64,000 nt of DNA from a bacterium. Its GTDB lineage: Bacteria; Myxococcota_A; Bradymonadia; UBA7976; UBA1532. This document shows positions 1 through 64,000 of this stretch, in pieces; the stretch's first letter is position 1, and each line of letters begins with the position of its first letter. A program made the translations under genes and the position numbers. The DNA lies in contig JAUHYW010000027.1 of NCBI GenBank assembly GCA_030426085.1, positions 1 through 64,000 on the forward strand, read 5' to 3'. A model generated the notes under the pieces. The model worked only from the letters and a program-made list of their open reading frames with translations. It had not been told where the DNA came from and made no database searches.

Positions 1-290
1 CCGACTGGGTGGCGGGACCTCGATGAAGTCATCACACGGACCCCCGACTCGGTCAGATCCCCGCGACGAGGTCTTCACGCTCGACCCCGACTGGGTGGCC
101 GGACCTCGACGAGGTCTTCACGCTCCACTCGCTTGGGGGCCGGACCTCGATGAGGTCATCACACGGGCCCCCGACTCGGTCAGACCCCCGGGACGAGGCC
201 TTCACGCTGGGCCTGGCTCGGTCACCACGCCTCGACGAGGCCTTCACGCTCAACCTGACTCGGTCACCACCCCTCGACGCGGCCATCGCG
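1..290. repeat. Degenerate 42-43 bp tandem repeat, about 6.5 units
   Basis: Seven partial or whole copies of one unit follow each other. Landmarks such as CCGACTSGGT recur at 1, 44, 87, about 128, 171, 213 and 255, giving periods of 43, 43, 41-42, 42 and 42 bp. The most conserved core reads roughly CGACGAGGTCTTCACGCTC. The first periods are 43 bp, so no reading frame stays open as a peptide repeat, although a 14-residue frame (Asp-Glu-Val-Phe-Thr-Leu) can be read in single units. The array begins at the window edge and may continue to the left. It could be a minisatellite or the decayed end of a repeat-protein gene. Confidence 0.85.
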
Positions 291-429
291 CGGGCGCTCG
301 ACGCGTGGGCGCGCCTCGGCGAGCCCGACCCGCCGGGCAGCGCCTCGTCGACGCTCCTCGTCGGGGCCATCCCAGCGCACCGGAGCTGGTTCGAGGGCGC
401 CATCGAGCCCATCACGCCGCGCGCGGGTC

Positions 430-665
430 GCAGGCGGCGCCCGTCACCGCAGCGGGCGGGCGGCTCGGCGCAGGCCCCGGCGGCGCCGCAGAGCAGATGC
501 CCGTCGCACGCCCCGCCGCAGCCGGCGTCGCCGCACACCCGCTCGCCGCAGTCGGGCAGGCAGGCCGGCGCGGCCGGGCTCAGAAAGCGCGGGCGAGGAA
601 GTCGACGATCGACGAGCAGGCGCTGGGGGGGTGCCAGGCGTCCCGGAGCGCCTGTCCGTATGCGG
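430..665 (-). pseudogene. Decayed Cys-rich secreted-protein fragment
   Basis: Read on the minus strand, one frame gives a plausible segment ending in SIVDFLARAF and a stop at about 580. The next frame then continues with CLPDCGERVCGDAGCGG, the cysteine pattern (C-P-x-C-x3-x-CG-x-x-GCGG) typical of secreted proteins in Myxococcota. Joining the two needs a one-base slip near 583-590, so I read this as a frameshifted remnant. No start codon with a ribosome binding site is evident. The plus strand around 270-420 could encode a short helical fragment that I do not recognise. Nothing else is seen between 300 and the ptuA promoter. Confidence 0.3.
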
Positions 666-688
666 GCTTCCACCGGCGGTAGGATGCC

Positions 689-737
689 GCGGGCGGCTTC
701 CCCTCACCCCCCCGCGCTGCTAGGCTCGCCGCGCCCC
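689..737 (+). repeat. Left copy of 49 bp direct repeat flanking the Septu-like module
   Basis: This copy matches 3054-3102 at about 43 of 49 positions in the same orientation. It contains the whole -35/-10 region described at 698-726. The pair brackets ptuA and ptuB exactly: one copy lies just before ptuA and the other just before polA. Confidence 0.75.
698..726 (+). promoter_or_regulatory. Predicted promoter of ptuAB
   Basis: TTCCCC (698-703), a 17 bp spacer and TAGGCT (721-726) form a sigma70-like promoter about 44 bp before ptuA. The same hexamers and spacing occur before polA at 3064-3092. Confidence 0.5.
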
Positions 738-769
738 GGGTGCCCACGGATCGACCGGGGCAGGAGAAG

Positions 770-2197
770 ATGTCGATGTATCTCGAACGGCTGCGGCTCA
801 CCGGCATCAAGTGCTTCGACGAGATCGAGATCGGGCTGTCGCGCGCGGCAGACGACAGCGCCGACCGGCAGGCCAACTGGAACGTGATCATCGGCGACAA
901 CGGTCAGGGCAAGAGCACGTTGCTGCAGGCGGCGGCGGCGTGCCTGGTCGACGAGGCGACGGCGAGCAAGCTGCTCCGACTCGACGGGTGGGTGCGGCGG
1001 CGTGAAGGCGCTCCCCGGATCGGGACGATCGAGGTCGAGATCGAGCAGACGGCGGGTGACAAACAGGCAGGTCGGCCGCCGAAGGAGGACCGTACGCGCT
1101 ACCGGGTGAGCTACGCGGTCGTCGACGGCGAGACCGAGATCGATCGCGGGGGGCACACCCAGTTCATCGCGGCGCCGACGCTCATCGAGCCCGGTCCGGA
1201 TGACGTAGAGCTGTTCGGCGACGATGTGGCCGCCCGGGTCGACGAGCTCGACTTCGTCAAGCGCAATGCCTTCGCCCAGACCAGGCGCGAGGGCAACGGC
1301 TGGCTCGGCCTGGGGTACGGCCCGTTCCGCCGGCAGTCGGGCTTCTCCAGCAAAGCGGCGAAGGTCGAGAAGAATCAGGAGCGGCGCTTCCTGACGTTGT
1401 TCGACGAGGGCGCCGCCCTGTACGACAGCGCGACCTGGCTCGAGGAGCTGAAGCGTAAGGCCGACAGCAGTCCGGAGGAGAGCCCGACCCGCGCGACCCT
1501 CGACGAGGTCAAGGCGCTCGTCGTCGAGCTGCTGCCCGAGATCGGGGAGGTCCATCTGGACGACGGGCTCGGCTTCACCTGGCGGGGCCGCGCCTCGACC
1601 CTGGAAGGCCTCAGCGACGGCTACCGCAGCATGTTCGTGCTGCTCGTCGATCTGTTGCGCTGGGCCGACTTCCACCGCGGAACTTCGGAAACCCCGCTGC
1701 GCGACATGCGCGGCGTCGTGCTCATCGATGAGATCGACGCCCACCTGCACCCCCGATGGCAGCGGGAGGTCGGCTTCCTGCTCACGAAGGCCTTCCCCCG
1801 CTTGCAGTTCGTGGTGACGACCCACAGCCCCTACGTGGCGATGGCCGCCGGCCCCCGCGCGCTTCACGTCCTGCGAACGGACGCCGACGCGGTGCGGCTC
1901 GACGACCATGCACCGTCGGTGCGGGGGTGGAGCATCGGGCGGGTCCTCGAGGCGTTGTTCGAGGTGGACGGGCAGACCGATCCCGAGACGACCCGCTACC
2001 TGGAGGAGCACGACGCGCTGCGCCAGCGCGAGCGACACGGCGCGCTGACACTCGAGCAGGCCGCCCGCTTCGCCGAGCTGGAGGCAATCCTGCGCGAGCG
2101 CCGCCAGGGGGAGTCGGACGATCCCCGGGGGCAGGCGCTGCACCGGGACGTGCGGTTCCTGCTGGACGAGCTGGAGAAGCGGCGTGCTGAGGGTTGA
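770..2197 (+). CDS. ptuA: PtuA-like SMC/ABC-type ATPase, Septu-like defence
   Basis: This is a 475-residue ATPase of the OLD/RecF/SMC-head type used as PtuA in Septu anti-phage systems. An N-terminal strand (YLERLRLTGIKCFDEI) leads to Walker A GDNGQGKST at residues 42-50. The ABC signature LSDGYRSMF is near 281-289, Walker B LIDEID has Asp320/Glu321, and the switch THSP is at 351-354. The region between Walker A and the signature is a compact helical insert rather than a long coiled coil. AGGAG at 762-766 precedes two in-frame ATGs, at 770 (3 nt spacing) and 776 (9 nt spacing), so 776 is an equally good start. The stop overlaps ptuB by 14 nt, which implies coupled translation. Family knowledge predicts that it acts with PtuB to cut DNA or RNA during phage attack. 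No reverse transcriptase is present, so this is not a retron. Confidence 0.75.
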   Translation: MSMYLERLRLTGIKCFDEIEIGLSRAADDSADRQANWNVIIGDNGQGKSTLLQAAAACLVDEATASKLLRLDGWVRRREGAPRIGTIEVEIEQTAGDKQAGRPPKEDRTRYRVSYAVVDGETEIDRGGHTQFIAAPTLIEPGPDDVELFGDDVAARVDELDFVKRNAFAQTRREGNGWLGLGYGPFRRQSGFSSKAAKVEKNQERRFLTLFDEGAALYDSATWLEELKRKADSSPEESPTRATLDEVKALVVELLPEIGEVHLDDGLGFTWRGRASTLEGLSDGYRSMFVLLVDLLRWADFHRGTSETPLRDMRGVVLIDEIDAHLHPRWQREVGFLLTKAFPRLQFVVTTHSPYVAMAAGPRALHVLRTDADAVRLDDHAPSVRGWSIGRVLEALFEVDGQTDPETTRYLEEHDALRQRERHGALTLEQAARFAELEAILRERRQGESDDPRGQALHRDVRFLLDELEKRRAEG

Positions 2198-3002
2198 CCG
2201 ACCCGGCCTCGACGAAGAGACGACCGCCACGCTGACCGCCCGCGCCGAGGCGGTGACCGAAGAGACGAGCGCCGGCGCCGAGTGGGCGGCCTTCAAGGCG
2301 GAGGCGCCCGGCGCGGTCACGGCCCTCAAGGACGCGCTCGGGCGCCTGTCGGCGGGCAAGTGCGTGTACTGCGACTGGCTCGAAGGCACTCAGATCGAGC
2401 ACCACTGGCCCAAGTCACCGCACCCGAAGCTCAACGCCGGGCGGGGCACGCCGACCCGGATGTACGCCTGGGACAACCTGCTGTGGTCGTGTGCCATCTG
2501 CAATGGCTTCGAGTGCAAGGGCAGCCACATGGCATGGGACGCCGACGACGCGCCGATGCTGATGGACCCGTCGCGGGGCGCTCAGGATCCGCTGCGGCTG
2601 CTCGACTTCGAGGTGGACCCCGACTCGGTGGACTTCGGCAAGGTCTCGGCCGCCCTGCCGCCCGGCTCATCCGACGGGGACCGCGGCGCCTACACGGTCC
2701 GCCGGCTCAAGCTCAACCTGAGGGCCGATCTGCTGCGAGAGCGGCGGCGCAGCATCGATGAGTTCCTGCTCGTCGAGGCCACCATCCACGAGTTCGGCCC
2801 GGACTTCGAGCTGCCCGAGGGGCGCTCGCTGCGGGGCCGCATGCGCAGCCTGCTCGCGCCGGAGAGCGCGCACCTCGGCCCCATCCGGCAGATTCTCCAG
2901 CGCGCGCCCGACCGCTGGACCCGCATCGTGGCCCTGGTGCCCGAGGTGGCCGAGCTGGCCGCGCCGTGGAACCGGCCGGCGTTCGAGCCGCCCGCCGGCT
3001 GA
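2184..3002 (+). CDS. ptuB: PtuB-like HNH endonuclease, Septu-like defence
   Basis: A 272-residue protein with a zinc-finger HNH nuclease core: C60-x2-C63 (CVYC), then IEHHW with His73/His74, then N98 and C103-x2-C106 (NLLWSCAICN). This CxxC-H-H-N-CxxC arrangement is the one found in PtuB and McrA-like nucleases. The GTG start lies inside the end of ptuA, with GGAG at 2173-2176 seven nt upstream. The roughly 150 residues after the HNH core are helical and have no motif I know. Paired with an overlapping ATPase gene, the likely role is the effector nuclease of a Septu-like system. A stand-alone ATPase/HNH restriction pair of another family cannot be excluded. Confidence 0.72.
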   Translation: MLRVDRPGLDEETTATLTARAEAVTEETSAGAEWAAFKAEAPGAVTALKDALGRLSAGKCVYCDWLEGTQIEHHWPKSPHPKLNAGRGTPTRMYAWDNLLWSCAICNGFECKGSHMAWDADDAPMLMDPSRGAQDPLRLLDFEVDPDSVDFGKVSAALPPGSSDGDRGAYTVRRLKLNLRADLLRERRRSIDEFLLVEATIHEFGPDFELPEGRSLRGRMRSLLAPESAHLGPIRQILQRAPDRWTRIVALVPEVAELAAPWNRPAFEPPAG

Positions 3003-3053
3003 TCCCGCCCGCTCGCGCTCTGCCGCCTCCGGTCTCCCGCCGTCGGCACCCCC

Positions 3054-3102
3054 CGCGGGCCGCTTCCCCTCGCCCGTCGGCGCTGCTAGGCTCCCCGCGC
3101 CC
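3054..3102 (+). repeat. Right copy of 49 bp direct repeat, at polA promoter
   Basis: This is the partner of 689-737, differing at about six positions. It carries the polA promoter hexamers. The direct orientation and placement suggest duplication of the polA upstream region around the inserted defence module. Confidence 0.75.
3064..3092 (+). promoter_or_regulatory. Predicted promoter of polA
   Basis: TTCCCC (3064-3069), 17 bp and TAGGCT (3087-3092), identical in hexamers and spacing to the ptuA promoter. The predicted transcript start is about 20 bp before the ATG at 3120. Confidence 0.5.
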
Positions 3103-3119
3103 ACGATGCCGAGGAGTCC

Positions 3120-5825
3120 ATGAGCGACCCGCAGACCCTGTACCTCGTCGACGGCGCCGGTTTCATCTTCCGGGCCTACTTCGCCATCCGCAGCGCGATG
3201 ACCGCCAGCGACGGCACGCCGACCAACGCGGTGTACGGCTTCACCCGGCTGCTCATCAACGTGCTGCGCGACCGGGAGCCGAGCCACGTCGCGGTCGTGT
3301 TCGACCCCTCGGGCGGCACGTTCCGCAATGAGATCTACGCCGAGTACAAGGCCAACCGCAGCGAGCCGCCCGACGATCTGCGGCCGCAGTTCGCGCTGTG
3401 CCGGGAGGCGGTGACCGCGCTGGGCATCCCGTCGATCGTGGTCGACGACTACGAGGCGGACGACGTCATCGGGACCCTGGCCAACGAGTGGGTGGGCAGC
3501 GCCGGCGAGGGGCAGGATCGACGGGCGCTCATCGTGACCGCCGACAAGGATCTGATGCAGCTCGTCACCGACAAGATCAGCTTGTGGGACGGCAAGGAGA
3601 AGGAGAGCGATCGGGCGGCGGTCATCGAGAAGTTCGGGGTGCCGCCGGAGACGGTCGCCGACGCGCTGGGGCTGGCCGGCGACAGCTCGGACAACATCCC
3701 CGGGGTGCCCGGCATCGGGCTGAAGACGGCGGCCAAGCTGCTCCAGCAGTACGGGACGATGGACGTGCTGCTCCAGGAGTCGGGCTCGATCAAGGGCAAG
3801 CGGGGCGAGAACCTGCGGAAGTTCGCCGATCAGGCGCGGCTGTCGCGGCGGCTGGCGACCATCGCCCTCGACGCGCCGGTCGATCTCGACTTCGAGGGCA
3901 TCAAGCGCACCCCGCCCGATCCCGACGTGCTCAGCGAGTTCCTGCGGCGGCTGAACTTCAAGCGGTTCCTCAAGGAGTTCGGCCTCGAGGATCACGTCGT
4001 CTCGAAGGTCGACGTCGATCGGGGGGGCTACCGCACTATCACGACGCGGGCGGGGCTGGACGAGGTGATCGCCGCGGTGCGGGCCGCCGGGCGGATGTGC
4101 ATCGACCTCGAGACGACGAGCCTGTCGGCCCTCGACGCGCAGATCGTGGGCTTCGCGGTGGCCTGGGCCGCGGGCGAGTCGGCCTACATCCCGGTGGGGC
4201 ACACCTACGAGGGCGCGCCGGCGCAGCTCGATGTGCAGGCGGTGGCCGATGCGCTGCGGCCGCTCCTCGAGGATCCGGGCTTTCCGAAGTACGCCCAGAA
4301 CGGCAAGTACGAGTGGCAGGTGCTCGGCGAGGCGCTGGGCATCGGTCTGAAGGGGCTGGCCTGCGATACGATGCTGGCGGCGTATCTGCTCGATCCCGGG
4401 CGGCGGCAGTTCAGCCTCGACGAGCTGGCGGTCGACGTGCTGGGCCACAAGATGATCAGCTTCAAGGACGTCACCGGCACCAAGGGCGCCGAGGCCCACT
4501 TCGCGCTGGTCAACCTCGACGCGGCGACGAAGTACGCCGGGGAGGACGCCGACATCACCCTGCGGCTGGCGGACGATCTGCTGCCCAAGCTGCGCGAGAG
4601 CAAGCTGGTCGAGGTCAACGAGACCATCGAGCTGCCGCTCATCCCGGTCATCGGGCGCATGGAGCTCAACGGCATCCGCATCGATCCCGACAAGCTGCGG
4701 GCGCAGTCGGCGCGCTACACCGAGCGGCTGGAGGCGCTGACCGCCGAGATCCACGAGATCGCGGGGGAGGCGTTCAACATCGACAGCCCCAAGCAGCTCC
4801 AGGCGATCTTGTTCGAGAAGCTCGAGCTGCCGACGCAGAAGAAGACCCAGACCGGGTTCAGCACGGACGCCCAGGTGCTCAATCAGCTCGCCGCGCTGCA
4901 CCCGCTGCCGGCGAAGATCCTCGACTATCGGCACCTCGCCAAGCTCAAGGGCACCTACCTCGATACGCTGCCCGAGCTGATCCACCCCCGCACCGGGCGG
5001 CTGCACAGCAGCATCCGGCAGGCGGTGGCGGCGACGGGGCGGCTGGCGAGCAGCGACCCCAACTTGCAGAACATCCCGGTGCGCACGACCGAGGGGCGCG
5101 AGATCCGGGAGGCGTTCATCGCGGCCGAGGGCTGCAAGCTGCTGTCGGCGGACTACTCCCAGATCGAGCTGCGGCTGCTGGCCCACTACTCGGATGATCC
5201 GGGGCTGGTGGGCAGCTTCCGCGACGGGGCCGACGTGCACCGGCGCACGGCGGCCGATGTGTTCGAGGTGCCCGAGGCCGAGGTGACGTCCGATCAGCGG
5301 CGCACGGCGAAGTCGGTGAACTTCGGGCTGATGTACGGGATGAGCGCCTTCCGCCTGAGCAATGATCTGCGCATCCCCCAGGGCGAGGCCCGCAAGATCA
5401 TCAAGCGCTACTTCAAGCGCTACGGGGGGGTGAAGCGCTACTTCGACGAGGCGGTCGAGACGGCCCGCGAGACGAAGAAGGCGACGACGCTGTTCGGGCG
5501 CACCCGGCACCTCTCGCAGATCAAGTCGCGCAGCTTCAACCTGCGGCAGCAGCAGGAGCGGCTGGCGATCAACACCCCGATCCAGGGCACGGCGGCCGAC
5601 ATCCTCAAGCTGGCGATGCTGGCCTGCGATCGGGCGCTGCGCGACGAGGGGCTGGCGACGAAGATGCTGCTGACGGTGCACGATGAGCTGGTCTTCGAGG
5701 TGCCCGAGGCCGAGGCCGAGGTGGTGCCGGGGCTGGTCAAGGCCGCGATGGAAGGCGTCGTCGAGTTGAAGGTGCCGCTGGTCGTCGAGGTGGGCATCGG
5801 CGACAATTGGGCCGAGATCCACTGA
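3120..5825 (+). CDS. polA: DNA polymerase I
   Basis: 901 residues with the full three-part family A layout. A 5'-3' flap exonuclease lies at about 1-300 (YLVDGAGFIFRAY, EADDVIGTLA, GDSSDNIPGVPGIG). It is followed by a 3'-5' exonuclease-like domain at about 310-500 and the polymerase domain at about 510-901. Polymerase motif A is DYSQIELR (Asp678), motif B starts at Arg727 with Lys731, and motif C is VHDELVFE (His854/Asp855); all are intact. In the proofreading domain Exo I (Asp329, Glu331) and Exo III (Tyr472, Asp476) are kept. The Exo II aspartate (Asp424 in E. coli) is a glutamate, Glu398 (GKYEW). Proofreading may therefore be weakened. The protein works in Okazaki-fragment maturation and repair. 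GAGGAG at 3111-3116 precedes the start. Confidence 0.98.
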   Translation: MSDPQTLYLVDGAGFIFRAYFAIRSAMTASDGTPTNAVYGFTRLLINVLRDREPSHVAVVFDPSGGTFRNEIYAEYKANRSEPPDDLRPQFALCREAVTALGIPSIVVDDYEADDVIGTLANEWVGSAGEGQDRRALIVTADKDLMQLVTDKISLWDGKEKESDRAAVIEKFGVPPETVADALGLAGDSSDNIPGVPGIGLKTAAKLLQQYGTMDVLLQESGSIKGKRGENLRKFADQARLSRRLATIALDAPVDLDFEGIKRTPPDPDVLSEFLRRLNFKRFLKEFGLEDHVVSKVDVDRGGYRTITTRAGLDEVIAAVRAAGRMCIDLETTSLSALDAQIVGFAVAWAAGESAYIPVGHTYEGAPAQLDVQAVADALRPLLEDPGFPKYAQNGKYEWQVLGEALGIGLKGLACDTMLAAYLLDPGRRQFSLDELAVDVLGHKMISFKDVTGTKGAEAHFALVNLDAATKYAGEDADITLRLADDLLPKLRESKLVEVNETIELPLIPVIGRMELNGIRIDPDKLRAQSARYTERLEALTAEIHEIAGEAFNIDSPKQLQAILFEKLELPTQKKTQTGFSTDAQVLNQLAALHPLPAKILDYRHLAKLKGTYLDTLPELIHPRTGRLHSSIRQAVAATGRLASSDPNLQNIPVRTTEGREIREAFIAAEGCKLLSADYSQIELRLLAHYSDDPGLVGSFRDGADVHRRTAADVFEVPEAEVTSDQRRTAKSVNFGLMYGMSAFRLSNDLRIPQGEARKIIKRYFKRYGGVKRYFDEAVETARETKKATTLFGRTRHLSQIKSRSFNLRQQQERLAINTPIQGTAADILKLAMLACDRALRDEGLATKMLLTVHDELVFEVPEAEAEVVPGLVKAAMEGVVELKVPLVVEVGIGDNWAEIH

Positions 5826-5836
5826 GGAGGCAGGCC

Positions 5837-7666
5837 GTGGCCGAGAGCGTCGCCGCCACCGACAACCCGCTGGCGCTTCGGGTCGCCGAACTGGAGGCGG
5901 TCGTCGCCGAGCAGGAGGACCGCCTGTCGGGCATGGCCCGCATCGCGGCCAACCTGGGCAACAGCCGCGACCCCGAGCGGGCGATGCGGGCGATGGTCAA
6001 CGAGATCTCGACCCTGCTGCACGCCGATCGCACGACGATCTACGAGCTGCGCCGGGGCGAGGGCGTCCTGCGGGGGCTGGCGGTGCAGGACGAGCACAGC
6101 CTCGAGGTCGGCATCCCGGTGGGGGTCGGCATCGCGGGCAAGGTGGCCGCCCGGGGCAAGGCCCTCAACCTCAAGGACGCCTACCGCCACCCCGACTTCG
6201 ACCCCAAGTACGACAAGCTGACCGGCTACCGCACCCGCTCGATGCTGGTGGTGCCGATGCGCAACCCCAAGCGGCAGGTCATCGGGGTGGTGCAGGCGCT
6301 CAACAAGCGCGAGGGCTACTTCACCGTCGAGGACGAGCACCTGCTGACGGCCCTGGCGACCCAGGCCGGTATCACCCTCGAGGCGCTGCACCTCCAGCTC
6401 CGGCTCAACGTGAGCAACACCGAGCTGCGCGATCTGTCGCGGCAGCTCCGGCAGAAGGTGCGCGAGCTGGAGCTGCTCTACGACAACGAGAAGGCCATCG
6501 CCGAGGCGGAGGACGTCGATACGCTCTGCGATCGGGTGCTGCGGGTGGCGGCCCGGGTGGCGCAGTCTCAGGCGGCGGCGATCTATCTGCCCGACGAGGG
6601 GGGCTACGGTCCGACCTACATCCGGGCCCCCGAGGGGCGGGAGCACGAGCTGGAGACCATCTGCCACCTGGGCGTCGGCGAGGGCGTGCTGGGCAAGACC
6701 GCCGGGCGGGGCGAGGGCTTCGTTCTGCGGGACGGCGACTTCGAGACCGCGGGCATCCCCCGGGTGCTGGGCGGCGACTGCGGGGTGAAGGTCGACGACG
6801 CGGTGACCGCCCCGGTGATGGACGGCGATCGGGTCATCGGGGCCTTCGCCCTGGTCAACCGGCGCAGCAACGCCACCCGCGATGATCAGGCCGACCGCCG
6901 GTTGGCGGTGCTCATCGCGGGGCAGATCAGCCGGGCGGTGGTCCGCCTCGCCGAGCGGCGCGACGCGCAGGTGCGCGACCGCATGATGACCATCGGGCAC
7001 ATGCTCAGCGGTGTGCTGCACGACCTCAAGGGCCCGATGACCATCATCAGCGGCTACGCCCAGCTCATGTCGAGCACCGAGGATCCCGAGGAGCGGGACG
7101 CCATGGCGGCGTCCATCCGGCGGCAGGTGGCGCAGTTCAACGACATGACCCGCGAAGTGATGGCCTTCGCCCGCGGCGAGCGGCGGGTCTTCGCCCGCAA
7201 GGTGTACCTCGACAAGTTCGTGCGCTCGGTCACCGAGGCGCTCGAACCCGAGTTCGAGGATCGGGGGGTCGAGTTCGTGGTCGACAACCGCGCGAAGAGC
7301 ACGGCGTGGTTCGACGAGGCGAAGATGGTGCGGGTGGTGACCAACATCGCCCGCAACGCCCGGCAGGCGCTGGGGGATCACGGCACGTTCACCTGGACCC
7401 TCGAGGATCGCCCCAACGGCGGCACCCGCTTCGTCCTGGCCGACGACGGGCCGGGCATCCCCAGCGGCATCCGCCCGAAGCTGTTCGAGGCGTTCACCAC
7501 CCAGGGCAAGGAGCACGGGACCGGCCTGGGGCTGGCCATCGTGCGGCGCATCGTCGACGACCACGGGGGCTGCGTCGGCTTCGACACCGAGGACGGCCTG
7601 GGCACGACGTTCACCATCGATCTGCCGGGGCCCGAGCCGCGGCTGGAGAGCGAGGGCACGGCATGA
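5837..7666 (+). CDS. Soluble sensor histidine kinase with two GAF domains
   Basis: 609 residues with no membrane segment, so a cytosolic sensor. GAF domain 1 covers about 35-185, then a helical linker, then GAF domain 2 at about 220-375. The dimerisation/phosphoacceptor segment is HMLSGVLHDLKGP with His395. The HATPase region has an N box (NIARNARQAL, Asn507), G1 (DDGPGIP) and G2 (GTGLGLAIV) near 560. A receiver domain is absent and no response regulator is adjacent, so the partner must be elsewhere. The GTG at 5837 was chosen because GAGGAGG ends 6 nt before it. It starts 11 bp after the polA stop and is probably co-transcribed with polA. The input signal is unknown; GAF domains usually bind small molecules. 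Confidence 0.9.
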   Translation: MAESVAATDNPLALRVAELEAVVAEQEDRLSGMARIAANLGNSRDPERAMRAMVNEISTLLHADRTTIYELRRGEGVLRGLAVQDEHSLEVGIPVGVGIAGKVAARGKALNLKDAYRHPDFDPKYDKLTGYRTRSMLVVPMRNPKRQVIGVVQALNKREGYFTVEDEHLLTALATQAGITLEALHLQLRLNVSNTELRDLSRQLRQKVRELELLYDNEKAIAEAEDVDTLCDRVLRVAARVAQSQAAAIYLPDEGGYGPTYIRAPEGREHELETICHLGVGEGVLGKTAGRGEGFVLRDGDFETAGIPRVLGGDCGVKVDDAVTAPVMDGDRVIGAFALVNRRSNATRDDQADRRLAVLIAGQISRAVVRLAERRDAQVRDRMMTIGHMLSGVLHDLKGPMTIISGYAQLMSSTEDPEERDAMAASIRRQVAQFNDMTREVMAFARGERRVFARKVYLDKFVRSVTEALEPEFEDRGVEFVVDNRAKSTAWFDEAKMVRVVTNIARNARQALGDHGTFTWTLEDRPNGGTRFVLADDGPGIPSGIRPKLFEAFTTQGKEHGTGLGLAIVRRIVDDHGGCVGFDTEDGLGTTFTIDLPGPEPRLESEGTA

Positions 7667-7679
7667 GGCGGTGCGGCAG

Positions 7680-8774
7680 ATGAGGCGCGGCTTGACGCTG
7701 GCGTGTGTGCTGGGCGCCCTGAGCCTGGGGTGTCGCGGGGGCGACGGCGGGCGGGGCGCGGCGGCCCCCTCCCCCGCCCCGGAGGCGGCGCCCGCGGAGG
7801 AAGGCCCGGCGGCGCAGGCCCCGGCCGAGAAGGCGCCGGGCGTGGACCCCGCGGTCGATCCGGCGAAGGCGACCGGTGGCGCGCCGGGGGCCGACGAGGC
7901 GTCCGGTGAGGGGGCCGATCTGGTCGAGGCCGCGGTCGCGCTGGCCGACACCGCGTCGGCGCCGGCGGCGGTCGAGCCGTTCGATCCGCCGCCCGAGGCG
8001 CCCCCGCCCGGCCCGCTGGACGAGGGCACGCCGGAGCAGCTCCTGGCGCTGAAGGCGGGCAACGAGGCCCTGGCCCGGGGCGACGAGGCGGCGGCGCTCA
8101 CCGGCTTCATCGAGGCGTTCGACGGGCCGATCACCGGGGCCTCGATCAGCGCCGGGCTGGCGGCGGCCGCGCTGCACGACGCGGCGGGCAAGGCGGCCGA
8201 GGCCGGCGCGATCTACGAGCGGCTGCTTCAGATGGCGCCCGACGTGCCCGAGATCCGGTTCACCGCGGGGCGGTTCTACAGCGCGGCGGGGCAGCCGAAG
8301 AAGGCCCGGGCCCAGCTCGAGAAGGCCATCGCGCTTCAGCCGGACTTCCTGCCGGCCTACCCGATGCTGGGCGGGCTCTTGGCCAACACCGGGCGCAAGA
8401 CGAAGGCCGCCGAGCTGATGCTGACCTACGAGTCCCGGCTCAAGGGGCTGCTCGACGTGCTGGTCGACCCCCAGGCCCGGGCCCACCGCAAGGTGCCGAT
8501 CATCGACGTGTTCGCGCTGATCGACGACGACCGGGCGACCCGGGCGCTGATCGTGGCGGTGGGCGACAGCTCGATGCACGTCCGGCTGGCGGCGGCGGGG
8601 GCGCTGGTGCACGACCCCGATCCGGCGGCGCTGGAGGCCATCGCCAAGGCGGCCCTGGCCGAGCGTGATCCCATCGCCCGCCGGGCGCTGGCGGCGTCGC
8701 TCAAGGCGGCCAAGAAGCGGTTCGAGGAGAGCACGGCCCAGCCCGCGCCGCGGATGCCGCCGCCGCGGCGGTGA
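7680..8774 (+). CDS. TPR/HEAT-like lipoprotein
   Basis: 364 residues beginning with a lipoprotein signal (RRGLTLACVLGALSLGC, lipobox LSLGC). A Pro/Ala/Glu-rich low-complexity stretch to about residue 110 follows. Residues 110-240 read as tetratricopeptide-like helical pairs. The C terminus (about 270-350) has HEAT-like helices in which short conserved-Asp blocks alternate. The likely place is the outer membrane, periplasmic face. The ATG at 7680 was chosen; a GTG at 7671 in the same frame is possible, and neither has a strong ribosome binding site. It follows the kinase by about 13 bp and probably belongs to its transcript. The function is unknown; these repeats usually scaffold protein complexes. 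Confidence 0.75.
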   Translation: MRRGLTLACVLGALSLGCRGGDGGRGAAAPSPAPEAAPAEEGPAAQAPAEKAPGVDPAVDPAKATGGAPGADEASGEGADLVEAAVALADTASAPAAVEPFDPPPEAPPPGPLDEGTPEQLLALKAGNEALARGDEAAALTGFIEAFDGPITGASISAGLAAAALHDAAGKAAEAGAIYERLLQMAPDVPEIRFTAGRFYSAAGQPKKARAQLEKAIALQPDFLPAYPMLGGLLANTGRKTKAAELMLTYESRLKGLLDVLVDPQARAHRKVPIIDVFALIDDDRATRALIVAVGDSSMHVRLAAAGALVHDPDPAALEAIAKAALAERDPIARRALAASLKAAKKRFEESTAQPAPRMPPPRR

Positions 8775-8805
8775 AGGCGTCCATCGCAACTAGCAGGAGA
8801 AGATA

Positions 8806-8943
8806 GTGGACCAGAGTATGTTACCGATGTTGGGGGGGCTCTGGCTCTTCTTCTTGATCAGCGTGATAACTCAGAACTGGACGTTCTTTTTCGGCGCCCT
8901 GATTGGCGCAGGTATCGCGGGGTTCATCTCGCTCTTCTTCTAG
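8806..8943 (+). CDS. Small hydrophobic membrane peptide, 45 residues
   Basis: GTG at 8806 is preceded by AGGAG (8795-8799) with 6 nt spacing. The frame runs 45 residues to TAG at 8941. Two hydrophobic spans are visible: LPMLGGLWLFFLISVI, a short polar turn TQNW, then a Gly-rich TFFFGALIGAGIAGFISLFF. This is the shape of a helical hairpin membrane peptide. Its DNA is clearly richer in A/T (runs such as TTCTTTTT) than all neighbouring genes. An internal ATG at 8818 also has the frame. The stop shares the CTAG tetramer 8940-8943 with the stop of the convergent lipoprotein gene. No family is recognised. It could be a phage- or plasmid-like small membrane protein or a subunit of an envelope complex. 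Confidence 0.65.
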   Translation: MDQSMLPMLGGLWLFFLISVITQNWTFFFGALIGAGIAGFISLFF

Positions 8944-10151
8944 TGATCGCAGGCGGCGCAGCCCTGCGGGCCGCAGTCGACGCCGGTCTCCCACCCGTTG
9001 CGGATCCCGTCCATGCACATCGGGCCGGTGCCGACGGAGGTCGTCACGTCGGCGCAGCCGGGGGCGAGCTCGAGGCGGGTGTCGACGCCGATGACCGCGT
9101 CGAGGAAGCCCGACTCCCGCATGGCCCCGACCACGGCGGTGAGCGAGTCCTCCCCGCAGAAGTCGGCGAAGGTGATGGCGCCCCGGGGGATGGTCATCCA
9201 GGCGGCGCAGCCCCGCAGGCTCTCGCGGGCGGCGGTGGGGTCGTCCGGGGGATCGCCCAGCTCGCAGACGCAGTGGGCCAGCGCGATGCAGGCGCCGGGG
9301 CCGTGGCTGATCGGGCACGCGACGCGGCGGTTCTCGGTGTTGCCCACCCGGCGCTCGAGGGTCGCGGTGCACGCCACCGGGCCCCGGCAGCGCTCGACGC
9401 AGTCGACGCGGCTGTCGAAGGCGTTGGCCCCGTCGGCGCAGGTGACGCCGTCCACCGGCACGCAGGTGCCGGCCTCGCGCAGATAGGCCCAGCGGCCGTC
9501 GCACGCGCCGGCGGGCGGCTCGCCCCGGCAGTCGAGCGGCGGGCCGTCGTCGAAGCCGGGGCAGTCGTCGCGGCAGAAGCCGTCGACGCAGATCTCGCCG
9601 GCGGGGCACTGCCCGTCGGGGCAGCGGCCGGGCGCGGGCAGGCAGACGCCGCACACCCGCGCGTTGACGAAGCACAGGTCGCCCGGGGCGCAGTCCGCGT
9701 CGCCGGCGCAGCCGCAGGGTTCGTCGATGATGCAGCGGCCGCCCTCGCAGGCGCGGTAGAGCCCGGGGTCGCAGTCGGCGACGCCGTCGCAGCGGGGGGT
9801 GTGCTCGAAGCAGCGGCCGCGTTCGAGGAAGTGGGTCGGCTCGGGGCCCGGCGGGCCCCGGTCGGGATCGGGGCGGGCGGCGTCGGGCTCGGCGTCGCGC
9901 GCGGTGTCCGGGAGGGCGTCGACGATGGCAGCGCCCATGGCATCCGGGCCCCCCGGGCCGACGTCGGGGGCGGCGTCCACTCTCGGCGGGGTGCCATCGG
10001 GTCTGGCGTCGAGCGCAGCGCCGTCGAGCGCCGCGTCGGCTCGCGGGGCGTCGCCCTCGGGGGTCGACGGCGGGGCGTCGTCGCAGCCGAGCGCGCAGAG
10101 CGTCAGCGCCAGGAGCCACCCGCCGGGCGCGGGGCGAAGTCTGCCGGCCAT
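8940..10151 (-). CDS. Cys-rich lipoprotein with Kunitz-like cysteine pattern
   Basis: 403 residues. The signal peptide ends in lipobox LCALGC, followed by an Asp/Ala/Pro-rich linker to about residue 95. The body carries many disulfide candidates. Residues 208-255 have the spacing C-x8-C-x12-C-x7-C-x12-C-x3-C with GEPPAGAC and ANAFDS, close to BPTI/Kunitz domains (C-x8-C-x15-C-x7-C-x12-C-x3-C). The residue after the second Cys, the P1 site of inhibitors, is Asp, so trypsin inhibition is unlikely. The C terminus GIRNGWETGVDCGPQGC is a motif frequent in Myxococcota surface proteins. The start is the second Met of the frame because it begins the signal peptide. It is probably an outer-membrane-anchored extracytoplasmic protein of unknown role. 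Confidence 0.75.
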   Translation of the reverse strand: MAGRLRPAPGGWLLALTLCALGCDDAPPSTPEGDAPRADAALDGAALDARPDGTPPRVDAAPDVGPGGPDAMGAAIVDALPDTARDAEPDAARPDPDRGPPGPEPTHFLERGRCFEHTPRCDGVADCDPGLYRACEGGRCIIDEPCGCAGDADCAPGDLCFVNARVCGVCLPAPGRCPDGQCPAGEICVDGFCRDDCPGFDDGPPLDCRGEPPAGACDGRWAYLREAGTCVPVDGVTCADGANAFDSRVDCVERCRGPVACTATLERRVGNTENRRVACPISHGPGACIALAHCVCELGDPPDDPTAARESLRGCAAWMTIPRGAITFADFCGEDSLTAVVGAMRESGFLDAVIGVDTRLELAPGCADVTTSVGTGPMCMDGIRNGWETGVDCGPQGCAACDH

Positions 10152-10237
10152 GGTCCGGGCCTCCGGGTCGGGGGTCTGCCTCAGCATACCCCGGAGCGCC
10201 CCGGATGATGCGAGCCCCGCCGGTCGCGAACCCCCGC

Positions 10238-10266
10238 TTGACTGTCGCCCGGCGAGGTGCGATGCC
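10238..10266 (+). promoter_or_regulatory. Predicted promoter of the sulfotransferase/ABC locus
   Basis: TTGACT (10238-10243), 17 bp and GATGCC (10261-10266). The -35 is nearly perfect and the -10 is weak. It lies about 48 bp before the ATG at 10314. Confidence 0.4.
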
Positions 10267-10313
10267 GGACATCATCAGTCCCGGGCGCGCACGCGCCCGA
10301 GCGCAAGGTCGTC

Positions 10314-11420
10314 ATGAACCCCCGCACATCCGGCGCCGCGCCCGAACCGCCGCAATGGTTTCGCACGCCCGGGACGAACGCCCGACCCTCGACCCATCTG
10401 ACCGGCGCCGAGGCGGCGGCGGCCATCGCCGGTCGCCCGGGCCTGTTGCCGGTCGAGGTCGTCCCCGGGCCGCCCGCGCGGGTGGTGTGGCTCGACTTCG
10501 GGGAGCGGCGTCTGACCGAGAAGAAGTTCCGCTTCAGCGTCGACGCCCGGCTCGAGCAGGCGCCCGAGGCGACCTGCTTCTCGACCCCGCTCGACCCCGA
10601 TCTGCTCGCGGCCACCGGCGAGCCGCTGCCCATCGCCGGCGTCATCTTCCTGCTGCCTCGCAGCGGCACCACCCTGCTCGCCAAGGCGCTCGGGCGCAGC
10701 CCGGAGAACGCCGTGCTCAACGAGGCGACGGCGCTGCAGGAGGGGGTGATGCAGGCGCTCTCCGACGGCTGGCGATCGCCGATCGAACCGGCGGAGGGCG
10801 CCGCCTGCCTGCGGGCCCTGGTCGGGGCGCTCGCCCGCCGACGGGCGCCCGGCGAGCGGCGGGCGTTCTTCAAGCTGATGACCTTCCACAGCCTCTACCT
10901 CGACGTGCTGCGGGCCGCCCTCCCCCGGGTGCCGTTCCTCTTCATGTACCGTGAGCCGATCGAGGTCCTGGTCTCGGCCGCGCAGCGCCCGGGCGCGCTG
11001 CTCATGCGGGTCAAGGGCGGGCCGGCCGCGGCGGCCTGGACCGGGCTCGACGCGCAAGCCACCGCCGCGATGGACGACGACACCTACCGGGCGACGCTCT
11101 TCCGGCGCTACCTGGAGGCGGTCGCCGGGCATCAGCCGCCGATCGGGGTGCTGCGCTATCGCGACCTGACGCCCGAGCGGCTGCCGTCCATCCTGGCCCG
11201 GGCGTTCGACTATCACCCCGACGGCGCCACGCTGGCGGCGATGCGCGATCAGTTCCGCTTCTATTCGAAGGCCGACGGAGCCGCGGTGCCCTTCGAGCCC
11301 GACGCCCGGGCCAAGCGGCGCGCGGCGCCGGACCGGCTCGTCGAGCTGGCCACCCGCGAACTCGGCCCGCTCGCCGCGGCGCTCGATGCATCCCCCGGCA
11401 ACCTGGGTCGCGGCGGTTGA
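10314..11420 (+). CDS. Sulfotransferase-family protein
   Basis: 368 residues. A PAPS-type 5'-phosphosulfate loop, FLLPRSGTTLLAKAL, has Pro115 to Thr120, and a 3'-phosphate region FMYREPIEVLVSAAQ lies near 205-220. Both are hallmarks of bacterial sulfotransferase-fold proteins. The N-terminal 110 residues form an extra domain that I do not recognise. The family would move a sulfuryl group from PAPS to a hydroxyl or amine, but several P-loop relatives are not proven sulfotransferases. ATG 10314 has AAGG 5 nt upstream. It starts 53 bp before the ABC exporter pair and is likely in the same transcript, which suggests it tailors whatever those proteins export. Confidence 0.65.
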   Translation: MNPRTSGAAPEPPQWFRTPGTNARPSTHLTGAEAAAAIAGRPGLLPVEVVPGPPARVVWLDFGERRLTEKKFRFSVDARLEQAPEATCFSTPLDPDLLAATGEPLPIAGVIFLLPRSGTTLLAKALGRSPENAVLNEATALQEGVMQALSDGWRSPIEPAEGAACLRALVGALARRRAPGERRAFFKLMTFHSLYLDVLRAALPRVPFLFMYREPIEVLVSAAQRPGALLMRVKGGPAAAAWTGLDAQATAAMDDDTYRATLFRRYLEAVAGHQPPIGVLRYRDLTPERLPSILARAFDYHPDGATLAAMRDQFRFYSKADGAAVPFEPDARAKRRAAPDRLVELATRELGPLAAALDASPGNLGRGG

Positions 11421-11473
11421 CCACACCCGGAATCCGCCCCGCCCTCCGAGACTGACGCCGCCCGAGAGATCGC

Positions 11474-13111
11474 GTGAACGCCGACACCCGAGCCCCGACG
11501 GCCCTGCCGGCCATCCCAGACGAGGCGCGGGCGGTCGTCCGCGCGCTCGCCCCGGGCGTCCTCCTGTGCGCGCTCGCCGAGTGGTTCATCGTCGACGCGC
11601 TGGTCACCGCCCTGTCCCACCCGAGCGAGGGCGGCCCGCCGGGTCGCTCGCTGCGCCACTTCGTCGCGGGCCTGCTGCTGATCCACCTGGCCTACGGGCA
11701 CCTGCTCCAGCGCTGCGCGGCCCTCTTCTCGCGCCACACCGACGCCCGGATCCACACGGCGCTGCGGCGGGTCTCGGCGCTCGACCTCGCGACCTTCGAG
11801 CGCATCGTGCCGGGCTCGTTCGTGCTCCGGCTGACCGCCGACGTCGAGCTGGTGCGCGACTTCGCGGCCGGCTTCGCCCGGCTCCTGCGGGCGGCGGCGG
11901 CGCTGGTCGTCGCGCTGGGCTACTGCCACGTCCTCTCGCCCAAGGCGGCCTTCATCGCCGCGGTGTCGATGGGCGTCGTCGCGATCGTGATCATCATCGC
12001 CCAGCTCGAGCGCAAGGGCCGGGCGGCGCGGCTCTCCGGCCTGCGGGACGCGGTGCAGGGGCTCGTCGAGGACGCCATCTCGGGCTTCGCCCAGCTCCGC
12101 CAGAACCGGGCGCGCAGCGACGCCATCGCCGCCGAGGTGCGCCGCCGCAGCGCCGCGCTCGATCACGAGCGGGACGGGGTCGTCGCCACGTTCGTCGAGG
12201 CCCAGGCCCGGGGGCGCTACCTGCTGTACGGCGCGCTGGCCGTCACCGCGTGGACCGTCACCCACCTCGAAGCCCGCCCGTCGGTCGAGGCGGCCCCGAT
12301 CACGCTGCTGGTGATGTACGCCGGGCTGACCCAGCTCGTGGCGACCCGCCTGATGCCCCAGGCCCTCGACGCCTGGGACGCGTGGCTGCGCCTGCGGGCC
12401 GCGACCGATGATCTGCCGCCGATCGCCGCCCCGGACGCGGCCGACGACGGGGCGCACCCGCTGCCGGCCCGCCCCGGGCGCGTCGAGCTGCGCGGGGTGT
12501 CGTACACCCGGCCGTCGACCGCCCACCGGGCGGGCTTCGTGATGGGCCCGGTCGACCTCACCCTGCGCCCGGGCGAAGTGGTCTTCGTGACCGGCGAGAA
12601 CGGCAGCGGCAAGTCGACCTTCCTCAAGGTGCTCACCGGCCTCTACCGACCGCACAGCGGCACGATCGCGGTCGACGGACGCGCCGTGCCGGCCGCCCTC
12701 CCCGGCTACCGGGCGCTCTTCGCGACGATCTTCAGCGACTTCACCCTCTTCGAGCGGATCCACGGCGTCGAACGACCCGATCCGGCGCGGGTGCAGGCGC
12801 TGATCGACGAGCTGGATCTGAGCCGGAAGACCGCCTTCGTCGACGGGCGCTTCACCGAGCTGGCGCTCTCCACCGGGCAGCGCAAGCGGCTGGCGATGGT
12901 CGCCGCGCTGGTGCGCGAGCGGCCGATCCACGTCTTCGACGAGTGGACCGCCGAGCAGGACCCCGAGCACCGGGCCTGGTTCTATCACACGCTGCTGCCC
13001 CGGCTGGCGGCGGCGGGCGGCATCGTGGTGGCGGTGACCCACGACGAAGAGTTCTTCGACCTCGCCGACCGCATCGTGCACTTCGACGCCGGCCGGATGG
13101 TGTGCCGATGA
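11474..13111 (+). CDS. SyrD/PvdE-type ABC exporter, subunit A
   Basis: 545 residues with an N-terminal transmembrane domain of about six helices (residues 25-315) and a C-terminal nucleotide-binding domain. Walker A is GENGSGKST at 374-382 and the signature is LSTGQRKR from 465. Walker B is HVFDEW with Asp489 and catalytic Glu490, and the switch is VTHDEE. The DEWTAEQDPEHR stretch is diagnostic of the cyclic-peptide/siderophore exporter group (SyrD, PvdE, YojI). It sits in the inner membrane and exports a small peptide or amphiphile. The GTG start has GAGAG 5 nt upstream. It overlaps the next exporter by ATGA, so a heterodimer is likely, although each gene has both domains. Confidence 0.85.
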   Translation: MNADTRAPTALPAIPDEARAVVRALAPGVLLCALAEWFIVDALVTALSHPSEGGPPGRSLRHFVAGLLLIHLAYGHLLQRCAALFSRHTDARIHTALRRVSALDLATFERIVPGSFVLRLTADVELVRDFAAGFARLLRAAAALVVALGYCHVLSPKAAFIAAVSMGVVAIVIIIAQLERKGRAARLSGLRDAVQGLVEDAISGFAQLRQNRARSDAIAAEVRRRSAALDHERDGVVATFVEAQARGRYLLYGALAVTAWTVTHLEARPSVEAAPITLLVMYAGLTQLVATRLMPQALDAWDAWLRLRAATDDLPPIAAPDAADDGAHPLPARPGRVELRGVSYTRPSTAHRAGFVMGPVDLTLRPGEVVFVTGENGSGKSTFLKVLTGLYRPHSGTIAVDGRAVPAALPGYRALFATIFSDFTLFERIHGVERPDPARVQALIDELDLSRKTAFVDGRFTELALSTGQRKRLAMVAALVRERPIHVFDEWTAEQDPEHRAWFYHTLLPRLAAAGGIVVAVTHDEEFFDLADRIVHFDAGRMVCR

Positions 13112-14718
13112 AGCTGGTCGCCTTCGTCGACGCCGCGGCCCGCCGGCGGCTGAGCCGGGCCCTGCGCTGGGTGCTGATCAGCCAGGTGGTGGGGCTGGCG
13201 ATCTTCCCGCTGGTCAACGCCCGGGTGCTCGGTCGCTCGCCCGGCGGCAGCACCTGGACCTGGGCCCTGCTGTGCATCGGCGCGCTGGCCGGCAGCTACG
13301 TCCTGCGCACCCGCAGCGCCATCGAGCTGGCCACCGGGTTGAACCGGGCCCTCGCGTCCGAGCGGGTGCGGCTCTTCGATCGCCTGCGCGACAGCCCGCT
13401 GCCCGTCATCGAGCGCGATCATGCGCTGCGGGCCGCCTTCGGTCGGGATCTGGTGCGCATGCTCTCGGTCGTCGACCTGATCGTGCCGCTGACCTACTGC
13501 GCGTGCATCGTCGTCACGAGCCTGATCTACGTGAGCCTGCTCGACGGGCGCCTGCTGCCGGTGTGGGCCGGCATCCTGGTCGCGGCCGCCGCATGGAGCG
13601 GCCCCCGCCTGCGCCGTCGACGGCAGGCCGCCGGTCGGCACCGGGCGGCCCGAGGGCCGCTGGCCGATGGGGTGCGCCGGCTCCTCGATGGCTTCAAGCA
13701 GCTCCGGGCCGACGATCGGGCGATGGCCGACTACCTCGCCGACCTCGACGCGCACGTCGTCGGCGTGCGCCGCAGCGCGGCGGCGATGGCCGACGCCGAG
13801 CAGCGGGCGATCAACGGCAGCAGCACCCTGCTGCTGGCCGGCATCGGGCTGCTGCTGTTCGTCATCCCCCACGAGATGCGGGTCGCCCCGACCGACATCC
13901 ACGAGCTGATCGTGGTGCTGCTCGTCACCTTCGGGCCGGGCATGTTCCTCATCGAGGCGGTGCCCCAGCTCCTCGCCGCCGAGGAGGCGGCCGACGATCT
14001 GCACGCCCTCGACGCGCGCCTCGGCGGCGAGCCGGCGGGCGGGGCCGGTTCGCCGGACTTCGACACGCTCACGCTGGACGGGCTGCGCTTCGCCTACCCC
14101 ACCGACGACGGCTCTCCGGGCTTCACCGTGGGGCCGATCGATCTGACGCTGCGCCGGGGGCAGCGCCTGATGATCACCGGGGGCAACGGCTGCGGGAAGA
14201 CGACGCTCATGAAGCTGGTCGCCGGGCTGTATCGGCCGTCCGGAGGGGCCATCCGGCTCGACGGCCGCCCGCTCACCGAGCAGCGGCTGGCGGACTATCG
14301 GGCGCTGTTCACCGTCGTCACCGTGCACCAGCACCTCTTCGATCGGCTGTATGGCGTCGACGCCGATCCGGCGCGGGTCGAGGCTCTGCTCGAGCGCTTC
14401 GCGCTGCGCGGCGTGGTGGGCTACCGCGACGGGCGGTTCACCACGCTCGACCTCTCGGCCGGCCAACGCATGCGGCTGGCGCTGATCGTCGCGCTGCTCG
14501 AAGACCGCCCGATCCTGGTGCTCGACGAGTGGGCCGCCCACCAGTCGCCGGGCCAGCGGCGCACGTTCTACGAAGAGCTGCTGCCCGAGCTGACCGCCGC
14601 CGGGCGCACGATCCTGCTCGTCAGCCACGACGCCCGCTACTTCCACCTGTCCGATCACCGCATCCACATGGACCGCGGCCGCGTCGTCGAGCGCCCGCCG
14701 GAGGAGACCCATGGCTGA
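13108..14718 (+). CDS. SyrD/PvdE-type ABC exporter, subunit B
   Basis: 536 residues with the same fused layout as its neighbour. Membrane helices lie in about 15-305. Walker A is GGNGCGKTT from 358, the signature LSAGQRMR from 449, and Walker B LVLDEW has Asp473/Glu474, followed by AAHQSPGQR and the SHD switch. The two ATPases are clearly paralogous but diverged, and both keep the catalytic glutamate. The start ATG overlaps the previous stop (13108-13111). The end overlaps the racemase gene by 8 nt. Such tight packing argues for one operon and a stoichiometric complex. The substrate cannot be read from the sequence. Confidence 0.85.
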   Translation: MKLVAFVDAAARRRLSRALRWVLISQVVGLAIFPLVNARVLGRSPGGSTWTWALLCIGALAGSYVLRTRSAIELATGLNRALASERVRLFDRLRDSPLPVIERDHALRAAFGRDLVRMLSVVDLIVPLTYCACIVVTSLIYVSLLDGRLLPVWAGILVAAAAWSGPRLRRRRQAAGRHRAARGPLADGVRRLLDGFKQLRADDRAMADYLADLDAHVVGVRRSAAAMADAEQRAINGSSTLLLAGIGLLLFVIPHEMRVAPTDIHELIVVLLVTFGPGMFLIEAVPQLLAAEEAADDLHALDARLGGEPAGGAGSPDFDTLTLDGLRFAYPTDDGSPGFTVGPIDLTLRRGQRLMITGGNGCGKTTLMKLVAGLYRPSGGAIRLDGRPLTEQRLADYRALFTVVTVHQHLFDRLYGVDADPARVEALLERFALRGVVGYRDGRFTTLDLSAGQRMRLALIVALLEDRPILVLDEWAAHQSPGQRRTFYEELLPELTAAGRTILLVSHDARYFHLSDHRIHMDRGRVVERPPEETHG

Positions 14719-15553
14719 GGCATCTTCGAGTCATGAAACCGATGACACGGGTGGCATGTCCGAATGGCTCACCATCGGCATCATGGGTGGCCTGGGGCCC
14801 TACGCCCACATCGACTTCGAGCATCGGCTGCTCGCCGCGGTGGCCGACGCCCGACGGGATCAGGACTACCCCCCGTGGATCCTCTCGAGCCTGCCGGCGA
14901 CGCCCGATCGCACCGCGTGCCTGCTCGACGGGGGCCCGAGCCCGGCGCCGGCGCTGCGGGAGAGCCTGCGCCGCATCGCGCCGGTGGCCGACTTCGCGGT
15001 GATCCCGTGCAATACGGCGCACGCCTTCCTCGACGCGCTGCGCGGCCCCGGCCTGCCCCCGATCCTGAGCATCGTCGACGAGAGCGTGCGGGCGGCGGTC
15101 GAGGCGGTCGGCGCGCAGGGCCGGGTCGGGTTGATGGGGACGAGCGGCACGCTGAAGAGCGGGCTGTATCCCCGGCGGGCCCGGGCGCTCGCGCCCGATC
15201 TGGAGTGGGTGACCCTGCTCGATCTGCCCGACGGCGAGGCGGCCCAGGTCGAGCTGACGATGCGGCCGATCTACGGGCCGCCGACGGCCGGGGGCTGGGC
15301 CGGCGGCGGCATCAAGGCCGGCACGGCGGCCGATCCGAAGACCGGGCGGGCGCACCACGCCGCGCTCGCCGAGGCGGTGCGCCGGCTGGCGGCGGCGGGC
15401 GCGGGCTGCGTCGTGACGGCGTGCACCGAGATCCCGCTGGCGCTGGGGCGGGATCCCATCGACGGCACGCCGCTGATCGACCCGCTGGACGTCACCGCGC
15501 GGGCGGCGATCGCCATCGCTTGTGGGCGGCGCCCCCTGCCTCGGCGTGGGTAG
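14711..15553 (+). CDS. Aspartate/glutamate racemase-family protein
   Basis: 280 residues of the PLP-independent Asp/Glu racemase fold. The glycine-rich start IGIMGGLGP and both catalytic cysteines are present: Cys100 in VIPCNTAH and Cys238 in VVTACTEIPL. The second half has an unusual segment, PPTAGGWAGGGIKAG, around residue 195-210. The start at 14711 follows GGAGGAG by 4 nt and overlaps the exporter gene. A second Met at residue 16 begins the conserved core. In an operon with exporters it probably supplies a D-amino acid, or isomerises a related acid, for the exported product rather than for the cell wall. The substrate is not predictable. Confidence 0.8.
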   Translation: MAEASSSHETDDTGGMSEWLTIGIMGGLGPYAHIDFEHRLLAAVADARRDQDYPPWILSSLPATPDRTACLLDGGPSPAPALRESLRRIAPVADFAVIPCNTAHAFLDALRGPGLPPILSIVDESVRAAVEAVGAQGRVGLMGTSGTLKSGLYPRRARALAPDLEWVTLLDLPDGEAAQVELTMRPIYGPPTAGGWAGGGIKAGTAADPKTGRAHHAALAEAVRRLAAAGAGCVVTACTEIPLALGRDPIDGTPLIDPLDVTARAAIAIACGRRPLPRRG

Positions 15554-15560
15554 AGCGCTG

Positions 15561-15588
15561 GCTGACGCGGGCCCGGCCCGCGGTCAGC
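15561..15588. terminator. Bidirectional hairpin between convergent genes
   Basis: Arms GCTGAC+GCGGGCC and GGCCCGC+(G)+GTCAGC give a 13 bp stem with one bulge and almost no loop. It lies between the racemase stop and the convergent ligase, whose stop codon is inside the right arm. There is no T-run on either strand, so termination is inferred from stem strength alone. Confidence 0.5.
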
Positions 15589-17092
15589 GCGCCGGCTCGG
15601 GCTCGACGTCGAACAGCTCGATCAGCCGCCGCCGCTGCAGCTTGCCGATGCCGCTGCGGGGCAGCGCGTCGACCATGACGATCTCGCCGGGCACCTTGAA
15701 CGCCGCGAGGTGCTGCCCGGCCAGGGCACGCAGCTCGTCGGCGATCGCCGCTCGACGGTCGGCGTCCGGCTCGGGCGCGCGCAGCACCACCGCCATCGCC
15801 AGCCGCTGCCACGTCGCCGGATCGGGCAGCCCCACCGCCGCGCACTCGGAGACCGCCGGGTGGGTGTGCACGACGTCCTCGACCTCGGCCGGCTGCAGCT
15901 TGAGCCCGTCGACGTTGATCATGTCGCCCAGGCGCCCCAGCACCCACAGGCGGCCGTCGTCGTCGAAGCGCCCGAGATCCCCCGTGGCGAAGCCGCCCGT
16001 CCGGCGGTCTTCGGGCGCCTCGCCCCAGTAGCCGGGGCAGACGTTCGGCCCCCGCAGCATCACCTCGCCGGCGCCCTCGGCGTCGGGATCGCGCAGCCAC
16101 ACCTCGACCCCCTTCGACGGGCGTCCGGTGGCGTGCTCGGCGCCCGGCGACTCACGGCAGACGTTGATGACGCTGCGGCTGGCCTCGGTGAGCCCGTAGT
16201 AGGTCACGAAGCGCAGATCGGGCAGCGTGGTCAGCAGGTCGACGACCACCGACTGCCGCATCGGGGTGACGTTGGCCAGCATGTAGCGCAGGCGGCGCCC
16301 GGCCTTCGACCAGGCCGCGCGGTGGGTCGACAGCAGCCGGGTGATGATCGCCGGGGTCGCCAGGAAGCCGTCGATCGCGTCGGCCTCGATGGTCTCGATC
16401 AGCCCCGCGAGGTCGTCGTCGGTCCGGTCGCCGATGAACCACGGCAGCAGGCGGATCGAGTTGCCCAGCGCCAGGACGGTGTGCAGGTGGCCCGCGCCGC
16501 CGGTCGAGCCGAGCGGCATGAAGATCACCTCGCGGTCGCCGGGGCGCATGCCGGCGATGCGGATCATGTTCTCGGTGACCGCCCGCACGTTGCGCCACTC
16601 GGTCACCACCGCCTTGGGGGTCGAGGTCGTGCCGCTGGTGAACATGAGGTAGGCCACCGGGTGGCTCGGGCGGGTCGCGACCGGGTCGAAGGCCGCCGGA
16701 TCGGCCGGGTAGCCGAGCACCGCGTAGGCCTCGCCGTCGGCCTCCCACGGGTCGAGGGTGACGACGTGGCGGGCGCCGACCGCACAAGCGGCGAAGTCGA
16801 CGTACGACCGCGGCCGCTGGGGGTAGACGTGCACCGCGATGGCGCCCAGCGAGGCGGCGGCGAGGTAGGTCGCGATGTGCGCGCTCTTGCGCCCGAGGTA
16901 GAGCACGACCCGATCGCCGCGCTCGACGCCGTGGGCCGCCAGGCAGCCGGCCACCCGCCCGACGAGATCGCGGAAGGCGCGGTAGCTCCAGCGGGTGTCG
17001 CCCTCGTCGAGGAGCGGCGCGTCGGGGCGGGCCTCGGCGTGCGCGTCGAGCCAGTCGACGATGGTCTCTCCGGGGGGCAGGCCGGGGCTCAA
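15584..17092 (-). CDS. AMP-forming acyl/aryl-CoA ligase-like enzyme
   Basis: 502 residues of the ANL superfamily. Core motifs are FTSGTTSTPK near 150-160, YYGLTEAS, a GDLGRFD segment, GRLGDMINVDGLKLQP and the C-terminal PRSGIGKLQ with the adenylation lysine near 485. No carrier domain is fused. It would adenylate a carboxylic acid and pass it to CoA or an amine. I place the start at TTG 17092, which overlaps the upstream stop as TTGA, with GGAGG 4 nt before it. There is no ATG or GTG in frame before the catalytic core. This gives translational coupling with the HDO-like gene. The binding-pocket residues do not point to a particular acid. Confidence 0.8.
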   Translation of the reverse strand: MSPGLPPGETIVDWLDAHAEARPDAPLLDEGDTRWSYRAFRDLVGRVAGCLAAHGVERGDRVVLYLGRKSAHIATYLAAASLGAIAVHVYPQRPRSYVDFAACAVGARHVVTLDPWEADGEAYAVLGYPADPAAFDPVATRPSHPVAYLMFTSGTTSTPKAVVTEWRNVRAVTENMIRIAGMRPGDREVIFMPLGSTGGAGHLHTVLALGNSIRLLPWFIGDRTDDDLAGLIETIEADAIDGFLATPAIITRLLSTHRAAWSKAGRRLRYMLANVTPMRQSVVVDLLTTLPDLRFVTYYGLTEASRSVINVCRESPGAEHATGRPSKGVEVWLRDPDAEGAGEVMLRGPNVCPGYWGEAPEDRRTGGFATGDLGRFDDDGRLWVLGRLGDMINVDGLKLQPAEVEDVVHTHPAVSECAAVGLPDPATWQRLAMAVVLRAPEPDADRRAAIADELRALAGQHLAAFKVPGEIVMVDALPRSGIGKLQRRRLIELFDVEPEPAR

Positions 17093-17934
17093 CGGGCCTC
17101 CATCCGCCGGTGCAGCGCGCCGAAGACGTCCCCGAGGCGCACGAGGTACCCCGTGAACAGCGCCTTGGCCTGCTCGACCGTGGGGCGCTCGCCGGTGGCC
17201 GCGCCGTAGCGGTCGATCGCGGTCAGCATCACCCGGAAGTGATCCAGCTCGGTGTCGTCCTCGAGGTGGGCCTGGATGTAGCCCAGCGCCTGCTGCCGGC
17301 GGGCCTCGTCGGTGATCTCCATGCGGTCGAGCAGCCGGGAGACGGCGGCCTCGGCGAGGCTGTACTCCGCGTGGTTGTAGATCTCGGAGAACAGGTTGCT
17401 CAGCAGACCCACCGGGATCGGCTCGACGACCATGTTGCGGTAGACCCAGGTCTTGAAGGCCACCGCCTCGGGCAGCGCGTGGCGGTCGAGGCGCCAGGTG
17501 TCGTCTTCGAGGAAGGCCGCCACGCAGTCGAGGTACATCGCCTCGTGGGTGTGGGCGTCGTAGTCGAGGCCCAGATCTTCGTGGCTGGTCAGCGCGGTGC
17601 AGTGGGCGGCGACGAAGAGCGCGTCGCGGGGGCCGCCCTTCTCCTCGGCGGCGAGGCGGTGCAGCCGGCAGGTCAACCCGTAGATGGCCAGCATCTTGAG
17701 GTGGGTCGCCTTCCAGCCGTTGAAGAAGTCGGCCAGCGCCTTCGGCTCGTGGCCCAGGGCGGGCAGCGCGTCGAAGAAGCCTTCGATGCGCGCCAGGGCC
17801 GGCGCGTTGCTGTCGAGGGCCGCGGCGAGCGCCTCCCCGATGATGGGCGTGTCGAGCTGAGCGACGATGGGGTCGATGATCGCGCGGAGCGTCCCGCTGG
17901 GCGCCTCCGGGGTCACGACGGGCTGGCTGTGCAT
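17089..17934 (-). CDS. Heme-oxygenase-like (HDO/PqqC-type) protein
   Basis: 281 residues, all helical in character. The helices carry repeated His/Glu/Asp clusters (SHEDLGLDYDAHTHE, EIYNHAEYSLAE, HLEDDTELDHFRVM) in the positions expected for the iron-binding helices of heme-oxygenase-like diiron oxidases and PqqC/TenA relatives. I cannot assign each ligand without a structure, so metal content is inferred. Such enzymes often cleave or N-oxygenate amino-acid or acyl substrates, sometimes beside an AMP ligase as here. The ATG is preceded by GAGGA 8 nt upstream, inside a perfect inverted repeat (17935-17947). It is likely the first gene of a two-gene operon. Confidence 0.55.
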   Translation of the reverse strand: MHSQPVVTPEAPSGTLRAIIDPIVAQLDTPIIGEALAAALDSNAPALARIEGFFDALPALGHEPKALADFFNGWKATHLKMLAIYGLTCRLHRLAAEEKGGPRDALFVAAHCTALTSHEDLGLDYDAHTHEAMYLDCVAAFLEDDTWRLDRHALPEAVAFKTWVYRNMVVEPIPVGLLSNLFSEIYNHAEYSLAEAAVSRLLDRMEITDEARRQQALGYIQAHLEDDTELDHFRVMLTAIDRYGAATGERPTVEQAKALFTGYLVRLGDVFGALHRRMEAR

Positions 17935-17947
17935 GAGGACCGTCCTC
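17935..17947 (-). promoter_or_regulatory. Inverted repeat covering the ribosome binding site of the HDO-like gene
   Basis: GAGGAC-C-GTCCTC is a perfect 6+1+6 palindrome touching the start codon. On the minus strand it contains the GAGGA ribosome binding site. It could form a small stem that limits initiation or serve as an operator half. Confidence 0.4.
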
Positions 17948-18034
17948 GGTCATGTGGGCTGCGGCGGACAGTGACACAAACCGGGACTTGGCGGAAGTAC
18001 TTTGTTTTCAGGGCATTATGGCCCAGCTTCGGGT

Positions 18035-18051
18035 GAACGGTTGAACCGTTC
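18035..18051. promoter_or_regulatory. 17 bp perfect palindrome, candidate operator
   Basis: GAACGGTT-G-AACCGTTC is an exact inverted repeat in the 247 bp divergent gap between the HDO/ligase operon and the barrel protein. Length and symmetry fit a dimeric helix-turn-helix repressor. No regulator gene lies beside it. Confidence 0.55.
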
Positions 18052-18130
18052 GGGCCGATATCGGGGGGCGCGTACCACCTTGTCACGGCCGCGGGACGCG
18101 CCGCTCGGAGGCCATCCGGACCGGGGCCTG

Positions 18131-18159
18131 TTCATTCCGACCCGCGGCCGCGGTAATGT
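18131..18159 (+). promoter_or_regulatory. Predicted promoter of the barrel-protein gene
   Basis: TTCATT (18131-18136), 17 bp, TAATGT (18154-18159), ending 22 bp before the GTG start. Confidence 0.4.
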
Positions 18160-18181
18160 GCGGGCGAGCTGCGGAGCGCCC

Positions 18182-20035
18182 GTGATCCGAGTCGTCATCG
18201 CCTTGTCCTTCCTCGCGCCGCTCACCCTGGGAGGCGGGCCGGCCCGCGCGCAGGCGCCCGCGCAGCCCGCCGCGCCCGAGGAGCCCGCGCAGCCGCAGCC
18301 GGCGCCCGAGATCCCGGACCCCCCCGCGGAGCCGCAGCCGGAGCCGCAGCCGGAGCCGCCCCCCGATCCCTGCCCCGCCTACTGCGACGCCATGGCCCTG
18401 CGCTGCCCCGACGTCTTCCTCGGCAACCGGGCGACCTGCCTCGCCGCCTGCGCGCTCTACCCGGCGGGCGCCGTCGACATCGACACCCTGCGCTGCCGCC
18501 TGCCGGGCCAGGACGACCCGACCCCGGTGCCCCAGCCGCCGGTCGAGCGGCCGGCCGACGACCCCCGGGTCGTCTCGCCCGACGACGAGACCTGGTACGA
18601 CAGCCACCCTCAGCTCGACGACGACACGTCGGTGGTGCCCCCCGGCCTGGGCGCGGTCTTCCTGCCCTCGCTCGAGCTGGGCCCGCGGGCGCCGATCGTC
18701 ACCGTCGAGCGCGACGGGCAGGCGGTGGCCGACGGCAAGCCCGGGCGGCGGGTCATCCTGGAGCCGGGGCGGTACACGGTGCGGCTGGGCGACGGCCCCG
18801 ACGACATGCAGGTGCGCGTCCCGGTGCGGGTGGTGGCCGATCGCACGACGGTGCTGCCGGTCTCGTGGGGCGCGCTCGAGATCGAGGTGGTGACCCCCAG
18901 CTTCGTGCCGTTCCGGGGCACCTACGAGGTCATCGACATGAGCCGCCGCGAGGTGGTCGACCTCGGCTTCGGGGCCGACGAGCTGCTGGGCGAGAAGCCC
19001 CGGGTGTGGGTGCTCGCGCCGGGCATCTACAAGCTGGTCAAGCCGGGGGGCACCTACCGCGACCGCAGCGACTTCGCGACGGTGCGGGTGTTGCCCGGGG
19101 AGTACAGCCGCTTCGTGCTGGTGATGAACCCCGACACCGGCGACTTCGAGGGCGCGGGGCTGGTCGACGAGCCGGTGGCCGACGACGACGGGTGGACGGT
19201 CGACGGGGTCATCGGCGGCGACATCGCGCTGTTCCGCAGCGATCTGACGACGTCCGGCGGCACCGAGGGCTTGCAGCTCCAGCTCAGCGGCTTCCTCGAC
19301 CTGTCGGCCAGCCTGCGCGGCGAGCACTACCGCTGGATCACCCGCCTCGACATCGAAGAGAGCCACCTGCGCGACCCGACCACCGAGACGTTCTACAGCC
19401 TGCGCGATCGGGTGTTCTTCCACTCGATCTACATCTATCAGCTCGTCAACTGGTTCGGGCCCTACGCCCGGGCGGGGGTCGAGACGTCGATGCTGCCCCG
19501 CCAGATCGTGCTCGGCGAGGGCGAGCGGCTCGAGGATGACGGGCGGGTCGTCACCGGCCCGGCCTCGGTGCGCTTCGCCGACGCGCTGGCCCCGATGACG
19601 CTCATCGAGGGGGTCGGGGGCAACTTCCAGGCGTGGCGCAGCCGGGAGATCGAGCTGGGGCTGCGGCTGGGGATCGGCGCCCGGCAGCAGATCACCAACG
19701 GGCTGCGGGTGCGGCTGCCGGGCGAGGGCGAGGACGCGCCCGATCGGCTGGTGCCGGTGACCAACCGGTTCATCGAGGGGGTCGAGGCCACCGCGATCGG
19801 CTCGGCCCGCATCACCCGCTACGTGACGGTCACCACCGAGTTCGACGCGCTCTACCCCTTCGATCAGGGCCAGCCGTTCATCTTCTCGTGGCGCAATCAG
19901 ATCGGCCTGCGGCTGGCGAGCTTCGCGTCGCTGACCTACCGGCTGAACCTGCTGCGCAACCCCACGCTGACCCTGGTCGACGACGTGCAGAGCGAGCACA
20001 CCGTGCAGCTCCGCTTCTCGATCACGCTGTTCTGA
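18182..20035 (+). CDS. Secreted Cys-domain protein with outer-membrane beta-barrel
   Basis: 617 residues. A signal peptide ends at ARAQA, followed by a Pro/Glu/Gln linker (about 25-65). Next comes a Cys module, CPAYCDAMALRCPDVF...CLAAC...LRCR (about 67-110), a form common in Myxococcota secreted proteins. Residues 150-340 look like beta-sandwich/PEGA-like repeats (RVILEPGRYTVRLGDG, LAPGIYKLVKPGG). The last 230 residues alternate polar and aromatic residues and end in RFSITLF, with the terminal Phe expected for a BAM-inserted barrel. The predicted site is the outer membrane. GTG 18182 was chosen because GGAG lies 5 nt upstream and the signal peptide begins there. Longer in-frame starts would add an implausible N terminus. 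Confidence 0.7.
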   Translation: MIRVVIALSFLAPLTLGGGPARAQAPAQPAAPEEPAQPQPAPEIPDPPAEPQPEPQPEPPPDPCPAYCDAMALRCPDVFLGNRATCLAACALYPAGAVDIDTLRCRLPGQDDPTPVPQPPVERPADDPRVVSPDDETWYDSHPQLDDDTSVVPPGLGAVFLPSLELGPRAPIVTVERDGQAVADGKPGRRVILEPGRYTVRLGDGPDDMQVRVPVRVVADRTTVLPVSWGALEIEVVTPSFVPFRGTYEVIDMSRREVVDLGFGADELLGEKPRVWVLAPGIYKLVKPGGTYRDRSDFATVRVLPGEYSRFVLVMNPDTGDFEGAGLVDEPVADDDGWTVDGVIGGDIALFRSDLTTSGGTEGLQLQLSGFLDLSASLRGEHYRWITRLDIEESHLRDPTTETFYSLRDRVFFHSIYIYQLVNWFGPYARAGVETSMLPRQIVLGEGERLEDDGRVVTGPASVRFADALAPMTLIEGVGGNFQAWRSREIELGLRLGIGARQQITNGLRVRLPGEGEDAPDRLVPVTNRFIEGVEATAIGSARITRYVTVTTEFDALYPFDQGQPFIFSWRNQIGLRLASFASLTYRLNLLRNPTLTLVDDVQSEHTVQLRFSITLF

Positions 20036-20069
20036 CGGCCGCCTCGGCCGCACTTCGGCTCACTGCCGA

Positions 20070-20098
20070 TTGAGCCGGACCCGGCCGACCGCTAACCT
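20070..20098 (+). promoter_or_regulatory. Predicted promoter of the DUF1592/DUF1552 operon
   Basis: TTGAGC (20070-20075), exactly 17 bp, TAACCT (20093-20098). It is one of the best sigma70-like matches in the window and lies about 33 bp before the ATG. Confidence 0.6.
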
Positions 20099-20130
20099 GG
20101 GCCCGCCCGCACGGCACGGAGAACGAACCC

Positions 20131-21804
20131 ATGTCCCGCCCGCTCTTCTGCGCGCTGCTCGCGTGTGGCGCGCTGCTCGGCTGCGAGGCCGAGCCCACCG
20201 AGACGCCGCCGACGACGCCCGACGAGGCCCCGGCCGATCCGGCGACCGTCGAGTTCGAGGCCCGCCCGCCGCCGGTGCCCCGGCTGACCGCGGCCCAATA
20301 CGCCAACAGCATCGCCGCCCTCTTCGGCGACGACATCGTGGTGCCGCCCGAGCCCGAGCCCGACGCCCGCGAGGGCGGGCTGCTGGCGGTGGGGGCCGGG
20401 GTCAGCACGCTGTCGCCCCGGGGCGTCGAGAACTTCGAGCGGGCGGCCTACGCGGTCGCCGGGCAGGTGCTCGACGCCGAGCGGCGCGATCGGGTGCTGC
20501 CCTGCCCCGCCGCCGAGCTGGATCGGTCGTGCATGGAGGCGTTCACCGCCGAGTGGGGCCGCCGCATCTGGCGCCGGCCGCTGACCGCCGACGAGATCAC
20601 CCGGCTGGCCGAGGTCGGCGAGCGGGCCGGCGAGACGCTGGGCGATGCGGTCGCCGGGCTCGAGTACACCCTCGCCGGGCTCTTGCAGTCGCCGAACTTC
20701 CTCTTCCGCCGGGAGCTGGGCGAGCCCGATCCGGCCGACGCCGGGCGGCGGCGCTTCACCGACTACGAGATGGCGGCCCGGCTGAGCTTCCTCTTGTGGA
20801 ACGTCACCCCCGACGACGCGCTGCTCGACGCGGCCGAGGCCGGCGAGCTGACGACCGCCGAGGGGCTGCGGGCCCACGCCGAGCGGATGTACGCCGACCC
20901 CCGCTCGCGGGACGGCGTGATGCGCATCTTCATCGAGTGGTTGGGGCTCGACGACCTCGACGAGCTGCGCAAGGACACCGCGGTCTTCGTCGCGATGAGC
21001 CCCGAGGTGGGCTCGGCGGCGCGCACCGAGACGCTGTCCCTCATCGACGATCTGGTCTTCGCGCGCGACGCCGACTTCCGGGGCTTCTTGACCGAGCGGC
21101 GGACCTTCGTCGACCGCAAGCTGGCCGCGCTCTACGGGGTGCGGGCCCCGGCCCGGGACGGCTTCGCCCCGGTGGATCTCACGGGCAGCGGGCGGCGGGG
21201 CTTCCTGGGGCAGGTCAGCTTCCTGGCGCTCAACAGCCACCCCACGAGCACCTCGGCCACGCTGCGGGGCAAGTTCGTGCGGGAGAAGCTCTTGTGCCAG
21301 GTGGTGCCCCCGCCGCCGTCGGACGTCGACACGTCCATCCCCGAGCCGTCGGGCACCACCCGCACCCTGCGGGAGCGGGTCGCCGAGCACCTGACCAACC
21401 CCGCCTGCGCCGGCTGCCACGAGCTGACCGACAAGGTGGGGCTGGCGTTCGAGACGTTCGACGGCCTCGGCGTGGCCCGCACGCTGGATCACGGCGCGGT
21501 CATCGATCCCAGCGGCGACCTGGACGGGGTGCCGTTCAGCGACGCCGATCAGCTCGTCGAGCTCATCGCGGGCGACCCCGGCTTCGGCTTCTGCGTCGCC
21601 CGGCACGTCTTCCGCTACGGCACCGGCACCCTCGACGCCCGCGATCAGGAGGCGCTGGTGCAGACCCTCGCCGATCGCTTCGCGGCCGACGGGCACCGCT
21701 TCGAAGGGCTGCTGTTCGACTTCATCGCGAGCCCGGCCTTCCGCGAGGCGGGCCGGTTCGAGGCAGGCGACGTCGAAGCAGGCGACGTCCAGGGGGGCGA
21801 GTGA
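20131..21804 (+). CDS. DUF1592/DUF1588-family c-type cytochrome lipoprotein
   Basis: 557 residues, lipoprotein signal with lipobox ALLGC. The order of segments matches the PSD group (DUF1587, DUF1595, DUF1592, DUF1588, DUF1585): RLTAAQYANSIAALFG near 50, an RRPLTADE block near 150, FRRELG/DYEMAARLSFLLWN near 195-225, and NSHPTSTSATLRGKFVREKLLC near 370-390. Then come CAGCHELTDKVG with the heme site C426-x2-C429-H430 and the terminal FRYGTGTLDARDQEAL block. These proteins are paired with DUF1552 partners in Planctomycetes and Myxococcota. A redox role in the envelope is inferred from the heme site, but the substrate is unknown. It overlaps the next gene by TGATG. Confidence 0.85.
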   Translation: MSRPLFCALLACGALLGCEAEPTETPPTTPDEAPADPATVEFEARPPPVPRLTAAQYANSIAALFGDDIVVPPEPEPDAREGGLLAVGAGVSTLSPRGVENFERAAYAVAGQVLDAERRDRVLPCPAAELDRSCMEAFTAEWGRRIWRRPLTADEITRLAEVGERAGETLGDAVAGLEYTLAGLLQSPNFLFRRELGEPDPADAGRRRFTDYEMAARLSFLLWNVTPDDALLDAAEAGELTTAEGLRAHAERMYADPRSRDGVMRIFIEWLGLDDLDELRKDTAVFVAMSPEVGSAARTETLSLIDDLVFARDADFRGFLTERRTFVDRKLAALYGVRAPARDGFAPVDLTGSGRRGFLGQVSFLALNSHPTSTSATLRGKFVREKLLCQVVPPPPSDVDTSIPEPSGTTRTLRERVAEHLTNPACAGCHELTDKVGLAFETFDGLGVARTLDHGAVIDPSGDLDGVPFSDADQLVELIAGDPGFGFCVARHVFRYGTGTLDARDQEALVQTLADRFAADGHRFEGLLFDFIASPAFREAGRFEAGDVEAGDVQGGE

Positions 21805-23171
21805 TGGGTGATCCCATGCGCGGTGTGAAGCTGGATGGCATCCTGGCCCGGGGCCCGCTGAGCCGGCGGGGCTTCCTGCGGGGCATGCTCGGGGGCGCGG
21901 CGGTGTCGATCGCCCTGCCCTGGCTCGAGACGCTGGCCGGCAAGCGGGCCTTGGCCCAGGGGTCGTTCCCCACCCGCTTCGGCCTGTTCTGGTGGGGCAA
22001 CGGCATGCGCCCCGACGCCTGGACCCCCACCGGCGAGGGCGCGGGCGACGCGTGGCAGCTCTCGGAGTTGCTCCAGCCGCTGGCGCCGGTCAAGGATCGG
22101 ATCACGGTGGTCAGCGGCACCGCGCTCAAGGTGCCCAACGACATCCCCCACCACTCGGGCACGGCCGGCTCGCTGACCGGCATGCCGCTGTGGGTCAAGA
22201 GCCACGAAGACCAGACGATGAACGGCCCGACCATCGATCAGCGGATCGCGGCCGACATCGGGGGCGAGACCCGGTTCCGCTCGCTGGAGGTGGGGCTGTA
22301 TCCCAACCGGCACACCATCAGCTACAACGGCCCCGACAACAAGAACCCGCCCGAGGTGTCGCCCGCGGCGCTGTTCGAGCGGCTGTTCGGGCCCGAGTTC
22401 CGGGCCCCGGGCGAGGCGACCGAGGTCGACCCGAAGCTGGCGCTGCGGCGCTCGGTGCTCGACGCGGTCGCGGCCGACATCGGGCGCTTCCAGCGGGGGC
22501 TGTCGGCGGCCGATCGGGTGCGCCTCGACCAGCACCTGACCGGGGTCCGCGAGCTGGAGCGGCGCATCGCCCGGCTGGAGGCCGATCCGCCCGATCTCGC
22601 CGCCTGCCTGCGGCCCGAGGCGCCGGTCTCGGAGTACGACTACATCGAGGGCAAGCCTCAGATCCCCGCGAAGAGCCGGGTGATGGCCGATCTGGCGGTC
22701 ATGGCGCTGGCCTGCGATCAGACCCGGGTGTTCAGCTTCCAGGTCAACAGCCCGATCCAGAACCTCCAGATCGCGGGGTCGGATCAGGGCTTTCACAACC
22801 TGACCCACGATGAGCCCGAGCCGCAGGTGCAGGTCAAGCGCATCGTGACCTCGATCATGGAGGAGTACACCTACATGATCCAGCGGCTGGACGCGGTGGA
22901 CGAGGGCGGCGAGAGCCTGCTCGATCACATGGCGCTGCTGGCGACGAGCGACATCTCGTTCGGCCGGACCCACAGCCTCGACGAGTTCCCCATCGTCATC
23001 GCCGGCACCGCCAACGGGCGGCTGCGGGCCGGGCTGCACTACCGCTCGCCGTTCGCCGAGAACACCAGCATGGTGATGCTCAGCCTCATCCGGGCCTGCG
23101 GGGTCAACGCCGGCTCGTGGGGCGCCGAGGGCGGCTACGTCGAGGACGGCCTCGGCGCGATCGAGGCGTGA
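21804..23171 (+). CDS. DUF1552 (HXXSHH) protein with Tat-type signal
   Basis: 455 residues. The N terminus has a twin-arginine signal, SRRGFLRGMLGGAAVSIALP, followed by RFGLFWWGNGMRPDAW. The family signature region around residue 110-125 reads PNDIPHHSGTAGSLTG. Later blocks (SYNGPDNKNPPEVSPAALFERLFG, FSFQVNSPIQNLQ, a C-terminal SMVMLSLIRACG) follow the DUF1552 pattern. It is exported folded, perhaps with a bound metal or cofactor. The ATG overlaps the preceding stop, so the two proteins are probably made together and act as a pair. The function of DUF1552 is not known. Confidence 0.85.
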   Translation: MGDPMRGVKLDGILARGPLSRRGFLRGMLGGAAVSIALPWLETLAGKRALAQGSFPTRFGLFWWGNGMRPDAWTPTGEGAGDAWQLSELLQPLAPVKDRITVVSGTALKVPNDIPHHSGTAGSLTGMPLWVKSHEDQTMNGPTIDQRIAADIGGETRFRSLEVGLYPNRHTISYNGPDNKNPPEVSPAALFERLFGPEFRAPGEATEVDPKLALRRSVLDAVAADIGRFQRGLSAADRVRLDQHLTGVRELERRIARLEADPPDLAACLRPEAPVSEYDYIEGKPQIPAKSRVMADLAVMALACDQTRVFSFQVNSPIQNLQIAGSDQGFHNLTHDEPEPQVQVKRIVTSIMEEYTYMIQRLDAVDEGGESLLDHMALLATSDISFGRTHSLDEFPIVIAGTANGRLRAGLHYRSPFAENTSMVMLSLIRACGVNAGSWGAEGGYVEDGLGAIEA

Positions 23172-23190
23172 TGCCATGAAGGGAGATCGC

Positions 23191-24123
23191 ATGATGACGC
23201 ATCGGATGGCGTGGCTGGCGCTGGTCGCGCTGGCGGGCGTGGGGTGCCACGAGGGCGACGACGGGCTCGATCCGGCCGACGCGCCCCCGGCGCAGAGCCC
23301 GGCTGCGGTCGCGCCGGAGACGCTGCCCCCGCTCGCCCCGCCCCCGCCGAAGACCCAGCTCGCCGTCGCCCGCACGCTGACGTTCGCCCGGGCGGCGGAT
23401 GGGGTCAGCCTGGGCTTCGATCTCGACGATCGGATCAGTGATCCCGGCGATCGGGAGAGCTGCGGCCAGAGCGATTACGTCGGCCCCGACGGCGCGGAGG
23501 GCATCGACAACGCCTTCTCGCAGGTGCTGCCGCTGATCGAGCGCTTCGGCGGCACCGCGCTCGAGGGGCTGGTGCAGGCGGCCATCAACGAGGGCGATCT
23601 GCTGGTGATGCTCGAGCTGGACGGGGTCGACTCGTGGGTCGACGACGACGCGGTGAGCCTGACCCTGCTGCGCGGCGTGGGGCAGCCCTACGTGGGCACC
23701 GATGATCGGCTGGAGCCGTGGCAGACCTACGACGTGGACGGCGCGGCGCCCTGGAGCCGGGCCGAGGCCCGCATCCGGGGGGGGGTGCTCGAGGCGGGGC
23801 CGGTGGAGTTCGACCTGCCGATCTACGTCTTCGACTTCGAGTTCCTGGTGACGGTGACCGAGGCCCGGGTGCGGGTCGTCTTCGACGACGAGGGGCCCGA
23901 CAGCGCGGTGCTCGGGGGCACGATCACGATGGAGAACCTGCTGCACATCGCCAACAACATCGAGGGCGGCGCGCAGATCCCGGGCATCCTCGACACGGTC
24001 GGCCGCAGCTTCGCCGACATGGACAAGGGCGAGGACGGCTTCTGCGGCGCGCTGTCGGTCGTGCTCGACATCGACCTCGAGGGCGCCTTCTTCTACGACG
24101 ACGTCGAGCGGCCCGACCGGTGA
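23191..24123 (+). CDS. Lipoprotein of unknown function in the DUF1552 operon
   Basis: 310 residues starting with a lipoprotein signal (lipobox LAGVGC). The mature part begins with a Pro/Ala-rich linker. A beta-rich domain follows, containing CGQSDYVGPDGAEGIDNAFSQ and IRGGVLEAGPVEFDLPIYVF. I know this type only as a frequent companion of cytochrome/DUF1552 genes in Myxococcota. The start was set at 23191 because GGGAG (23181-23185) is 5 nt upstream. An upstream ATG at 23176 lacks a ribosome binding site. It follows DUF1552 by 19 bp. No catalytic motif is visible. Confidence 0.7.
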   Translation: MMTHRMAWLALVALAGVGCHEGDDGLDPADAPPAQSPAAVAPETLPPLAPPPPKTQLAVARTLTFARAADGVSLGFDLDDRISDPGDRESCGQSDYVGPDGAEGIDNAFSQVLPLIERFGGTALEGLVQAAINEGDLLVMLELDGVDSWVDDDAVSLTLLRGVGQPYVGTDDRLEPWQTYDVDGAAPWSRAEARIRGGVLEAGPVEFDLPIYVFDFEFLVTVTEARVRVVFDDEGPDSAVLGGTITMENLLHIANNIEGGAQIPGILDTVGRSFADMDKGEDGFCGALSVVLDIDLEGAFFYDDVERPDR

Positions 24124-24140
24124 GCGCCGCGGGAGATCGG

Positions 24141-25034
24141 ATGCGATTCATGATTCGGGCGGCCCTCGCCCTGGCCCTGTCGTGCCCCGCCTGGGTCGCG
24201 GCCCAGCCGGGTCACGATCACGCGCATGGCCCCGCGGGGCACGGTCACGCGCATGGCCTCGCGGGGCACGCCGACGGCGATCGGCCCGACCCCCGCCGGC
24301 CGTTCATCGGCGACTGGCAGATCGACGTGCAGGCCACCCTGGACGCCGATCCCCAGATGAAGGCGGCCGCGGCGGCCGACGGCGCCCTGGCGGCCGCCCG
24401 GGAGACCCTGGGTCGGACCCGCCTGCGCTTCACGCCCGATGGCCGGGCGACGGTGAGCTTCCCCGATGGGCGGCGGGAGGGCGTCTTCGTGATCACGGGC
24501 GAGGGCGACGCCCTGTCGGTGCGCATCATCGACGCCCAGGACAACCGGCTGAACACCGCCGACTACGCGACCACGCTGAAGGATGGCCGGCTGACGATGC
24601 GCCACGACGGCACCACCCTGGTGTTCGTGCGGCCGGGCGCGGTCGGCGCGCCGGAGAAGCCGGCCCTGCCCCGGGCGCAGGCGCGGGCGATCATCGGCCG
24701 GTGGACGGTGGACGTGCCCCGCACGCTCAGCGCCGACGAGCGGCTGCGCTCGATGACCGCCGAGCAGCAGAAGCTGGCCCGGGACGCGGCCGAGAAGTTC
24801 CTGTCGCAGCTCGTGTTCGAGTGGCGGGCCGACGGCACCGCGACGATCGGCATGGGCGGCCGCAGCCAGGGCAACCGCTGGCGGCTGGTGGGCAAGGAGG
24901 GCGCGCGCTACACCCTCGACGTGGCGTTCGACGACGGGCCCGAGACCGGCGAGACGCTGGTGCTCGAGGTGGACGGGGCCTACATGCGCATGACGATGGG
25001 GCCCCAGGTGCTGGTGCTCGCGCGGGGCGGCTGA
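24141..25034 (+). CDS. Exported His-rich protein with duplicated lipocalin-like domain
   Basis: 297 residues. A signal peptide ends at AAQPG. A His-rich run with repeats of GHxHAHG lies at about residues 22-50 and is probably metal-binding. Two copies of one domain of about 115 residues follow, each opening with IG-W-DV (FIGDWQIDVQ and IIGRWTVDVP), a helical stretch, then F-x-x-DGxATxSF strands. This layout resembles small lipocalin-like or DUF4488-type barrels, but the match is loose. It shares a nearly identical leader, GGGAGATCGnATG, with the preceding gene. It probably works in the periplasm with the DUF1592/DUF1552 proteins. Metal carriage is an inference from the histidines. Confidence 0.65.
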   Translation: MRFMIRAALALALSCPAWVAAQPGHDHAHGPAGHGHAHGLAGHADGDRPDPRRPFIGDWQIDVQATLDADPQMKAAAAADGALAAARETLGRTRLRFTPDGRATVSFPDGRREGVFVITGEGDALSVRIIDAQDNRLNTADYATTLKDGRLTMRHDGTTLVFVRPGAVGAPEKPALPRAQARAIIGRWTVDVPRTLSADERLRSMTAEQQKLARDAAEKFLSQLVFEWRADGTATIGMGGRSQGNRWRLVGKEGARYTLDVAFDDGPETGETLVLEVDGAYMRMTMGPQVLVLARGG

Positions 25035-25045
25035 GGGAGGCGACC

Positions 25046-26830
25046 ATGGCCGATCGATCCGATGCGACCCCCACGCCCCACCTGCGCGACGCGCCCCTGC
25101 CCCGGTGGGTGGCCCAGGCCCACCGGCGGGACAGCCGGGACGTGGCGTTCACCGTCGACGGCGACCGGGTGGCGACCATCGGCGACGACGCGCCGATCCA
25201 CCTGTGGGACGCCTTCACCGGGGCCCGCGTGCGCACCTTCGCCGGGCATCGGCGGGGCGGCGAGGCGCTGGCGATGCACCCCGACGGGGCGTGGCTGTTC
25301 TCGGCCGGCCGGGACAAGGCGGTGCGGGTCTGGCACCTCGAGACGGGCCGCGAGCTGGCCTGCTTCGAGGGGCACGGGGGCGGGGTGACCGCGATGGCCA
25401 TCAGCCCCGACGGGGCGTTCGCGGCCACCGGCTCGACCGACCGCGGGGTGTGCATCTGGGACGCGCGCAGCGGGGATTGCCTCGCCACCTGGAAGGGGCA
25501 CGCCGATCCGGTGCGCTTCGTGACGTTCACCGATCTGGGGGGCTTCCCCTGGGTGTGGTCCGGCTGCGAGAGCGGGGTGCTCATCGGGGGGCCGGTGGGC
25601 GCCGAGAAGCCGAGCCACCGCATGGCCGGGCACCGGGTCATCGCCCGCGATCCGCACAACGACCGCATCATCGAGCGCAGCACCTTCCACGACGCCCGCG
25701 AGGCGTCGCAGGCGGCGGTGCGGCTCTTCGGCCCCGACGGGGTCGGCCCGCCCGAGTCCCGCTTGGAGGGGCACCTCGGCGAGGTGCGCTGCGCGACGTT
25801 CACCCCCGCCGGCATCGCCCTGACCGGCAGCGCCGATCGGGGGCTGCGGCGGTTCGCCATCGACGGTTCACTGGTCAGCCACCTGCGGGCCGGCGGGGCG
25901 GCCTGCGATCGGCTGGCGGTGCACCCGAAGGGCGCGCTGGTGGCGATCGGCGACGCCGACGGGCGGCTGCTGGTCTTCGACGGCGAGGCGGTCTTCGACG
26001 ACGTCTTCGAGCCGCCGCACAGCCACGCGATCAGCGCGGTGGGGCTCGACGATCGGGGGCGGCCGTGGAGCCTGGGGCGGGACGGGCGGCTGGTGGTGCG
26101 GGGCGCCGATCTGCGCCCGGTGCGTACGGTTCGGCTGCGCGACGTGGACTCGATGCACAGCTCGGCCGGCTTCGTGGCCGGCGGCTGGTGGCGCCACGGG
26201 CCGCTGACGGTGTCGAGCACCCGGGCCCGGGGCATCGAGCGGTGGGAGCTGGTCAACCGGCCGTCGGTCGAGGCCTACCACGGGATGTCCGACGCGTCGG
26301 CCGACGGGGCGGCGGTGGGCGCCGAGCGGGTGGCGGTGACGCTGCTCGACGGCACGCTGCGCCTGCTCGACGTCGCCGATCTGCGGGCGGTGGCCCGAGT
26401 CGACCTGAGCGGCTACCCGCTGGCGGTGGCCCTCGGCCCCGACGACCGGGCGGCGGTGGCCGACGACAAGGGCGAGCTGATGCTCTGCGACCGGGACGGC
26501 GAGGGCGTCGAGCGCCACCCCGCGGGGCGGATCACGGCGCTGGCCTACGGCCCGGACGGCGCGCTGTACATCGGCGGCCGCGACGGGCGGGTGCGGCGCT
26601 TCGGCGGCGAGGCGCTCGCCGGGCGGCACGACGGCCCGGTCTCGACGCTGGTGTTCGCGGGCGACGCGGTGGTCTCGGCCGGCGCCGATCGGCGGGTGAT
26701 CGCCCGTCGGGGGGACGCCGAGGTCCGGCGCTGGACGCTGCCGGTGCCGGTGACCGCGCTGAGCCCGTTCGCCGGGGGCGTGATCTACGGCGACGCGGCG
26801 GGCGCGATGGGGCGGCTGGACTTCGGCTGA
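25046..26830 (+). CDS. WD40 beta-propeller protein
   Basis: 594 residues with no signal peptide or membrane segment, so cytoplasmic. At least seven to ten WD-type blades can be counted. The first four are canonical (IHLWDAFTGARVRTFAGH, VRVWHLETGRELACFEGH, VCIWDARSGDCLATWKGH). Later ones are diverged with DG turns and no WD. The length fits one or two closed propellers. AGGGAGG ends 5 nt before the ATG, and the gene follows the preceding one by 11 bp. A binding scaffold role is typical, but no partner is apparent apart from the operon and the HEAT-repeat gene transcribed towards it. Confidence 0.8.
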   Translation: MADRSDATPTPHLRDAPLPRWVAQAHRRDSRDVAFTVDGDRVATIGDDAPIHLWDAFTGARVRTFAGHRRGGEALAMHPDGAWLFSAGRDKAVRVWHLETGRELACFEGHGGGVTAMAISPDGAFAATGSTDRGVCIWDARSGDCLATWKGHADPVRFVTFTDLGGFPWVWSGCESGVLIGGPVGAEKPSHRMAGHRVIARDPHNDRIIERSTFHDAREASQAAVRLFGPDGVGPPESRLEGHLGEVRCATFTPAGIALTGSADRGLRRFAIDGSLVSHLRAGGAACDRLAVHPKGALVAIGDADGRLLVFDGEAVFDDVFEPPHSHAISAVGLDDRGRPWSLGRDGRLVVRGADLRPVRTVRLRDVDSMHSSAGFVAGGWWRHGPLTVSSTRARGIERWELVNRPSVEAYHGMSDASADGAAVGAERVAVTLLDGTLRLLDVADLRAVARVDLSGYPLAVALGPDDRAAVADDKGELMLCDRDGEGVERHPAGRITALAYGPDGALYIGGRDGRVRRFGGEALAGRHDGPVSTLVFAGDAVVSAGADRRVIARRGDAEVRRWTLPVPVTALSPFAGGVIYGDAAGAMGRLDFG

Positions 26831-26843
26831 CCCCCCCGCCGCC

Positions 26844-28586
26844 TCACTCCTCGAGCGACAGCTCGCCGCCCGCCTCCCCCACCGACAGCCCGCCCCGCGG
26901 GCCGCGGGTCTCCCGATCGCGGATGGCCGCGATGGCCGCCTGGGCCGCCGCCTTGACATCGCCCGGGGCGAAGAAGCCGGTCAGCCCGTCGAGCGGGCCG
27001 AGGGCCCGGGCCGTGCCCAGCCGGGCCAGCGCCCGGGCGGCCGTGATCCGCAAGAAGTCGCTGCCCTCGAGCGCCGCGATGCACCGGGCCTCGCCGGCCG
27101 GATCACCCAGCCCGGCCAGCGCGTCGAGCAGGCGGGCCTCGCGCTCGGGGTCGGTCGAGCGGTGGTCGGGGGCGTGCCGGGCGAGCCAGGCCGCGCCGTG
27201 GCGGGGGCGGCGCTCGCTGAGCGCGGCGGTCAGGGTGCGGGCGAGCGCCGGGGGCAGCTCGGTCGGGCAGCGGGCGATCAGCGGGGGGTCGGGCGCCGCG
27301 TCGAGGGCCACGCAGATCCGGCGGGCGGCCTCGGCGAAGACCCGGGGCTGCGCGCTCTGGACCACGCTCGGGGCCCGCACCGCCCAGTCGACCAGCGCCG
27401 CGTCGATGGCCGGGCCCTCGCCGGCGCACAGCACCTCGAAGAGCGCCCGCCGGCCGGCGCCGCTCGTGGGTCGCAGCTCGGCCAGCGCAGGGTGCCCGGC
27501 GGCGGGCGGCAGCGCGGCGAGGGCCCGGACGACGCCGGCCTCGCCGTCGGCGGTGCGCGGGCGCAGCCCGACCAGTCGCCGGGCCGCGCCCTCGGGATCG
27601 CGCGCGCCGCCGGCCGCGGCGAGCTGCACCCGCACCCCCTCGTCGCCCACAGGCAGGGCGGCCAGGGCGTCGAGGGCCGCCGGGTGGTCGGCCAGCCGGG
27701 GCAGGAGGGCCCGGACGAGCGCCGGCTCACGGGCCAGGATGTCGGGCTCGGGATCGGCCCGGCGGGGGTCGGTCATCGCCGCGGCGATCCGCTCGACCCA
27801 CGCCGTCCGGTCGGCGTCCCCCAGATCCCGGGCGATGTCTCGGGCCGCGAGCAGCGCCGGCGTGCTCTCGGCGGCGTAGCGGTCGCACGCGGCGATGAAG
27901 TGCTCGAAGTCGGCGGCGCAGTGGGGCGCGAGCCGGGTGAGCAGCTCGGGGCCGTCCCCCGGGTGGTGGCGGCTCAGCCCGTCCAGGATCGGGCCGGCCC
28001 AGCGGGCGTCGCCGGCCATCGCCCGCATCCGCGCCCGGGCCAGGCGCCGCTGGGGTTCCGCCGGGTCGCCGAACGCCATCTCCACGACCTGCCGGGGGCT
28101 CGGCCGGCGCAGCGCCCGCAACAGATCGGCGGCGGTCTCGATGAGCGCGCGGGCCTCGTCCGTGGTGCGGGCGCTGGCGGTGGCCCGGGGCTCGATCAGG
28201 ATCTGTTCGTCGGTGACCCAGGCGCCCAGCTCGATCATCTCGGCCAGCAGCGCCCGGGTCGGCCGGTCGAGGCGCAGGCGGACACCCTCGGGATCGGCGG
28301 CGACGACCGCGACCGCGGCGTCGAAGTCGGGGTCACCGGTCTCCGCGCCTCCGCTCCAGCCGCCGACGAGGGCCCGGGGCACGATGCGCAGATCGTCCTC
28401 GCCGCCGAGGACGGTGTCGGCCCGGGCGGCCACCACGGCCCGGAGCGCGTCGGGGCGGAAGCTCAGCGTGATGCGGGCCCCGGCGTGGCGCCCGACGAGC
28501 GACAGCCCCAGCCGGGGCGACCCGATGCGCCGGCGATCCGGCTCGAGCCCCAGCGCGTCGGCCAGGGCGCCCCAGACGGTGTTCAC
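26844..28586 (-). CDS. HEAT-repeat-like cytoplasmic protein
   Basis: 580 residues, very rich in Ala/Arg/Leu. Residues 1-110 form a separate alpha/beta domain (RIGSPRLGLSLVGRHAGARITLSF). From about 170 to the end, helix pairs repeat with HEAT character (LDALAGLGDPAGEARCIAALEGSDFLRITAARALARLGTA is cut here only for length; the repeat period is about 35). The GTG start has AAGGAG 5 nt upstream; the longer frame reaching 28748 has no ribosome binding site. It is convergent with the WD40 gene, stops 14 bp apart. It is likely a scaffold or adaptor, and no enzyme motif is seen. Confidence 0.65.
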   Translation of the reverse strand: MNTVWGALADALGLEPDRRRIGSPRLGLSLVGRHAGARITLSFRPDALRAVVAARADTVLGGEDDLRIVPRALVGGWSGGAETGDPDFDAAVAVVAADPEGVRLRLDRPTRALLAEMIELGAWVTDEQILIEPRATASARTTDEARALIETAADLLRALRRPSPRQVVEMAFGDPAEPQRRLARARMRAMAGDARWAGPILDGLSRHHPGDGPELLTRLAPHCAADFEHFIAACDRYAAESTPALLAARDIARDLGDADRTAWVERIAAAMTDPRRADPEPDILAREPALVRALLPRLADHPAALDALAALPVGDEGVRVQLAAAGGARDPEGAARRLVGLRPRTADGEAGVVRALAALPPAAGHPALAELRPTSGAGRRALFEVLCAGEGPAIDAALVDWAVRAPSVVQSAQPRVFAEAARRICVALDAAPDPPLIARCPTELPPALARTLTAALSERRPRHGAAWLARHAPDHRSTDPEREARLLDALAGLGDPAGEARCIAALEGSDFLRITAARALARLGTARALGPLDGLTGFFAPGDVKAAAQAAIAAIRDRETRGPRGGLSVGEAGGELSLEE

Positions 28587-28673
28587 GGCGGCTCCTTCGG
28601 GCCTGCGGGCCGCGGGGTGCGACCCGCGGGCACGATAGCCGCCCGGTCGCGGGGGGTCCACCGCGGGAACCGC

Positions 28674-28702
28674 TTGCCCGACCTCGGGCGCCGCCCTACC
28701 CT
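28674..28702 (+). promoter_or_regulatory. Predicted promoter of the giant repeat lipoprotein
   Basis: TTGCCC (28674-28679), 17 bp, TACCCT (28697-28702), 30 bp before the ATG. A diverging TATCGT (revcomp of 28632-28637) could serve the HEAT gene. Confidence 0.55.
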
Positions 28703-28732
28703 GGCGCCGACCGACCGGCTCGGAGGGGAGAC

Positions 28733-31700
28733 ATGAAGTCGTGGTCATGGTTGCGCGGCGCCGCGCTCGCGGTGCTCCTGTCGTCGATGGCGTGCGTCCC
28801 GGGCGGGGGCGGCGGCGGTGGCGGGGGCGACGGGGGCGACGGGGGCGGCGGTGAGGTCGACGGCGGCGACGGCGGCAGCGGCGGCGGGGTCGACGCCGGC
28901 GGTCAGGGCGGCGTGGGCGGTCAGGGCGGCGTAGGCGGTCAGGGCGGCGTAGGCGGTCAGGGCGGCGTAGGCGGTCAGGGCGGCGTGGGCGGTGACGGCG
29001 GTCAGGGCGGCGTGGGCGGTCAAGGCGGTCAGGGCGGCGTGGGCGGTCAAGGCGGCGTGGGCGGTGACGGCGGCGCGGGCGGCGGGCCGGACGAGCCCTG
29101 CGCCACCGAAGGGGCCACCGAGCGCCGGCCGTGCGGCATCAACGACCGGGGCCGCATCAGCCGCACCTGCGCCGACGGCGTGTGGGGCCCGTGGTCCGGC
29201 TGCGACGATCCCGATGAGTGCGTCGACCGGGCCGAAGAGGTCGTGCCGTGCGGCTTCAACGATCGCGGGGAGCAGCTCCGGGCCTGCGTGGAGGGCCAGT
29301 GGGGGCCGTTCGAGGCGTGCGACGATCCCGACGCGTGCCGCGATGGCGCCGAGGAGGAGCAGGCGTGCGGGATCAACGGCCGCGGCGCCCGCGCCCGGAT
29401 CTGCGCCGCCGGGGCCTGGGGCGACTTCGGGCCGTGCGATGACACCGATGAGTGCCTGGACGGCGAGGTCGAGCTGCGCGACTGCGGGCTCAACGGCCGG
29501 GGGCAGCAGACCCGGATCTGCGGGGTCGGCGAGTGGGGGGCCTTCGGCGCCTGTGACGATCCCGATGAGTGTGTGAACGGCGCCGAGGAGTCGGTGGTCT
29601 GCGGCCTCAACGGCCGCGGGGAGCGCACCCGGAGCTGCGCCGGCGGCCGGTGGAGCCCGCTGAGCGCCTGCGCCGATCCCGACGAGTGCCGCGACGGCGA
29701 CACCGAGGATCGGGCCTGCGGTCTCAACAACCGCGGCGCCCGCACCCGGGCCTGCGCCGAGGGGCAGTGGGGCGCCTTCCCCGCCTGCGACGATCCCGAC
29801 GAGTGCCGCGACGGGTCGATCGATCGGCAGGTGTGCGGGGCCAACGGCAACGGCGAGCGCACCCGGACCTGCGTGCAGGGCCAGTACGGGCCGCTGTCGC
29901 AATGCGTCGATCCCGACGGCTGCGTGAACGGTGCCGTCGAGGAGCAGGCGTGCGGGCTCAACGGCCGCGGGGTGCAGACGTCGACCTGTCGCGACGGGGC
30001 CTTCGGGCCGTTCAGCGCGTGCGACGACCCCGACGCGTGCGTCGACGGCACCTCGGAGCGCGAGCCGTGCCCCCTCGTCGGCGTCGAGCGGGTGCGGCGC
30101 TGCGTGGCGGGGCAGTTCGGCGCGTTCGACCCGGCCGAGTGCCCTGCCCCGGCGTGCGACAACGGGCTGGACGACGACGGCGACGGGCGCATCGACGGCC
30201 TGGATCCGGGCTGCGACGGGGACGAGGACGACGACGAGTTCGACGTCGCCTGCGACAACGGCTTCGACGACGACGGCGACGGGCGGATCGACCTCGACGA
30301 CCCGGGCTGCGCCCGCAGCAGCGATGTCGACGAGGCGAACCCCGATGTGCTGCCCGAGTGCGGCAACGGGGTCGACGACGACGGGGACGGCCTCGTGGAT
30401 CGGGCCGACCCGCAGTGCCCGGCCGCCGGCACGCCCTTCGAGCGCGACTACTGCGCCTTCACCGACAACATCGTGCGCCTGCCGCCGGAGGGCGGCCGGG
30501 TGGACTTCGAGACCAGCGCCGCGCCCCGCGTGGACCGAGCGGACTGCGGGGGCGGCGGACCGGCGGCGGTGGGCGTGCTCGTCCTCGAAGAGCGGTCGTT
30601 CGTCGAGTTCCACATCGTCGAGCGCAGCTACGACACGCTCATCCACCTGCGCGCCGACTGCGACGATCAGGGCACCGAGCTGGGCTGCGACGACGACAGC
30701 GGCGACGACGGGCGGGCCTCGCGGCTGGTGTTCGAGCGGCTGCCGGCGGGCACGTACTTCCTGATGCTGGACGGATACTCGGGTGCGGCGGGCCGGGGCA
30801 CGCTCGAGGTTCAGGTCGCCGAGGCGCTCATCGCCGAGTGCGAGAACGGGGAGGACGACGACGGCGACGGCCGGGTGGATCTGCTCGACCCCGGCTGCGG
30901 CGATCAGTTCGACGACGACGAGAGCGACGAGCCGGCGTGCCAGAACACCTTCGACGACGACGGCGACGGGCGCGTCGACCTGGATGATCCGGGCTGCACC
31001 GACGCCGCCGACGATCGGGAGGGCGATGAGCCCGAGTGCCAGAACACCTTCGACGACGATGGCGATGGGCGGCGTGATCTCGAGGATCCGGGCTGCGCCG
31101 ACGCCGACGACGATGACGAGGGCGACGAGCCCGAGTGCCAGAACACCTTCGACGACGACCTCGACGGGCGCACTGATCTGGAGGACATCGGCTGCTTCGA
31201 CGCCGATGACGACGACGAGAGCGACGACCCGTCGGGCCCGGCGTGCAGCAACGGGGTCGACGACGACCGCGACGGGCTGCCCGATCTCACCGACATCGGC
31301 TGCGCGTGGCCCGGCGACGACGACGAGGCCGATCCGGGGGCCATCCCGGCTTGCGCCAACGGGATCGACGATGACGGCGACGGGCGCACCGACTGGCCCC
31401 AGGACCCCGGCTGCACCGGCAGCGGCGATGTCCGCGAGGCCAAGCAGTGCCTCGAGCGGGCGGCGACGCCGGTGGCCGCCGCGCCGATCCAGGGGCGCAC
31501 CGTCGAGGGCGGCGCGAACGACTTCGAGGCGAGCTGCGGCGGCTTCGAGGCGCCGGACGCGGCCTTCGTCTACACGCTCGACGCGCGGGCGACGCTGGTG
31601 GCCTCCGTGGACGACCCGGGCACCGACTTCGCCGCCGCGGTCTCGATCCGTCGGGCGTGTGACGATCTGCGCAGCGAGCTGGCCTGCGGCGTCGGCGATG

Positions 31701-32443
31701 CGCCGACGGCGGTCGTCGAGGACGCGGCGCCGGGAGACTACTACATCATCGTGGACGGGGCCGGCCCGCCGGGGCTGCGGGGGTCGGCCGATCCGATCGC
31801 GCTGCCCGCCGATCCGGAGGGCTTCGTGGTGGACGACGATCTGGGCACGGCGCGCTCCACGTGCTGGAACGACGGCGGCGGCGACGCGTTCGACTGCTAC
31901 GGGCAGGTGACGGTGACCTTCGAGGGCGTCACGAGCCCCCAGCTGGTGGTCACCCCGGGTGTCTACCAGAGCGCGGTGGGCGACTTCGCCTTCAGCTATC
32001 GCAGCGAGCTGGTGGGCAACGTGTGGCGCCTGGTGCTCGACCACCCGGAGGGCGGGCAGGAGCCGCGGGCGTTCGACTTCGAGTTGAACGGCAACCTGGG
32101 CAGCGACGGCTTCACCCAGCGCATCGATCTGGCGGGTGAGCTGTTCGGCGCGCCGATCAGCGCCATCCGGACCGACGACGCGGCCCCGTTCGCCGATCCG
32201 CCGGTGTATCACCTGCTGGTGCCCAGCCGGTTCGTGGCCTTCGACGACGTGACCTATGAGGTCGCCCGGGATCTCGTGACCGTCGCCCTCGAGGGCGCGC
32301 GGCTGCCGTTGACCTTCTACGTGGTGCCGACGTACGTCGACGACAGTCAGGCGGTGCTCGACGCGCTGCTGGCCGACGTCGAGCGCCTCGGCGGCGACGG
32401 GCCGGAGGCGGGCGGCTTCGTGCTGACCGTCACCGAGGAGTAG
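28733..32443 (+). CDS. Giant multi-repeat lipoprotein with Cys and Asp repeats
   Basis: 1236 residues. The signal ends in lipobox SSMAC. Then come: a Gly-rich stalk (about 23-120) made largely of GGQGGV hexapeptides; about ten Cys modules of about 41 residues (pattern C-G-x-N-x-R-G...C...G-x-W-G-x(4)-C-DD-P-D-E-C) to about residue 465; and Asp-rich repeats of the form NGxDDDGDGxxDxxDPGC at 475-565. A PPC-like beta domain (about 570-700), six more Asp repeats (about 700-900) and a second PPC-like region with a beta-rich tail complete it. The Asp repeats resemble thrombospondin type 3 calcium loops. It is probably a rod-shaped calcium-binding surface protein. GGAGGGGAG precedes the ATG. Confidence 0.8.
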   Translation: MKSWSWLRGAALAVLLSSMACVPGGGGGGGGGDGGDGGGGEVDGGDGGSGGGVDAGGQGGVGGQGGVGGQGGVGGQGGVGGQGGVGGDGGQGGVGGQGGQGGVGGQGGVGGDGGAGGGPDEPCATEGATERRPCGINDRGRISRTCADGVWGPWSGCDDPDECVDRAEEVVPCGFNDRGEQLRACVEGQWGPFEACDDPDACRDGAEEEQACGINGRGARARICAAGAWGDFGPCDDTDECLDGEVELRDCGLNGRGQQTRICGVGEWGAFGACDDPDECVNGAEESVVCGLNGRGERTRSCAGGRWSPLSACADPDECRDGDTEDRACGLNNRGARTRACAEGQWGAFPACDDPDECRDGSIDRQVCGANGNGERTRTCVQGQYGPLSQCVDPDGCVNGAVEEQACGLNGRGVQTSTCRDGAFGPFSACDDPDACVDGTSEREPCPLVGVERVRRCVAGQFGAFDPAECPAPACDNGLDDDGDGRIDGLDPGCDGDEDDDEFDVACDNGFDDDGDGRIDLDDPGCARSSDVDEANPDVLPECGNGVDDDGDGLVDRADPQCPAAGTPFERDYCAFTDNIVRLPPEGGRVDFETSAAPRVDRADCGGGGPAAVGVLVLEERSFVEFHIVERSYDTLIHLRADCDDQGTELGCDDDSGDDGRASRLVFERLPAGTYFLMLDGYSGAAGRGTLEVQVAEALIAECENGEDDDGDGRVDLLDPGCGDQFDDDESDEPACQNTFDDDGDGRVDLDDPGCTDAADDREGDEPECQNTFDDDGDGRRDLEDPGCADADDDDEGDEPECQNTFDDDLDGRTDLEDIGCFDADDDDESDDPSGPACSNGVDDDRDGLPDLTDIGCAWPGDDDEADPGAIPACANGIDDDGDGRTDWPQDPGCTGSGDVREAKQCLERAATPVAAAPIQGRTVEGGANDFEASCGGFEAPDAAFVYTLDARATLVASVDDPGTDFAAAVSIRRACDDLRSELACGVGDAPTAVVEDAAPGDYYIIVDGAGPPGLRGSADPIALPADPEGFVVDDDLGTARSTCWNDGGGDAFDCYGQVTVTFEGVTSPQLVVTPGVYQSAVGDFAFSYRSELVGNVWRLVLDHPEGGQEPRAFDFELNGNLGSDGFTQRIDLAGELFGAPISAIRTDDAAPFADPPVYHLLVPSRFVAFDDVTYEVARDLVTVALEGARLPLTFYVVPTYVDDSQAVLDALLADVERLGGDGPEAGGFVLTVTEE
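28898..29085 (+). repeat. 18 bp tandem repeat coding for a GGQGGV stalk
   Basis: Copies of GGCGGTCAGGGCGGCGTR follow each other, with shortened or GGD-containing variants (GGCGGTGACGGC). All lie in frame inside the giant lipoprotein gene. Third-base differences (GTA/GTG, CAG/CAA) show that the array is diverging while the peptide is kept. Confidence 0.85.
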
Positions 32444-32446
32444 CCG

Positions 32447-33685
32447 ATGGTCTTCGTCGAGCGGCGCGGCAACCGGGGTGAGCGGCGCGAGTCGGAGCGG
32501 CCGGGCTTCCGGCCGCTCGACGTCCTGATCATCGGGGCCGGCGTCTTCGGCACGACCGGCGCGCTGGCCCTCGCCCGCCGGGGGCACCGGGTGCGGCTGG
32601 TGGATCCGGGTCCCCTGCCCCACCCGCTGGCCGCGTCGACCGATCAGTCCAAAGTCGTGCGCCCGGACTACGGCGACGACGCGCTGTACACCGCCCTGGG
32701 CGTCGAGGCGCTGGAGGGCTGGCGCCGGTGGAACGCCCGCTTCGGCGAGCGCCACGGGCGGCTGTATCATCCGGTGGGCTTCATGCTGCGGGCCCGGGAT
32801 CCGCTCGATCCGGGCGGCTTCGAGGCCCGCTCGTTCGCCGCGCTCGGCGCCCGGGTGTGGCCCGTCGAGTGGATCGGCGCCGATGTGCTCGCCCGGCGCT
32901 TCCCGCAGTGGAAGGCGGCGAACTACCCCCACGGCTACCTGAACCACGGGGCGGGCTGGGCCGACGCCGAGCGCACGATGAAGGCGTTGCTCGGCGCGGC
33001 CGGCGCCTCGCGGCGCGTCAAGGTGATGACCGATCTGGCCGCGATCGAGCTGATCGAGGAGGGCGGCCGCATCGCCGGGCTGTACAGCGCCGAGGGCGAG
33101 CGGCACCGGGCCGACGTGACGGTGGTGGCGACCGGCTCGTGGATCCCGACGCTGGTGCCCGATCTGTCGCCGGTCATGCGGGCCACCGGGCACCCGATCC
33201 TGGTGTTCCGGGCGCCCGAGCCGGATCGCTGGCGCCCGCCGCGCTTCGTGGCCTGGGCCGCCGACATCGCCCGCTCGGGGTGGTACGGCTTCCCCGCCCG
33301 GGGCGACGGCACGATCAAGATCGCCCGCCACGCGGCCGGGGTGCGCCTGCCGGCCGGCGCGCCCCGGGTCGTCGACGAGGCCACCGTCGACGAGGCCCGG
33401 ACGTTTCTGGCCGAGACCTTCCCCGCGCTGGCCGACGCCCCGCTGGTCACGACCCGGCTGTGCGCCTACTGCGACACCGCCGACGGGCACTTCTGGATCG
33501 ATCGCCACCCCGACTGGCCGGGGCTGGTGGTGGCCGGCGGGGGCAGCGGGCACGCCTTCAAGTTCGCGCCGATCCTCGGCGAGCGCATCGTCGCGGCGGT
33601 GGAGGGGCGCTCGGACGACATCGAGCCCCGATTCCGGTGGCGGGTGCCGGCGTCCGGCGGCCGGGAGGCGGCCCGCGCCCGCTGA
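32447..33685 (+). CDS. FAD-dependent amine oxidase, sarcosine-oxidase type
   Basis: 412 residues of the DAO/MSOX family. The Rossmann motif IIGAGVFGTTGAL (Gly30-Gly35) binds FAD. The STDQSKVVRPDYG block and the C-terminal DGHFWIDRHPDWPG plus GSGHAFKFAP match monomeric sarcosine oxidase. Cys339 in RLCAYCDT aligns with the cysteine that holds FAD covalently in MSOX (family knowledge). It would oxidise an N-methyl or secondary amino acid and release hydrogen peroxide. The ATG is 3 bp after the stop of the giant lipoprotein, whose GAGGAG end supplies its ribosome binding site, so the two genes are co-transcribed. The substrate is not predictable. Confidence 0.85.
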   Translation: MVFVERRGNRGERRESERPGFRPLDVLIIGAGVFGTTGALALARRGHRVRLVDPGPLPHPLAASTDQSKVVRPDYGDDALYTALGVEALEGWRRWNARFGERHGRLYHPVGFMLRARDPLDPGGFEARSFAALGARVWPVEWIGADVLARRFPQWKAANYPHGYLNHGAGWADAERTMKALLGAAGASRRVKVMTDLAAIELIEEGGRIAGLYSAEGERHRADVTVVATGSWIPTLVPDLSPVMRATGHPILVFRAPEPDRWRPPRFVAWAADIARSGWYGFPARGDGTIKIARHAAGVRLPAGAPRVVDEATVDEARTFLAETFPALADAPLVTTRLCAYCDTADGHFWIDRHPDWPGLVVAGGGSGHAFKFAPILGERIVAAVEGRSDDIEPRFRWRVPASGGREAARAR

Positions 33686-33783
33686 TCCACCGCTTCTCGA
33701 TCCGCGCGGGCCGCGCGTGGTCGTGGTCGACTGCACGCCAGTCCGACCTGAGCGGCCCTTGCCATCGGCCGGCCGGCCGGCGC

Positions 33784-34536
33784 ATGGTGCGCGCCATGCA
33801 GCCTCGGTTCTACCTCGCCCGCAGCAAGCCCGCCCGCATCCCCCACGCCCGGTTCATCGACCTCGCGGCGTGGATCGACGCCGACCCCCACGAGACCCGG
33901 CCGCTGCCCACCGATCGCCCGGGGCTGGTGCTCAACGCCGAGCACATGCGGCTGTTTGCGCCGGGCTGCAAGCCGTCGCCGTGGCACCCGGGCATGGCCC
34001 ACAAGCGGCTGAAGCTGTTCAGGCGCCACGGGCGGGATCCGCTGCCGGCCATCATGGGCCTCGAGCCGGGCGAGGCGGTGGTCGACGCGACGCTGGGCAT
34101 GGGGCACGACGCGCTGCTGCTCGCCGCCGCCGGGGGGCGGGTCCGGGGCCTCGAAGCGCGGGCGCCGATCCTGCTCTTCACCCTGGACGGCCTGCGGCGC
34201 TACCGGCCCGATCTGGCCCGCCGCATCCGCGGGGTGCGCGCCGAGCACGGAGCGTGGCTGGCGCAGGCCCCGGCGAAGTCGGTGGATCATGTCTTCTTCG
34301 ACCCGATGTTCCCCCCCGCGCAGGCCGGCATCAACCCGACGTGGAGCACCCTGCGGGCCGTGGCCCACCCTGGCGCGCGGCTGCCCCCGGCGGTGCTCTT
34401 CGACGCGCTGCGGGTGGCCCGGCGCACGGTGGTGTTCAAGCTCGCGCCCTACGAGCCGGCCCCGGTCGTGCAGGGGGCGCCGCCGGTGCGGGTCGACGGC
34501 TCGAACCGCCTGCACTACGCCATCTGGGACGTCTGA
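33784..34536 (+). CDS. RsmJ-like SAM-dependent methyltransferase
   Basis: 250 residues, the size of RsmJ (16S rRNA m2G1516 methyltransferase). The SAM site is VVDATLGMGHDALLLAAAG near 105-120, with an acidic residue after the next strand (GLEARAP). The catalytic-type motif FFDPMFPP (about 178) corresponds to the DPMFP of RsmJ/DUF548. The N-terminal 85 residues are unlike E. coli RsmJ, so the exact target may differ. ATG 33784 is the first in-frame start after the oxidase gene. ATG 33796 is an alternative; neither shows a clear ribosome binding site. Confidence 0.65.
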   Translation: MVRAMQPRFYLARSKPARIPHARFIDLAAWIDADPHETRPLPTDRPGLVLNAEHMRLFAPGCKPSPWHPGMAHKRLKLFRRHGRDPLPAIMGLEPGEAVVDATLGMGHDALLLAAAGGRVRGLEARAPILLFTLDGLRRYRPDLARRIRGVRAEHGAWLAQAPAKSVDHVFFDPMFPPAQAGINPTWSTLRAVAHPGARLPPAVLFDALRVARRTVVFKLAPYEPAPVVQGAPPVRVDGSNRLHYAIWDV

Positions 34537-34639
34537 TCCCCGCGCCGCCACCCCGTGAATACGCTCGACTGTGCCCGCGGGCATACGGCTTTGCTGGCCC
34601 CGACCCCGTGAATGGCTCGGCGATGGCCCTCGCCGTGAT

Positions 34640-36433
34640 TCAGCGCAGCATGTCCCGTCGGCGGCAGGCCGGCTCCAGCCCCGCCTTGCACGCCTGCCCC
34701 AGCAGATCACGGGCCAGTCGGGCGCTGCGCTGCACCCCGTGCCCGGTCGCATACCACTCCCCGGCCGTGGCGCAGGCCAGCGCGTGGCCCCGGTCGCAGG
34801 CCCGCTCCAGCGCCCGGATCGAGCGCTGTCGATCGCCCGGCGGCGCGACCGCGTCGAGCATCATGCCCAGGTCGTGGCAGCTCGTCGGGATCCCGCCGTC
34901 ACACGCCTCGTTCAGCAGTTCGTCGGCCCGCGCGGTGTCGACCGGGGCCCCCTGCCCCTTCCACAGCATCAGCCCGAGCTGGCCGCAGGCGTCGACCCGG
35001 CCGCCCGCGCAGGCCTTCTCCAGCGGGCGCAGGGCGGCGCGAGGGTCGGCCGGCACCCCCGGCGCGCCGGTCGCCAGCATACGCCCGTAGATCGCGCAGG
35101 CGGTCGGCAGGCCCTCGGCGCAGGCGTCGGGCAGCACGAGGGGCGCGGCCTCGGCGCAGCCGGCGGGGGGATCGGGCACCACGCAGCGGTTGTCGTAGAC
35201 CCGGATCAGCCGGAAGCAGGCCCCGGTCGCGCCCTCGGCGCACGCCGCGACCCACGGCTCGACCGCCTTGCCCGCCCCCTCGCGCAGCGCCGGCCGGGCC
35301 AGGACGAAGACCGCCCCGTACAGCGCGACGTGGACCGCGTTCCACCGCCGGGGGCTCAGCCGGGCGCCGAGCCCCGACGGGGTCAGCCGGGCCCCCAGCC
35401 GGTGCAGCGCGGGCGCCAGCAGGTTGAGCAGCGGCACCGCGAGCAGCTTGTCGAAATAGGTGATGTCCTCGCTCCACGGGTCGCCGCTGAGCGCGGCGAG
35501 GCCGGTGTAGAGCCCGAAGACCGAGAGCCCGTAGGCCGCGCCGAAGAGGATCTGCCCGGCGCCGTTGCGAGGCGAGGTCGCCGGATCGGTGACCAGCAGG
35601 GTCATCCCGAGGAACACGGCGATGGGGATGGCGGTGTCGATGTAGTACCAGGTGCCCGTCGCGGCGGTCCACGCGGCCCCCAGCGCGAGGTTGACCGCCA
35701 CCGCCGACAGCGTGATCAGGACCACCGGGAAGCGCACCTGCACGATGAGCCCGGCGGCGAAGATGGCCAGATAGCAGTGGGGGCCGGCCCCCAGGCTCAC
35801 CGCGATCTCCTCGCCCCGGGCCAGATCGGTGCTGCCGGTGAGGATGAGCGTCGCCGAGACGAGCGCCAGCGCGATGGCCGACGGGTTGAAGATGTGCCGC
35901 CCGCCGCCGGGCCACTTGAGGTACTCCCGCGAGGCGTAGGCCAGGGCGATCATGGCGAACTGCACGGCGAAGAGGTCGTCGACCATCCACAAGAAGAGGT
36001 TGAGGCTGCCGACGATGGGGATCGGCGAGAAACCGAGCCGGAAGCGGCCGTAGCGCAGCCAGCCGAAGCCCATCTCCATCAGGTAGGCGAACGGGATCTG
36101 GGCTGCGACCAGCACGAGCTGCTCGGCGGTCGGCGGGTAATGCCACGCCCAGTAGGCGTAGACGACGCCGTGGGCCGCGATCTGGAGCAGGTGCGGCGTG
36201 CGGGGCCACAGCTCGATCTCGAGCGCCCGCCCGCGGTGGCGGGCCCGCAGGATCAGCCCGACGACCCAACCCCCGCCCACGAGCGCCGCCCCGAAGACGC
36301 TCCAGATGAGGCCCGGCTCACTGCGCACCCGGGGCGCGATCAGGGCGGCGAGCATGAGGGCGACGGCGATGATCGGCAGGCGGGTGACCCACCGGGGATC
36401 GATCAGGCGGGGGGCCGGCGGCTCGGGCTTCAC
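34640..36433 (-). CDS. NqrB/RnfD-like membrane domain fused to Cys-paired Sel1 repeats
   Basis: 597 residues. Residues 1-370 hold eight to ten membrane helices, including REYLKWPGGGRHIFNPSAI and a TDPATSPRNG loop. These resemble the NQR2/RnfD/RnfE family that carries covalent FMN in ion-pumping complexes; no clear flavinylation Thr motif is seen. From about 395 on, the protein becomes extracytoplasmic. About six Sel1-like repeats each end in A/G-C-x(7)-A/S-C pairs, as in the disulfide-bridged Hcp proteins. The GTG start is 12 nt after the stop of the upstream Cys-rich gene, so an operon is likely although the ribosome binding site is weak. The fusion is unusual. A role joining membrane redox chemistry to protein binding is inference. 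Confidence 0.6.
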   Translation of the reverse strand: MKPEPPAPRLIDPRWVTRLPIIAVALMLAALIAPRVRSEPGLIWSVFGAALVGGGWVVGLILRARHRGRALEIELWPRTPHLLQIAAHGVVYAYWAWHYPPTAEQLVLVAAQIPFAYLMEMGFGWLRYGRFRLGFSPIPIVGSLNLFLWMVDDLFAVQFAMIALAYASREYLKWPGGGRHIFNPSAIALALVSATLILTGSTDLARGEEIAVSLGAGPHCYLAIFAAGLIVQVRFPVVLITLSAVAVNLALGAAWTAATGTWYYIDTAIPIAVFLGMTLLVTDPATSPRNGAGQILFGAAYGLSVFGLYTGLAALSGDPWSEDITYFDKLLAVPLLNLLAPALHRLGARLTPSGLGARLSPRRWNAVHVALYGAVFVLARPALREGAGKAVEPWVAACAEGATGACFRLIRVYDNRCVVPDPPAGCAEAAPLVLPDACAEGLPTACAIYGRMLATGAPGVPADPRAALRPLEKACAGGRVDACGQLGLMLWKGQGAPVDTARADELLNEACDGGIPTSCHDLGMMLDAVAPPGDRQRSIRALERACDRGHALACATAGEWYATGHGVQRSARLARDLLGQACKAGLEPACRRRDMLR

Positions 36434-36444
36434 GGCGGCGGCCG

Positions 36445-38286
36445 CTACGGGTTGCAGGCGGCGTCGGAGGCGTCGGCGTCGCACGCGGCGAGGGCCGCGG
36501 CGCAGCCCGCTTCGTCGGCGGCGGCCGCGCACCGGGCCTCGCAGGCGTCCTCGGTGAGGCAGCCGTCGGGGCCGTCGCCCGGCAGGCACGGCTCGCAGGC
36601 GGCCGCGCAGGCGTCGATGCACGGATCGGGCTGGGGTTCGGGCTGGGGTTCGGGCTCGGGCTCGGGGCCCGGCTCGGGTTCGGGCTCGGGTTCGGGCTCG
36701 GGTTCGGGCTCGGGCTCGGGTTCGGGCTCCGGCTCACCCAGGCAGGCATCCACCGCCGGCTCGTCACAGGCGACGGCGTCCGCGAGGCACGTATCGACCT
36801 CGCTCTCGCCCGCCCGGCAGCGGACCACGCAGTCGATCCCCCGGGTGCAGTCGGGCACCTCCGGCCCGCAGCGATCGCAGTCTTCGAGGAAGAAGCACGC
36901 CGCCCCGCAGGCGTCGACCTCGGCGTCGAAGCACGCCTCGACCGCCGCGTCCTCGCACACCTCCAGCCCGGCCACGCACAGCTCGATCCCCCGGTCGGCG
37001 GGGTCGCCCTCGCGGCACAGCGCGATGCACTCTTCGACCTCGATGAACGCGCCGTCCTCGTCGGTGAACCCGTAGCCGCACGCGTCGAACTGGGTGCAGC
37101 CGAGGGTACAGATGTCGCCCTCGGGCGGCGCGAAGCAGGCCCCGACGTCCTCTTCGGCGCAGCCCTCGACCTCGGCCACGCAGGCCAGCGCCGCCCCCGC
37201 GCCGGCCGCGTCGCACGCCGCCGCGCAGTCCTCGGCGCTGGGGCAGCCGGGCCCGTCCCCCTCGCCGCAGGGCAGGCAGCCGGCCGGGCCACAGTCCAGC
37301 CCGCAGTCCGACGCCGCCGCGCAGCCCGCCACGCAGTCGGGATCGACCGGGTCGGGCAGCGCTTCGCACGCCGCGAACGCCTCGTCGTCTGCGCAGGCCT
37401 CGATCTCGCCGTAGCACTGGAACCGCACCTCGTCCCCGTCCGCCCGGCACTGCTCGGCGCAGGCCGCCACGCTCAGGCACTCGTCGTCCGCGTCGGCGAT
37501 GCACAGCGCGCAGCCGTCCAGCCGCCGGCAGCCCGCCTCGCAGCCGTCGGCCGGCGGTATCTCGTCATCGCAGGCGGCGATCGCGTCCTCGTCGCACCCC
37601 TCGACCTCGGCGTAGCACGCGAAGCGGGCGTCCTCCGCCGCCGCCCGGCAGCTCGCCGCGCAGGCTGCGTCTTCGAGGCACTCGCCGTCGTCGTCGGTGC
37701 GGCACAGCCCGCAGGCCGAGAGGGCCGCGCAGCCCGCGGCGCAGTCGTCGTCCGGCTCGGCGTCGAAGCACCCGTCGACGACCGCCTGCCCGCACTGCGC
37801 CGCGTCGGCGACGCACTGATAGACGATCTGGTCGCCGTCGGCCCGGCACGCCTCGGCGCAGTCCACCGCGGTGAGGCACTGCCCGGCGCCGTCCTGGATG
37901 CAGTCGCCGCAGGCCCGCAGCGCATTGCAGCCCTCGGCGCAGCCGTCGTCGCCCGGCGCGGGCGGATCGTCCGACCCGCCCGCGTAGCACGCGTCGATCT
38001 GGCCCGCGTCGCAGTAGTCGAGGCCGCTCAGGCAGCGGTAGATCGACGCGCTCCCCTGATCCCGGCAGCGGGCGGCGCAGGCGTCGGGTGTCAGGCAGCG
38101 ATCGTTGGCGTCGTAGTCGCAGTAGCCGCAGTCGTCGAGCCAGTGGCACCCATCGAGGCAGTCGTCGCCGACGGGCACGTAGGCGTCCGCGCCGACGCCC
38201 ACCCCACCCGAGCCGCCGCTGTCGCAGGCCAACACCAGCGGCAAGAAGAGAGCCCCCGTGCACAAGAACCGAACCGCCAACCGCAT
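36445..38286 (-). CDS. Lipoprotein with eight Cys-rich modules and a Pro-Glu linker
   Basis: 613 residues. The lipobox is LVLAC. Eight modules of about 65 residues follow, each with roughly eight cysteines in the order C-x3-C-x5-C-x2-C...C-x5-C-x3-C...C-x(5-6)-C (for example [16 protein letters not shown] then [11 protein letters not shown]). Module 6 lacks part of the second pair. Before the last module is an acidic EP-dipeptide linker of about 35 residues. The protein is strongly acidic and would need periplasmic disulfide formation. Gene start: GGAGG 4-5 nt before ATG 38286. I know similar modules only from uncharacterised Myxococcota surface proteins. Confidence 0.75.
36626..36735 (-). 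repeat. 6 bp repeat coding for a Glu-Pro linker
   Basis: Tandem GGGCTC/GGGTTC hexamers on the plus strand encode alternating Glu-Pro with a few Gln-Pro and one Gly-Pro on the minus strand. The tract is entirely inside the eight-module lipoprotein gene and is likely slippage-prone. Confidence 0.85.
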
Positions 38287-38409
38287 ATCCCCTCCAGCGC
38301 GCCGCGGACGCCGGGAGTGTAGCGCGAGCCCCGACGGTGAAGCATCCCCCTCCCCTCGGGCGTGGGTTTGCGCCACAATGCGCGCCGCATCCACCCCGAG
38401 GAGCCGCCC

Positions 38410-39675
38410 GTGCCCGCTCGCCGCCCGCTCATCTGCGCCGCCGCCTTCGCCCTGCTCGCCTGCGCCGGCCGACCGTCCGCCGAGGAGCCCCCGGTGACCC
38501 CCGACGCCGCGCCCCCCGAAGCCTCGCCCGACGCCGGGCCCGACGCCGCCGCGCCCCCGGCCCGCACCGTGCGTGTCGCCACCTTCAACGCCGCCCTCAA
38601 CCGGCCCGAGGCCGGCGCGCTCGCCGCCGAGCTGACCGCCGGATCGGCCCAGGCGCGGGCCGTCGCCGAGATCATCCAGCGGGCGGCGCCCGACGTCCTG
38701 CTGCTCCAGGAGTTCGACCACGACCCGGCCGCGCTCGACCACTTCCGCGCGGCCTACCTCGCGGTGTCCCAGAGCGGCGCCGATCCCATCGACTATCCCT
38801 ACGTCTTCGCCCCGCCGTCCAACACCGGCGAGCCCAGCGGCCTCGACCTCGACGGCGACGGCGAGGTCGGCGGGCCGGGCGACGCCCACGGCTTCGGGCA
38901 GTTCCCCGGGCAATACGCCTTCGCGATCCTGTCCCGCTTCCCGATCGACGAGGCGGCCGTGCGCACCCTCCAGACCCTGCGCTGGGCCGCGATGCCCGAC
39001 GCCCGGGTGCCGACGCTGCCCGAATCCGGCGCCCCGTTCTACCCCGAGGCCGGCTGGCAGGCGCTGCGGCTCTCGTCGAAGAACCACGTCGACGTGCCCA
39101 TCCGCGTCGACGGCCGTGTCCTGCACCTCGTGGCGGCCCACCCCACCCCGCCGGTGTTCGACGGCCCCGAGGACCGCAACGGGCGGCGCAACGCCGACGA
39201 GATCCGGCTGCTCGCCGACTACATCGACCCCGATCGCAGCGGGTGGATCGTCGACGACGCCGGGCAGAGCGGCGGGCTGGCGGCGGGGGCGTCGTTCGTG
39301 GTGGCCGGCGATCTCAACGCCGATCCGGTCGACGGCGACAGCACCGACCGGGCCGCGGCTCAGCTCCTGGAGCACCCGCTGATCCACGCCGGCGCCGCCC
39401 GGGGTGAACAGGTGCCCCGATCGGAGGGCGGCCGAGCCAACGGCCCTCAGCCCGATCAAGCCGGCGACCCCGCTCACGATACGGCCGGCTGGGGCCTCCG
39501 GGTGGACTACGTGCTGCCCTCGGCCGACCTCGAGGTGATCGCGAGCGGCGTCTGGTGGCCGGCCGCCGACGACCCCCACGCCGGGCTGGTGGCCCGGGTC
39601 GACGAGCAGGACGTCAGCTCCGATCACCGCCTCGTGTGGATCGATCTGCGCTGGCCCGCGGCCTCGAACGATTGA
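38410..39675 (+). CDS. Endonuclease/exonuclease/phosphatase-fold lipoprotein
   Basis: 421 residues, lipobox FALLAC, then an Asp/Pro/Ala-rich linker to about 55. The EEP fold follows with its motifs in order: [18 protein letters not shown] (catalytic Glu), [27 protein letters not shown] (Asp/Asn) and the final [11 protein letters not shown] (Asp-His). These are the residues that hold Mg in DNase I-like enzymes. It would act on phosphodiesters or phosphoesters outside the inner membrane; nucleic acid or lipid substrates are both possible. GTG 38410 was chosen because GAGGAG lies 6 nt upstream and it begins the signal peptide. It is divergent from the Cys-rich gene at 38286. Confidence 0.8.
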
Positions 39676-39700
39676 TCGCGCGCCCGCCGGTGATTAGAAC
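39672..39700 (+). promoter_or_regulatory. Predicted promoter giving a leaderless transcript
   Basis: TTGATC (39672-39677), 17 bp, TAGAAC (39695-39700). The expected start of transcription coincides with the ATG at 39707, and no ribosome binding site is present. Confidence 0.45.
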
Positions 39701-39706
39701 GAAGCC

Positions 39707-40342
39707 ATGAAGCGCATCACACTCGCCCTGCTCCTGCTCGCCCTCACGCTCGCCGGCTGCGCGCGCGACACCCCGCCCTCCGAGGCTCCGGCCGCGCCCG
39801 CCGAGGCCCCCACCCTCACCCGGGTCACCGCCGAGCGCAGCGATCTGTTGTATCGCTATCCCACCGAGGATGGCTTCCAGAGCGCCACGACCCTCGACGA
39901 GATCCCAGCCGAGGCCCGAGGCGCGGTGCAGGTCGTCGACCTCTCACTGTCCCCCGAGGCCCGGGGCTCGACGCAGACGGTCCAGGTGTTCGATCTGCGC
40001 GCCCCGGGCGTCGACGGCGCCTTCCCCGGGCGCGTCGTGCCTCGGGGCGAGCTGGAGCAGGTGCTCGCCGAGGCCCAGGCCCGCCCGGCGCAGGCCCCGT
40101 TGACGATGTACTCCGCGTCGTGGTGCGGGGTGTGCAACAAGGCCCGGGGCTTCCTCCAGAAGAACGGCGTCGCGTTCGCCGAGAAGGACATCGAGAAGGA
40201 CAAAGGCGCCGCCCGCGAGCTGGCCGAGAAGGCCCGGGCGGCCGGCGTCGACGCCAGCGGGGTGCCCGTCTTCGACGTCGGCGGCCGGCTGATGCCCGGC
40301 TTCGACGGCCCCCGCCTGCTCGAGATGGTGCGCGGCGGCTGA
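39707..40342 (+). CDS. Lipid-anchored glutaredoxin-like protein
   Basis: 211 residues. The signal peptide ends at lipobox LTLAGC and is followed by an Ala/Pro-rich linker and a domain of about 85 residues with no known motif. The C-terminal glutaredoxin/thioredoxin fold begins at about 130. The redox motif is W139-C140-G-V-C143, and the cis-Pro loop GVPVFDVGG plus MPGFDG near the end are typical of glutaredoxins. In the envelope it would exchange or isomerise disulfides, which suits a region full of Cys-rich exported proteins. Regulation may be direct at a leaderless start. Confidence 0.8.
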   Translation: MKRITLALLLLALTLAGCARDTPPSEAPAAPAEAPTLTRVTAERSDLLYRYPTEDGFQSATTLDEIPAEARGAVQVVDLSLSPEARGSTQTVQVFDLRAPGVDGAFPGRVVPRGELEQVLAEAQARPAQAPLTMYSASWCGVCNKARGFLQKNGVAFAEKDIEKDKGAARELAEKARAAGVDASGVPVFDVGGRLMPGFDGPRLLEMVRGG

Positions 40343-40396
40343 GCCGGTCCGCGGTGGCCGCAACCCGGGCACACCGGGGCAAACCGCCGGCCGATC

Positions 40397-40405
40397 TGAT
40401 ATACG
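40397..40405 (+). promoter_or_regulatory. Extended -10 element of the CarD-like gene
   Basis: TGATATACG is an extended -10 (TGn-TATACG) 29 bp before ATG 40434. No convincing -35 is present. Confidence 0.4.
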
Positions 40406-40433
40406 ACGCGCCGTCACCCCCAACGGAGCGCCC

Positions 40434-41324
40434 ATGAGCCACCACGTCGAGAGCATCCCCCCCGGACACCCGCTCCAGAGCAGCCTCCTCGCTCTCTACG
40501 CCCGCCACGGCCTGCCGGCCACCGCGCTGGCCACCCTGCGGGGCAGCCTCGAGCGGGCCACGCTCAGCGCCGCGCCGGGCGCGCCCGCGGTGCCCCTGGC
40601 CGGGCCGCTGTTCCTGGTGCACGCCTCGGCGACGCCGGCCGCCGACGGCATGTCCGTGCTGGCGGTGGTCTCGTGGTCCGATCACGGCCTGCCCCGCATG
40701 CTCGCCGGCCAGCTCGACGACGCCATCAGCGCCGGGATCCAGGCGTGGCTGCCGGCCGCCGGGCCGGCGACGAGCACCGCCACATCGACCGACGGGCTGC
40801 CCGACGTGAGCCGGGCCGAGGTCCCCCCGTGGGAGGCGCCGGTCGAGCCGGCCCCGCGCAATGCCCGCCCGGCCGGGGCCCGCCCGAAGAAGGCCCGCCA
40901 GCCGAAGGCCGACAGCCCGCACGTCGATCTGTCGGCCGAGATGGCCGCGCTGACCCCCGATCCGGCCGCGACGCCCGCCCCGGCGACCCCCAAGTCCGAG
41001 GCCACGCCGGCCCCCTCCGGCGGCGGGTGGGCCGCCGCGGTCGCCGCCAGCCAGGCCCCCAAGCGGACCTCGGGCAGCCGCCGCCCGGCGTCCCCCTCCG
41101 ACCTGGGCTTCGACGTCGACGGCGACCCCGACCTGCGGCGAGGCGACGTCCTGCTGCACCCCCGCTTCGGCCGGTGCAAGGTCATCAAGGCCGCCAGCGA
41201 CAAGGTCAAGGTCCGCCGGGCCAGCGGGGCCTTCATCGACCTGCACATGAAGGTGTGTCGGTTCACCCGGCTGCCCGATGAGGACGGCAAGCGGGTCTTC
41301 GACGTGCGCATCGGCCGCAAGTAG
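40434..41324 (+). CDS. Protein with CarD/Tudor-like C-terminal domain
   Basis: 296 residues, cytoplasmic. Residues 1-110 form a small alpha/beta domain with no recognised motif. Residues 115-235 are Ala/Pro/Lys-rich and disordered, including PKKARQPKAD. The last 62 residues, beginning RRGDVLLHPRFGRCKVIKA, have the GD-V-hP-fG-x-x-V beginning seen in the RNA-polymerase-binding part of CarD and in Tudor-like barrels. The C-terminal extension is basic. GGAG is 6 nt before the ATG. A transcription-associated role is possible but rests on a short motif. Confidence 0.45.
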   Translation: MSHHVESIPPGHPLQSSLLALYARHGLPATALATLRGSLERATLSAAPGAPAVPLAGPLFLVHASATPAADGMSVLAVVSWSDHGLPRMLAGQLDDAISAGIQAWLPAAGPATSTATSTDGLPDVSRAEVPPWEAPVEPAPRNARPAGARPKKARQPKADSPHVDLSAEMAALTPDPAATPAPATPKSEATPAPSGGGWAAAVAASQAPKRTSGSRRPASPSDLGFDVDGDPDLRRGDVLLHPRFGRCKVIKAASDKVKVRRASGAFIDLHMKVCRFTRLPDEDGKRVFDVRIGRK

Positions 41325-41334
41325 CGCGGCGCGC

Positions 41335-43644
41335 TCAGCGGCGGGTGAAGAACTTGCCGAACAGCCCCTGCGGATCACGCTCCTCGAGCGCCCGCCGCCC
41401 CTCCATCTCGCGGATCGCCCGGTTCGCCGTGGGGTTGCGCCGGTTGAGCGAGAGCGCCTTGCGGTACAGCTTCATCGCTTTGTCGTCCCGCCCCAGCGTC
41501 CGGTAGATGTTGCCCAGCAGCACATAGCCCTCGTCCTGGTTCGAGTCGGCGTCGAGGGCCGCCTTGATCTCGTCGTGGGCCTCGGAGCGGGCCTTGCGGT
41601 CGTTGGCCGGGGCGAGCAGGAAGCGCACCCAGCCGCGGTACATCTTGAAGAGCTGCTGATGGGGATCCTGCTTGCAGGCGAGCTGGAAGTGGGCCAGCGC
41701 GTTCTCCAGATCCTCGGCCTCGAGGCAGCGGCGGCCCTTGGCGAAGTTGGCGTCGGCCTTGATCAGATCGGGCCCGGTCGTCGCCATCCGGCTCGCCTCG
41801 CGCCGGTTGCGGGCCATGCGCCGGCGATCGACGACGTGCTCCGTCGTCTCGACCGATCCGTCCACCGACCCCCCGACCGACCCGCCCACCGAGACGTCGG
41901 CCGTCGTGCGCCGGGGCACGCCCCCGTCCGAGGTGCGCCGCCGACGGCTCACCGTCGAGCGGCCGCCGTTGAGCGAGACCGACCCCCCGGTCAGCGAGAC
42001 CGAGCCGTCCAGCGACCCGCCGACCGCCGCCCGGGGCGTGGGCGCCCGCTCGACCATCGGCGCCTGCTGATCGGCGAAGGCCAGGCAGCCGGTGATCTCC
42101 AGCGCCCGCAGGATGCGCAGCGAGTCGACCAGGCCGTAGGGGCTGTGGGCCAGCACCTCGCCCAGCGTGCGCTGCCCGTCGCACAGCGCGGCCACCCGCA
42201 GCTCGTCGGCGAAGTCGCGCAGCATCGTGGCGTAGTCCCGCAGGCGGGGCGTCGAAGACACCGGGCTGCGGTTGCGGGCGTCGAAGTGGGCCACCAGCGG
42301 CGCGATGGGGAACGACGTCTTGATGCCATCGAAGATGAGCACCAGCGGGTTGAGCTCGATGGGATCGAGCCGGGCCCGGATGTCGGGCTCGTAGGTCAGC
42401 CCGTACTCGGCCCCGCTCCACGCGAAGCACGACAGGATGCGCTGCCGCATCTGCCGCCGCAGCCCTTCGGCGAGCCCGTCGGCGTCGATGGCGCCCATGC
42501 GCACCAGCGCCTCGCCCTGGCGCACGTCCATCTGCCGGGCCATGCGCCCGCTGTGCTCGAGCTGGCGCTGATCGATCAGCCCCTCTTGCAGCAGCAGGTA
42601 GCCCAGGCTCTCCGAGCGGATGTTGCTCTCGGCGCCGATCGGCCGCCCGTTGGCCAGCACGATGACCTTGCGCACCGGCCCCCGGCGGATGAGCACCCGC
42701 CCGGTGAACAGATCGCGGAAGCAGCGATACAGAAGGTTGGGCACGGTCACCGCGCCGTAGATGCCCCGGGGATCGCTGGGGCTCTGGGGCACGATGGGCT
42801 CGAGGGCGTAGCGCCGCTCGTCGTCGGCCACCACCCCCACCCCGTGGCGGATGGCCTCCATGCGCATCGACTCGAGGCCCCAGGTGTGATTCTCGGCCTC
42901 GTCGACGGCGTAGACCGCCGCCAGCCGGGCCGCGGTCGAGTCGGGCGCGGGCGGGGTCGGATCCACCGGCTCGGCGCCAGCCGGCTCGGCCCCGAGCGGC
43001 GGCGCGAGCTCCGGGGCGCCGCCCGCCAGCAGCCCGCCGGCCGACGAGGCCCCATAGCTCTCCGCCGGATCGCCGTCCGCCTGCACCGCGGGCACCTCCT
43101 CCAGCGTCGGCGGCCCATCGGGGCGCGCCGGGCCGCCGACGGCCGGCGCGGGCGGTCGCTCGATCCCGACCGGCGGCGGCGCCTCGGGCGGCGCGGTGCT
43201 CTCCGGCTCGATCACCGCGGCCGGCGCCGCGTCCCTTTGCGGATCATCCTGTGCCTCGCCCTGCGCGTCCGGCTGCTCCCCGGCCAGGCTCTTCTCGATC
43301 GCCTCGAGCAGCGCGCCGACGCCGAACGGCTTCACCAGGAACTGAGGGATCGCCAGCGCCTCCCGGGCCCGCTCGACCTCCGGCCGCCGCGACTGGCGGG
43401 CGGTGCCCATCAGCACCAACGCCACGTCGAGCCGGGTGTCGCGCACCGCCCGGCACAGCGCGACGCCGTCCATGTCGGGGAGCTGCATGTCGACGAGGAT
43501 CAGATCGGGCCGCTCGCCGATGAAGCGATCCATGCCGGTGGCGGCGTCGACGGTCGCGGTGACGTCATAGCCCTTCACGCCCAGGAAGCGGCTGAGCAGA
43601 TCGCGGATCTTCGCGTCGCGCTCGATGACCAGGATCCGATTCAT
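41335..43644 (-). CDS. Receiver-DUF4388 (PATAN)-TPR regulator
   Basis: 769 residues. An N-terminal receiver domain has Asp10, the phosphorylation site Asp52 (LVDMQLPD) and the lysine in LVKPFG near 104; the first acidic position is Glu8. A long acidic Pro/Ala linker (about 125-230) leads to a DUF4388/PATAN-type domain at about 265-460 (LYRCFRDLFTGRVLIRRG, LGYLLLQEGLIDQRQLE). A second winged-helix-like part follows, then a Ser/Gly/Arg-rich tract with GGSVGGSVDGSV repeats (about 560-620), and finally TPR helices (650-760). This set is common in gliding and social Myxococcota regulators. GGAG lies 5 nt before ATG 43644. The kinase partner is not adjacent. Confidence 0.8.
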   Translation of the reverse strand: MNRILVIERDAKIRDLLSRFLGVKGYDVTATVDAATGMDRFIGERPDLILVDMQLPDMDGVALCRAVRDTRLDVALVLMGTARQSRRPEVERAREALAIPQFLVKPFGVGALLEAIEKSLAGEQPDAQGEAQDDPQRDAAPAAVIEPESTAPPEAPPPVGIERPPAPAVGGPARPDGPPTLEEVPAVQADGDPAESYGASSAGGLLAGGAPELAPPLGAEPAGAEPVDPTPPAPDSTAARLAAVYAVDEAENHTWGLESMRMEAIRHGVGVVADDERRYALEPIVPQSPSDPRGIYGAVTVPNLLYRCFRDLFTGRVLIRRGPVRKVIVLANGRPIGAESNIRSESLGYLLLQEGLIDQRQLEHSGRMARQMDVRQGEALVRMGAIDADGLAEGLRRQMRQRILSCFAWSGAEYGLTYEPDIRARLDPIELNPLVLIFDGIKTSFPIAPLVAHFDARNRSPVSSTPRLRDYATMLRDFADELRVAALCDGQRTLGEVLAHSPYGLVDSLRILRALEITGCLAFADQQAPMVERAPTPRAAVGGSLDGSVSLTGGSVSLNGGRSTVSRRRRTSDGGVPRRTTADVSVGGSVGGSVDGSVETTEHVVDRRRMARNRREASRMATTGPDLIKADANFAKGRRCLEAEDLENALAHFQLACKQDPHQQLFKMYRGWVRFLLAPANDRKARSEAHDEIKAALDADSNQDEGYVLLGNIYRTLGRDDKAMKLYRKALSLNRRNPTANRAIREMEGRRALEERDPQGLFGKFFTRR

Positions 43645-43712
43645 CGGGACTCCGCCGGGCCCACCGGACATCGCGCCCCGAACGCGCGGTCCACTCGTCC
43701 CCGCTCGCCGAA

Positions 43713-43724
43713 CAGGTTAACCTG
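43713..43724. promoter_or_regulatory. 12 bp palindrome overlapping two divergent -10 boxes
   Basis: CAGGTTAACCTG is a perfect palindrome midway between the regulator gene (start 43644, minus) and the gene at 43805 (plus). Read either way it contains TAACCT, the -10 form used elsewhere in this window. Shared repression of both promoters is possible. The matching -35 boxes are weak. Confidence 0.45.
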
Positions 43725-43804
43725 TCCTCGGGTCGGGCGGAAGCGTGACGCCCGGGGCCCGCCGACGACTGTCGGACAACCCACGACATCCCGAGGAGAT
43801 CCCG

Positions 43805-44347
43805 ATGCACGACACCGCGATCCGGGCCGCGAAGGTCGCCGAGGTCGGCCAGCGCATCGCGAAGCTGCTGACCGCCGATATCCGGGTCTACGCCACCGGC
43901 GAGGTGCGCCGGCGCTTCGTCGAGACCCCCGCCGTGGCCGACGCGCTCGACGACGCCGAGGTCGCCGCGCTCAAGGCCGCCACCGCCGCGTTCGCCGCCG
44001 CCGCCGCCGAGGCGCTCGCCGAGCGGCTGGCCGACGACGCGCTGTGGCTCGGCGCCGAGTCCCCCGAGGCCGACGACGCGCCGGTGACCCACATCCCCGC
44101 CGTCGAGCAGGCGCTTCAAGCCGTCGCCGACGACCTGACCCGCTTCCTCGACCGCCACGGCCTGACCGCCGGCGCCCCGCTGAGCTATCGACTGCCGGCC
44201 CGCTTCATCGACGGCGAGAACCTGCCCAGCCTCTCCCGCGCGCTGTGGAAGGCCATCGCCCGCTACCGCGAGGCCCGCGCCGCCGAGGCCGCCGCCCGGG
44301 AGGCCACCAGCGCCGAGTCCCGGGCGAAGCGATGGGACGACGCATAG
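43805..44347 (+). CDS. Small helical cytoplasmic protein, unknown
   Basis: 180 residues, rich in Ala, Glu, Asp and Arg, and predicted mostly helical. There is no signal peptide, membrane segment or Cys. Recognisable features are an N-terminal helix, AKVAEVGQRIAKLLTADI, and an FIDGENLPSLSRALWKAIARYRE segment near 140. GAGGAG at 43793-43798 is 6 nt before the ATG. It is divergent from the receiver-DUF4388 gene across the 12 bp palindrome, so co-regulation is plausible. I do not recognise a family. Confidence 0.65.
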   Translation: MHDTAIRAAKVAEVGQRIAKLLTADIRVYATGEVRRRFVETPAVADALDDAEVAALKAATAAFAAAAAEALAERLADDALWLGAESPEADDAPVTHIPAVEQALQAVADDLTRFLDRHGLTAGAPLSYRLPARFIDGENLPSLSRALWKAIARYREARAAEAAAREATSAESRAKRWDDA

Positions 44348-44372
44348 CCCGGGTCGACGTCACTCGACCGGG
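44348..44372. terminator. Hairpin between convergent genes
   Basis: CCCGGGTCGA and TCGACCGGG form a 9-10 bp stem with a one-base bulge. The 6-nt loop holds the stop codon of the minus-strand gene. No T-run is present. Confidence 0.4.
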
Positions 44373-45558
44373 ACGCACTCCAGGCCGCTGCGGCACAGCC
44401 AGATCCCGGGCTGCCCGTCGACCTCGCACGCCCGCCCCACCTCGCGGGGCGCGCCCGCGACCCCGTCGCAGTCCCAGTCGTCGCGGGCGTAGCACCGATC
44501 GGGCTGGGGCTGGGCGGACTCGGCGTCGCAGCGAAGGCGCCCGCCCTCGCAGATCAGGAGGCCGGCCGCCGCGCACCACCCCTGCCCGGTGGTACACGGC
44601 AGATCGACGCCCGCCGGCCGCTCGTCGATGAGCCCGTCGCAGTCGTCGTCGACCCCATCGCACAGCTCCGGGCGGGGATCGCTCGCCCCGTCGCACGCCC
44701 CCCAGCCGGCGCCGACGCAGCGCTGCTCGCCGGCCACGCAATGACCCAGCCCGTCGACCCCCGGCGCCCGCGGGCCGCACGGGCGCACCGCACCCTCGGC
44801 GCACCCGCAGTCCAGGCCCTCGTCGACCGCCCCGTCGCAGTCGTCGTCCGACCCATCGCAGCGCTCGGGCCGGGGCGTGATGGCATCGACGCACGACACA
44901 TGCCGCCCCGCCTCGCACCGTCGGGCGCCGGCCCGGCACCGCCCCACGCCCTCGGTCCCCGGCGGACCGGGGTAGCACGGGGGCGCCTCGGCCACCTCGT
45001 CGACGATCGCGTCGCAGTCATCGTCGAGGCCGTTGCAGATCTCGTCGAGCGTCGCCGGCTCGATCACCGGCACGCAGCCGAGGGCGCCGGCCCGGCACCG
45101 CACCTCGCCCGCGGCGCACCGCCCGATGTGATCGGTCACGCAGGCGCCGAGGAAGGCCTCGTCCTCGTCGACTTCGCCGTCGCAGTCGTCATCCACGCCG
45201 TTGCAGCCATCGACCTCGGCGACAGCGCAGCGCACCTCGTCGAAACCGGATCGATCGCATTGGAGGGTGCCTTCACACGCACCTCTCATGCACGGCTCGC
45301 CTATCGCGAGCCCTTCGTCCAGGAAGCCGTCGCAGTCGTCGTCGATCCCGTTGCACTGCTCCGGACGGGGCACCAGGAAGTTGCGGTCGTCACAGTCGGG
45401 CCCCGGGTCGCAGTCGACGCCGAAGCCGTCGCCGTCGCCGTCGATGCACGGCACGTCCAGATCGCGGACGACGACGTCCCGACACCCGGCGCCGAGCAGC
45501 AGCAGCGCCGAGGCGGCGAGGGCGAGGCGGGCTTGCGCTGGGCGGGCCCGGGGGCCAC
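44360..45558 (-). CDS. MopE-type metal-binding-motif lipoprotein, apparent 5' frameshift
   Basis: About 400 residues. The mature part has at least five repeats of the putative metal-binding motif (C-N-G-x-DDDCDG-x-x-DE), starting with CIDGDGDGFGVDCDPGPDCDD. These are known as Cu-binding_MopE-like (PF11617) and are common in Myxococcota. The signal peptide RLALAASALLLLGAGC is present, but no ATG, GTG or TTG exists in its frame nearby. The only suitable start, GTG 45558, is one frame off. Adding one C to the CCC run (GGG at 45529-45531 on plus) would give a normal N terminus, MAPGPAQRKPRLALAAS. This is either a real mutation or a sequencing/assembly error. Copper binding is inferred from the family name only. 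Confidence 0.65.
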
Positions 45559-45559
45559 G

Positions 45560-46189
45560 ATGAGCGCGATGCGCGCCCCACTCACCCTGCCCGGTGCCCT
45601 GCTGATCGCGGCCCTCGCCACCCCCGCGCGGGCCGAGGGCGGCCCCCGGGCCGGGGTCGAGGCCGGCGCCCTGCTCGCGACGACGATGGGGGTCTCGGCG
45701 TCGGCCGGCGGGCGCAACGCCTACTCGGCGGTGCCGGTCGACCCCGGCTGGATCGTCGGCGGCCACCTCGAGTGGGTCCCCAGCCAGAGCGCCCGGCTGG
45801 GGGTCGAGGTGTGGATCACCGGCCTCGGCGTGCGCCGCCACCGGGAGGAGGCCGAGTGGACGGCGACCTACGTCGGCCTCGCCCCCCGGCTGCGGTTCAC
45901 CTTCCCGCTCAGCGACGCGGTCGGGCTCGACGCTCAAGGCGCCTTCGGCCCGGCCTGGCTCAGCGGCGGCACGACCTACGGCAGCGTGGGCCTCACCGCC
46001 CGGGTCGGTATGGGGCTGAGCTGCGCGCTCACCGCGGACATCGAGGCCGCCGTCGGGTTGTCGCTGCACGCCGCCAGCATCTGGCCGGCCGAGATCCTGA
46101 CCCCCGGCGACGACATCGTCGTCGACGAGCCCTATATGCATGGCTTCCGCACGCTCATGCTCACCCTCGGCGTGCGCGCGCGCCGCTGA
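45560..46189 (+). CDS. Outer-membrane beta-barrel protein
   Basis: 209 residues. A signal peptide (LTLPGALLIAALATPARAEG) is cleaved near residue 27. The rest alternates hydrophobic and polar residues in strands of 8-10 with Gly/Asp turns, as in 8-stranded barrels (LGVEVWITGLGVRRH, VGLAPRLRFTFPL). The end, FRTLMLTLGVRARR, does not have the canonical terminal Phe. The start is uncertain (45560 or 45569). It lies head to head with the MopE-type gene with almost no space for a promoter, so its control region must be inside that gene. The function is unknown. Confidence 0.6.
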   Translation: MSAMRAPLTLPGALLIAALATPARAEGGPRAGVEAGALLATTMGVSASAGGRNAYSAVPVDPGWIVGGHLEWVPSQSARLGVEVWITGLGVRRHREEAEWTATYVGLAPRLRFTFPLSDAVGLDAQGAFGPAWLSGGTTYGSVGLTARVGMGLSCALTADIEAAVGLSLHAASIWPAEILTPGDDIVVDEPYMHGFRTLMLTLGVRARR

Positions 46190-46200
46190 GCGCGCGCTCA
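46187..46200. terminator. Palindrome formed by two facing stop codons
   Basis: TGAGCGCGCGCTCA is a perfect 14 bp palindrome. Its left TGA stops the barrel gene and its right TCA is the stop of the minus-strand cytochrome gene. It may act as a short bidirectional hairpin or roadblock. Confidence 0.35.
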
Positions 46201-47955
46201 CAGAGACTCGAGGAAGGCCACCAGATCGGCCCGCGCGTCGGCCGGCAGCGCCTCGACGTCCCCGTGCGCCGCGCCGCCGCAGGCCGGAACGAAGCGCTCG
46301 GCGAGGGTGCCGGCGCAGCCGTCGTGCATCAGCGGCAGCCGATGGGCGGCCCCCACCAGGGACGGCACCTGCAACGCCTCGCCGGTGCCCACGTCGTGCG
46401 ATCCGGGGTCGACGGTGCCATCGGCGAAGTGACACGCCCGGCAGCCGGCCTCGTCGAACACCCGCTCACCGCGCTCGACGGCGCCCGGATCGAGGGCCGG
46501 CGCCGGGGGCAGCGTCGGCACGGTGTCCAGCCAGGCCCCGAGCGCGTCGTGCTCGGCGAGGGTCAGCGGATCTCCGCCCATGCGGCCGACGAAGACCTCC
46601 TCCATGAAGGTGTCGAAGTCGTCCAGATCACCGCTCCAGTGGAACGGCGCCCGCCCGCTCAGCCCGCCGTGCAGCGTCTGGGTCCGCCGGGGCCCGAACG
46701 CCTCGAAGACCCAGACGTGCCCGTCCTCCCCGCCCTCGGGGTGGCAGCTCGCGCAGGCGATGCCCGAGCGGGTCGCCCGGTGGAACAGCGCATGCCCCGA
46801 GTCGACGAGCGGCGCGGCGTCGAAGGTGATCCCCAACCACCGCTCCGTGCTGCCCGACGACAGGCTGGGGCGCTCGCCCGCGATCTGCGCCGTCTGCGGC
46901 TCGAACCACCACAGCCGCGTCCCCTGCCACGCCACCGCGACCACGCCCCGCGCGGCCACCCCCGAATCACCGCACAGGTAGTCGTAGAGGCCGGGCGTCC
47001 CGTTCGGATCGGCGACCGCCACCCGCCCGTCGGGGCTCACCGCCACGTCGACCCCGAGGACGGTGCCCACCGGGGAGGCGGGCTCGGCGGTCTGCGCCCC
47101 CGGCCCGACCCGGGAGAGGGCCTGATGCAGCACCCCGGCGCTGCCGCAGCCGCCCCCGCCCGCGTAGTACTGCACCGCACTGCTCAGGTCGGGCAGCGCT
47201 GAGCGCCGGTGCCGTTGATGCAGCAGGACCGGGTCGCCGGTGGGATCGGAGACCATGCGCCACGCCACCCGGGGGGCGAGCGGCTCGCCGCCGCGGTGGC
47301 TCTCGACCGCGGCGGGCACCGGCTCGATCGCGCCGGCGGCGTCGACCGCGAAGACCTCCGCCGAGCGGAACGTATTGACGAGCACCCGGTCGCCGTCGAC
47401 GACGACGTCCCGCAGATCGGGCGCGACCATCACCCGCCCCCGCTCGGCGTGGGTCTCGGCGTCGAGCTCGACCAGCGCGCCGTGCAGGCAGGCGACGTAC
47501 AGGCTGTCCCGGCCGATGTCGTAGGCGATCCCCCGGGGCGCAGGGCACACCGCCGTCCGCCGGAGGATGGCCGGCTCGACCGGGTCGAACGCCACGACCG
47601 CCCCGCCCCGCCGCAGCGCGACGTGCACCCGGCCGGCGGCGTCTTCGGCCATGCGATTGGGCCGATCCCCCGCCTGCAACGGGAGCCGCCCGTGCGCGCT
47701 GCGCGTGTTCGGATCGACGATCCACAGCATGTCGCGGTCGAGATCGGCGGCGATGACGAAGCGATCGTCACGGGTGACGATCAGGCCGCCGCCGACGATG
47801 GGCGCCACCGGCGCCGAAGACAGATCGGGCACCGGCGTGGCCTCGTCGACGTGCTCGTTCTCGGCGGGGGGCGGCGGGCCCGGCTTCACCTCGCAGGCGG
47901 CGAGCGCAGTGACGGCGCAGAGCCCGATGAGCGGTGTGACGAGCCCGTGTCGCAT
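46198..47955 (-). CDS. Beta-propeller diheme cytochrome c lipoprotein
   Basis: 585 residues. Lipobox ALAAC. Residues 50-380 read as a YVTN/NHL-type propeller (FVIADLDRDMLWIVDP with Asp-rich blade ends, RDSLYVACLHGALVELD). The C-terminal 200 residues carry two heme c sites, CASCH near residue 401 and CRACH near 505, embedded in a MauG/cytochrome-c-peroxidase-like context (HWSGDLDDFDTF, GRMGG). GAGGAGG lies 6 nt before ATG 47955, and a good promoter lies upstream (47980-48008). It probably transfers electrons at the outer membrane or periplasm. Such propeller-cytochrome fusions are frequent in Myxococcota and have no assigned substrate. Confidence 0.8.
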   Translation of the reverse strand: MRHGLVTPLIGLCAVTALAACEVKPGPPPPAENEHVDEATPVPDLSSAPVAPIVGGGLIVTRDDRFVIAADLDRDMLWIVDPNTRSAHGRLPLQAGDRPNRMAEDAAGRVHVALRRGGAVVAFDPVEPAILRRTAVCPAPRGIAYDIGRDSLYVACLHGALVELDAETHAERGRVMVAPDLRDVVVDGDRVLVNTFRSAEVFAVDAAGAIEPVPAAVESHRGGEPLAPRVAWRMVSDPTGDPVLLHQRHRRSALPDLSSAVQYYAGGGGCGSAGVLHQALSRVGPGAQTAEPASPVGTVLGVDVAVSPDGRVAVADPNGTPGLYDYLCGDSGVAARGVVAVAWQGTRLWWFEPQTAQIAGERPSLSSGSTERWLGITFDAAPLVDSGHALFHRATRSGIACASCHPEGGEDGHVWVFEAFGPRRTQTLHGGLSGRAPFHWSGDLDDFDTFMEEVFVGRMGGDPLTLAEHDALGAWLDTVPTLPPAPALDPGAVERGERVFDEAGCRACHFADGTVDPGSHDVGTGEALQVPSLVGAAHRLPLMHDGCAGTLAERFVPACGGAAHGDVEALPADARADLVAFLESL

Positions 47956-47979
47956 AGTGGTCCTCCTCGATGCCATCCC

Positions 47980-48008
47980 AGTCTACCGAATGACATCGCA
48001 TGCCACAA
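47980..48008 (-). promoter_or_regulatory. Predicted promoter of the propeller cytochrome gene
   Basis: On the minus strand TTGTGG (48008-48003), 17 bp, TAGACT (47985-47980), 24 bp before the start codon. Confidence 0.55.
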
Positions 48009-48106
48009 AGGCCTTCTGTGACCGGCGGGCCGTGCACGCGGCGCGGCTGTGCATCGCCCGCCCGGTCTGGCATGATGCGGCCGTCTCGCAGAGGAGGTCC
48101 GCGCCC

Positions 48107-48772
48107 ATGAAAGCCCTGCTGTTCGTCCTGGTCGGCGTCGGAGTCGCGGCGGCCATCGGCTTCGTCATCTCCCGGCGCAAGAAGGCCGAGGAGGACCGCC
48201 GCCGGGCCCGCGAAGACGCGGTGTCCGGGGCCAACGTCACCAACGACATCACCGGGGTCGGCGCGGGCGGCGTGCTCAAGATGCCGCCCTTCGGCAACAA
48301 CCGCCTGCCCATCGAGACCTACGTCAAGACCCGCCACCGCTACCAGGACGGCGAGGGCGGCCCGCCGTGGTACGAGCTGGTGTGCGAGCACGGCCGGCGG
48401 GAGATGGTCGTCGAGTGGTCCCGCGAGGGCGGCGAGGTCTACGTGACCGCCGGCTACGACGACGAGCACCCCCGGCTGGACGACGTGGGGCTCACCGAAG
48501 AGAAGCTCATCGAGTTCGACGAGTCGGGCCGGGGCCGCTTCGAGTGGGACGGCGACACCTGGCACCTCTCGGAGAGCGGCGAGCGGCGCTACTTCGCCGA
48601 CGACGGGCGCGAGGGCGAGGGCTTCTACTGCTGGGAGTTCGAGTCCGACGACGAGTCGCGCAACCTCTCGGTCGAGAAGTGGGCCGGGGATCACAAGTTC
48701 TACGTGTACGTGCTGCACAACGTCGATGCCCGGGCCATCGAGGTGTTCGACGCGGGGCAGGTGAAGCGATGA
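48107..48772 (+). CDS. DUF4178-like membrane-anchored protein
   Basis: 221 residues. One N-terminal helix (KALLFVLVGVGVAAAIGFVIS) anchors it, followed by a basic/acidic stretch, RRKKAEEDRRRARED. The soluble part is beta-rich and resembles DUF4178: YEL..E.G.REMVVEW, a LIEFDESGRGRFEWDGDTW block and ESGERRYF. It opens an overlapping operon with a coiled-coil protein, a DUF350 protein and a spermidine-synthase-like protein. This gene set recurs in many bacteria (family knowledge), sometimes near PspA-type stress genes. GAGGAGG is 9 nt upstream of the ATG. The biochemical role is unknown. Confidence 0.6.
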   Translation: MKALLFVLVGVGVAAAIGFVISRRKKAEEDRRRAREDAVSGANVTNDITGVGAGGVLKMPPFGNNRLPIETYVKTRHRYQDGEGGPPWYELVCEHGRREMVVEWSREGGEVYVTAGYDDEHPRLDDVGLTEEKLIEFDESGRGRFEWDGDTWHLSESGERRYFADDGREGEGFYCWEFESDDESRNLSVEKWAGDHKFYVYVLHNVDARAIEVFDAGQVKR

Positions 48773-50169
48773 GCCGCGCGGCGTGGGCCGGCATCCTGCT
48801 GCTCGGCGCGGGGCTGGGGCTGGCAGCGTACTTCCTGACCCGGGGCATCGAGGCGTCGACGCTGGAAGCGGTGAAGGCCGCCGAGCAGGCGGTGGAGGGC
48901 GACGCGGCGAGCCTCGAGCGCGCGCACGGCGACTTCGTGCGGATCGTCGGGCAGGCGCCGGACTACCTCGAAGGGCAGCCCGACATCGCCGCCGCCCGCA
49001 AAGACTTCGAGGCCCGGCGGGCGAAGATGGCCGAGGCGAAGGCGGTGCTCACCGAGCAGATCCCGCCGCTGATCGAGAGCGGGGACTACGAGAACAACGA
49101 TCGCGTCGTGATGCTGGCCCAGAAGGCGGCGGCGACGTCGTCCCAGGCGGTGGGCGGGGTCTCGAAGAACGCGGGCACCGCCCGGCGGCTGCTGCGCTAC
49201 AAGACCGATCACGCCACGCTGATGCAGACCGCCCGGGCCCAGGTGACGGCGGCGGCTTCGCTCGGGGCCGAGGGCGACACCGCGCTGGAGAATCAGATCC
49301 AGCTCGCGGCGACGCGCTACCCCGAGGCGAAGCCCAAGCTCGACGCCCGGCTGACCGACATGAAGCGCCACGCGGCGCAGATCGCGAAGAGCGGGGCCGA
49401 TCTGGAGCGGCTGGCGGCGGCGGCGTCCATCGATTACGTCGCCGCCGGCAAGACGGCGGACGCCGTCATCCAAGGCGGCGACAAGCTGGCCAAGATGCGG
49501 GCCGACATCGAGAGCGACATCGCTGATCTCGGCAAGAGCGTCGACAAGATCCTCGAAGACATGAAAGAGGAGAACGGGCGCTACTATCACCAGTACAAGG
49601 TCGTCGAGAACGGCGTGGCGCGCACCACGGGCTGGGAGGAAGTGACCCGCAGCGTCTACCAGCAGCACCGGGAGCACCTGGGCATGGCGATCTACAGCAA
49701 GCCCGAGGGCAAGCTGGCCAGCGAGGCCGAGACCGTCGCCGCGCCGCCGGGCTACAACTACGTGGGCAACGAGCGCTACGGGCGCTGGGAGCGGCGCAAC
49801 GGCCAGGAGTTCTGGGTCTTCTATGGCAAGTACTCGCTGATGCGCGATCTGCTGTGGGGCGGCGGCGGCCGCTATCGATCGGTGCCTCGCACCAGCTATC
49901 GCAGCTATCGCAGCACCATCGGCTCGGGCAAGCCATTCTATGGCACCAAGAAGCAGTATGGCAGCAAGGGCACCGTGACGAAGACCCGCTATTCGGGCAG
50001 CAACTACTACAAGCAGCAGCGGCGCTCGAAGTACAGCGGCTCGAAGTACAGCGGCAGCCGGCGCAGCAGCAGCCGGCGATACAGCGGATCGAGCAGCGGC
50101 GGGCGGCGCTCGGGCGGATCCCGGGGCAGCCGCTATCGCAGCTCCAGCTTCGGCGGCGGAGGCAAGTGA
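48769..50169 (+). CDS. Membrane-anchored coiled-coil protein with Ser/Tyr/Arg-rich tail
   Basis: 466 residues. The N-terminal helix AWAGILLLGAGLGLAAYFL is followed by about 230 residues of heptad-like helices (30-260). A conserved-looking beta segment comes next (GYNYVGNERYGRWERRNGQEF). The C-terminal 130 residues are highly repetitive and basic, with SKYSGSKYSGSRRSSSRRYS and RSYRSYRS, ending SSFGGGGK. This tail resembles YgiB/YjfM (DUF1190)-like Gly/Ser/Tyr tails and may phase-separate or bind polyanions. Both ends overlap neighbours (ATGA and TGATG), so expression is coupled. No family is firmly recognised. Confidence 0.6.
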   Translation: MSRAAWAGILLLGAGLGLAAYFLTRGIEASTLEAVKAAEQAVEGDAASLERAHGDFVRIVGQAPDYLEGQPDIAAARKDFEARRAKMAEAKAVLTEQIPPLIESGDYENNDRVVMLAQKAAATSSQAVGGVSKNAGTARRLLRYKTDHATLMQTARAQVTAAASLGAEGDTALENQIQLAATRYPEAKPKLDARLTDMKRHAAQIAKSGADLERLAAAASIDYVAAGKTADAVIQGGDKLAKMRADIESDIADLGKSVDKILEDMKEENGRYYHQYKVVENGVARTTGWEEVTRSVYQQHREHLGMAIYSKPEGKLASEAETVAAPPGYNYVGNERYGRWERRNGQEFWVFYGKYSLMRDLLWGGGGRYRSVPRTSYRSYRSTIGSGKPFYGTKKQYGSKGTVTKTRYSGSNYYKQQRRSKYSGSKYSGSRRSSSRRYSGSSSGGRRSGGSRGSRYRSSSFGGGGK

Positions 50170-51116
50170 TGGACGCCTGGTTCGACAAGCTGGACCTCAT
50201 CTACTCGGCCTCGGCGCTGCTCATCTCGGCGGGGCTGCTGCTCGTCGCCCGGGTGCTCTACGGCGCCCTGGCCCGCTACGACGTCAACCACCAACTCACC
50301 GAGGCCGACAACCCGGCGGTGGGCCCGGCGGTCTTCGGCTATCTGGCCGGGGTCACCATCGTGCTCGCCGGGCTGCTCGGCACCGAAGGCGCCGCGCTCG
50401 ACGATCCCATCGGCATCGCCTGGGATCTGGGCGAGCTGTCCGGCTGGGGGCTGCTGGCCATCGTGCTGCTCAAGCTCTCCGGCTGGCTCAACGACAAGCT
50501 GATCCTGCGCGGCTTCGAGAACCAGAAGGAGCTGATCGACGATCGCAACCTGGGGGTCGGCGCGACGCTGTGCGGCAGCTACATCGCCTCGGGGCTGGTG
50601 CTGGCCGGCGCGCTGACCGGCATCGTCTCCCCCGACGTGCTGCCCGAGGAGGCCACCCGGGCCGACCGGTTGACCCACGAGCTGATGAGCGCGCTGGCCT
50701 TCTTCGCGCTGGGGCAGCTCGCCCTGATCGTGTTCGGGGTGCTCTACCGGGTCATGCAGCCGACCGACGTGCTCAAAGCCATCGAAGAGGACTACGTCGC
50801 CCCCGACGGCACGGCCCACGGGGGCAACGCCGCGGCGGGCATCTCGCTGGGCGGCAACCTCGCCGCGCTGGGGCTGGTGCTCTTCGGCGCGGCCCGGGCC
50901 GACTTCGTGGGGTGGAGCGACAACCTGATCACCTTCGGCATCTCGACCGGGATCGGGATCGTGCTGCTCATCGGATGGCGGTCCTTCGTCGACCACGTCA
51001 TGCTGGGCAAGGCCGATCTGGCCAAGGAGATCTACGAGGACCGCAACCCCAACGCCGCCCTGCTCGAGACCGCCTCGGTCCTGGGCATGGCGATGGTGCT
51101 CGTCTTCGTCCTGTGA
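50169..51116 (+). CDS. DUF350 integral membrane protein
   Basis: 315 residues with about eight hydrophobic helices arranged as two or more DUF350 pairs. The first unit is about 10-85, with HQLTEADNPAVGPAVFGYLAG. The second is at about 120-185, with DDRNLGVGATLCGSYIASGL, and a third is at 215-315 (HGGNAAAGISLGGNLAALGL). The N-A-x-G/S motif in each unit is a family feature. DUF350 proteins (YjfL, for example) are inner membrane proteins of unknown transport or signalling role. The ATG overlaps the upstream stop. Confidence 0.75.
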   Translation: MDAWFDKLDLIYSASALLISAGLLLVARVLYGALARYDVNHQLTEADNPAVGPAVFGYLAGVTIVLAGLLGTEGAALDDPIGIAWDLGELSGWGLLAIVLLKLSGWLNDKLILRGFENQKELIDDRNLGVGATLCGSYIASGLVLAGALTGIVSPDVLPEEATRADRLTHELMSALAFFALGQLALIVFGVLYRVMQPTDVLKAIEEDYVAPDGTAHGGNAAAGISLGGNLAALGLVLFGAARADFVGWSDNLITFGISTGIGIVLLIGWRSFVDHVMLGKADLAKEIYEDRNPNAALLETASVLGMAMVLVFVL

Positions 51117-51164
51117 GCCGCCGCCCCCGGCTCCGCCCCGCAGCCCCTCCGACGCAGTGACCGC

Positions 51165-52886
51165 GTGATCGAAGAATCGGCCGATCCGGCCCCCCTGCCC
51201 CCGCTCGCCCCGACCCGCGGCCGCCGCATCCTGCTGGCGGCGGTGGTCTTGTTCCTCGGCGGCTCGGGGCTGGTCTACGAGTACTGCATCTCGACGCTGG
51301 CGACCCACCTGCTGGGCAACTCGGTCGAGCAGTTCAGCCTCATCATCGCCCTGATGCTCTTCGCGATGGGCATCGCCGGTCTGGCCCAGCGCTGGATGCG
51401 CGACCCCGACCGCATCGCCGAGTGGTTCGTGCTGCTCGAGACCGCCCTGGGGCTCGTCGGCGGCGCCTCGGCGGTGCTGCTCTACCTCGCCTTCGCCTGG
51501 CTGGATCACTTCCGGCTGGTGCTCTACGGCCTCGCGCTGCTCATCGGCTTCGGCATCGGGCTCGAGATCCCGCTGCTGCTGCGCATCAACCGGGCGTGGC
51601 GGGCCGATCTGCGGGACAACGTGGGCGACGTCTTCTCGCTGGACTACATCGGCGCCCTGCTCGGCGCGCTGGTGTGGGCCTTCGTGCTGCTGCCGCTCTT
51701 CCCGCTCGACCGCATCAGCCTCTTCCTGGGGCTGGCCAACATGGTCGCCGCGGCGGTGACCCTGGCCGCCTTCTGGCGCTACGTGCGGCGCAAGGTGCTG
51801 GTGGTCGGGGCCCTCGGCGGCTCGGCGGCGGCGCTGGCCGGGCTGACGCTGGTCGCGCCGGGGCTGGTCGTCGACGCCCGGCAGCAGCTCTACGCCGATC
51901 CGGTGCGGCACCATGTGCAGAGCGCCTACCAGGACATCGTCGTGACCGGGCACGGGCGCCGCTTCGCGCTGTACCTCAACGGGCACCTGCAGTTCGACAG
52001 CGAGGACGAGTACATCTACCACGAGCTGCTGGTGCACCCGGCGATGATGGCCGCGGCCGATCCGCCCCGGCGGGTGCTGGTGCTGGGCGGCGGCGACGGG
52101 CTGGCGGTGCGCGAGATCCTGCGCTGGCCGTCCGTCGAGCGGGTCCTGCTCGTCGATCTGGATCCAGCGGTGACGGCGCTCGCCCGGACCTACCCCCCGC
52201 TGGTCGAGCTGACCGGCGGCGCGCTGGCCGACGCCCGGGTGGCGACCCGGGCCGCCGCGGGGGTGAGCCCGGGCCCGCCGCAGACGGTCACCAAGGCCGC
52301 CGAACGCCCCCGGGACGCCCTGGCCGGCGTCACCCGGCCCATCGCCGAGGTCGCGCTGATGCACCTCGACGCCGACGCCTACATCCGCGACATCCCCAGC
52401 GAGTGGGACGTGATCGTCGCCGACTTCCCCGATCCGTCCACCCCCGATCTGGCCAAGCTGTTCAGCCTCGAGCTCTACGAGGCGATGGCCACCCGCCTGC
52501 GCCCGGGCGGGGTCCTGGCGGTGCAGGCGTCGAGCCCCTACGCCACCCGGGGCGCGTTCTGGGCGGCGCGGGATACGCTCGAGGCGGCCGGCTTCGCGGT
52601 GACCTCGCTGCACGCCCACGTCCCGACCTTCGGCGAGTGGGGCTGGCACGTCGCCCGGCGGGATCGGGTGCCCACCTGGGATCGCCCGCTGCCGTTCGAG
52701 GCCCGCTACCTGCGCCCGGCGCCCGCGGTGCTGGCCGCGGCGGGCGTCTTCCCTCCGCCCATCGATCGGCCGCCGACCCCGCCCCGGGTGTCGACCCGGC
52801 TCGACCCGTGGGTGATGCGCCTCTACCAGCGGGGCGAGCCGCTGGTCGGACCGCGCGTCTTCCCCGGCGGCGGCGCCGAGCGCTGA
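51165..52886 (+). CDS. Membrane-bound spermidine-synthase-like protein
   Basis: 573 residues. Residues 25-215 hold six to eight membrane helices. The cytoplasmic C-terminal domain has the SpeE/aminopropyltransferase core: FDSEDEYIYHELLVHP, VLVLGGGDGLAVREIL near 306, LLVDLDP, then DVIVADFPDPSTPDLAKLFS near 410. The dcSAM-binding acidic residues are present. An insert of about 45 residues between the strands (VSPGPPQTVTKAAERPRD) is unusual. It likely makes or modifies a polyamine at the inner membrane. GTG 51165 follows DUF350 by 48 bp with a weak ribosome binding site. No decarboxylase for dcSAM lies here. Confidence 0.75.
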   Translation: MIEESADPAPLPPLAPTRGRRILLAAVVLFLGGSGLVYEYCISTLATHLLGNSVEQFSLIIALMLFAMGIAGLAQRWMRDPDRIAEWFVLLETALGLVGGASAVLLYLAFAWLDHFRLVLYGLALLIGFGIGLEIPLLLRINRAWRADLRDNVGDVFSLDYIGALLGALVWAFVLLPLFPLDRISLFLGLANMVAAAVTLAAFWRYVRRKVLVVGALGGSAAALAGLTLVAPGLVVDARQQLYADPVRHHVQSAYQDIVVTGHGRRFALYLNGHLQFDSEDEYIYHELLVHPAMMAAADPPRRVLVLGGGDGLAVREILRWPSVERVLLVDLDPAVTALARTYPPLVELTGGALADARVATRAAAGVSPGPPQTVTKAAERPRDALAGVTRPIAEVALMHLDADAYIRDIPSEWDVIVADFPDPSTPDLAKLFSLELYEAMATRLRPGGVLAVQASSPYATRGAFWAARDTLEAAGFAVTSLHAHVPTFGEWGWHVARRDRVPTWDRPLPFEARYLRPAPAVLAAAGVFPPPIDRPPTPPRVSTRLDPWVMRLYQRGEPLVGPRVFPGGGAER

Positions 52887-52902
52887 GCGAAGGCCCACCC
52901 GA

Positions 52903-52930
52903 CCCGGTGGAGGCGGGTCGCTCCACCGGG
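52903..52930 (+). terminator. Strong hairpin after the DUF4178-SpeE operon
   Basis: CCCGGTGGAG and CTCCACCGGG pair perfectly over 10 bp around an 8-nt loop, 17 bp after the stop. There is no T-run, but position and stem strength suit a terminator. Confidence 0.6.
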
Positions 52931-52989
52931 CGGGGCACGCCTGCGCCAGCCCTGACCCCGGTGTCGCGCCAGACCGGGGCATGACACGG

Positions 52990-53006
52990 TTGGCATGGGC
53001 CTCGCT
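52990..53006 (+). promoter_or_regulatory. Candidate sigma54 promoter of the VIT-vWA/rhombosortase operon
   Basis: TTGGCATGGGCCTCGCT matches the -24/-12 consensus with GG (52992-52993) and GC (53004-53005) 10 bp apart. It lies 73 bp before the ATG. An enhancer site was not searched for beyond the gap. Confidence 0.45.
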
Positions 53007-53078
53007 AGGGTGACCGGCGACCGTGCCGGTGGTATTTCGAGCCACCGCGCATGGCACAAGACACCAGGAGTACATCCC

Positions 53079-55115
53079 ATGCGTCAGACGCTCTCCCATC
53101 TGCTGGGGTGGGCCGTGGCGATCGCCGTCGGTCTGCCCGCCTTCGCCCACGCCACCTCGTACGCTGGCCTCGAAGAGCGGCCGGCCACCGGCGGCGAGCT
53201 CAGGTTCGCCGAGCCGGGCGACTACACCGACGACGACGGCAACCCCCAGCTCGCCTTCCCGCTGAAGCTCACCCGGGTGCGGGCCGCCGTCTCGGGGGTG
53301 ATGGCCGAGGTCGAGGTCGAGCAGGTCTTCGAGAACCCGTTCGATGATCCCATCGAGGCAGTCTATGTCTTCCCCCTGTCGACCGGGGCGGCGGTCAACG
53401 CCTACGAGATCCGCATCGGCGAACGCACCGTCGAAGGGGTCATCCGCACCCGGGCGGAGGCCCGCCGGGTCTACGAGGAGGCCCGGGACAGCGGCCGCAC
53501 CGCCGGTCTGCTCGAGCAGGATCAGCGCAACGTCTTCGTGCAGTCCATCGCCAACATCGCGCCGCGGGAGACCATCAGCGTGCGCTTCCGCTACGTCGAG
53601 CGGCTGAGCTACGAGCACGCGACCGGCTACAGCTTCACCTACCCGCTGACCATCACGCCGCGCTACCTGGGGCCGGGCGAGACGCCGTCCAGCCGTCAGC
53701 CGCCGCAGGTCGAGCCGACCGTCTCGGGGGCCCGGGTCGACATCGAGGTGGCCATCGACGCCGGCATGCCCATCCGGCTGGTCGAGTCGTTCACCCACCA
53801 GATCGCCATCACCGACGAAGAGACGAAGGCCCGGGTGGTGCTCGACGAGGGCGATCGGATCCCCAACAAGGACTTCGTGCTGCGCTATCGCCTCGCTGGC
53901 GAGCAGACGCTGGCCACCGTGCTCAGCCACCGCGACGCGGCGCTCGGGGGCTACTTCGGGCTGATGGTGCAGCCCAAGCTGACCTTCCGCGAGGGCGACG
54001 TGACCCCCCGGGAGATGGTGCTGCTGCTCGACGTGTCGGGCTCGATGCAGGGCGAGCCCCTCGCCCGCTCGAAGGCGGTGGCCGAGATGCTGCTCGACTC
54101 GCTCACCCCCCGGGATCGGCTCAACGTCGTCACCTTCGCCAGCCGCAGCGTGCGCTGGTCCGACACCGCCCGGTCGGCGAGCGCCGGCGCGGTGGACGAC
54201 GCCCGGCGCTTCGTGCGCGGCCTGGCCGCGAGCGGCGGCACCGAGCTGGACCAGGGCCTGCGGGCGGCGCTGCGCACGCAGCCGCCGGAGGGCATGGTGC
54301 GCATGGTCTACATCTTCACCGACGGCGGCGTGGGCGACGACGAGGCGGCCATCGATCTGGTGCGCGATCCCGAGGGCCACAACCGGCTCTTCCCGGTCGG
54401 GGTGGGCGCGGCGCCCAACCGGCACCTCATCGAGCGGCTGGCCGAAGAGGGGCGCGGGTTCCCGACGTGGCTCGACCTGTGGGAGCCGGCGGCCGACGTC
54501 GGCGGGCGGCTGGTGCAGAAGACGCAGTGGCCCTATCTGACCGATCTGACGGTGGAGTTCACCGGCCTGGACGTGGAGGACGCGGGGCCGTTCCGGGTGC
54601 CGGACGTCTACGCCGGCATGCCGCTGGTGGTCACCGGGCGCTACGACGGCGGTGGCGAAGGCGTGGCGCTGGTCCGCGGGTGGCGGGCCGGCGAGCGGGT
54701 CGGGTTCGAGATCCCGGTGACGCTGCCCGAAGCAGCGGAGAACCGCCCGGTGGCCTACGCCTGGGTCAAGGACCAGATCGACGCGCTGCTGGCGCGGCCC
54801 GACGCGCAGAGCAACCCCGACGTGCAGGCGGCCATCACCGAGCTGGGGCTGAAGTTCGCCGTGGTCACGCCCTACACCAGCTTCGTGGCGGTGGACGACG
54901 GGCGCACCGTCGAGGGCGACAGCCGGCGGGTCGACCAGCCCAACGAGACGCCCGCCGGCTACGGGGGCAGCGCTGGCGGGTCCGGCGGCTCGGGCAGCAG
55001 CAGCGGCGGGAGCTGGGGCGGCGGCTCCGACGACGACAGCTACGGCGCGGGCGACCTCGGGTGGCTCGGTGGGCTGTGGCTGCTGGCGCTTGCCGCGGTC
55101 CGGCGGCGGGCGTGA
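53079..55115 (+). CDS. VIT-vWA surface protein with GlyGly-CTERM-like sorting tail
   Basis: 678 residues. A signal peptide ends near HATSY. The VIT domain (about 40-170) has the family blocks VEVEQVFENPFDDPIEAVYVFPL and EARRVYEEARDSGR. A von Willebrand A domain follows at about 312-470, with the MIDAS motif D318-V-S-G-S322 and a late TDGG. After a beta domain comes a Gly/Ser-rich linker (640-660) and the C-terminal tail DLGWLGGLWLLALAAVRRRA. That tail has a short polar stretch, one hydrophobic helix and basic residues, which is the layout of rhombosortase (GlyGly-CTERM) substrates. Metal-dependent adhesion is the usual vWA function. AGGAG ends 8 nt before the ATG. The next gene, overlapping by GTGA, is the rhombosortase itself. 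Confidence 0.8.
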   Translation: MRQTLSHLLGWAVAIAVGLPAFAHATSYAGLEERPATGGELRFAEPGDYTDDDGNPQLAFPLKLTRVRAAVSGVMAEVEVEQVFENPFDDPIEAVYVFPLSTGAAVNAYEIRIGERTVEGVIRTRAEARRVYEEARDSGRTAGLLEQDQRNVFVQSIANIAPRETISVRFRYVERLSYEHATGYSFTYPLTITPRYLGPGETPSSRQPPQVEPTVSGARVDIEVAIDAGMPIRLVESFTHQIAITDEETKARVVLDEGDRIPNKDFVLRYRLAGEQTLATVLSHRDAALGGYFGLMVQPKLTFREGDVTPREMVLLLDVSGSMQGEPLARSKAVAEMLLDSLTPRDRLNVVTFASRSVRWSDTARSASAGAVDDARRFVRGLAASGGTELDQGLRAALRTQPPEGMVRMVYIFTDGGVGDDEAAIDLVRDPEGHNRLFPVGVGAAPNRHLIERLAEEGRGFPTWLDLWEPAADVGGRLVQKTQWPYLTDLTVEFTGLDVEDAGPFRVPDVYAGMPLVVTGRYDGGGEGVALVRGWRAGERVGFEIPVTLPEAAENRPVAYAWVKDQIDALLARPDAQSNPDVQAAITELGLKFAVVTPYTSFVAVDDGRTVEGDSRRVDQPNETPAGYGGSAGGSGGSGSSSGGSWGGGSDDDSYGAGDLGWLGGLWLLALAAVRRRA

Positions 55116-55747
55116 GGCCCTGGCTCGCGGTGGCCGGGCTGGCGACGGCGCTGACGCTGTGGCCGGTCTCTGGGCTCGACGCCGACCGCGCGCTGCTCGG
55201 CGCCGCGCCCTGGCGCCTGTGGACCGGCCCGCTGCGCCACGCCGATCTCGGGCACCTCGCCCGCGATCTGGCGGGGCTCCTGGGGCTGGCGGTGTTGCTG
55301 CGGGGCCGGATGACCCGGCGCGAGACGGCGCTGCTCATCGGCCTCGGGTTGCCGCTGCCGGTGCTCGGGGCGCTGGCCGGCGATCCGACGCTGGGGGGCT
55401 ACCTCGGGCTGTCGGGGCTGGTGCACGGGTTGTGCGTCGTGGCGCTGCTCGATCTGGCCGCGAGCCGACCCCGGTGGGCGGTGGCGTTGGGCGGGCTGCT
55501 CTTGGGCAAGCTGGCCTGCGAGGCGGTCAGCGGTCACCTGCTCATACCGATGAACGGGCATCGCCCGGCGGTCTGGGGGCACGTCGCCGGGGCCGCGGCG
55601 GGCCTGCTCGTGGGGCTCGACGCCCGCCTCAGCGGCCGAAGAGGATCCGCCGACACTCGGCCCACATCCGGATCTGGAAGATGCGCCGGAGGTGCTTCTC
55701 CAACGCCGCCGCGAAGTCTCTGCGGGTCGATTCGGGCAGCGCGCTGA
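55112..55747 (+). CDS. rrtA: Rhombosortase, intramembrane sorting protease
   Basis: 211 residues with about six membrane helices. The family's WR-x-TG-x-H segment is WRLWTGPLRHADLGH near 30-45. The catalytic serine sits in GLSGLVHG (Ser101) and the catalytic histidine in VWGHVAGAAAG (His157). The size and these motifs separate it from general rhomboid proteases. It would cut the GlyGly-CTERM-like tail of the preceding protein and hand it on for surface attachment or release. The last about 40 residues (after LLVGLDA) are polar, basic and run antisense into the neighbouring gene, so they may be a recent extension after loss of a stop. Confidence 0.75.
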   Translation: MRPWLAVAGLATALTLWPVSGLDADRALLGAAPWRLWTGPLRHADLGHLARDLAGLLGLAVLLRGRMTRRETALLIGLGLPLPVLGALAGDPTLGGYLGLSGLVHGLCVVALLDLAASRPRWAVALGGLLLGKLACEAVSGHLLIPMNGHRPAVWGHVAGAAAGLLVGLDARLSGRRGSADTRPTSGSGRCAGGASPTPPRSLCGSIRAAR

Positions 55748-56315
55748 TCGCGTGGCAGGCGTCGCGGCAGCGGTCGGTGTGCACCAGCGCGAAGCGGGTC
55801 GCCACGTCGGCCGCGAGATCCGGGGCCTCGGTCAGCAGCTCGGCCAGGTGGGGCAGGACGAGGTCGGCCGCCTCGCCGGCGAGCGCGCCCCACGCCTCGA
55901 CCCGCAGCTCGGGCACGGCGATGGCGTCCTCGAGCGCCGCCCGCGCCCGCCGGGGCCCGACCGCCTCGAGCACGAACCGCAGCGCCTGCTGAGCCAGGGT
56001 GCTGGACGGCGCGGCCGGATCGGGGACACCCCGCCAGCCTGCGGTGGCCAGACGGGCCGCTACGGGCCCCACGAGGCGCCGCCCGAGAAGCGCCCGGGCC
56101 ACCGCCAGCGCCGCGCTCTTGTCGACCGGGTCCCCGTCCAGCAGCGACTCCGCGCAGTCGAGGGCCGCCTCGGCCAGCGGCGCCGAGACCACCGCCGCCC
56201 GGATCAGCCACGGCCGGTCCACCCCCCGCACGAGCGCGGGCAGCGCGGCGTTCAGGCGGGCCGCCGGCGGCGTGAGGCGGCCTTCGTGCTCGAAGCGGTG
56301 ATAGGGCGGGTCCAT
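55629..56315 (-). CDS. Helical cytoplasmic protein, unknown
   Basis: 228 residues, Ala/Leu/Arg-rich, with helix pairs that could be HEAT-like (EAALDCAESLLDGDPVDKS, LEDAIAVPELRVEAWGALAG). It has three cysteines and no export signal. The last 119 bp overlap the end of the rhombosortase gene in the opposite direction. The ATG at 56315 lacks an obvious ribosome binding site, so the start is less sure. No family is recognised. Confidence 0.5.
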   Translation of the reverse strand: MDPPYHRFEHEGRLTPPAARLNAALPALVRGVDRPWLIRAAVVSAPLAEAALDCAESLLDGDPVDKSAALAVARALLGRRLVGPVAARLATAGWRGVPDPAAPSSTLAQQALRFVLEAVGPRRARAALEDAIAVPELRVEAWGALAGEAADLVLPHLAELLTEAPDLAADVATRFALVHTDRCRDACHAISALPESTRRDFAAALEKHLRRIFQIRMWAECRRILFGR

Positions 56316-56419
56316 GGGCTTGAGACGACCCGGCGCCGGCCGGGGTCGCGACGGCGGTTGCGACCCGGCGCCGGACGGGGCAGGCTGGACGCCCCACCGC
56401 GCCGAGGAGGAGTCCGGGG

Positions 56420-56731
56420 ATGCGTTCGTCCGATGTGCCGCTTCAGGGCCTCTTCGCCTTCGACGGCGAGACCTTCCACTTCGTATTGCAGGAGACCCCC
56501 GACTTCGACCACGTCGAGTGGTTCGAGAGCATCGGCCTGCCGAGCCACGGCCCGGGCTACGACGCGCTCCTGCGGGGCAAGGTCATCGCCGACATCGACC
56601 GCGATCGGGTGGTCATCGGGTTCTACGGCGCGCCGTACCTGTCGAACCGGCGCTATCGGCGGGTGGTCGAGGCCTTCGAGATCGACGAGGCGAAGGCCGT
56701 CGAGAAGCGGCTGGACGAGGCCTACTGCTGA
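56420..56731 (+). CDS. Small cytoplasmic protein, unknown
   Basis: 103 residues, acidic and without hydrophobic spans. It contains FAFDGETFHFVLQETPDFDH and a DRDRVVIGFYGAPYLSNR strand-turn, and looks like a compact alpha/beta fold. GAGGAGGAG lies about 8 nt before the ATG. TTGCGA (56358-56363), 17 bp and CAGGCT (56381-56386) make a plausible promoter. No relatives are recognised. Confidence 0.65.
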   Translation: MRSSDVPLQGLFAFDGETFHFVLQETPDFDHVEWFESIGLPSHGPGYDALLRGKVIADIDRDRVVIGFYGAPYLSNRRYRRVVEAFEIDEAKAVEKRLDEAYC

Positions 56732-56736
56732 GCGGC

Positions 56737-56760
56737 GGGGCGGGCGTCGCTGCCCGCCCC
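56737..56760. terminator. Hairpin between convergent genes
   Basis: GGGGCGGGC and GCCCGCCCC pair perfectly over 9 bp around a 6-nt loop, 6 bp after one stop and 12 bp before the facing stop. The plus side is followed by only TT. Confidence 0.55.
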
Positions 56761-56771
56761 TTCCGCCGTCG

Positions 56772-57701
56772 TCAGCGCTGGCGGCGGGTCTTCTCGTTCT
56801 CGATCCAGCGCAGCAGGCGCACATGCCGGGGATCATCGGCCCCCCGGAAGACGTCGCGCCCCCCGTGCAGATCGGTCCGGGGCTGGGTCAGCAGCGGCGA
56901 CCGGGGCGGGTTGATCATGTCGATGTAGATCTGGGTCGCGAAGAAGTTCCAGTCGGCGTAGCACTGCTCGTCGCCTTCGAGCAGGTAGTAGCCGTCCCCC
57001 TCGCCGGCGAGCGCGTGGCACGCCCCGTTGCGGGCGCACGAGCCGACGAGGATGTCATTGTGGCTCACCCCCTCGGCGTCGGAGGCCTCGAACTCGTCGC
57101 GGAACTGGTCGGTGAAAGCCAGATCGTCGCCCACCTGGGGCAGCGCCTCGCAGGGCACCGGCGGGGGGCCCATGTCGACGCCGACGTCCGGCTCCCCCGG
57201 GTCGGGGCCATCGGGGCAGGGCGGGATCATCGCGCCGAGGGTGATCCAGCTCACCAGCGCCGTCAGCAGCGGGTCTTCGACGTAGCCCGGGTGCCCCTCG
57301 GGGTGCCACGCGATGATGTCGCACGTCTCGGGCGACTCGAGGCAGCTCGGGGCGACGAAGCTGGCCGACTCGGCGGCGTCGGTGGCGGGATCGTCGGCGA
57401 GGTAGAACGCGTCGTCCGGCGCGTCGGGGTTCTGATGGCACAGCGAGCAGGCGGTGAACATCGGCCCGGCGACGTTGGCGGTGAAGTCGGCCACGTCCGG
57501 CTCGAACGTCGGCGGCGGACAACTCGACATGTCGACCGCGGCGTCGACGGTCACGTCCATCGTGCCCTCGTCCATCACCGACATCTCCATCGGCCCCCGG
57601 TCGGGCGCCAACGCCATGTCGGTCACGCTGATCGGCTCTTCGTCACAGCCCGCGGCCAGGCTCAGCAGCGCGATCGCTGCCAACCACTTGAACTGCCCCA
57701 T
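56772..57701 (-). CDS. c-type heme lipoprotein
   Basis: 309 residues. Lipobox LAAGC, then an Asp/Met-rich linker. One clear heme c motif, CSLCH, lies near residue 84. A second site, SCARNGACHA, near 215 has a wider C-x5-C-H spacing, which may be a paired-Cys/His metal site rather than heme. The C-terminal part (RDVFRGADDPRHVRLLRWIE) is typical of Myxococcota outer-membrane cytochrome lipoproteins. AGGAGGAG lies 4 nt before ATG 57701. On the minus strand TATGCT (57734-57729) is a possible -10. An envelope electron-transfer role is inferred. Confidence 0.7.
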   Translation of the reverse strand: MGQFKWLAAIALLSLAAGCDEEPISVTDMALAPDRGPMEMSVMDEGTMDVTVDAAVDMSSCPPPTFEPDVADFTANVAGPMFTACSLCHQNPDAPDDAFYLADDPATDAAESASFVAPSCLESPETCDIIAWHPEGHPGYVEDPLLTALVSWITLGAMIPPCPDGPDPGEPDVGVDMGPPPVPCEALPQVGDDLAFTDQFRDEFEASDAEGVSHNDILVGSCARNGACHALAGEGDGYYLLEGDEQCYADWNFFATQIYIDMINPPRSPLLTQPRTDLHGGRDVFRGADDPRHVRLLRWIENEKTRRQR

Positions 57702-57781
57702 GGGTCTCCTCCTGTGTCTCCCCGGCTCAGCATAGCGCGACCGCCGACTCCCGCGCAGCCCCGAGCGTGCGCGTCCGCCGA

Positions 57782-59176
57782 TCATCTCAGCGGCGTGACC
57801 ACGGCCTGCGGCAGATCGGCCAGCGCGGTCGGCGGGTGGGCGCCGACCAACCCCTGCATCGCGTCGGGCAGCGAGCCCCCGCGATTCGAAACCACCAGCG
57901 CGCCATCCGCCTGGAAGCGCGCGTCGACCACCCAGTCCATGTCCCCGGCCGTCGCCTGGGCGCCGGGGGCCATGGCCCGCACCTCGCGTCGCCGGGCGGT
58001 GGGGGCCGAGACACATGCCAGCCCGCCGACCCCGTGGCACACGATGAGCGAGGCCCACCGCTCCCGCCGGACGGTGCGTGACTCGAAGTCGCCGTCGACC
58101 GCGCGGTTGACGACCCGCACGACGAGGCCCGGCCCGTGTACCCCGGGATCACCCAGCGGGCGGAAGGCCATCTCGACCAGGGTCCCGTCTCGCGCGGTGT
58201 AGGCCGCGCCCGGCTGCCAGCCCTCGACGACGCGCTCCACGAGCTGCCACCCGCCGCTGCCGGTCTCGACCGCCAGGTAGCGGGTGTCGAGCAGCGCGAG
58301 GCCGGTGCCCCGGACCCGGATGAGGGCCGCAGCGAGCAGCGTGCCCTCGTCGAGGGTCGTGATGCCATAGGGGTCGGTGTCCTGGATACCACCCACCAAC
58401 GCCGCCCGGGTGCGTTCGAGGCGCTCGATCTCACATGTGCAGCGCAGATCGCCCTCCGACGGCCGGGTCGACGGGGCGCAGCCCCAGGCGTCGAGCAGCC
58501 CGGGGCACAGCGAGCGGGGCGACATCAGCGGCACCGCCTCGACCTTGCGCAGCTCGGCGATGCGGGCGTCGATGGCCGGATCGGGGCGCAGGCTGCGGGC
58601 CCGGCGCCAGGCGTCGAGCGCCTCGGTGCTCAGCATGCGGGCCTCGGCGCCGCGGGCCACCTCGGTCCACCGCTCGGCGCGCGCCTCGCCGTCGGCCGCC
58701 AGCTCCACCGCCTGCCGACGCAGGATCGCCGCGCGCCGGGCAGCCCCGGTGCGTTCGAGCGCTTCGGCGAGCCCGGACAGGATCTCGGGGTCGGACGGAT
58801 CGAGGATCAGGGCTGATCGATAGTGGCCCTGCGCCGCCTTCCACCGCCCGGCCTTCAGGCTGCGAGCGCCGCCGTCGGTGTGGGCCCTCCAGGCGGACAG
58901 CGCCCGCTCGAGAGCCCCCGGCGACGGCACGTTCGGGACGGGCGGCAGGCCGGGAAGCGGCGGGGGCACGGCCGCAGCCGCGGGCTCCGGCGAGGGCTCT
59001 TCGGGCGAGGGCTCTGCGGGCGCGGCCTCTGCGGGCGAAGGCGTCGCTGAAGAGGGATCGCCCACCTCGGCCGCGGTCAGGCCACCGGGCACCAGCAGCC
59101 CGAGGGCGAGCGCCACGGCGAGGCACCCGCGCGCCGGCGCGCCGTCGAGCCGCAGTTCGGGCCATGATGTCGGCAT
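57782..59176 (-). CDS. Exported TPR protein
   Basis: 464 residues. A signal peptide (LAVALALGLLVPGGLTAAE) follows a slightly long basic n-region. An Ala/Pro/Glu linker with repeated PSPEEPSPEP (about 45-80) precedes TPR-like helices at 90-200 (WKAAQGHYRSALILDPSDPEILSGLAEAL). The C-terminal 250 residues are beta-rich, with a LRCTCEIE Cys pair and no known domain. The start was set at the second Met (59176), which has GGGGAG just upstream. A possible promoter is TTGTCG-N17-GACGCT at 59223-59195. Periplasmic location. Confidence 0.65.
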   Translation of the reverse strand: MPTSWPELRLDGAPARGCLAVALALGLLVPGGLTAAEVGDPSSATPSPAEAAPAEPSPEEPSPEPAAAAVPPPLPGLPPVPNVPSPGALERALSAWRAHTDGGARSLKAGRWKAAQGHYRSALILDPSDPEILSGLAEALERTGAARRAAILRRQAVELAADGEARAERWTEVARGAEARMLSTEALDAWRRARSLRPDPAIDARIAELRKVEAVPLMSPRSLCPGLLDAWGCAPSTRPSEGDLRCTCEIERLERTRAALVGGIQDTDPYGITTLDEGTLLAAALIRVRGTGLALLDTRYLAVETGSGGWQLVERVVEGWQPGAAYTARDGTLVEMAFRPLGDPGVHGPGLVVRVVNRAVDGDFESRTVRRERWASLIVCHGVGGLACVSAPTARRREVRAMAPGAQATAGDMDWVVDARFQADGALVVSNRGGSLPDAMQGLVGAHPPTALADLPQAVVTPLR

Positions 59177-59263
59177 GTGCTCCCCCTCGGGCACAGCGTC
59201 GCACGGTGGCGAGCCGGCGACAACCGATCCGTGGGGGCCGGCGCGCGCTCGGCGGGGGCCGCG

Positions 59264-62200
59264 TCACTCGGCGCCCGCCGCCTCGACCGCGAGCACGAAG
59301 TCGCCGCTGCGCCCGCGGAATCCGCCGACGATCACCGTCACCGCCGCGCCCGCCTCGAGCTCGACCGCCGCCCGGGACAAGGTCCCCTCCCCACCGTCGT
59401 CATCACACGCCAGCTCCTCGCCGCAGCCGTCGGCCAGCACGAGCAGGCTGGTGTCGTAGCTCGACCCCGCGGTGTGGAAGACGTAGCGCCCGGCCGCCGG
59501 CGCGCTCCAGCGGTAGGCGACCTGGGCCGCGATGGGCAGGCAGCTCGCCATCATGTAGGTCGGCGCGCCCACCGTGCTGCCCCGGGCCAGCTCGCCGATC
59601 CCGTCACCCAGATCCTCGCCGGGGCAGGCCTCCCGCCGACCGCGGATCGAGAGCGCGACGTCACCCTCGACGCGCCCCTCGGCCGCGACGACGACCGCCT
59701 CGCCCGCCGCCAGATCCAGCTCGACCGCGGCCTGATCGCTGATCGGCGTGTCCCCCCGCACGCCCCGGTAGTCGGCGGCGCAGGCCAGCACCTCGCCGTC
59801 GCACGCGCCGGCCCGCACCTCGATCGCGCTGTCGGTGGCGCTGCCGAACGTATGGAAGAGGTAGCGATCATCGGCCGGCGCGCGCCAGGTGTAGCCGATG
59901 GAGCCGCCGTCGTCGGCGCCACAGCTCAGCCGCCCGTCGTCGAAGTCCTCGGTCCGGGCCACGGCCAGCCGCTCGCCCGACCGCGCGCCGAGATCGGCCG
60001 CCGGGCAGACATCGCTCTCGATCCGCCGGGCGATGTTCAGGGTGAAGCCGCCCCGGGCGCCCCGATACCCCCCGACGCCGATCACCGCCGACTCGCCGGC
60101 CTCGAACCGCCGCTCGATGCGCGATTGCAGGCCCCCGTCGTCGTCGTTGCAGGCCCGCTCGGCGTCGCAGTCGGGGGCCAGCAGGAACAGCGCGGTGTCA
60201 TAGCCCGAGCCGAAGGTGTCGAAGATGTAGGTGCCGGCCTCGGGCGCGGTCCAGGCCAGCGTGACGTGGGCCCCGCCCCCCGCAGCGCACGACGCCACCC
60301 GCCGGGTCGCCGCGCGGTCGGTCACCGCCCGGTGCACGCCGGGCCCCACCGCCGATCCCAGATCGACCTCGGGGCAACCGGTCGTGCGCCCGTGGATGCC
60401 GAGCCGCCACAGGCCACCGTCGGCCTCGCCATCCCGCAGCATGCCATCGACGGCCACCGTCACCGCCTGCCCCGCCGCCAGCGGCACCTCGACCAGCGCG
60501 TCGTCGCCCGACAGGGCGTCGTGCCCCTCGGCGCAGGCCAGCGGGGCCCCGTCGCAGCCGCCGTCGAGCACGTACAGCGACGTGTCGAACGAGCTGTCCC
60601 GGGTATGGAAGACGTAGGTGTCGTCGGCCGGCGCGGTCCAGCTCATCGCGACCTCGCCCCGACCGCGCCCGGCGCACAGCCCGTCGAGCCCGTCCGCCAC
60701 CGGCTGCTCAGGGCCGAAGGCCACCGCCTCGCCCAGCGCGCCGCCCAGATCGTCGATCGGGCAGACGTTCGCCGGCGCCCGCGGCGGCAGGGCGCACAGC
60801 TCTTCGCAGTCCGGGTCGTCGCAGTCCACCGCGCCGTCGCCGTCGTCGTCGAGCCCGTCGGCGCACAGCCGCTCTTCGGCGAGGACCACCACCGCATCCC
60901 CCACGAGCCGCACCCGCACCGCGGCGGCGTTGTTCTCGTGGTCCAGCTCGGCGAACCGCCCCTCGGGGTTGGTCGTCACGACGAGGTCGTAGATGCCATC
61001 CGGCACGTCGGTCACGTCGACCCACTGACATTGCAGGTTGCGCCCGTAGGTGTCCTGGCACCCGGCCGTGATGCCTTGATTGCGCGCGTTGTAGCCTCGG
61101 CAGCCGTCCACCGCGATCTCGGGATCGTAGACCCCGATGTCGATGACCGAGAACCCGGCCTTCGCGCCGATGGGCAGCCGCTCGCCGGTCGCGACGTCGA
61201 TCAGATCGTAGATGGCATAGGCGTCGAAGTGATAGTGACCATGGCACTGATCCCAATCCCACAGCGGGTTGCCTTCTTCGGGGCGCCCCAGCCGCAGATC
61301 GACGTTGCCCACGTTGGCGATGCGGGTGCCGAAGCGCAGGATCTTCCGCCGCCCGACCCCGCCGACGCAGCGCTCTTCGATGAGGCACGGGTCGTTCACG
61401 TCGAGGAAGTCGATCACCGCCGTCTCGGCCAGATAGTCCCGGTCGACGATGAGATCGGGCGCCTGGGGGCAGGCGTCGGCGTCCTCCGGCTCGAGCCCGG
61501 TCAGCCCGCCGGCGCACTGCCCGCACGCGTCCACGAAGGCGTCGCCCCCGCAATCGCCGTTGCAGTCCCGGGCCTCGCCCGGAGCCCGCCCGGTCGATCC
61601 GCCGACGCACACCCCACACCCGTCGACGAGCGCCACCCCGCCCACCATGCCCGCGCAGTCCGCCTCGCAGCCGGCGGCGAGCCGCTGCACCTGGAGTGTG
61701 CCCTGGCGATCGAGGTCGAAGTCGTCCCACAGGGGCGCGAGCAGGGCGCCGAGATCGGCCCGGGGCAGCGGGCTGTCGGCCCCGCCGGGATCGGGCCCCG
61801 AGAGCACGAGGGTGCCGTCGGCGTAGACCGTGCCTCCGGGGTAGACCGCGTCGCCGAACGGGAAGTCGAAGCCGAAGTCCACCGGGATGGCGTCCCGCTC
61901 GTCGAACTCGCCCGTCAGGGGCTCGCCGCTGTGCTGGATGTCCACGAAGATCGGGGGCACCGACTGGTCGAGCGCGGCCCGTCCGTCCTCGCCGCGGCGG
62001 AAGTAGAAACCGCCGGCGCCCCGGGCGAGCTGGCCCCCGCTGTCGAGCGTCAGCGCGCGGGCGCCGCTGAGCTGCTGGTGGCCGATGGTCGGGCTCGCGC
62101 CCCACGGCTCGAGGTCGCCGTAGCGGAAGGCGAAGTCGCCGCTCTCGAACAGCGCGATCTGGAAGGTGTAGGGCCCGCCGTTGCCGTCCGCCTGCGCCAC

Positions 62201-63046
62201 CCGGGTCCATTGGATGATCGTCCGGGCGGTGGGATCGGGCGGGCACTGGTCGCAGAGGTCGGGGATGCCGTCGCCGTCGAGGTCGTCATCCGCCGGGCTC
62301 TGCCCGGTCGTGCCGCCGACGCAGCGCCCGCAGCCGTCGAGGGTCGCCGCGCCGAAGCAGACGCCGACGCAGTCCTCGTCCCGCCCGCCGCCGGCGCAGA
62401 CCCCGCAGTCATCGGTGTCATCGGTGGCGCACATCGGTTCGGGATCGCCGCCCACCGCCACGAAGCCATCCGGCGCGGTGCAGGCGTCGACGGCCACCGC
62501 CGAGTCCCCTGCTCCGTCGCCGTCCACATCGGCGTAGAAGCGGCCCGGCCCGGGGCCGCCACAGACCCCGCAGCCGTCGGTGTCATCGGTCTCGCACATG
62601 GGATCGGGATCCCCGGCGCGCGCCACGAACCCATCCGGCGGCGCGCACGCCCGAACCTCGATCGCGGCGTCACCCACGCCATCGCCGTCTACGTCGGCGA
62701 AGTAGATGCGCGGGCCGTCGCCGCCGCAGATCCCACAGACATCGGTGTCGTCGGTCGCGCAGGCCGGCTCGGGATCCCCCCCGCCGTCGACGAAGCCATC
62801 CGGCCGGGCGCAGGCGACGACGGGGACTTCGAAGTCCCCGACGCCATCCCCATCGACGTCGGCATAGAAGATGTGGGGGCCGTTGCCCCCGCAGACCCCG
62901 CAGCCGTCGACCGGGGCCTCGGGCGCGCAGCCGGACACCGCGGCGTCAGCCTCGGGCGGGGGCTCGCCGTCGCCGTCCCCTTCGACGCAGCCGGCGAGTA
63001 TCAAGGCTCCGAGCGCGGGCAGAATTCGCAGTGCGGTGTACTTCAT
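59264..63046 (-). CDS. Giant lipoprotein with a lysyl-oxidase domain
   Basis: 1260 residues. Lipobox LILAGC. Residues 30-250 hold four copies of a Cys/Asp module (YADVDGDGVGD...CGVCGG). A nidogen-like beta domain follows (about 270-440), with more Cys modules at 450-525. A lysyl-oxidase domain covers about 530-690. Its copper motif WDWDQCHGHYH has His602, His604 and His606. The lysyl-tyrosyl-quinone pair is Lys629 (GAKAGF) and Tyr667 (QDTYGRN), matching human Lys320/Tyr355. CQWVDVTDVPDG and LDHENN are also LOX-like. The first His of the animal WEWH motif is Asp599. Four PPC-like beta domains (about 760-1255) end it. It would oxidise amines or protein lysines at the cell surface. A possible promoter is at 63053-63082, leaving almost no leader. 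Confidence 0.85.
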   Translation of the reverse strand: MKYTALRILPALGALILAGCVEGDGDGEPPPEADAAVSGCAPEAPVDGCGVCGGNGPHIFYADVDGDGVGDFEVPVVACARPDGFVDGGGDPEPACATDDTDVCGICGGDGPRIYFADVDGDGVGDAAIEVRACAPPDGFVARAGDPDPMCETDDTDGCGVCGGPGPGRFYADVDGDGAGDSAVAVDACTAPDGFVAVGGDPEPMCATDDTDDCGVCAGGGRDEDCVGVCFGAATLDGCGRCVGGTTGQSPADDDLDGDGIPDLCDQCPPDPTARTIIQWTRVAQADGNGGPYTFQIALFESGDFAFRYGDLEPWGASPTIGHQQLSGARALTLDSGGQLARGAGGFYFRRGEDGRAALDQSVPPIFVDIQHSGEPLTGEFDERDAIPVDFGFDFPFGDAVYPGGTVYADGTLVLSGPDPGGADSPLPRADLGALLAPLWDDFDLDRQGTLQVQRLAAGCEADCAGMVGGVALVDGCGVCVGGSTGRAPGEARDCNGDCGGDAFVDACGQCAGGLTGLEPEDADACPQAPDLIVDRDYLAETAVIDFLDVNDPCLIEERCVGGVGRRKILRFGTRIANVGNVDLRLGRPEEGNPLWDWDQCHGHYHFDAYAIYDLIDVATGERLPIGAKAGFSVIDIGVYDPEIAVDGCRGYNARNQGITAGCQDTYGRNLQCQWVDVTDVPDGIYDLVVTTNPEGRFAELDHENNAAAVRVRLVGDAVVVLAEERLCADGLDDDGDGAVDCDDPDCEELCALPPRAPANVCPIDDLGGALGEAVAFGPEQPVADGLDGLCAGRGRGEVAMSWTAPADDTYVFHTRDSSFDTSLYVLDGGCDGAPLACAEGHDALSGDDALVEVPLAAGQAVTVAVDGMLRDGEADGGLWRLGIHGRTTGCPEVDLGSAVGPGVHRAVTDRAATRRVASCAAGGGAHVTLAWTAPEAGTYIFDTFGSGYDTALFLLAPDCDAERACNDDDGGLQSRIERRFEAGESAVIGVGGYRGARGGFTLNIARRIESDVCPAADLGARSGERLAVARTEDFDDGRLSCGADDGGSIGYTWRAPADDRYLFHTFGSATDSAIEVRAGACDGEVLACAADYRGVRGDTPISDQAAVELDLAAGEAVVVAAEGRVEGDVALSIRGRREACPGEDLGDGIGELARGSTVGAPTYMMASCLPIAAQVAYRWSAPAAGRYVFHTAGSSYDTSLLVLADGCGEELACDDDGGEGTLSRAAVELEAGAAVTVIVGGFRGRSGDFVLAVEAAGAE

Positions 63047-63052
63047 GGCGGC

Positions 63053-63082
63053 ATTGCACCGGCTCGGAGGGCTCCAGCGCAA
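63053..63082 (-). promoter_or_regulatory. Predicted promoter of the lysyl-oxidase lipoprotein
   Basis: On the minus strand TTGCGC (63082-63077), 18 bp, TGCAAT (63058-63053). Transcription would begin at or next to the ATG, consistent with the lack of a ribosome binding site. Confidence 0.35.
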
Positions 63083-63104
63083 GCGCGAACGCCGCCGGGG
63101 TCGA

Positions 63105-64000
63105 TCAGACCGGGGTGACCCCGTGCTTGCGCCCCGTCGGCAGCGCGTAGCCCTCGCGGTAGAATCCGAACCGACGGATCAGATCGGCCCGCAGGTCGGC
63201 CCCGGCGACGATGGCGTCGATCACCAGCTCGGACGCCAGCTTGACGATGTCCACGTCGGCCGCGTACTCGGCGCGCTTCTCGGCGACGAACGCCGCCCGC
63301 TCGTCCTCGGGCAGCTCGGCGATCTTGCGGGCGAACACCGCGTTGACCGCCGCCTCGGGGCCCATCACCGCGATCATCGCCTGGGGCAGCGCGATGGCGC
63401 AGTCGGGCTCGAAGCCGGGGCCGCACATGGCGTACAGCCCGGCGCCGTAGGCCTTGCGCACGACGACCGAGATCCGGGGCACCGTGGCCGAGCTGACCGC
63501 CGAGATCATCTTCGCGCCGTGGCGGATGATGCCCTCCCGCTCGACCTTGCTGCCGATCATGAAGCCGGGCACGTCGGCGAGGTACAGCAGCGGGATGTTG
63601 AACGCGTCGCACAGGTTGATGAACCGGGCCGCCTTGTCGGCCGAGTCGACGAACAGCACCCCGCCCTTCTGCCGGGGGTTGTTGGCCAGGATGCCCACCG
63701 GGTGCCCGTCGAGCCGGGCGAGGCCGGTCACCAGCTCCTTGGCGAAGCGCTGCTTGATCTCGAGGAAGGAGCCCGCGTCCACCAGCGCCTCGACCACCTT
63801 CTTCATGTCGAACAGCTTGTTCTGGGCGACCGGCACGATGTCGTCGATGGCCGGCGACTCGGCGGGCGCGGCGGCCTCGGCCCGCGGCGGGGCCCCGGCG
63901 CAGTTCGTCGGGAAGTAGCCCAGGTACTGCCGACACCAGTCCAAGGCCTCGGGCTCGGTCTTGACGAGCACGTCGCCACACCCCGACTCGCCGGTGTGCA
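63105..64000 (-). CDS. Acyl-CoA carboxylase carboxyltransferase subunit, partial
   Basis: The 5' end is beyond the window. The visible 298 residues open in frame with HTGESGCGD and are the C-terminal part of a biotin-dependent carboxyltransferase beta subunit (propionyl/methylcrotonyl-CoA type). Recognisable blocks are GHPVGILANNPRQKGGVL, DAFNIPLLYLADVPGFM, the KVEREGIIRHGAKM helix, RKAYGAGLYAMCG and an AVMGPEAAVNAVF stretch. These form the acyl-CoA and carboxybiotin pocket. It would carboxylate propionyl- or a related acyl-CoA in the cytoplasm. The biotin carboxylase subunit is not in view. Confidence 0.9.
   Translation of the reverse strand, partial: HTGESGCGDVLVKTEPEALDWCRQYLGYFPTNCAGAPPRAEAAAPAESPAIDDIVPVAQNKLFDMKKVVEALVDAGSFLEIKQRFAKELVTGLARLDGHPVGILANNPRQKGGVLFVDSADKAARFINLCDAFNIPLLYLADVPGFMIGSKVEREGIIRHGAKMISAVSSATVPRISVVVRKAYGAGLYAMCGPGFEPDCAIALPQAMIAVMGPEAAVNAVFARKIAELPEDERAAFVAEKRAEYAADVDIVKLASELVIDAIVAGADLRADLIRRFGFYREGYALPTGRKHGVTPV

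Follow-up and report, generated by a model that had tools for sequence, protein, structure and literature searches.

As an enzyme family, the heme-oxygenase-like dimetal oxidases (HDOs) are young, and their chemistry on amino acids is rich. About a dozen HDOs have been characterised, and fatty acids are the substrates of some of them (PMC13108848). HDO pathways that use ATP-grasp ligases are already known: in the mangotoxin operon mboABCDEF, the HDO MboA is encoded beside the stand-alone ATP-grasp ligases MboC and MboD, with no NRPS (PMC13185094). The main text on mangotoxin names neither a racemase nor an AMP ligase, and by the same source at least 25 unique clusters combining an HDO with an ATP-grasp enzyme have been reported, among which parts of the family described here may already be included (PMC13185094). 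Likewise, a racemase goes unmentioned in the main texts examined on characterised HDOs of the HrmI/BelK, UndA, BesC, PolF and AetD kind. In the open literature, a scope that leaves most subscription papers outside, no description of an HDO joined with an Asp/Glu racemase was found. A racemase serving a biosynthetic assembly line is known from microcystin, in which the aspartate racemase McyF feeds an NRPS and which is not known to involve an HDO.

The 64,000-nucleotide stretch of bacterial DNA analysed here (the window) carries six genes that combine such functions (Table 1). They are present and arranged as a sequence-only reading had described them, with SULF, ABC1, ABC2 and RACE facing HDO and LIG from the other strand and with 30 bp between the stop codons of LIG and RACE. 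The hairpin in this gap has a folding energy of -33.7 kcal/mol (z -2.0 versus shuffled sequences), and it was not called an intrinsic terminator because it has no T-run. Third-position G+C is 0.92-0.97 across all six genes, the same as in the neighbours, so that composition gives no sign of a recent import of the locus. The flanking genes, for example those for DNA polymerase I and a histidine kinase (judged from their translations), seem unrelated to it. Lying on opposite strands, the two halves need not be co-expressed.

Table 1 The six genes and the intervening hairpin in the window, with gene borders taken from the sequence
Feature	Positions	Strand	Description
SULF	10314-11420	+	sulfotransferase-like protein, 368 aa; Sulfotransfer_3 (PF13469)
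ABC1	11474-13111	+	YojI/SyrD-type ABC exporter half-transporter, 545 aa; GTG start
ABC2	13108-14718	+	second half-transporter of the exporter, 536 aa; ATGA overlap with ABC1 stop
RACE	14711-15553	+	280-aa member of the aspartate racemase family; start codon overlapping the end of ABC2
hairpin	15554-15594	none	G+C-rich, between the convergent 3' ends of RACE and LIG
LIG	15584-17092	-	acyl-AMP ligase of the stand-alone type, 502 aa; TTG start codon, overlapping the stop of HDO
HDO	17089-17934	-	predicted heme-oxygenase-like dimetal oxidase, 281 aa

On its profile matches and motifs, RACE is a member of the two-Cys aspartate/glutamate racemase family. It matches PF01177 (E 3.5e-27) and TIGR00035 (111.1 bits, above the cut-off of 93.1), keeps both Cys motifs (CNTAH and ACTE), and aligns with the solved aspartate racemase 1jfl (E 1.5e-34). 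Assignment as the cysteate racemase CuyB was dropped, since the score against NF052483 (156.2 bits) is below the cut-off of 190. LIG, judged by its core motifs and by its AMP-binding (PF00501, E 9.6e-49) and AMP-binding_C (PF13193) domains, is an acid-activating enzyme of the ANL superfamily.

HDO had no sequence match in Pfam, NCBIfam or PDB, and its fold was therefore predicted by modelling. The AlphaFold2 model, with 16 relatives in the input, reached a pLDDT of 89.7. Its best structural neighbours are HrmI (Z 19.4), UndA (Z 19.0), CADD (Z 18.7) and BesC (Z 17.8), together with FlcD and PolF, and the alignments with HrmI and UndA extend over 219-231 residues. The modelled protein has the seven-helix heme-oxygenase-like fold. 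Across 20 relatives, one of them only 31% identical, residues E119, H130, E184, H223, E229 and H232 do not vary; they make a three-His/three-carboxylate dimetal site plausible, though the H-x5-E-x2-H spacing of the last motif is unusual. HDO is probably an O2-dependent diiron enzyme.

When an alignment of HDO was used to scan 84,980 species genomes, 22 HDO loci were obtained in Cyanobacteria, Acidobacteriota, Bacteroidota and Gammaproteobacteria; plasmid records add one locus each from Nostoc and Azospirillum, and a scan of viral_contigs returned no relative. The family is rare: one carrier turned up among 377 genomes from the window's phylum, and there was a single clear full-length match each in 57 genomes of its class and in a sample of 396 genomes of Acidobacteriota, the phylum of locus L033. 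A gene of the Asp/Glu racemase fold adjoins HDO in 20 of the 22 loci, and an acid-activating enzyme is likewise found in 20 of the 22, with contig ends accounting for part of the exceptions. The racemase match in L035 was disregarded because its alignment row was an HDO fragment, and L016 has HDO, LIG and an ATP-grasp gene with no racemase within 19.9 kb. The between-locus distances of HDO agree with those of the racemase (r 0.92, 0 of 5000 permutations, 11 loci); the corresponding values are r 0.79 for the ATP-grasp protein (4 of 5000) and r 0.65 for LIG (45 of 5000). These counts and the agreement of HDO and racemase distances support RACE, HDO and LIG as one conserved, co-inherited cassette rather than two unrelated halves. 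Thus the possibility raised with the original proposal, that the halves would never be found together in homologous loci, does not hold for racemase, HDO and ligase. In the window's own genome (10.1 Mb) only two genes match PF01177 and one of them adjoins HDO-LIG, which places this proximity beyond chance.

The relatives fall into two assembly styles. In 13 loci an NRPS-type A domain takes the place of the stand-alone ligase, in most cases with carrier and condensation domains after it. All seven stand-alone-ligase loci (L016, L019, L020, L025, L029, L033 and L034) also carry a further protein, C2, which is absent from all 13 A-domain loci within the locus DNA examined. C2 matches Pfam GSP_synth weakly, and the structural matches of its model (pLDDT 90) are to glutathionylspermidine synthetase and glutathione synthetase (E 1.9e-14), so by predicted fold C2 is an ATP-grasp amide ligase. 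In Bacteroidota the genes form a compact run, RACE-HDO-LIG-C2; reconstituting these small operons in vitro could reveal which reaction is catalysed. In the window genome assembly as a whole, a C2-type ATP-grasp profile (A4) found no match, while three cassette genomes used as controls were positive. The window contig (C81) has no match to PF00668 (condensation) or PF00550 (carrier), and thus no NRPS cluster; the genome as a whole has only two weak condensation-domain matches, and it encodes one AMP ligase-PCP-C protein, on contig C45. The window thus fits neither style of its relatives and is the sole locus in which a stand-alone ligase lacks any known enzyme for the joining step. The statement that the locus works with no NRPS or carrier protein is accurate for this contig, but it fails as a general rule, most relatives having either an NRPS with a carrier or an ATP-grasp ligase.

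The best NCBIfam models for the two exporters are PRK10522 (YojI-type; E 9.2e-73 for ABC1 and 2.1e-76 for ABC2) and TIGR01194 (E 4.9e-72 and 3.6e-71), with all scores under the cut-offs. For TIGR01194 the exporters reach 243.3 and 240.4 bits against a cut-off of 286.2, and are by that test related to the family but not members of it. The Walker A, LSTGQ and DEW motifs of ABC1 are intact, as are the motifs of ABC2. That the pair serves a nearby NRPS was rejected, as contig C81 has none. In the Bryobacterales (Acidobacteriota) records L030/L036, a SyrD-type exporter gene lies 28 bp behind that of a roughly 4,100-residue NRPS, and HDO-RACE-A-domain genes face this NRPS-exporter pair from the other strand at a distance of 3.7 kb. 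An association of this exporter type with the cassette, as had been suggested, is thus seen in one acidobacterial locus; together with a tandem, overlapping exporter pair like ABC1-ABC2 on Azospirillum brasilense p2, there 3' of an NRPS, it makes export of the cassette product in the window a reasonable proposal. SULF or the exporter pair adjoins the cassette exactly as in the window in no relative, and exporters of the ABC1/ABC2 type are absent from most stand-alone-ligase loci within the locus DNA examined.

SULF belongs by sequence to Sulfotransfer_3 (34.7 bits, above the cut-off of 27) and carries the motifs PRSGTT and REPIE at the places expected for PAPS binding. No relative of solved structure was found for it, and a search run without a positive control gave no counterpart in 20 cassette-bearing genomes or records. 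Among 356 genomes of the window's phylum there are nine weak-to-moderate matches, the best of which (33% identity, in genome G302) is near a contig end and stands without exporters or racemase. SULF would be at most a local addition to the cassette, and since the 20 cassette genomes hold no counterpart, it is the presence of the SULF gene that suggests sulfation.

The six-gene locus probably serves the synthesis and secretion of a small molecule not yet described. In the reading that we prefer, with a probability of roughly 0.6, RACE, HDO and LIG would make and activate an unusual acid, which in the window would be joined to an acceptor, possibly sulfated, and exported through ABC1-ABC2. HDO would oxidise an amino acid or a derivative of one; RACE, with its two cysteines, would set or reset the stereocentre of the amino acid entering or leaving this step; and LIG would activate the resulting acid to an acyl-adenylate or acyl-CoA. 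In the relatives, an NRPS condensation domain or the partner ATP-grasp ligase would join the activated acid to an amine; in the window, SULF might act on the joined product before the ABC1-ABC2 pair exports it. Comparison supports the existence of the cassette and the inheritance of its genes together, as well as the family assignments and the lack of recognised joining enzymes in the neighbourhood; we infer the order of steps, the substrate, the product, its sulfation and its export. Of the exported molecule proposed earlier, built from an activated acid and a racemised amino acid, the part that holds is the placing of the racemase with the HDO-ligase pair, while the product and its export are still a proposal.

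The racemases that accompany this one HDO family form three sequence groups (that of the window, that of Bacteroidota, and all others), which suggests that racemase activity itself is needed. The window RACE resembles the ordinary aspartate racemase 1jfl more than it does the racemases of the remaining loci, and it may do a different job from theirs. This grouping of RACE, apart from its counterparts in most cassette loci, would also suit two independent neighbours: SULF-ABC1-ABC2-RACE for the export or processing of one product, for instance that of the AMP ligase-PCP-C protein on C45, and HDO-LIG as a pair of its own in catabolism or biosynthesis. We regard such independence as rather unlikely: the opposite strands and the G+C-rich hairpin between the 3' ends agree with it, as do the usual position of such exporters beside NRPS genes and the one PCP-C protein of this genome, but only two racemase-family genes exist in this genome, one of them abutting HDO-LIG, and the partner is kept in 20 of 22 loci.

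The activating enzymes give some indication of the acid. LIG is 32-47% identical to the ligases of the seven stand-alone-ligase loci (47% for L033, 45% for L029 and 42% for L034) and at most 31% identical to the plasmid-borne ligases; the nearest stand-alone-ligase locus for both LIG and HDO is L033 (Thermoanaerobaculia). The A domains of HDO-racemase loci from Nostoc, Moorena, Paraprochloron and Bryobacterales have a common pocket code, [AG]GRF[QEY]G[NS]P[IV], which would be explained once the reaction is known. In residue numbering after GrsA PheA, these domains lack Asp235 and have Arg at 239. In ordinary A domains Asp235 holds the substrate alpha-amine, so the activated acid is probably one without a conventionally placed alpha-amine, and it may also carry another group that is charged or polar. 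Among the stand-alone ligases the common code is T(G/F)GL(L/V)NYR(S/C), with no Asp at the position of 235 and an Arg that does not vary where 330 falls, and the conservation points to one substrate within each set of enzymes. The next module in the Nostoc locus and in one Moorena locus has the code DFWNIGMVH, which reads as threonine.

An acid of this type could also come from an HrmI-like N-oxygenase, with HDO converting an amino acid to an oxime, nitro or related N-oxidised acid that is then activated by LIG or an A domain. HrmI is the top structural neighbour by Z, and the A domains lack the usual alpha-amine ligand Asp235; yet this lead is within 1 of UndA and CADD, the Z-scores tie with those of C-C-cleaving enzymes, and some 26-28 residues ahead of E119 no extra conserved Glu such as marks the 3H/4C type was seen, though HrmI itself is 3H/3C. 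We find this specific chemistry doubtful, and N-oxidation by HDO would be compatible with the preferred reading of an activated, exported acid. Amino-acid degradation or detoxification, with LIG supplying beta-oxidation with a CoA ester and the exporters acting as multidrug pumps, would agree with the closest resemblance of LIG to fatty-acid and small-acid CoA ligases and with the fatty-acid substrates of some HDOs (PMC13108848), but it is quite improbable, as the unit has no beta-oxidation genes and in the relatives HDO and racemase feed dedicated NRPS A domains or amide-forming ATP-grasp ligases, which argues for synthesis.

ABC1-ABC2 have the same domain order and motifs as the SyrD/PvdE/YojI exporters of cyclic peptides, but unlike them they score below the TIGR01194 and PRK10522 cut-offs and have no adjoining NRPS. 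RACE is, like McyF, a two-Cys racemase of the Asp/Glu family, McyF being dedicated to a natural-product assembly line, and the match of RACE to McyF (solved chain 5wxx) is weak (E 3.4e-06). HDO shares its predicted fold with HrmI/BelK, UndA, BesC, PolF, AetD and others and may share their three-His/three-carboxylate set (PMC13108848); the sequence identity to the characterised HDOs that match best in structure is 10-13%, and AetD has H-x3-E-x2-H where the window protein has H-x5-E-x2-H. The seven ATP-grasp loci of the present family are of the general kind of the mangotoxin operon, from which the window differs in having no ATP-grasp ligase. It is tempting, but speculative, to see in the window a third assembly style, in which LIG would activate an amine-less acid derived from the HDO reaction, the joining would need no carrier, condensation domain or ATP-grasp ligase, and the product, once sulfated, would leave through a transporter pair whose kind is otherwise associated with peptide synthetases. 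Across at least five phyla, one uncharacterised HDO family can now be connected with a racemase and with dedicated enzymes of acid activation.

Variation within the cassette of racemase, HDO and acid-activating enzyme was found in cyanobacterial loci. The HDO reading frame was interrupted in two Moorena genomes, while the A domain and the racemase of both loci appeared intact. At the Nostoc plasmid locus L010, the A-PCP protein carries the first part of the racemase, fused in frame, and this fused racemase is without the segment holding the catalytic cysteines, in which other Nostoc loci differ.

Further genes were also present beside the cassette. A glycosyltransferase-family-9-like protein was a repeated neighbour of the NRPS and ATP-grasp versions alike, and a PLP-type protein was encoded at one ATP-grasp locus.

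Features of the cassette loci and their neighbours.
Feature	Position	Remark
Broken HDO (Moorena)	L015:10001-10768	In-frame stop upstream
Broken HDO (Moorena)	L032:10001-10830	HDO split over two frames
Racemase/A-PCP fusion	L010:16818-18974	Nostoc plasmid
PLP-type alanine-racemase-fold protein	L034:10288-11391	After the four-gene cassette, Xanthomonadaceae genome
Glycosyltransferase-family-9-like protein	L010:25617-26609	Also at L016, L029 and L033

The window's own genome encodes one AMP ligase-PCP-condensation protein (L012, G000:C45, about 134,500-138,300), and the ORF after it, judged by eye, resembles another sulfotransferase.

Two further loci pair an AMP ligase with a SyrD-type exporter. 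In Methylococcaceae (L037, G392:C46, 257-8545), a second HDO-like protein, of a different kind, is accompanied by an AMP ligase, an FAD oxidoreductase, an APS kinase and a SyrD-type ABC exporter. In Fluviicola (L039, G388:C16), a single run comprises an NRPS, a SyrD-type exporter, a Haem_oxygenas_2 protein, an AMP ligase and a nicotianamine-synthase-like protein.

Follow-up and report, generated by a model that had tools for sequence, protein, structure and literature searches.

The 64,000-nucleotide stretch of DNA analysed here, which we refer to as the window, carries on its minus strand a gene for a large lipoprotein with an embedded lysyl oxidase (LOX) domain, and sequence and fold together establish its domains, its lipobox, its five catalytic residues and the purifying selection acting on it. 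We propose, with moderate confidence, that the product is a catalytically competent LOX displayed at the cell surface, where it would cross-link surface material by amine oxidation.

Domain organization and active site of the LOX lipoprotein

The open reading frame (ORF) occupies 59264..63046, is supported by its coding score, starts with ATG and encodes 1260 amino acids. The first-pass annotation of this DNA had described a LOX domain within a lipoprotein of this length, a description borne out by the ORF, the lipobox, the Pfam LOX match, and the sequence and fold matches to human LOXL2. On the same strand as the ORF, a signal peptide with the lipobox LILAGC (residues 1-20; 62987..63046) is followed by three tandem 55-residue Cys/Asp repeats and a variant copy (residues 46-262; 62261..62911), with repeat patterns at 61/116/171 and 99/154/209. 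The D-x-D-x-D-G loops of the three tandem copies uphold the calcium-type modules proposed at first pass, and the N-terminal region of a homologue (L087) scores as TSP_3. Next come a permuted nidogen-like (NIDO) domain in which the C-half precedes the N-half (residues 270-460; 61667..62239), Cys-rich CGVCxGG / DCNGDC modules recognized by alignment (residues 461-528; 61463..61666), the LOX catalytic domain (residues 529-720; 60887..61462), an acidic double-disulfide repeat (residues 724-756; 60779..60877) and four PPC-like, putatively beta-sandwich domains (residues 762-1260; 59267..60763). We infer that the protein resides at the outer membrane.

Neither the NIDO domain nor the acidic repeat had been noticed at first pass; the latter scores 30.7 bits against NF033662, under the NCBIfam cut-off of 41, and has a weak match to teneurin-4. 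The four PPC-like domains had been, and they stand as mutually similar repeats (35-45% identical among themselves), with Pfam PPC (PF04151) scores of 21.8 bits in the window protein and 24.1 bits in its same-genus orthologue L078 that both fall under the curated cut-off of 25.9. A low-confidence model of this tail contains four similar strand blocks. Matches of the tail to generic beta-sandwich folds, including the collagen-binding domain of ColG (5iku), were set aside owing to the low confidence of the model.

Residues 564-721 match the Pfam LOX family (PF01186) with an E-value of 6e-35 and 121.2 bits versus a curated cut-off of 20.4. The best PDB match is human LOXL2 (5ZE3) both by sequence (phmmer; E 1.1e-27) and by fold (Foldseek; E 8e-16, probability 1.00, model mean pLDDT 77.8). 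The motifs CHGHYH (residues 601-606), GAKAGF (from 627) and QDTYG (from 664) hold the putative copper ligands His602, His604 and His606 (codons 602-606; 61229..61243) and the predicted precursors of the lysine tyrosylquinone (LTQ) cofactor, Lys629 (61160..61162) and Tyr667 (61046..61048). These five residues align with H626, H628, H630, K653 and Y689 of LOXL2, and do not vary across all 86 of the sequences aligned, of which LOXL2 is one. The residue numbers given at first pass were exact, as was the claim of animal-like spacing: the third His and the Lys are 23 residues apart in both proteins, and the Lys and Tyr are 38 residues apart in the window protein versus 36 in LOXL2. The equivalence of the Lys/Tyr pair to that of the animal enzyme is likewise upheld by the alignment.

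The orthologue L078 (JAUHXC010000012.1) is 78% identical to the window protein and shares its full architecture, PPC tail included, as well as the downstream synteny, but has a different upstream neighbour. Given this orthologue, its conserved downstream genes, and the invariance of the catalytic residues, the LOX match is not a chance one, and from its sequence and modelled fold we take the domain to be a genuine lysyl oxidase domain. In a comparison with L078, overall dN/dS was 0.29. LOX and the short Cys modules each came in at 0.12, NIDO at 0.25, the Cys/Asp repeats at 0.26 and the PPC-like domains at 0.22-0.56; among the large domains of the protein, LOX is under the strongest constraint.

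Mutagenesis of human LOXL2 found the three histidines to be essential for the cofactor, and Gln mutants of two helper histidines, H623 and H652, to keep 21% and 39% of kcat/Km, respectively (PMC9694262). The alignment places Asp599 and Ala628 at these two positions in the window protein. Both cysteines of a pair present in 79 of the 86 sequences (C657/C673 in LOXL2 numbers) are missing from the window protein and from its closest relatives. With C657, C663 and C673 out of register, the ten-cysteine, five-disulfide pattern of animal LOX/LOXL is not found in the window protein; being reduced in other bacterial LOX too, this set is not defining for the wider PF01186 family. The absence of the helper histidines and the cysteine pair from the window protein and these relatives could be read as a sign that the fold is no longer enzymatic and persists as a structural or binding module. 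We find this very unlikely, as all five essential residues are kept throughout the 86 sequences under strong purifying selection and the H623 equivalent is also missing from other bacterial LOX (PMC4448552).

Distribution of LOX and the permuted NIDO domain

The 10.1 Mb genome that contains the window has three LOX genes. Within the order, 7 of 16 genomes have LOX, and within the phylum Myxococcota 83 of 379, with many of the matches in open frames longer than 600 amino acids. When 84,980 species genomes were scanned, 497 relatives were identified, the best 80 of which comprised Myxococcota (some labelled just bacterium or proteobacterium) and Bacteroidota, with the Bacteroidota members of this set being mostly proteins of ~800 amino acids. 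Domain scans of four Bacteroidota LOX found T9SS sorting tails in three (L107, L095 and L096) and PKD domains in two (L107 and L145). Judging by these motifs, the lipobox and the T9SS tail appear to be two routes that both point to secreted or surface placement of LOX. A 2015 survey described prokaryotic LOX as mostly single-domain (PMC4448552), which fits these two phyla poorly given their long multidomain proteins. Plasmids yielded only distant LOX matches, in Streptomyces and Gemmatirosa, and viral contigs yielded no confirmed match. Weak matches of ~21-34 bits in the phylum genomes G029, G034, G039, G081, G099, G151 and G210 may mark a group of LOX that is distant or degenerate. At L087:4277-5578 (G137:C70), upstream of the intact LOX gene, lies another LOX-like stretch that has diverged (26% identity, weak LOX match).

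Ten of the relatives (L078-L087) have a lipobox, the permuted NIDO region and LOX in common. The lipobox-like motif was recovered by pattern search in nine of the ten and by direct reading in the tenth (L078), and D-x-D-x-D-G-x-G-D loops occur in all except L086. Only L078 shares the PPC tail of the window protein; the nine others end 6-18 residues past LOX. In the LOX tree, the window domain pairs with L078, and the two join further Myxococcota LOX that have the permuted NIDO (seven rows; 100/87); Cys-tailed LOX, including one of the two other copies in the same genome, form a separate clade (100/99). The tree gave no firm support for permuted-NIDO LOX as a single clade. The branch leading to LOXL2 is very long, which leaves the tree silent on transfer between bacteria and animals.

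In three of these relatives (L083, L084 and L085), Pfam NIDO (PF06119) matches as two stretches in reversed order with no canonical N-to-C profile match, and swapping the two halves in silico produces one continuous match of about equal score. The window domain falls below Pfam detection, its own sequence being too diverged, and alignment to these relatives identifies residues 270-460 as a probable permuted NIDO domain; the structural model falls short of establishing that the two halves pair, and the fold search found no solved structure resembling this region. The eleven best full-length matches to the permuted unit in the phylum (E < 1e-27) all lie in frames that also have LOX matches. Weaker full-span matches in other proteins lie in tandem NIDO arrays wherever neighbouring matches were listed, for example at G279:C427:55656-57119 and G250:C723:10508-11926 in other Myxococcota. 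Because the C-half of one unit in these arrays adjoins the N-half of the next, their sequences suggest that the LOX-linked permuted NIDO may have arisen by trimming of a tandem array. Two NIDO proteins encoded elsewhere in the same genome (C79 and C103) have the canonical order.

Gene neighbourhood and proposed role

Five downstream genes are kept beside L078, encoding a TPR protein, a small CxxCH lipoprotein, two unassigned ORFs and a VIT/VWA protein, with no evident copper or substrate gene among the five. Co-transcription in one operon with the carboxyl transferase gene upstream was rejected, as that arrangement is not kept at L078. The first-pass annotation had also pointed to a nearby MopE-type putative copper binder. 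The ORF at 44360-45454 does contain the corresponding Pfam motif, PF11617, a 30-residue Asp-rich metal-binding motif, but its link to LOX is weak given the shortness of the motif and a distance of ~14 kb from the LOX gene. As this short motif does not by itself establish copper binding, the MopE-like neighbour was rejected as evidence of copper supply; the presence of the motif within the Bacteroidota LOX protein L107 as well suggests a surface module of general use. Within the window, 46198-47955 has weak Pfam matches to cytochrome c and di-haem peroxidase (MauG-type), 56772-57701 encodes a small lipoprotein with CxxCH motifs and no Pfam match, and domains of the PSD/DUF1592 type and a DUF1552 (HXXSHH) domain occur in neighbouring genes at 20131-23171.

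We envisage that the LOX lipoprotein would be exported and lipidated, bind Cu2+ via His602, His604 and His606, and form the LTQ cofactor from Lys629 and Tyr667. The mature enzyme would then convert accessible primary amines to aldehydes by oxidation, with release of ammonia and peroxide; the amines would most likely be those of lysine side chains in envelope or matrix proteins of the cell itself. Condensation of the aldehydes with nearby amines would then introduce cross-links into the surface material. Together, the Asp/Cys repeats, permuted NIDO domain and PPC tail may provide spacing and binding functions that position the enzyme at its target. Copper binding, cofactor maturation, the substrate and cross-linking are steps that we infer.

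No substrate gene was linked to the LOX gene. Collagen-like matches occur in 288 of 379 genomes of the phylum and are so common as to be uninformative. The three collagen-like secreted proteins of the same genome that were read (L166:1186-2481, L167:481-2343 and L171:853-2433) have only 0-1 lysine in their Gly-X-Y stretches, which makes cross-linking of collagen in the animal style unlikely, and collagen was rejected as the substrate on this basis. At three further candidate collagen loci (L168, L169 and L172), the ORF listings contained no clear collagen-like frame.

Cross-linking need not be the role of the enzyme, since glycine, taurine, aminoglycosides and polymyxin are among the many primary amines that the archaeal enzyme HTU-LOX can oxidise (PMC6452851), and a metabolic or defensive role is possible. 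The window protein could accordingly be a broad-specificity surface amine oxidase that exploits small amines such as polyamines, amino sugars and amine-bearing antibiotics as nutrients or detoxifies them, or that makes peroxide. We think this unlikely but a genuine contender; its attached modules (repeats, NIDO and PPC) seem better suited to binding macromolecules or surfaces than to capturing small solutes.

The phylum is known for predation, and a surface lipoprotein with possible adhesion modules and a patchy presence (83 of 379 genomes) might act as a contact or predation factor, oxidising surface lysines of prey or competitors and thereby anchoring or damaging them through cross-links or peroxide. 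Among the proteins examined, no predation or secretion genes were recognised beside the LOX gene, and Bacteroidota commonly have related LOX proteins; this role strikes us as distinctly improbable. An intact active site, together with lipoprotein placement and modules of a binding type, favours surface amine oxidation with cross-linking. A more specific version, in which myxobacteria carry out covalent, copper-dependent lysine cross-linking outside the cell in parallel with animal connective tissue, and the permuted NIDO domain, having travelled with LOX since it was trimmed from a tandem array, tethers the enzyme to a matrix target, is one we regard as speculative.

Comparison with known lysyl oxidases

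Animal LOX are copper enzymes that make protein cross-links in connective tissue. Human LOXL2 (5ZE3) shares with the window domain the LOX fold, the three histidines, the Lys/Tyr pair and five cysteines in register (573, 579, 625, 685 and 695). LOXL2 has SRCR domains, whereas the window protein instead has Cys/Asp repeats, a permuted NIDO domain, PPC-like domains and a lipoprotein signal, and is without the equivalents of H623, H652 and the C657/C673 pair.

Bacterial LOX have been known since 2015 (PMC4448552, PMC6452851, PMC6508830). The archaeal enzyme HTU-LOX from Haloterrigena turkmenica has copper-dependent activity that is blocked by 3-aminopropionitrile (BAPN) (PMC6452851). Its cofactor residues are those of the window protein, but this prokaryotic LOX is short, is without extra modules and acts on many small amines (PMC6452851). 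LOX from Sorangium, Plesiocystis and Stigmatella belong to the same phylum as the window protein and have the same cofactor residues (PMC6452851, PMC6508830). The Sorangium enzyme has a Cys-rich C-terminal part, which the second LOX of the window genome (L002) appears to resemble; neither a permuted NIDO domain nor a PPC tail is described for these enzymes in PMC6452851 or PMC6508830. What is new here is the count of 83 LOX-bearing genomes among 379 Myxococcota, the long multidomain LOX proteins and the permuted NIDO domain, this multidomain build with swapped halves having hardly been described before. Bacterial LOX lipoproteins with conserved binding modules provide expressible proteins with which to test for animal-like cross-linking of a cell's own matrix, and the bacterial LOX set may help explain the origin of the animal enzyme.
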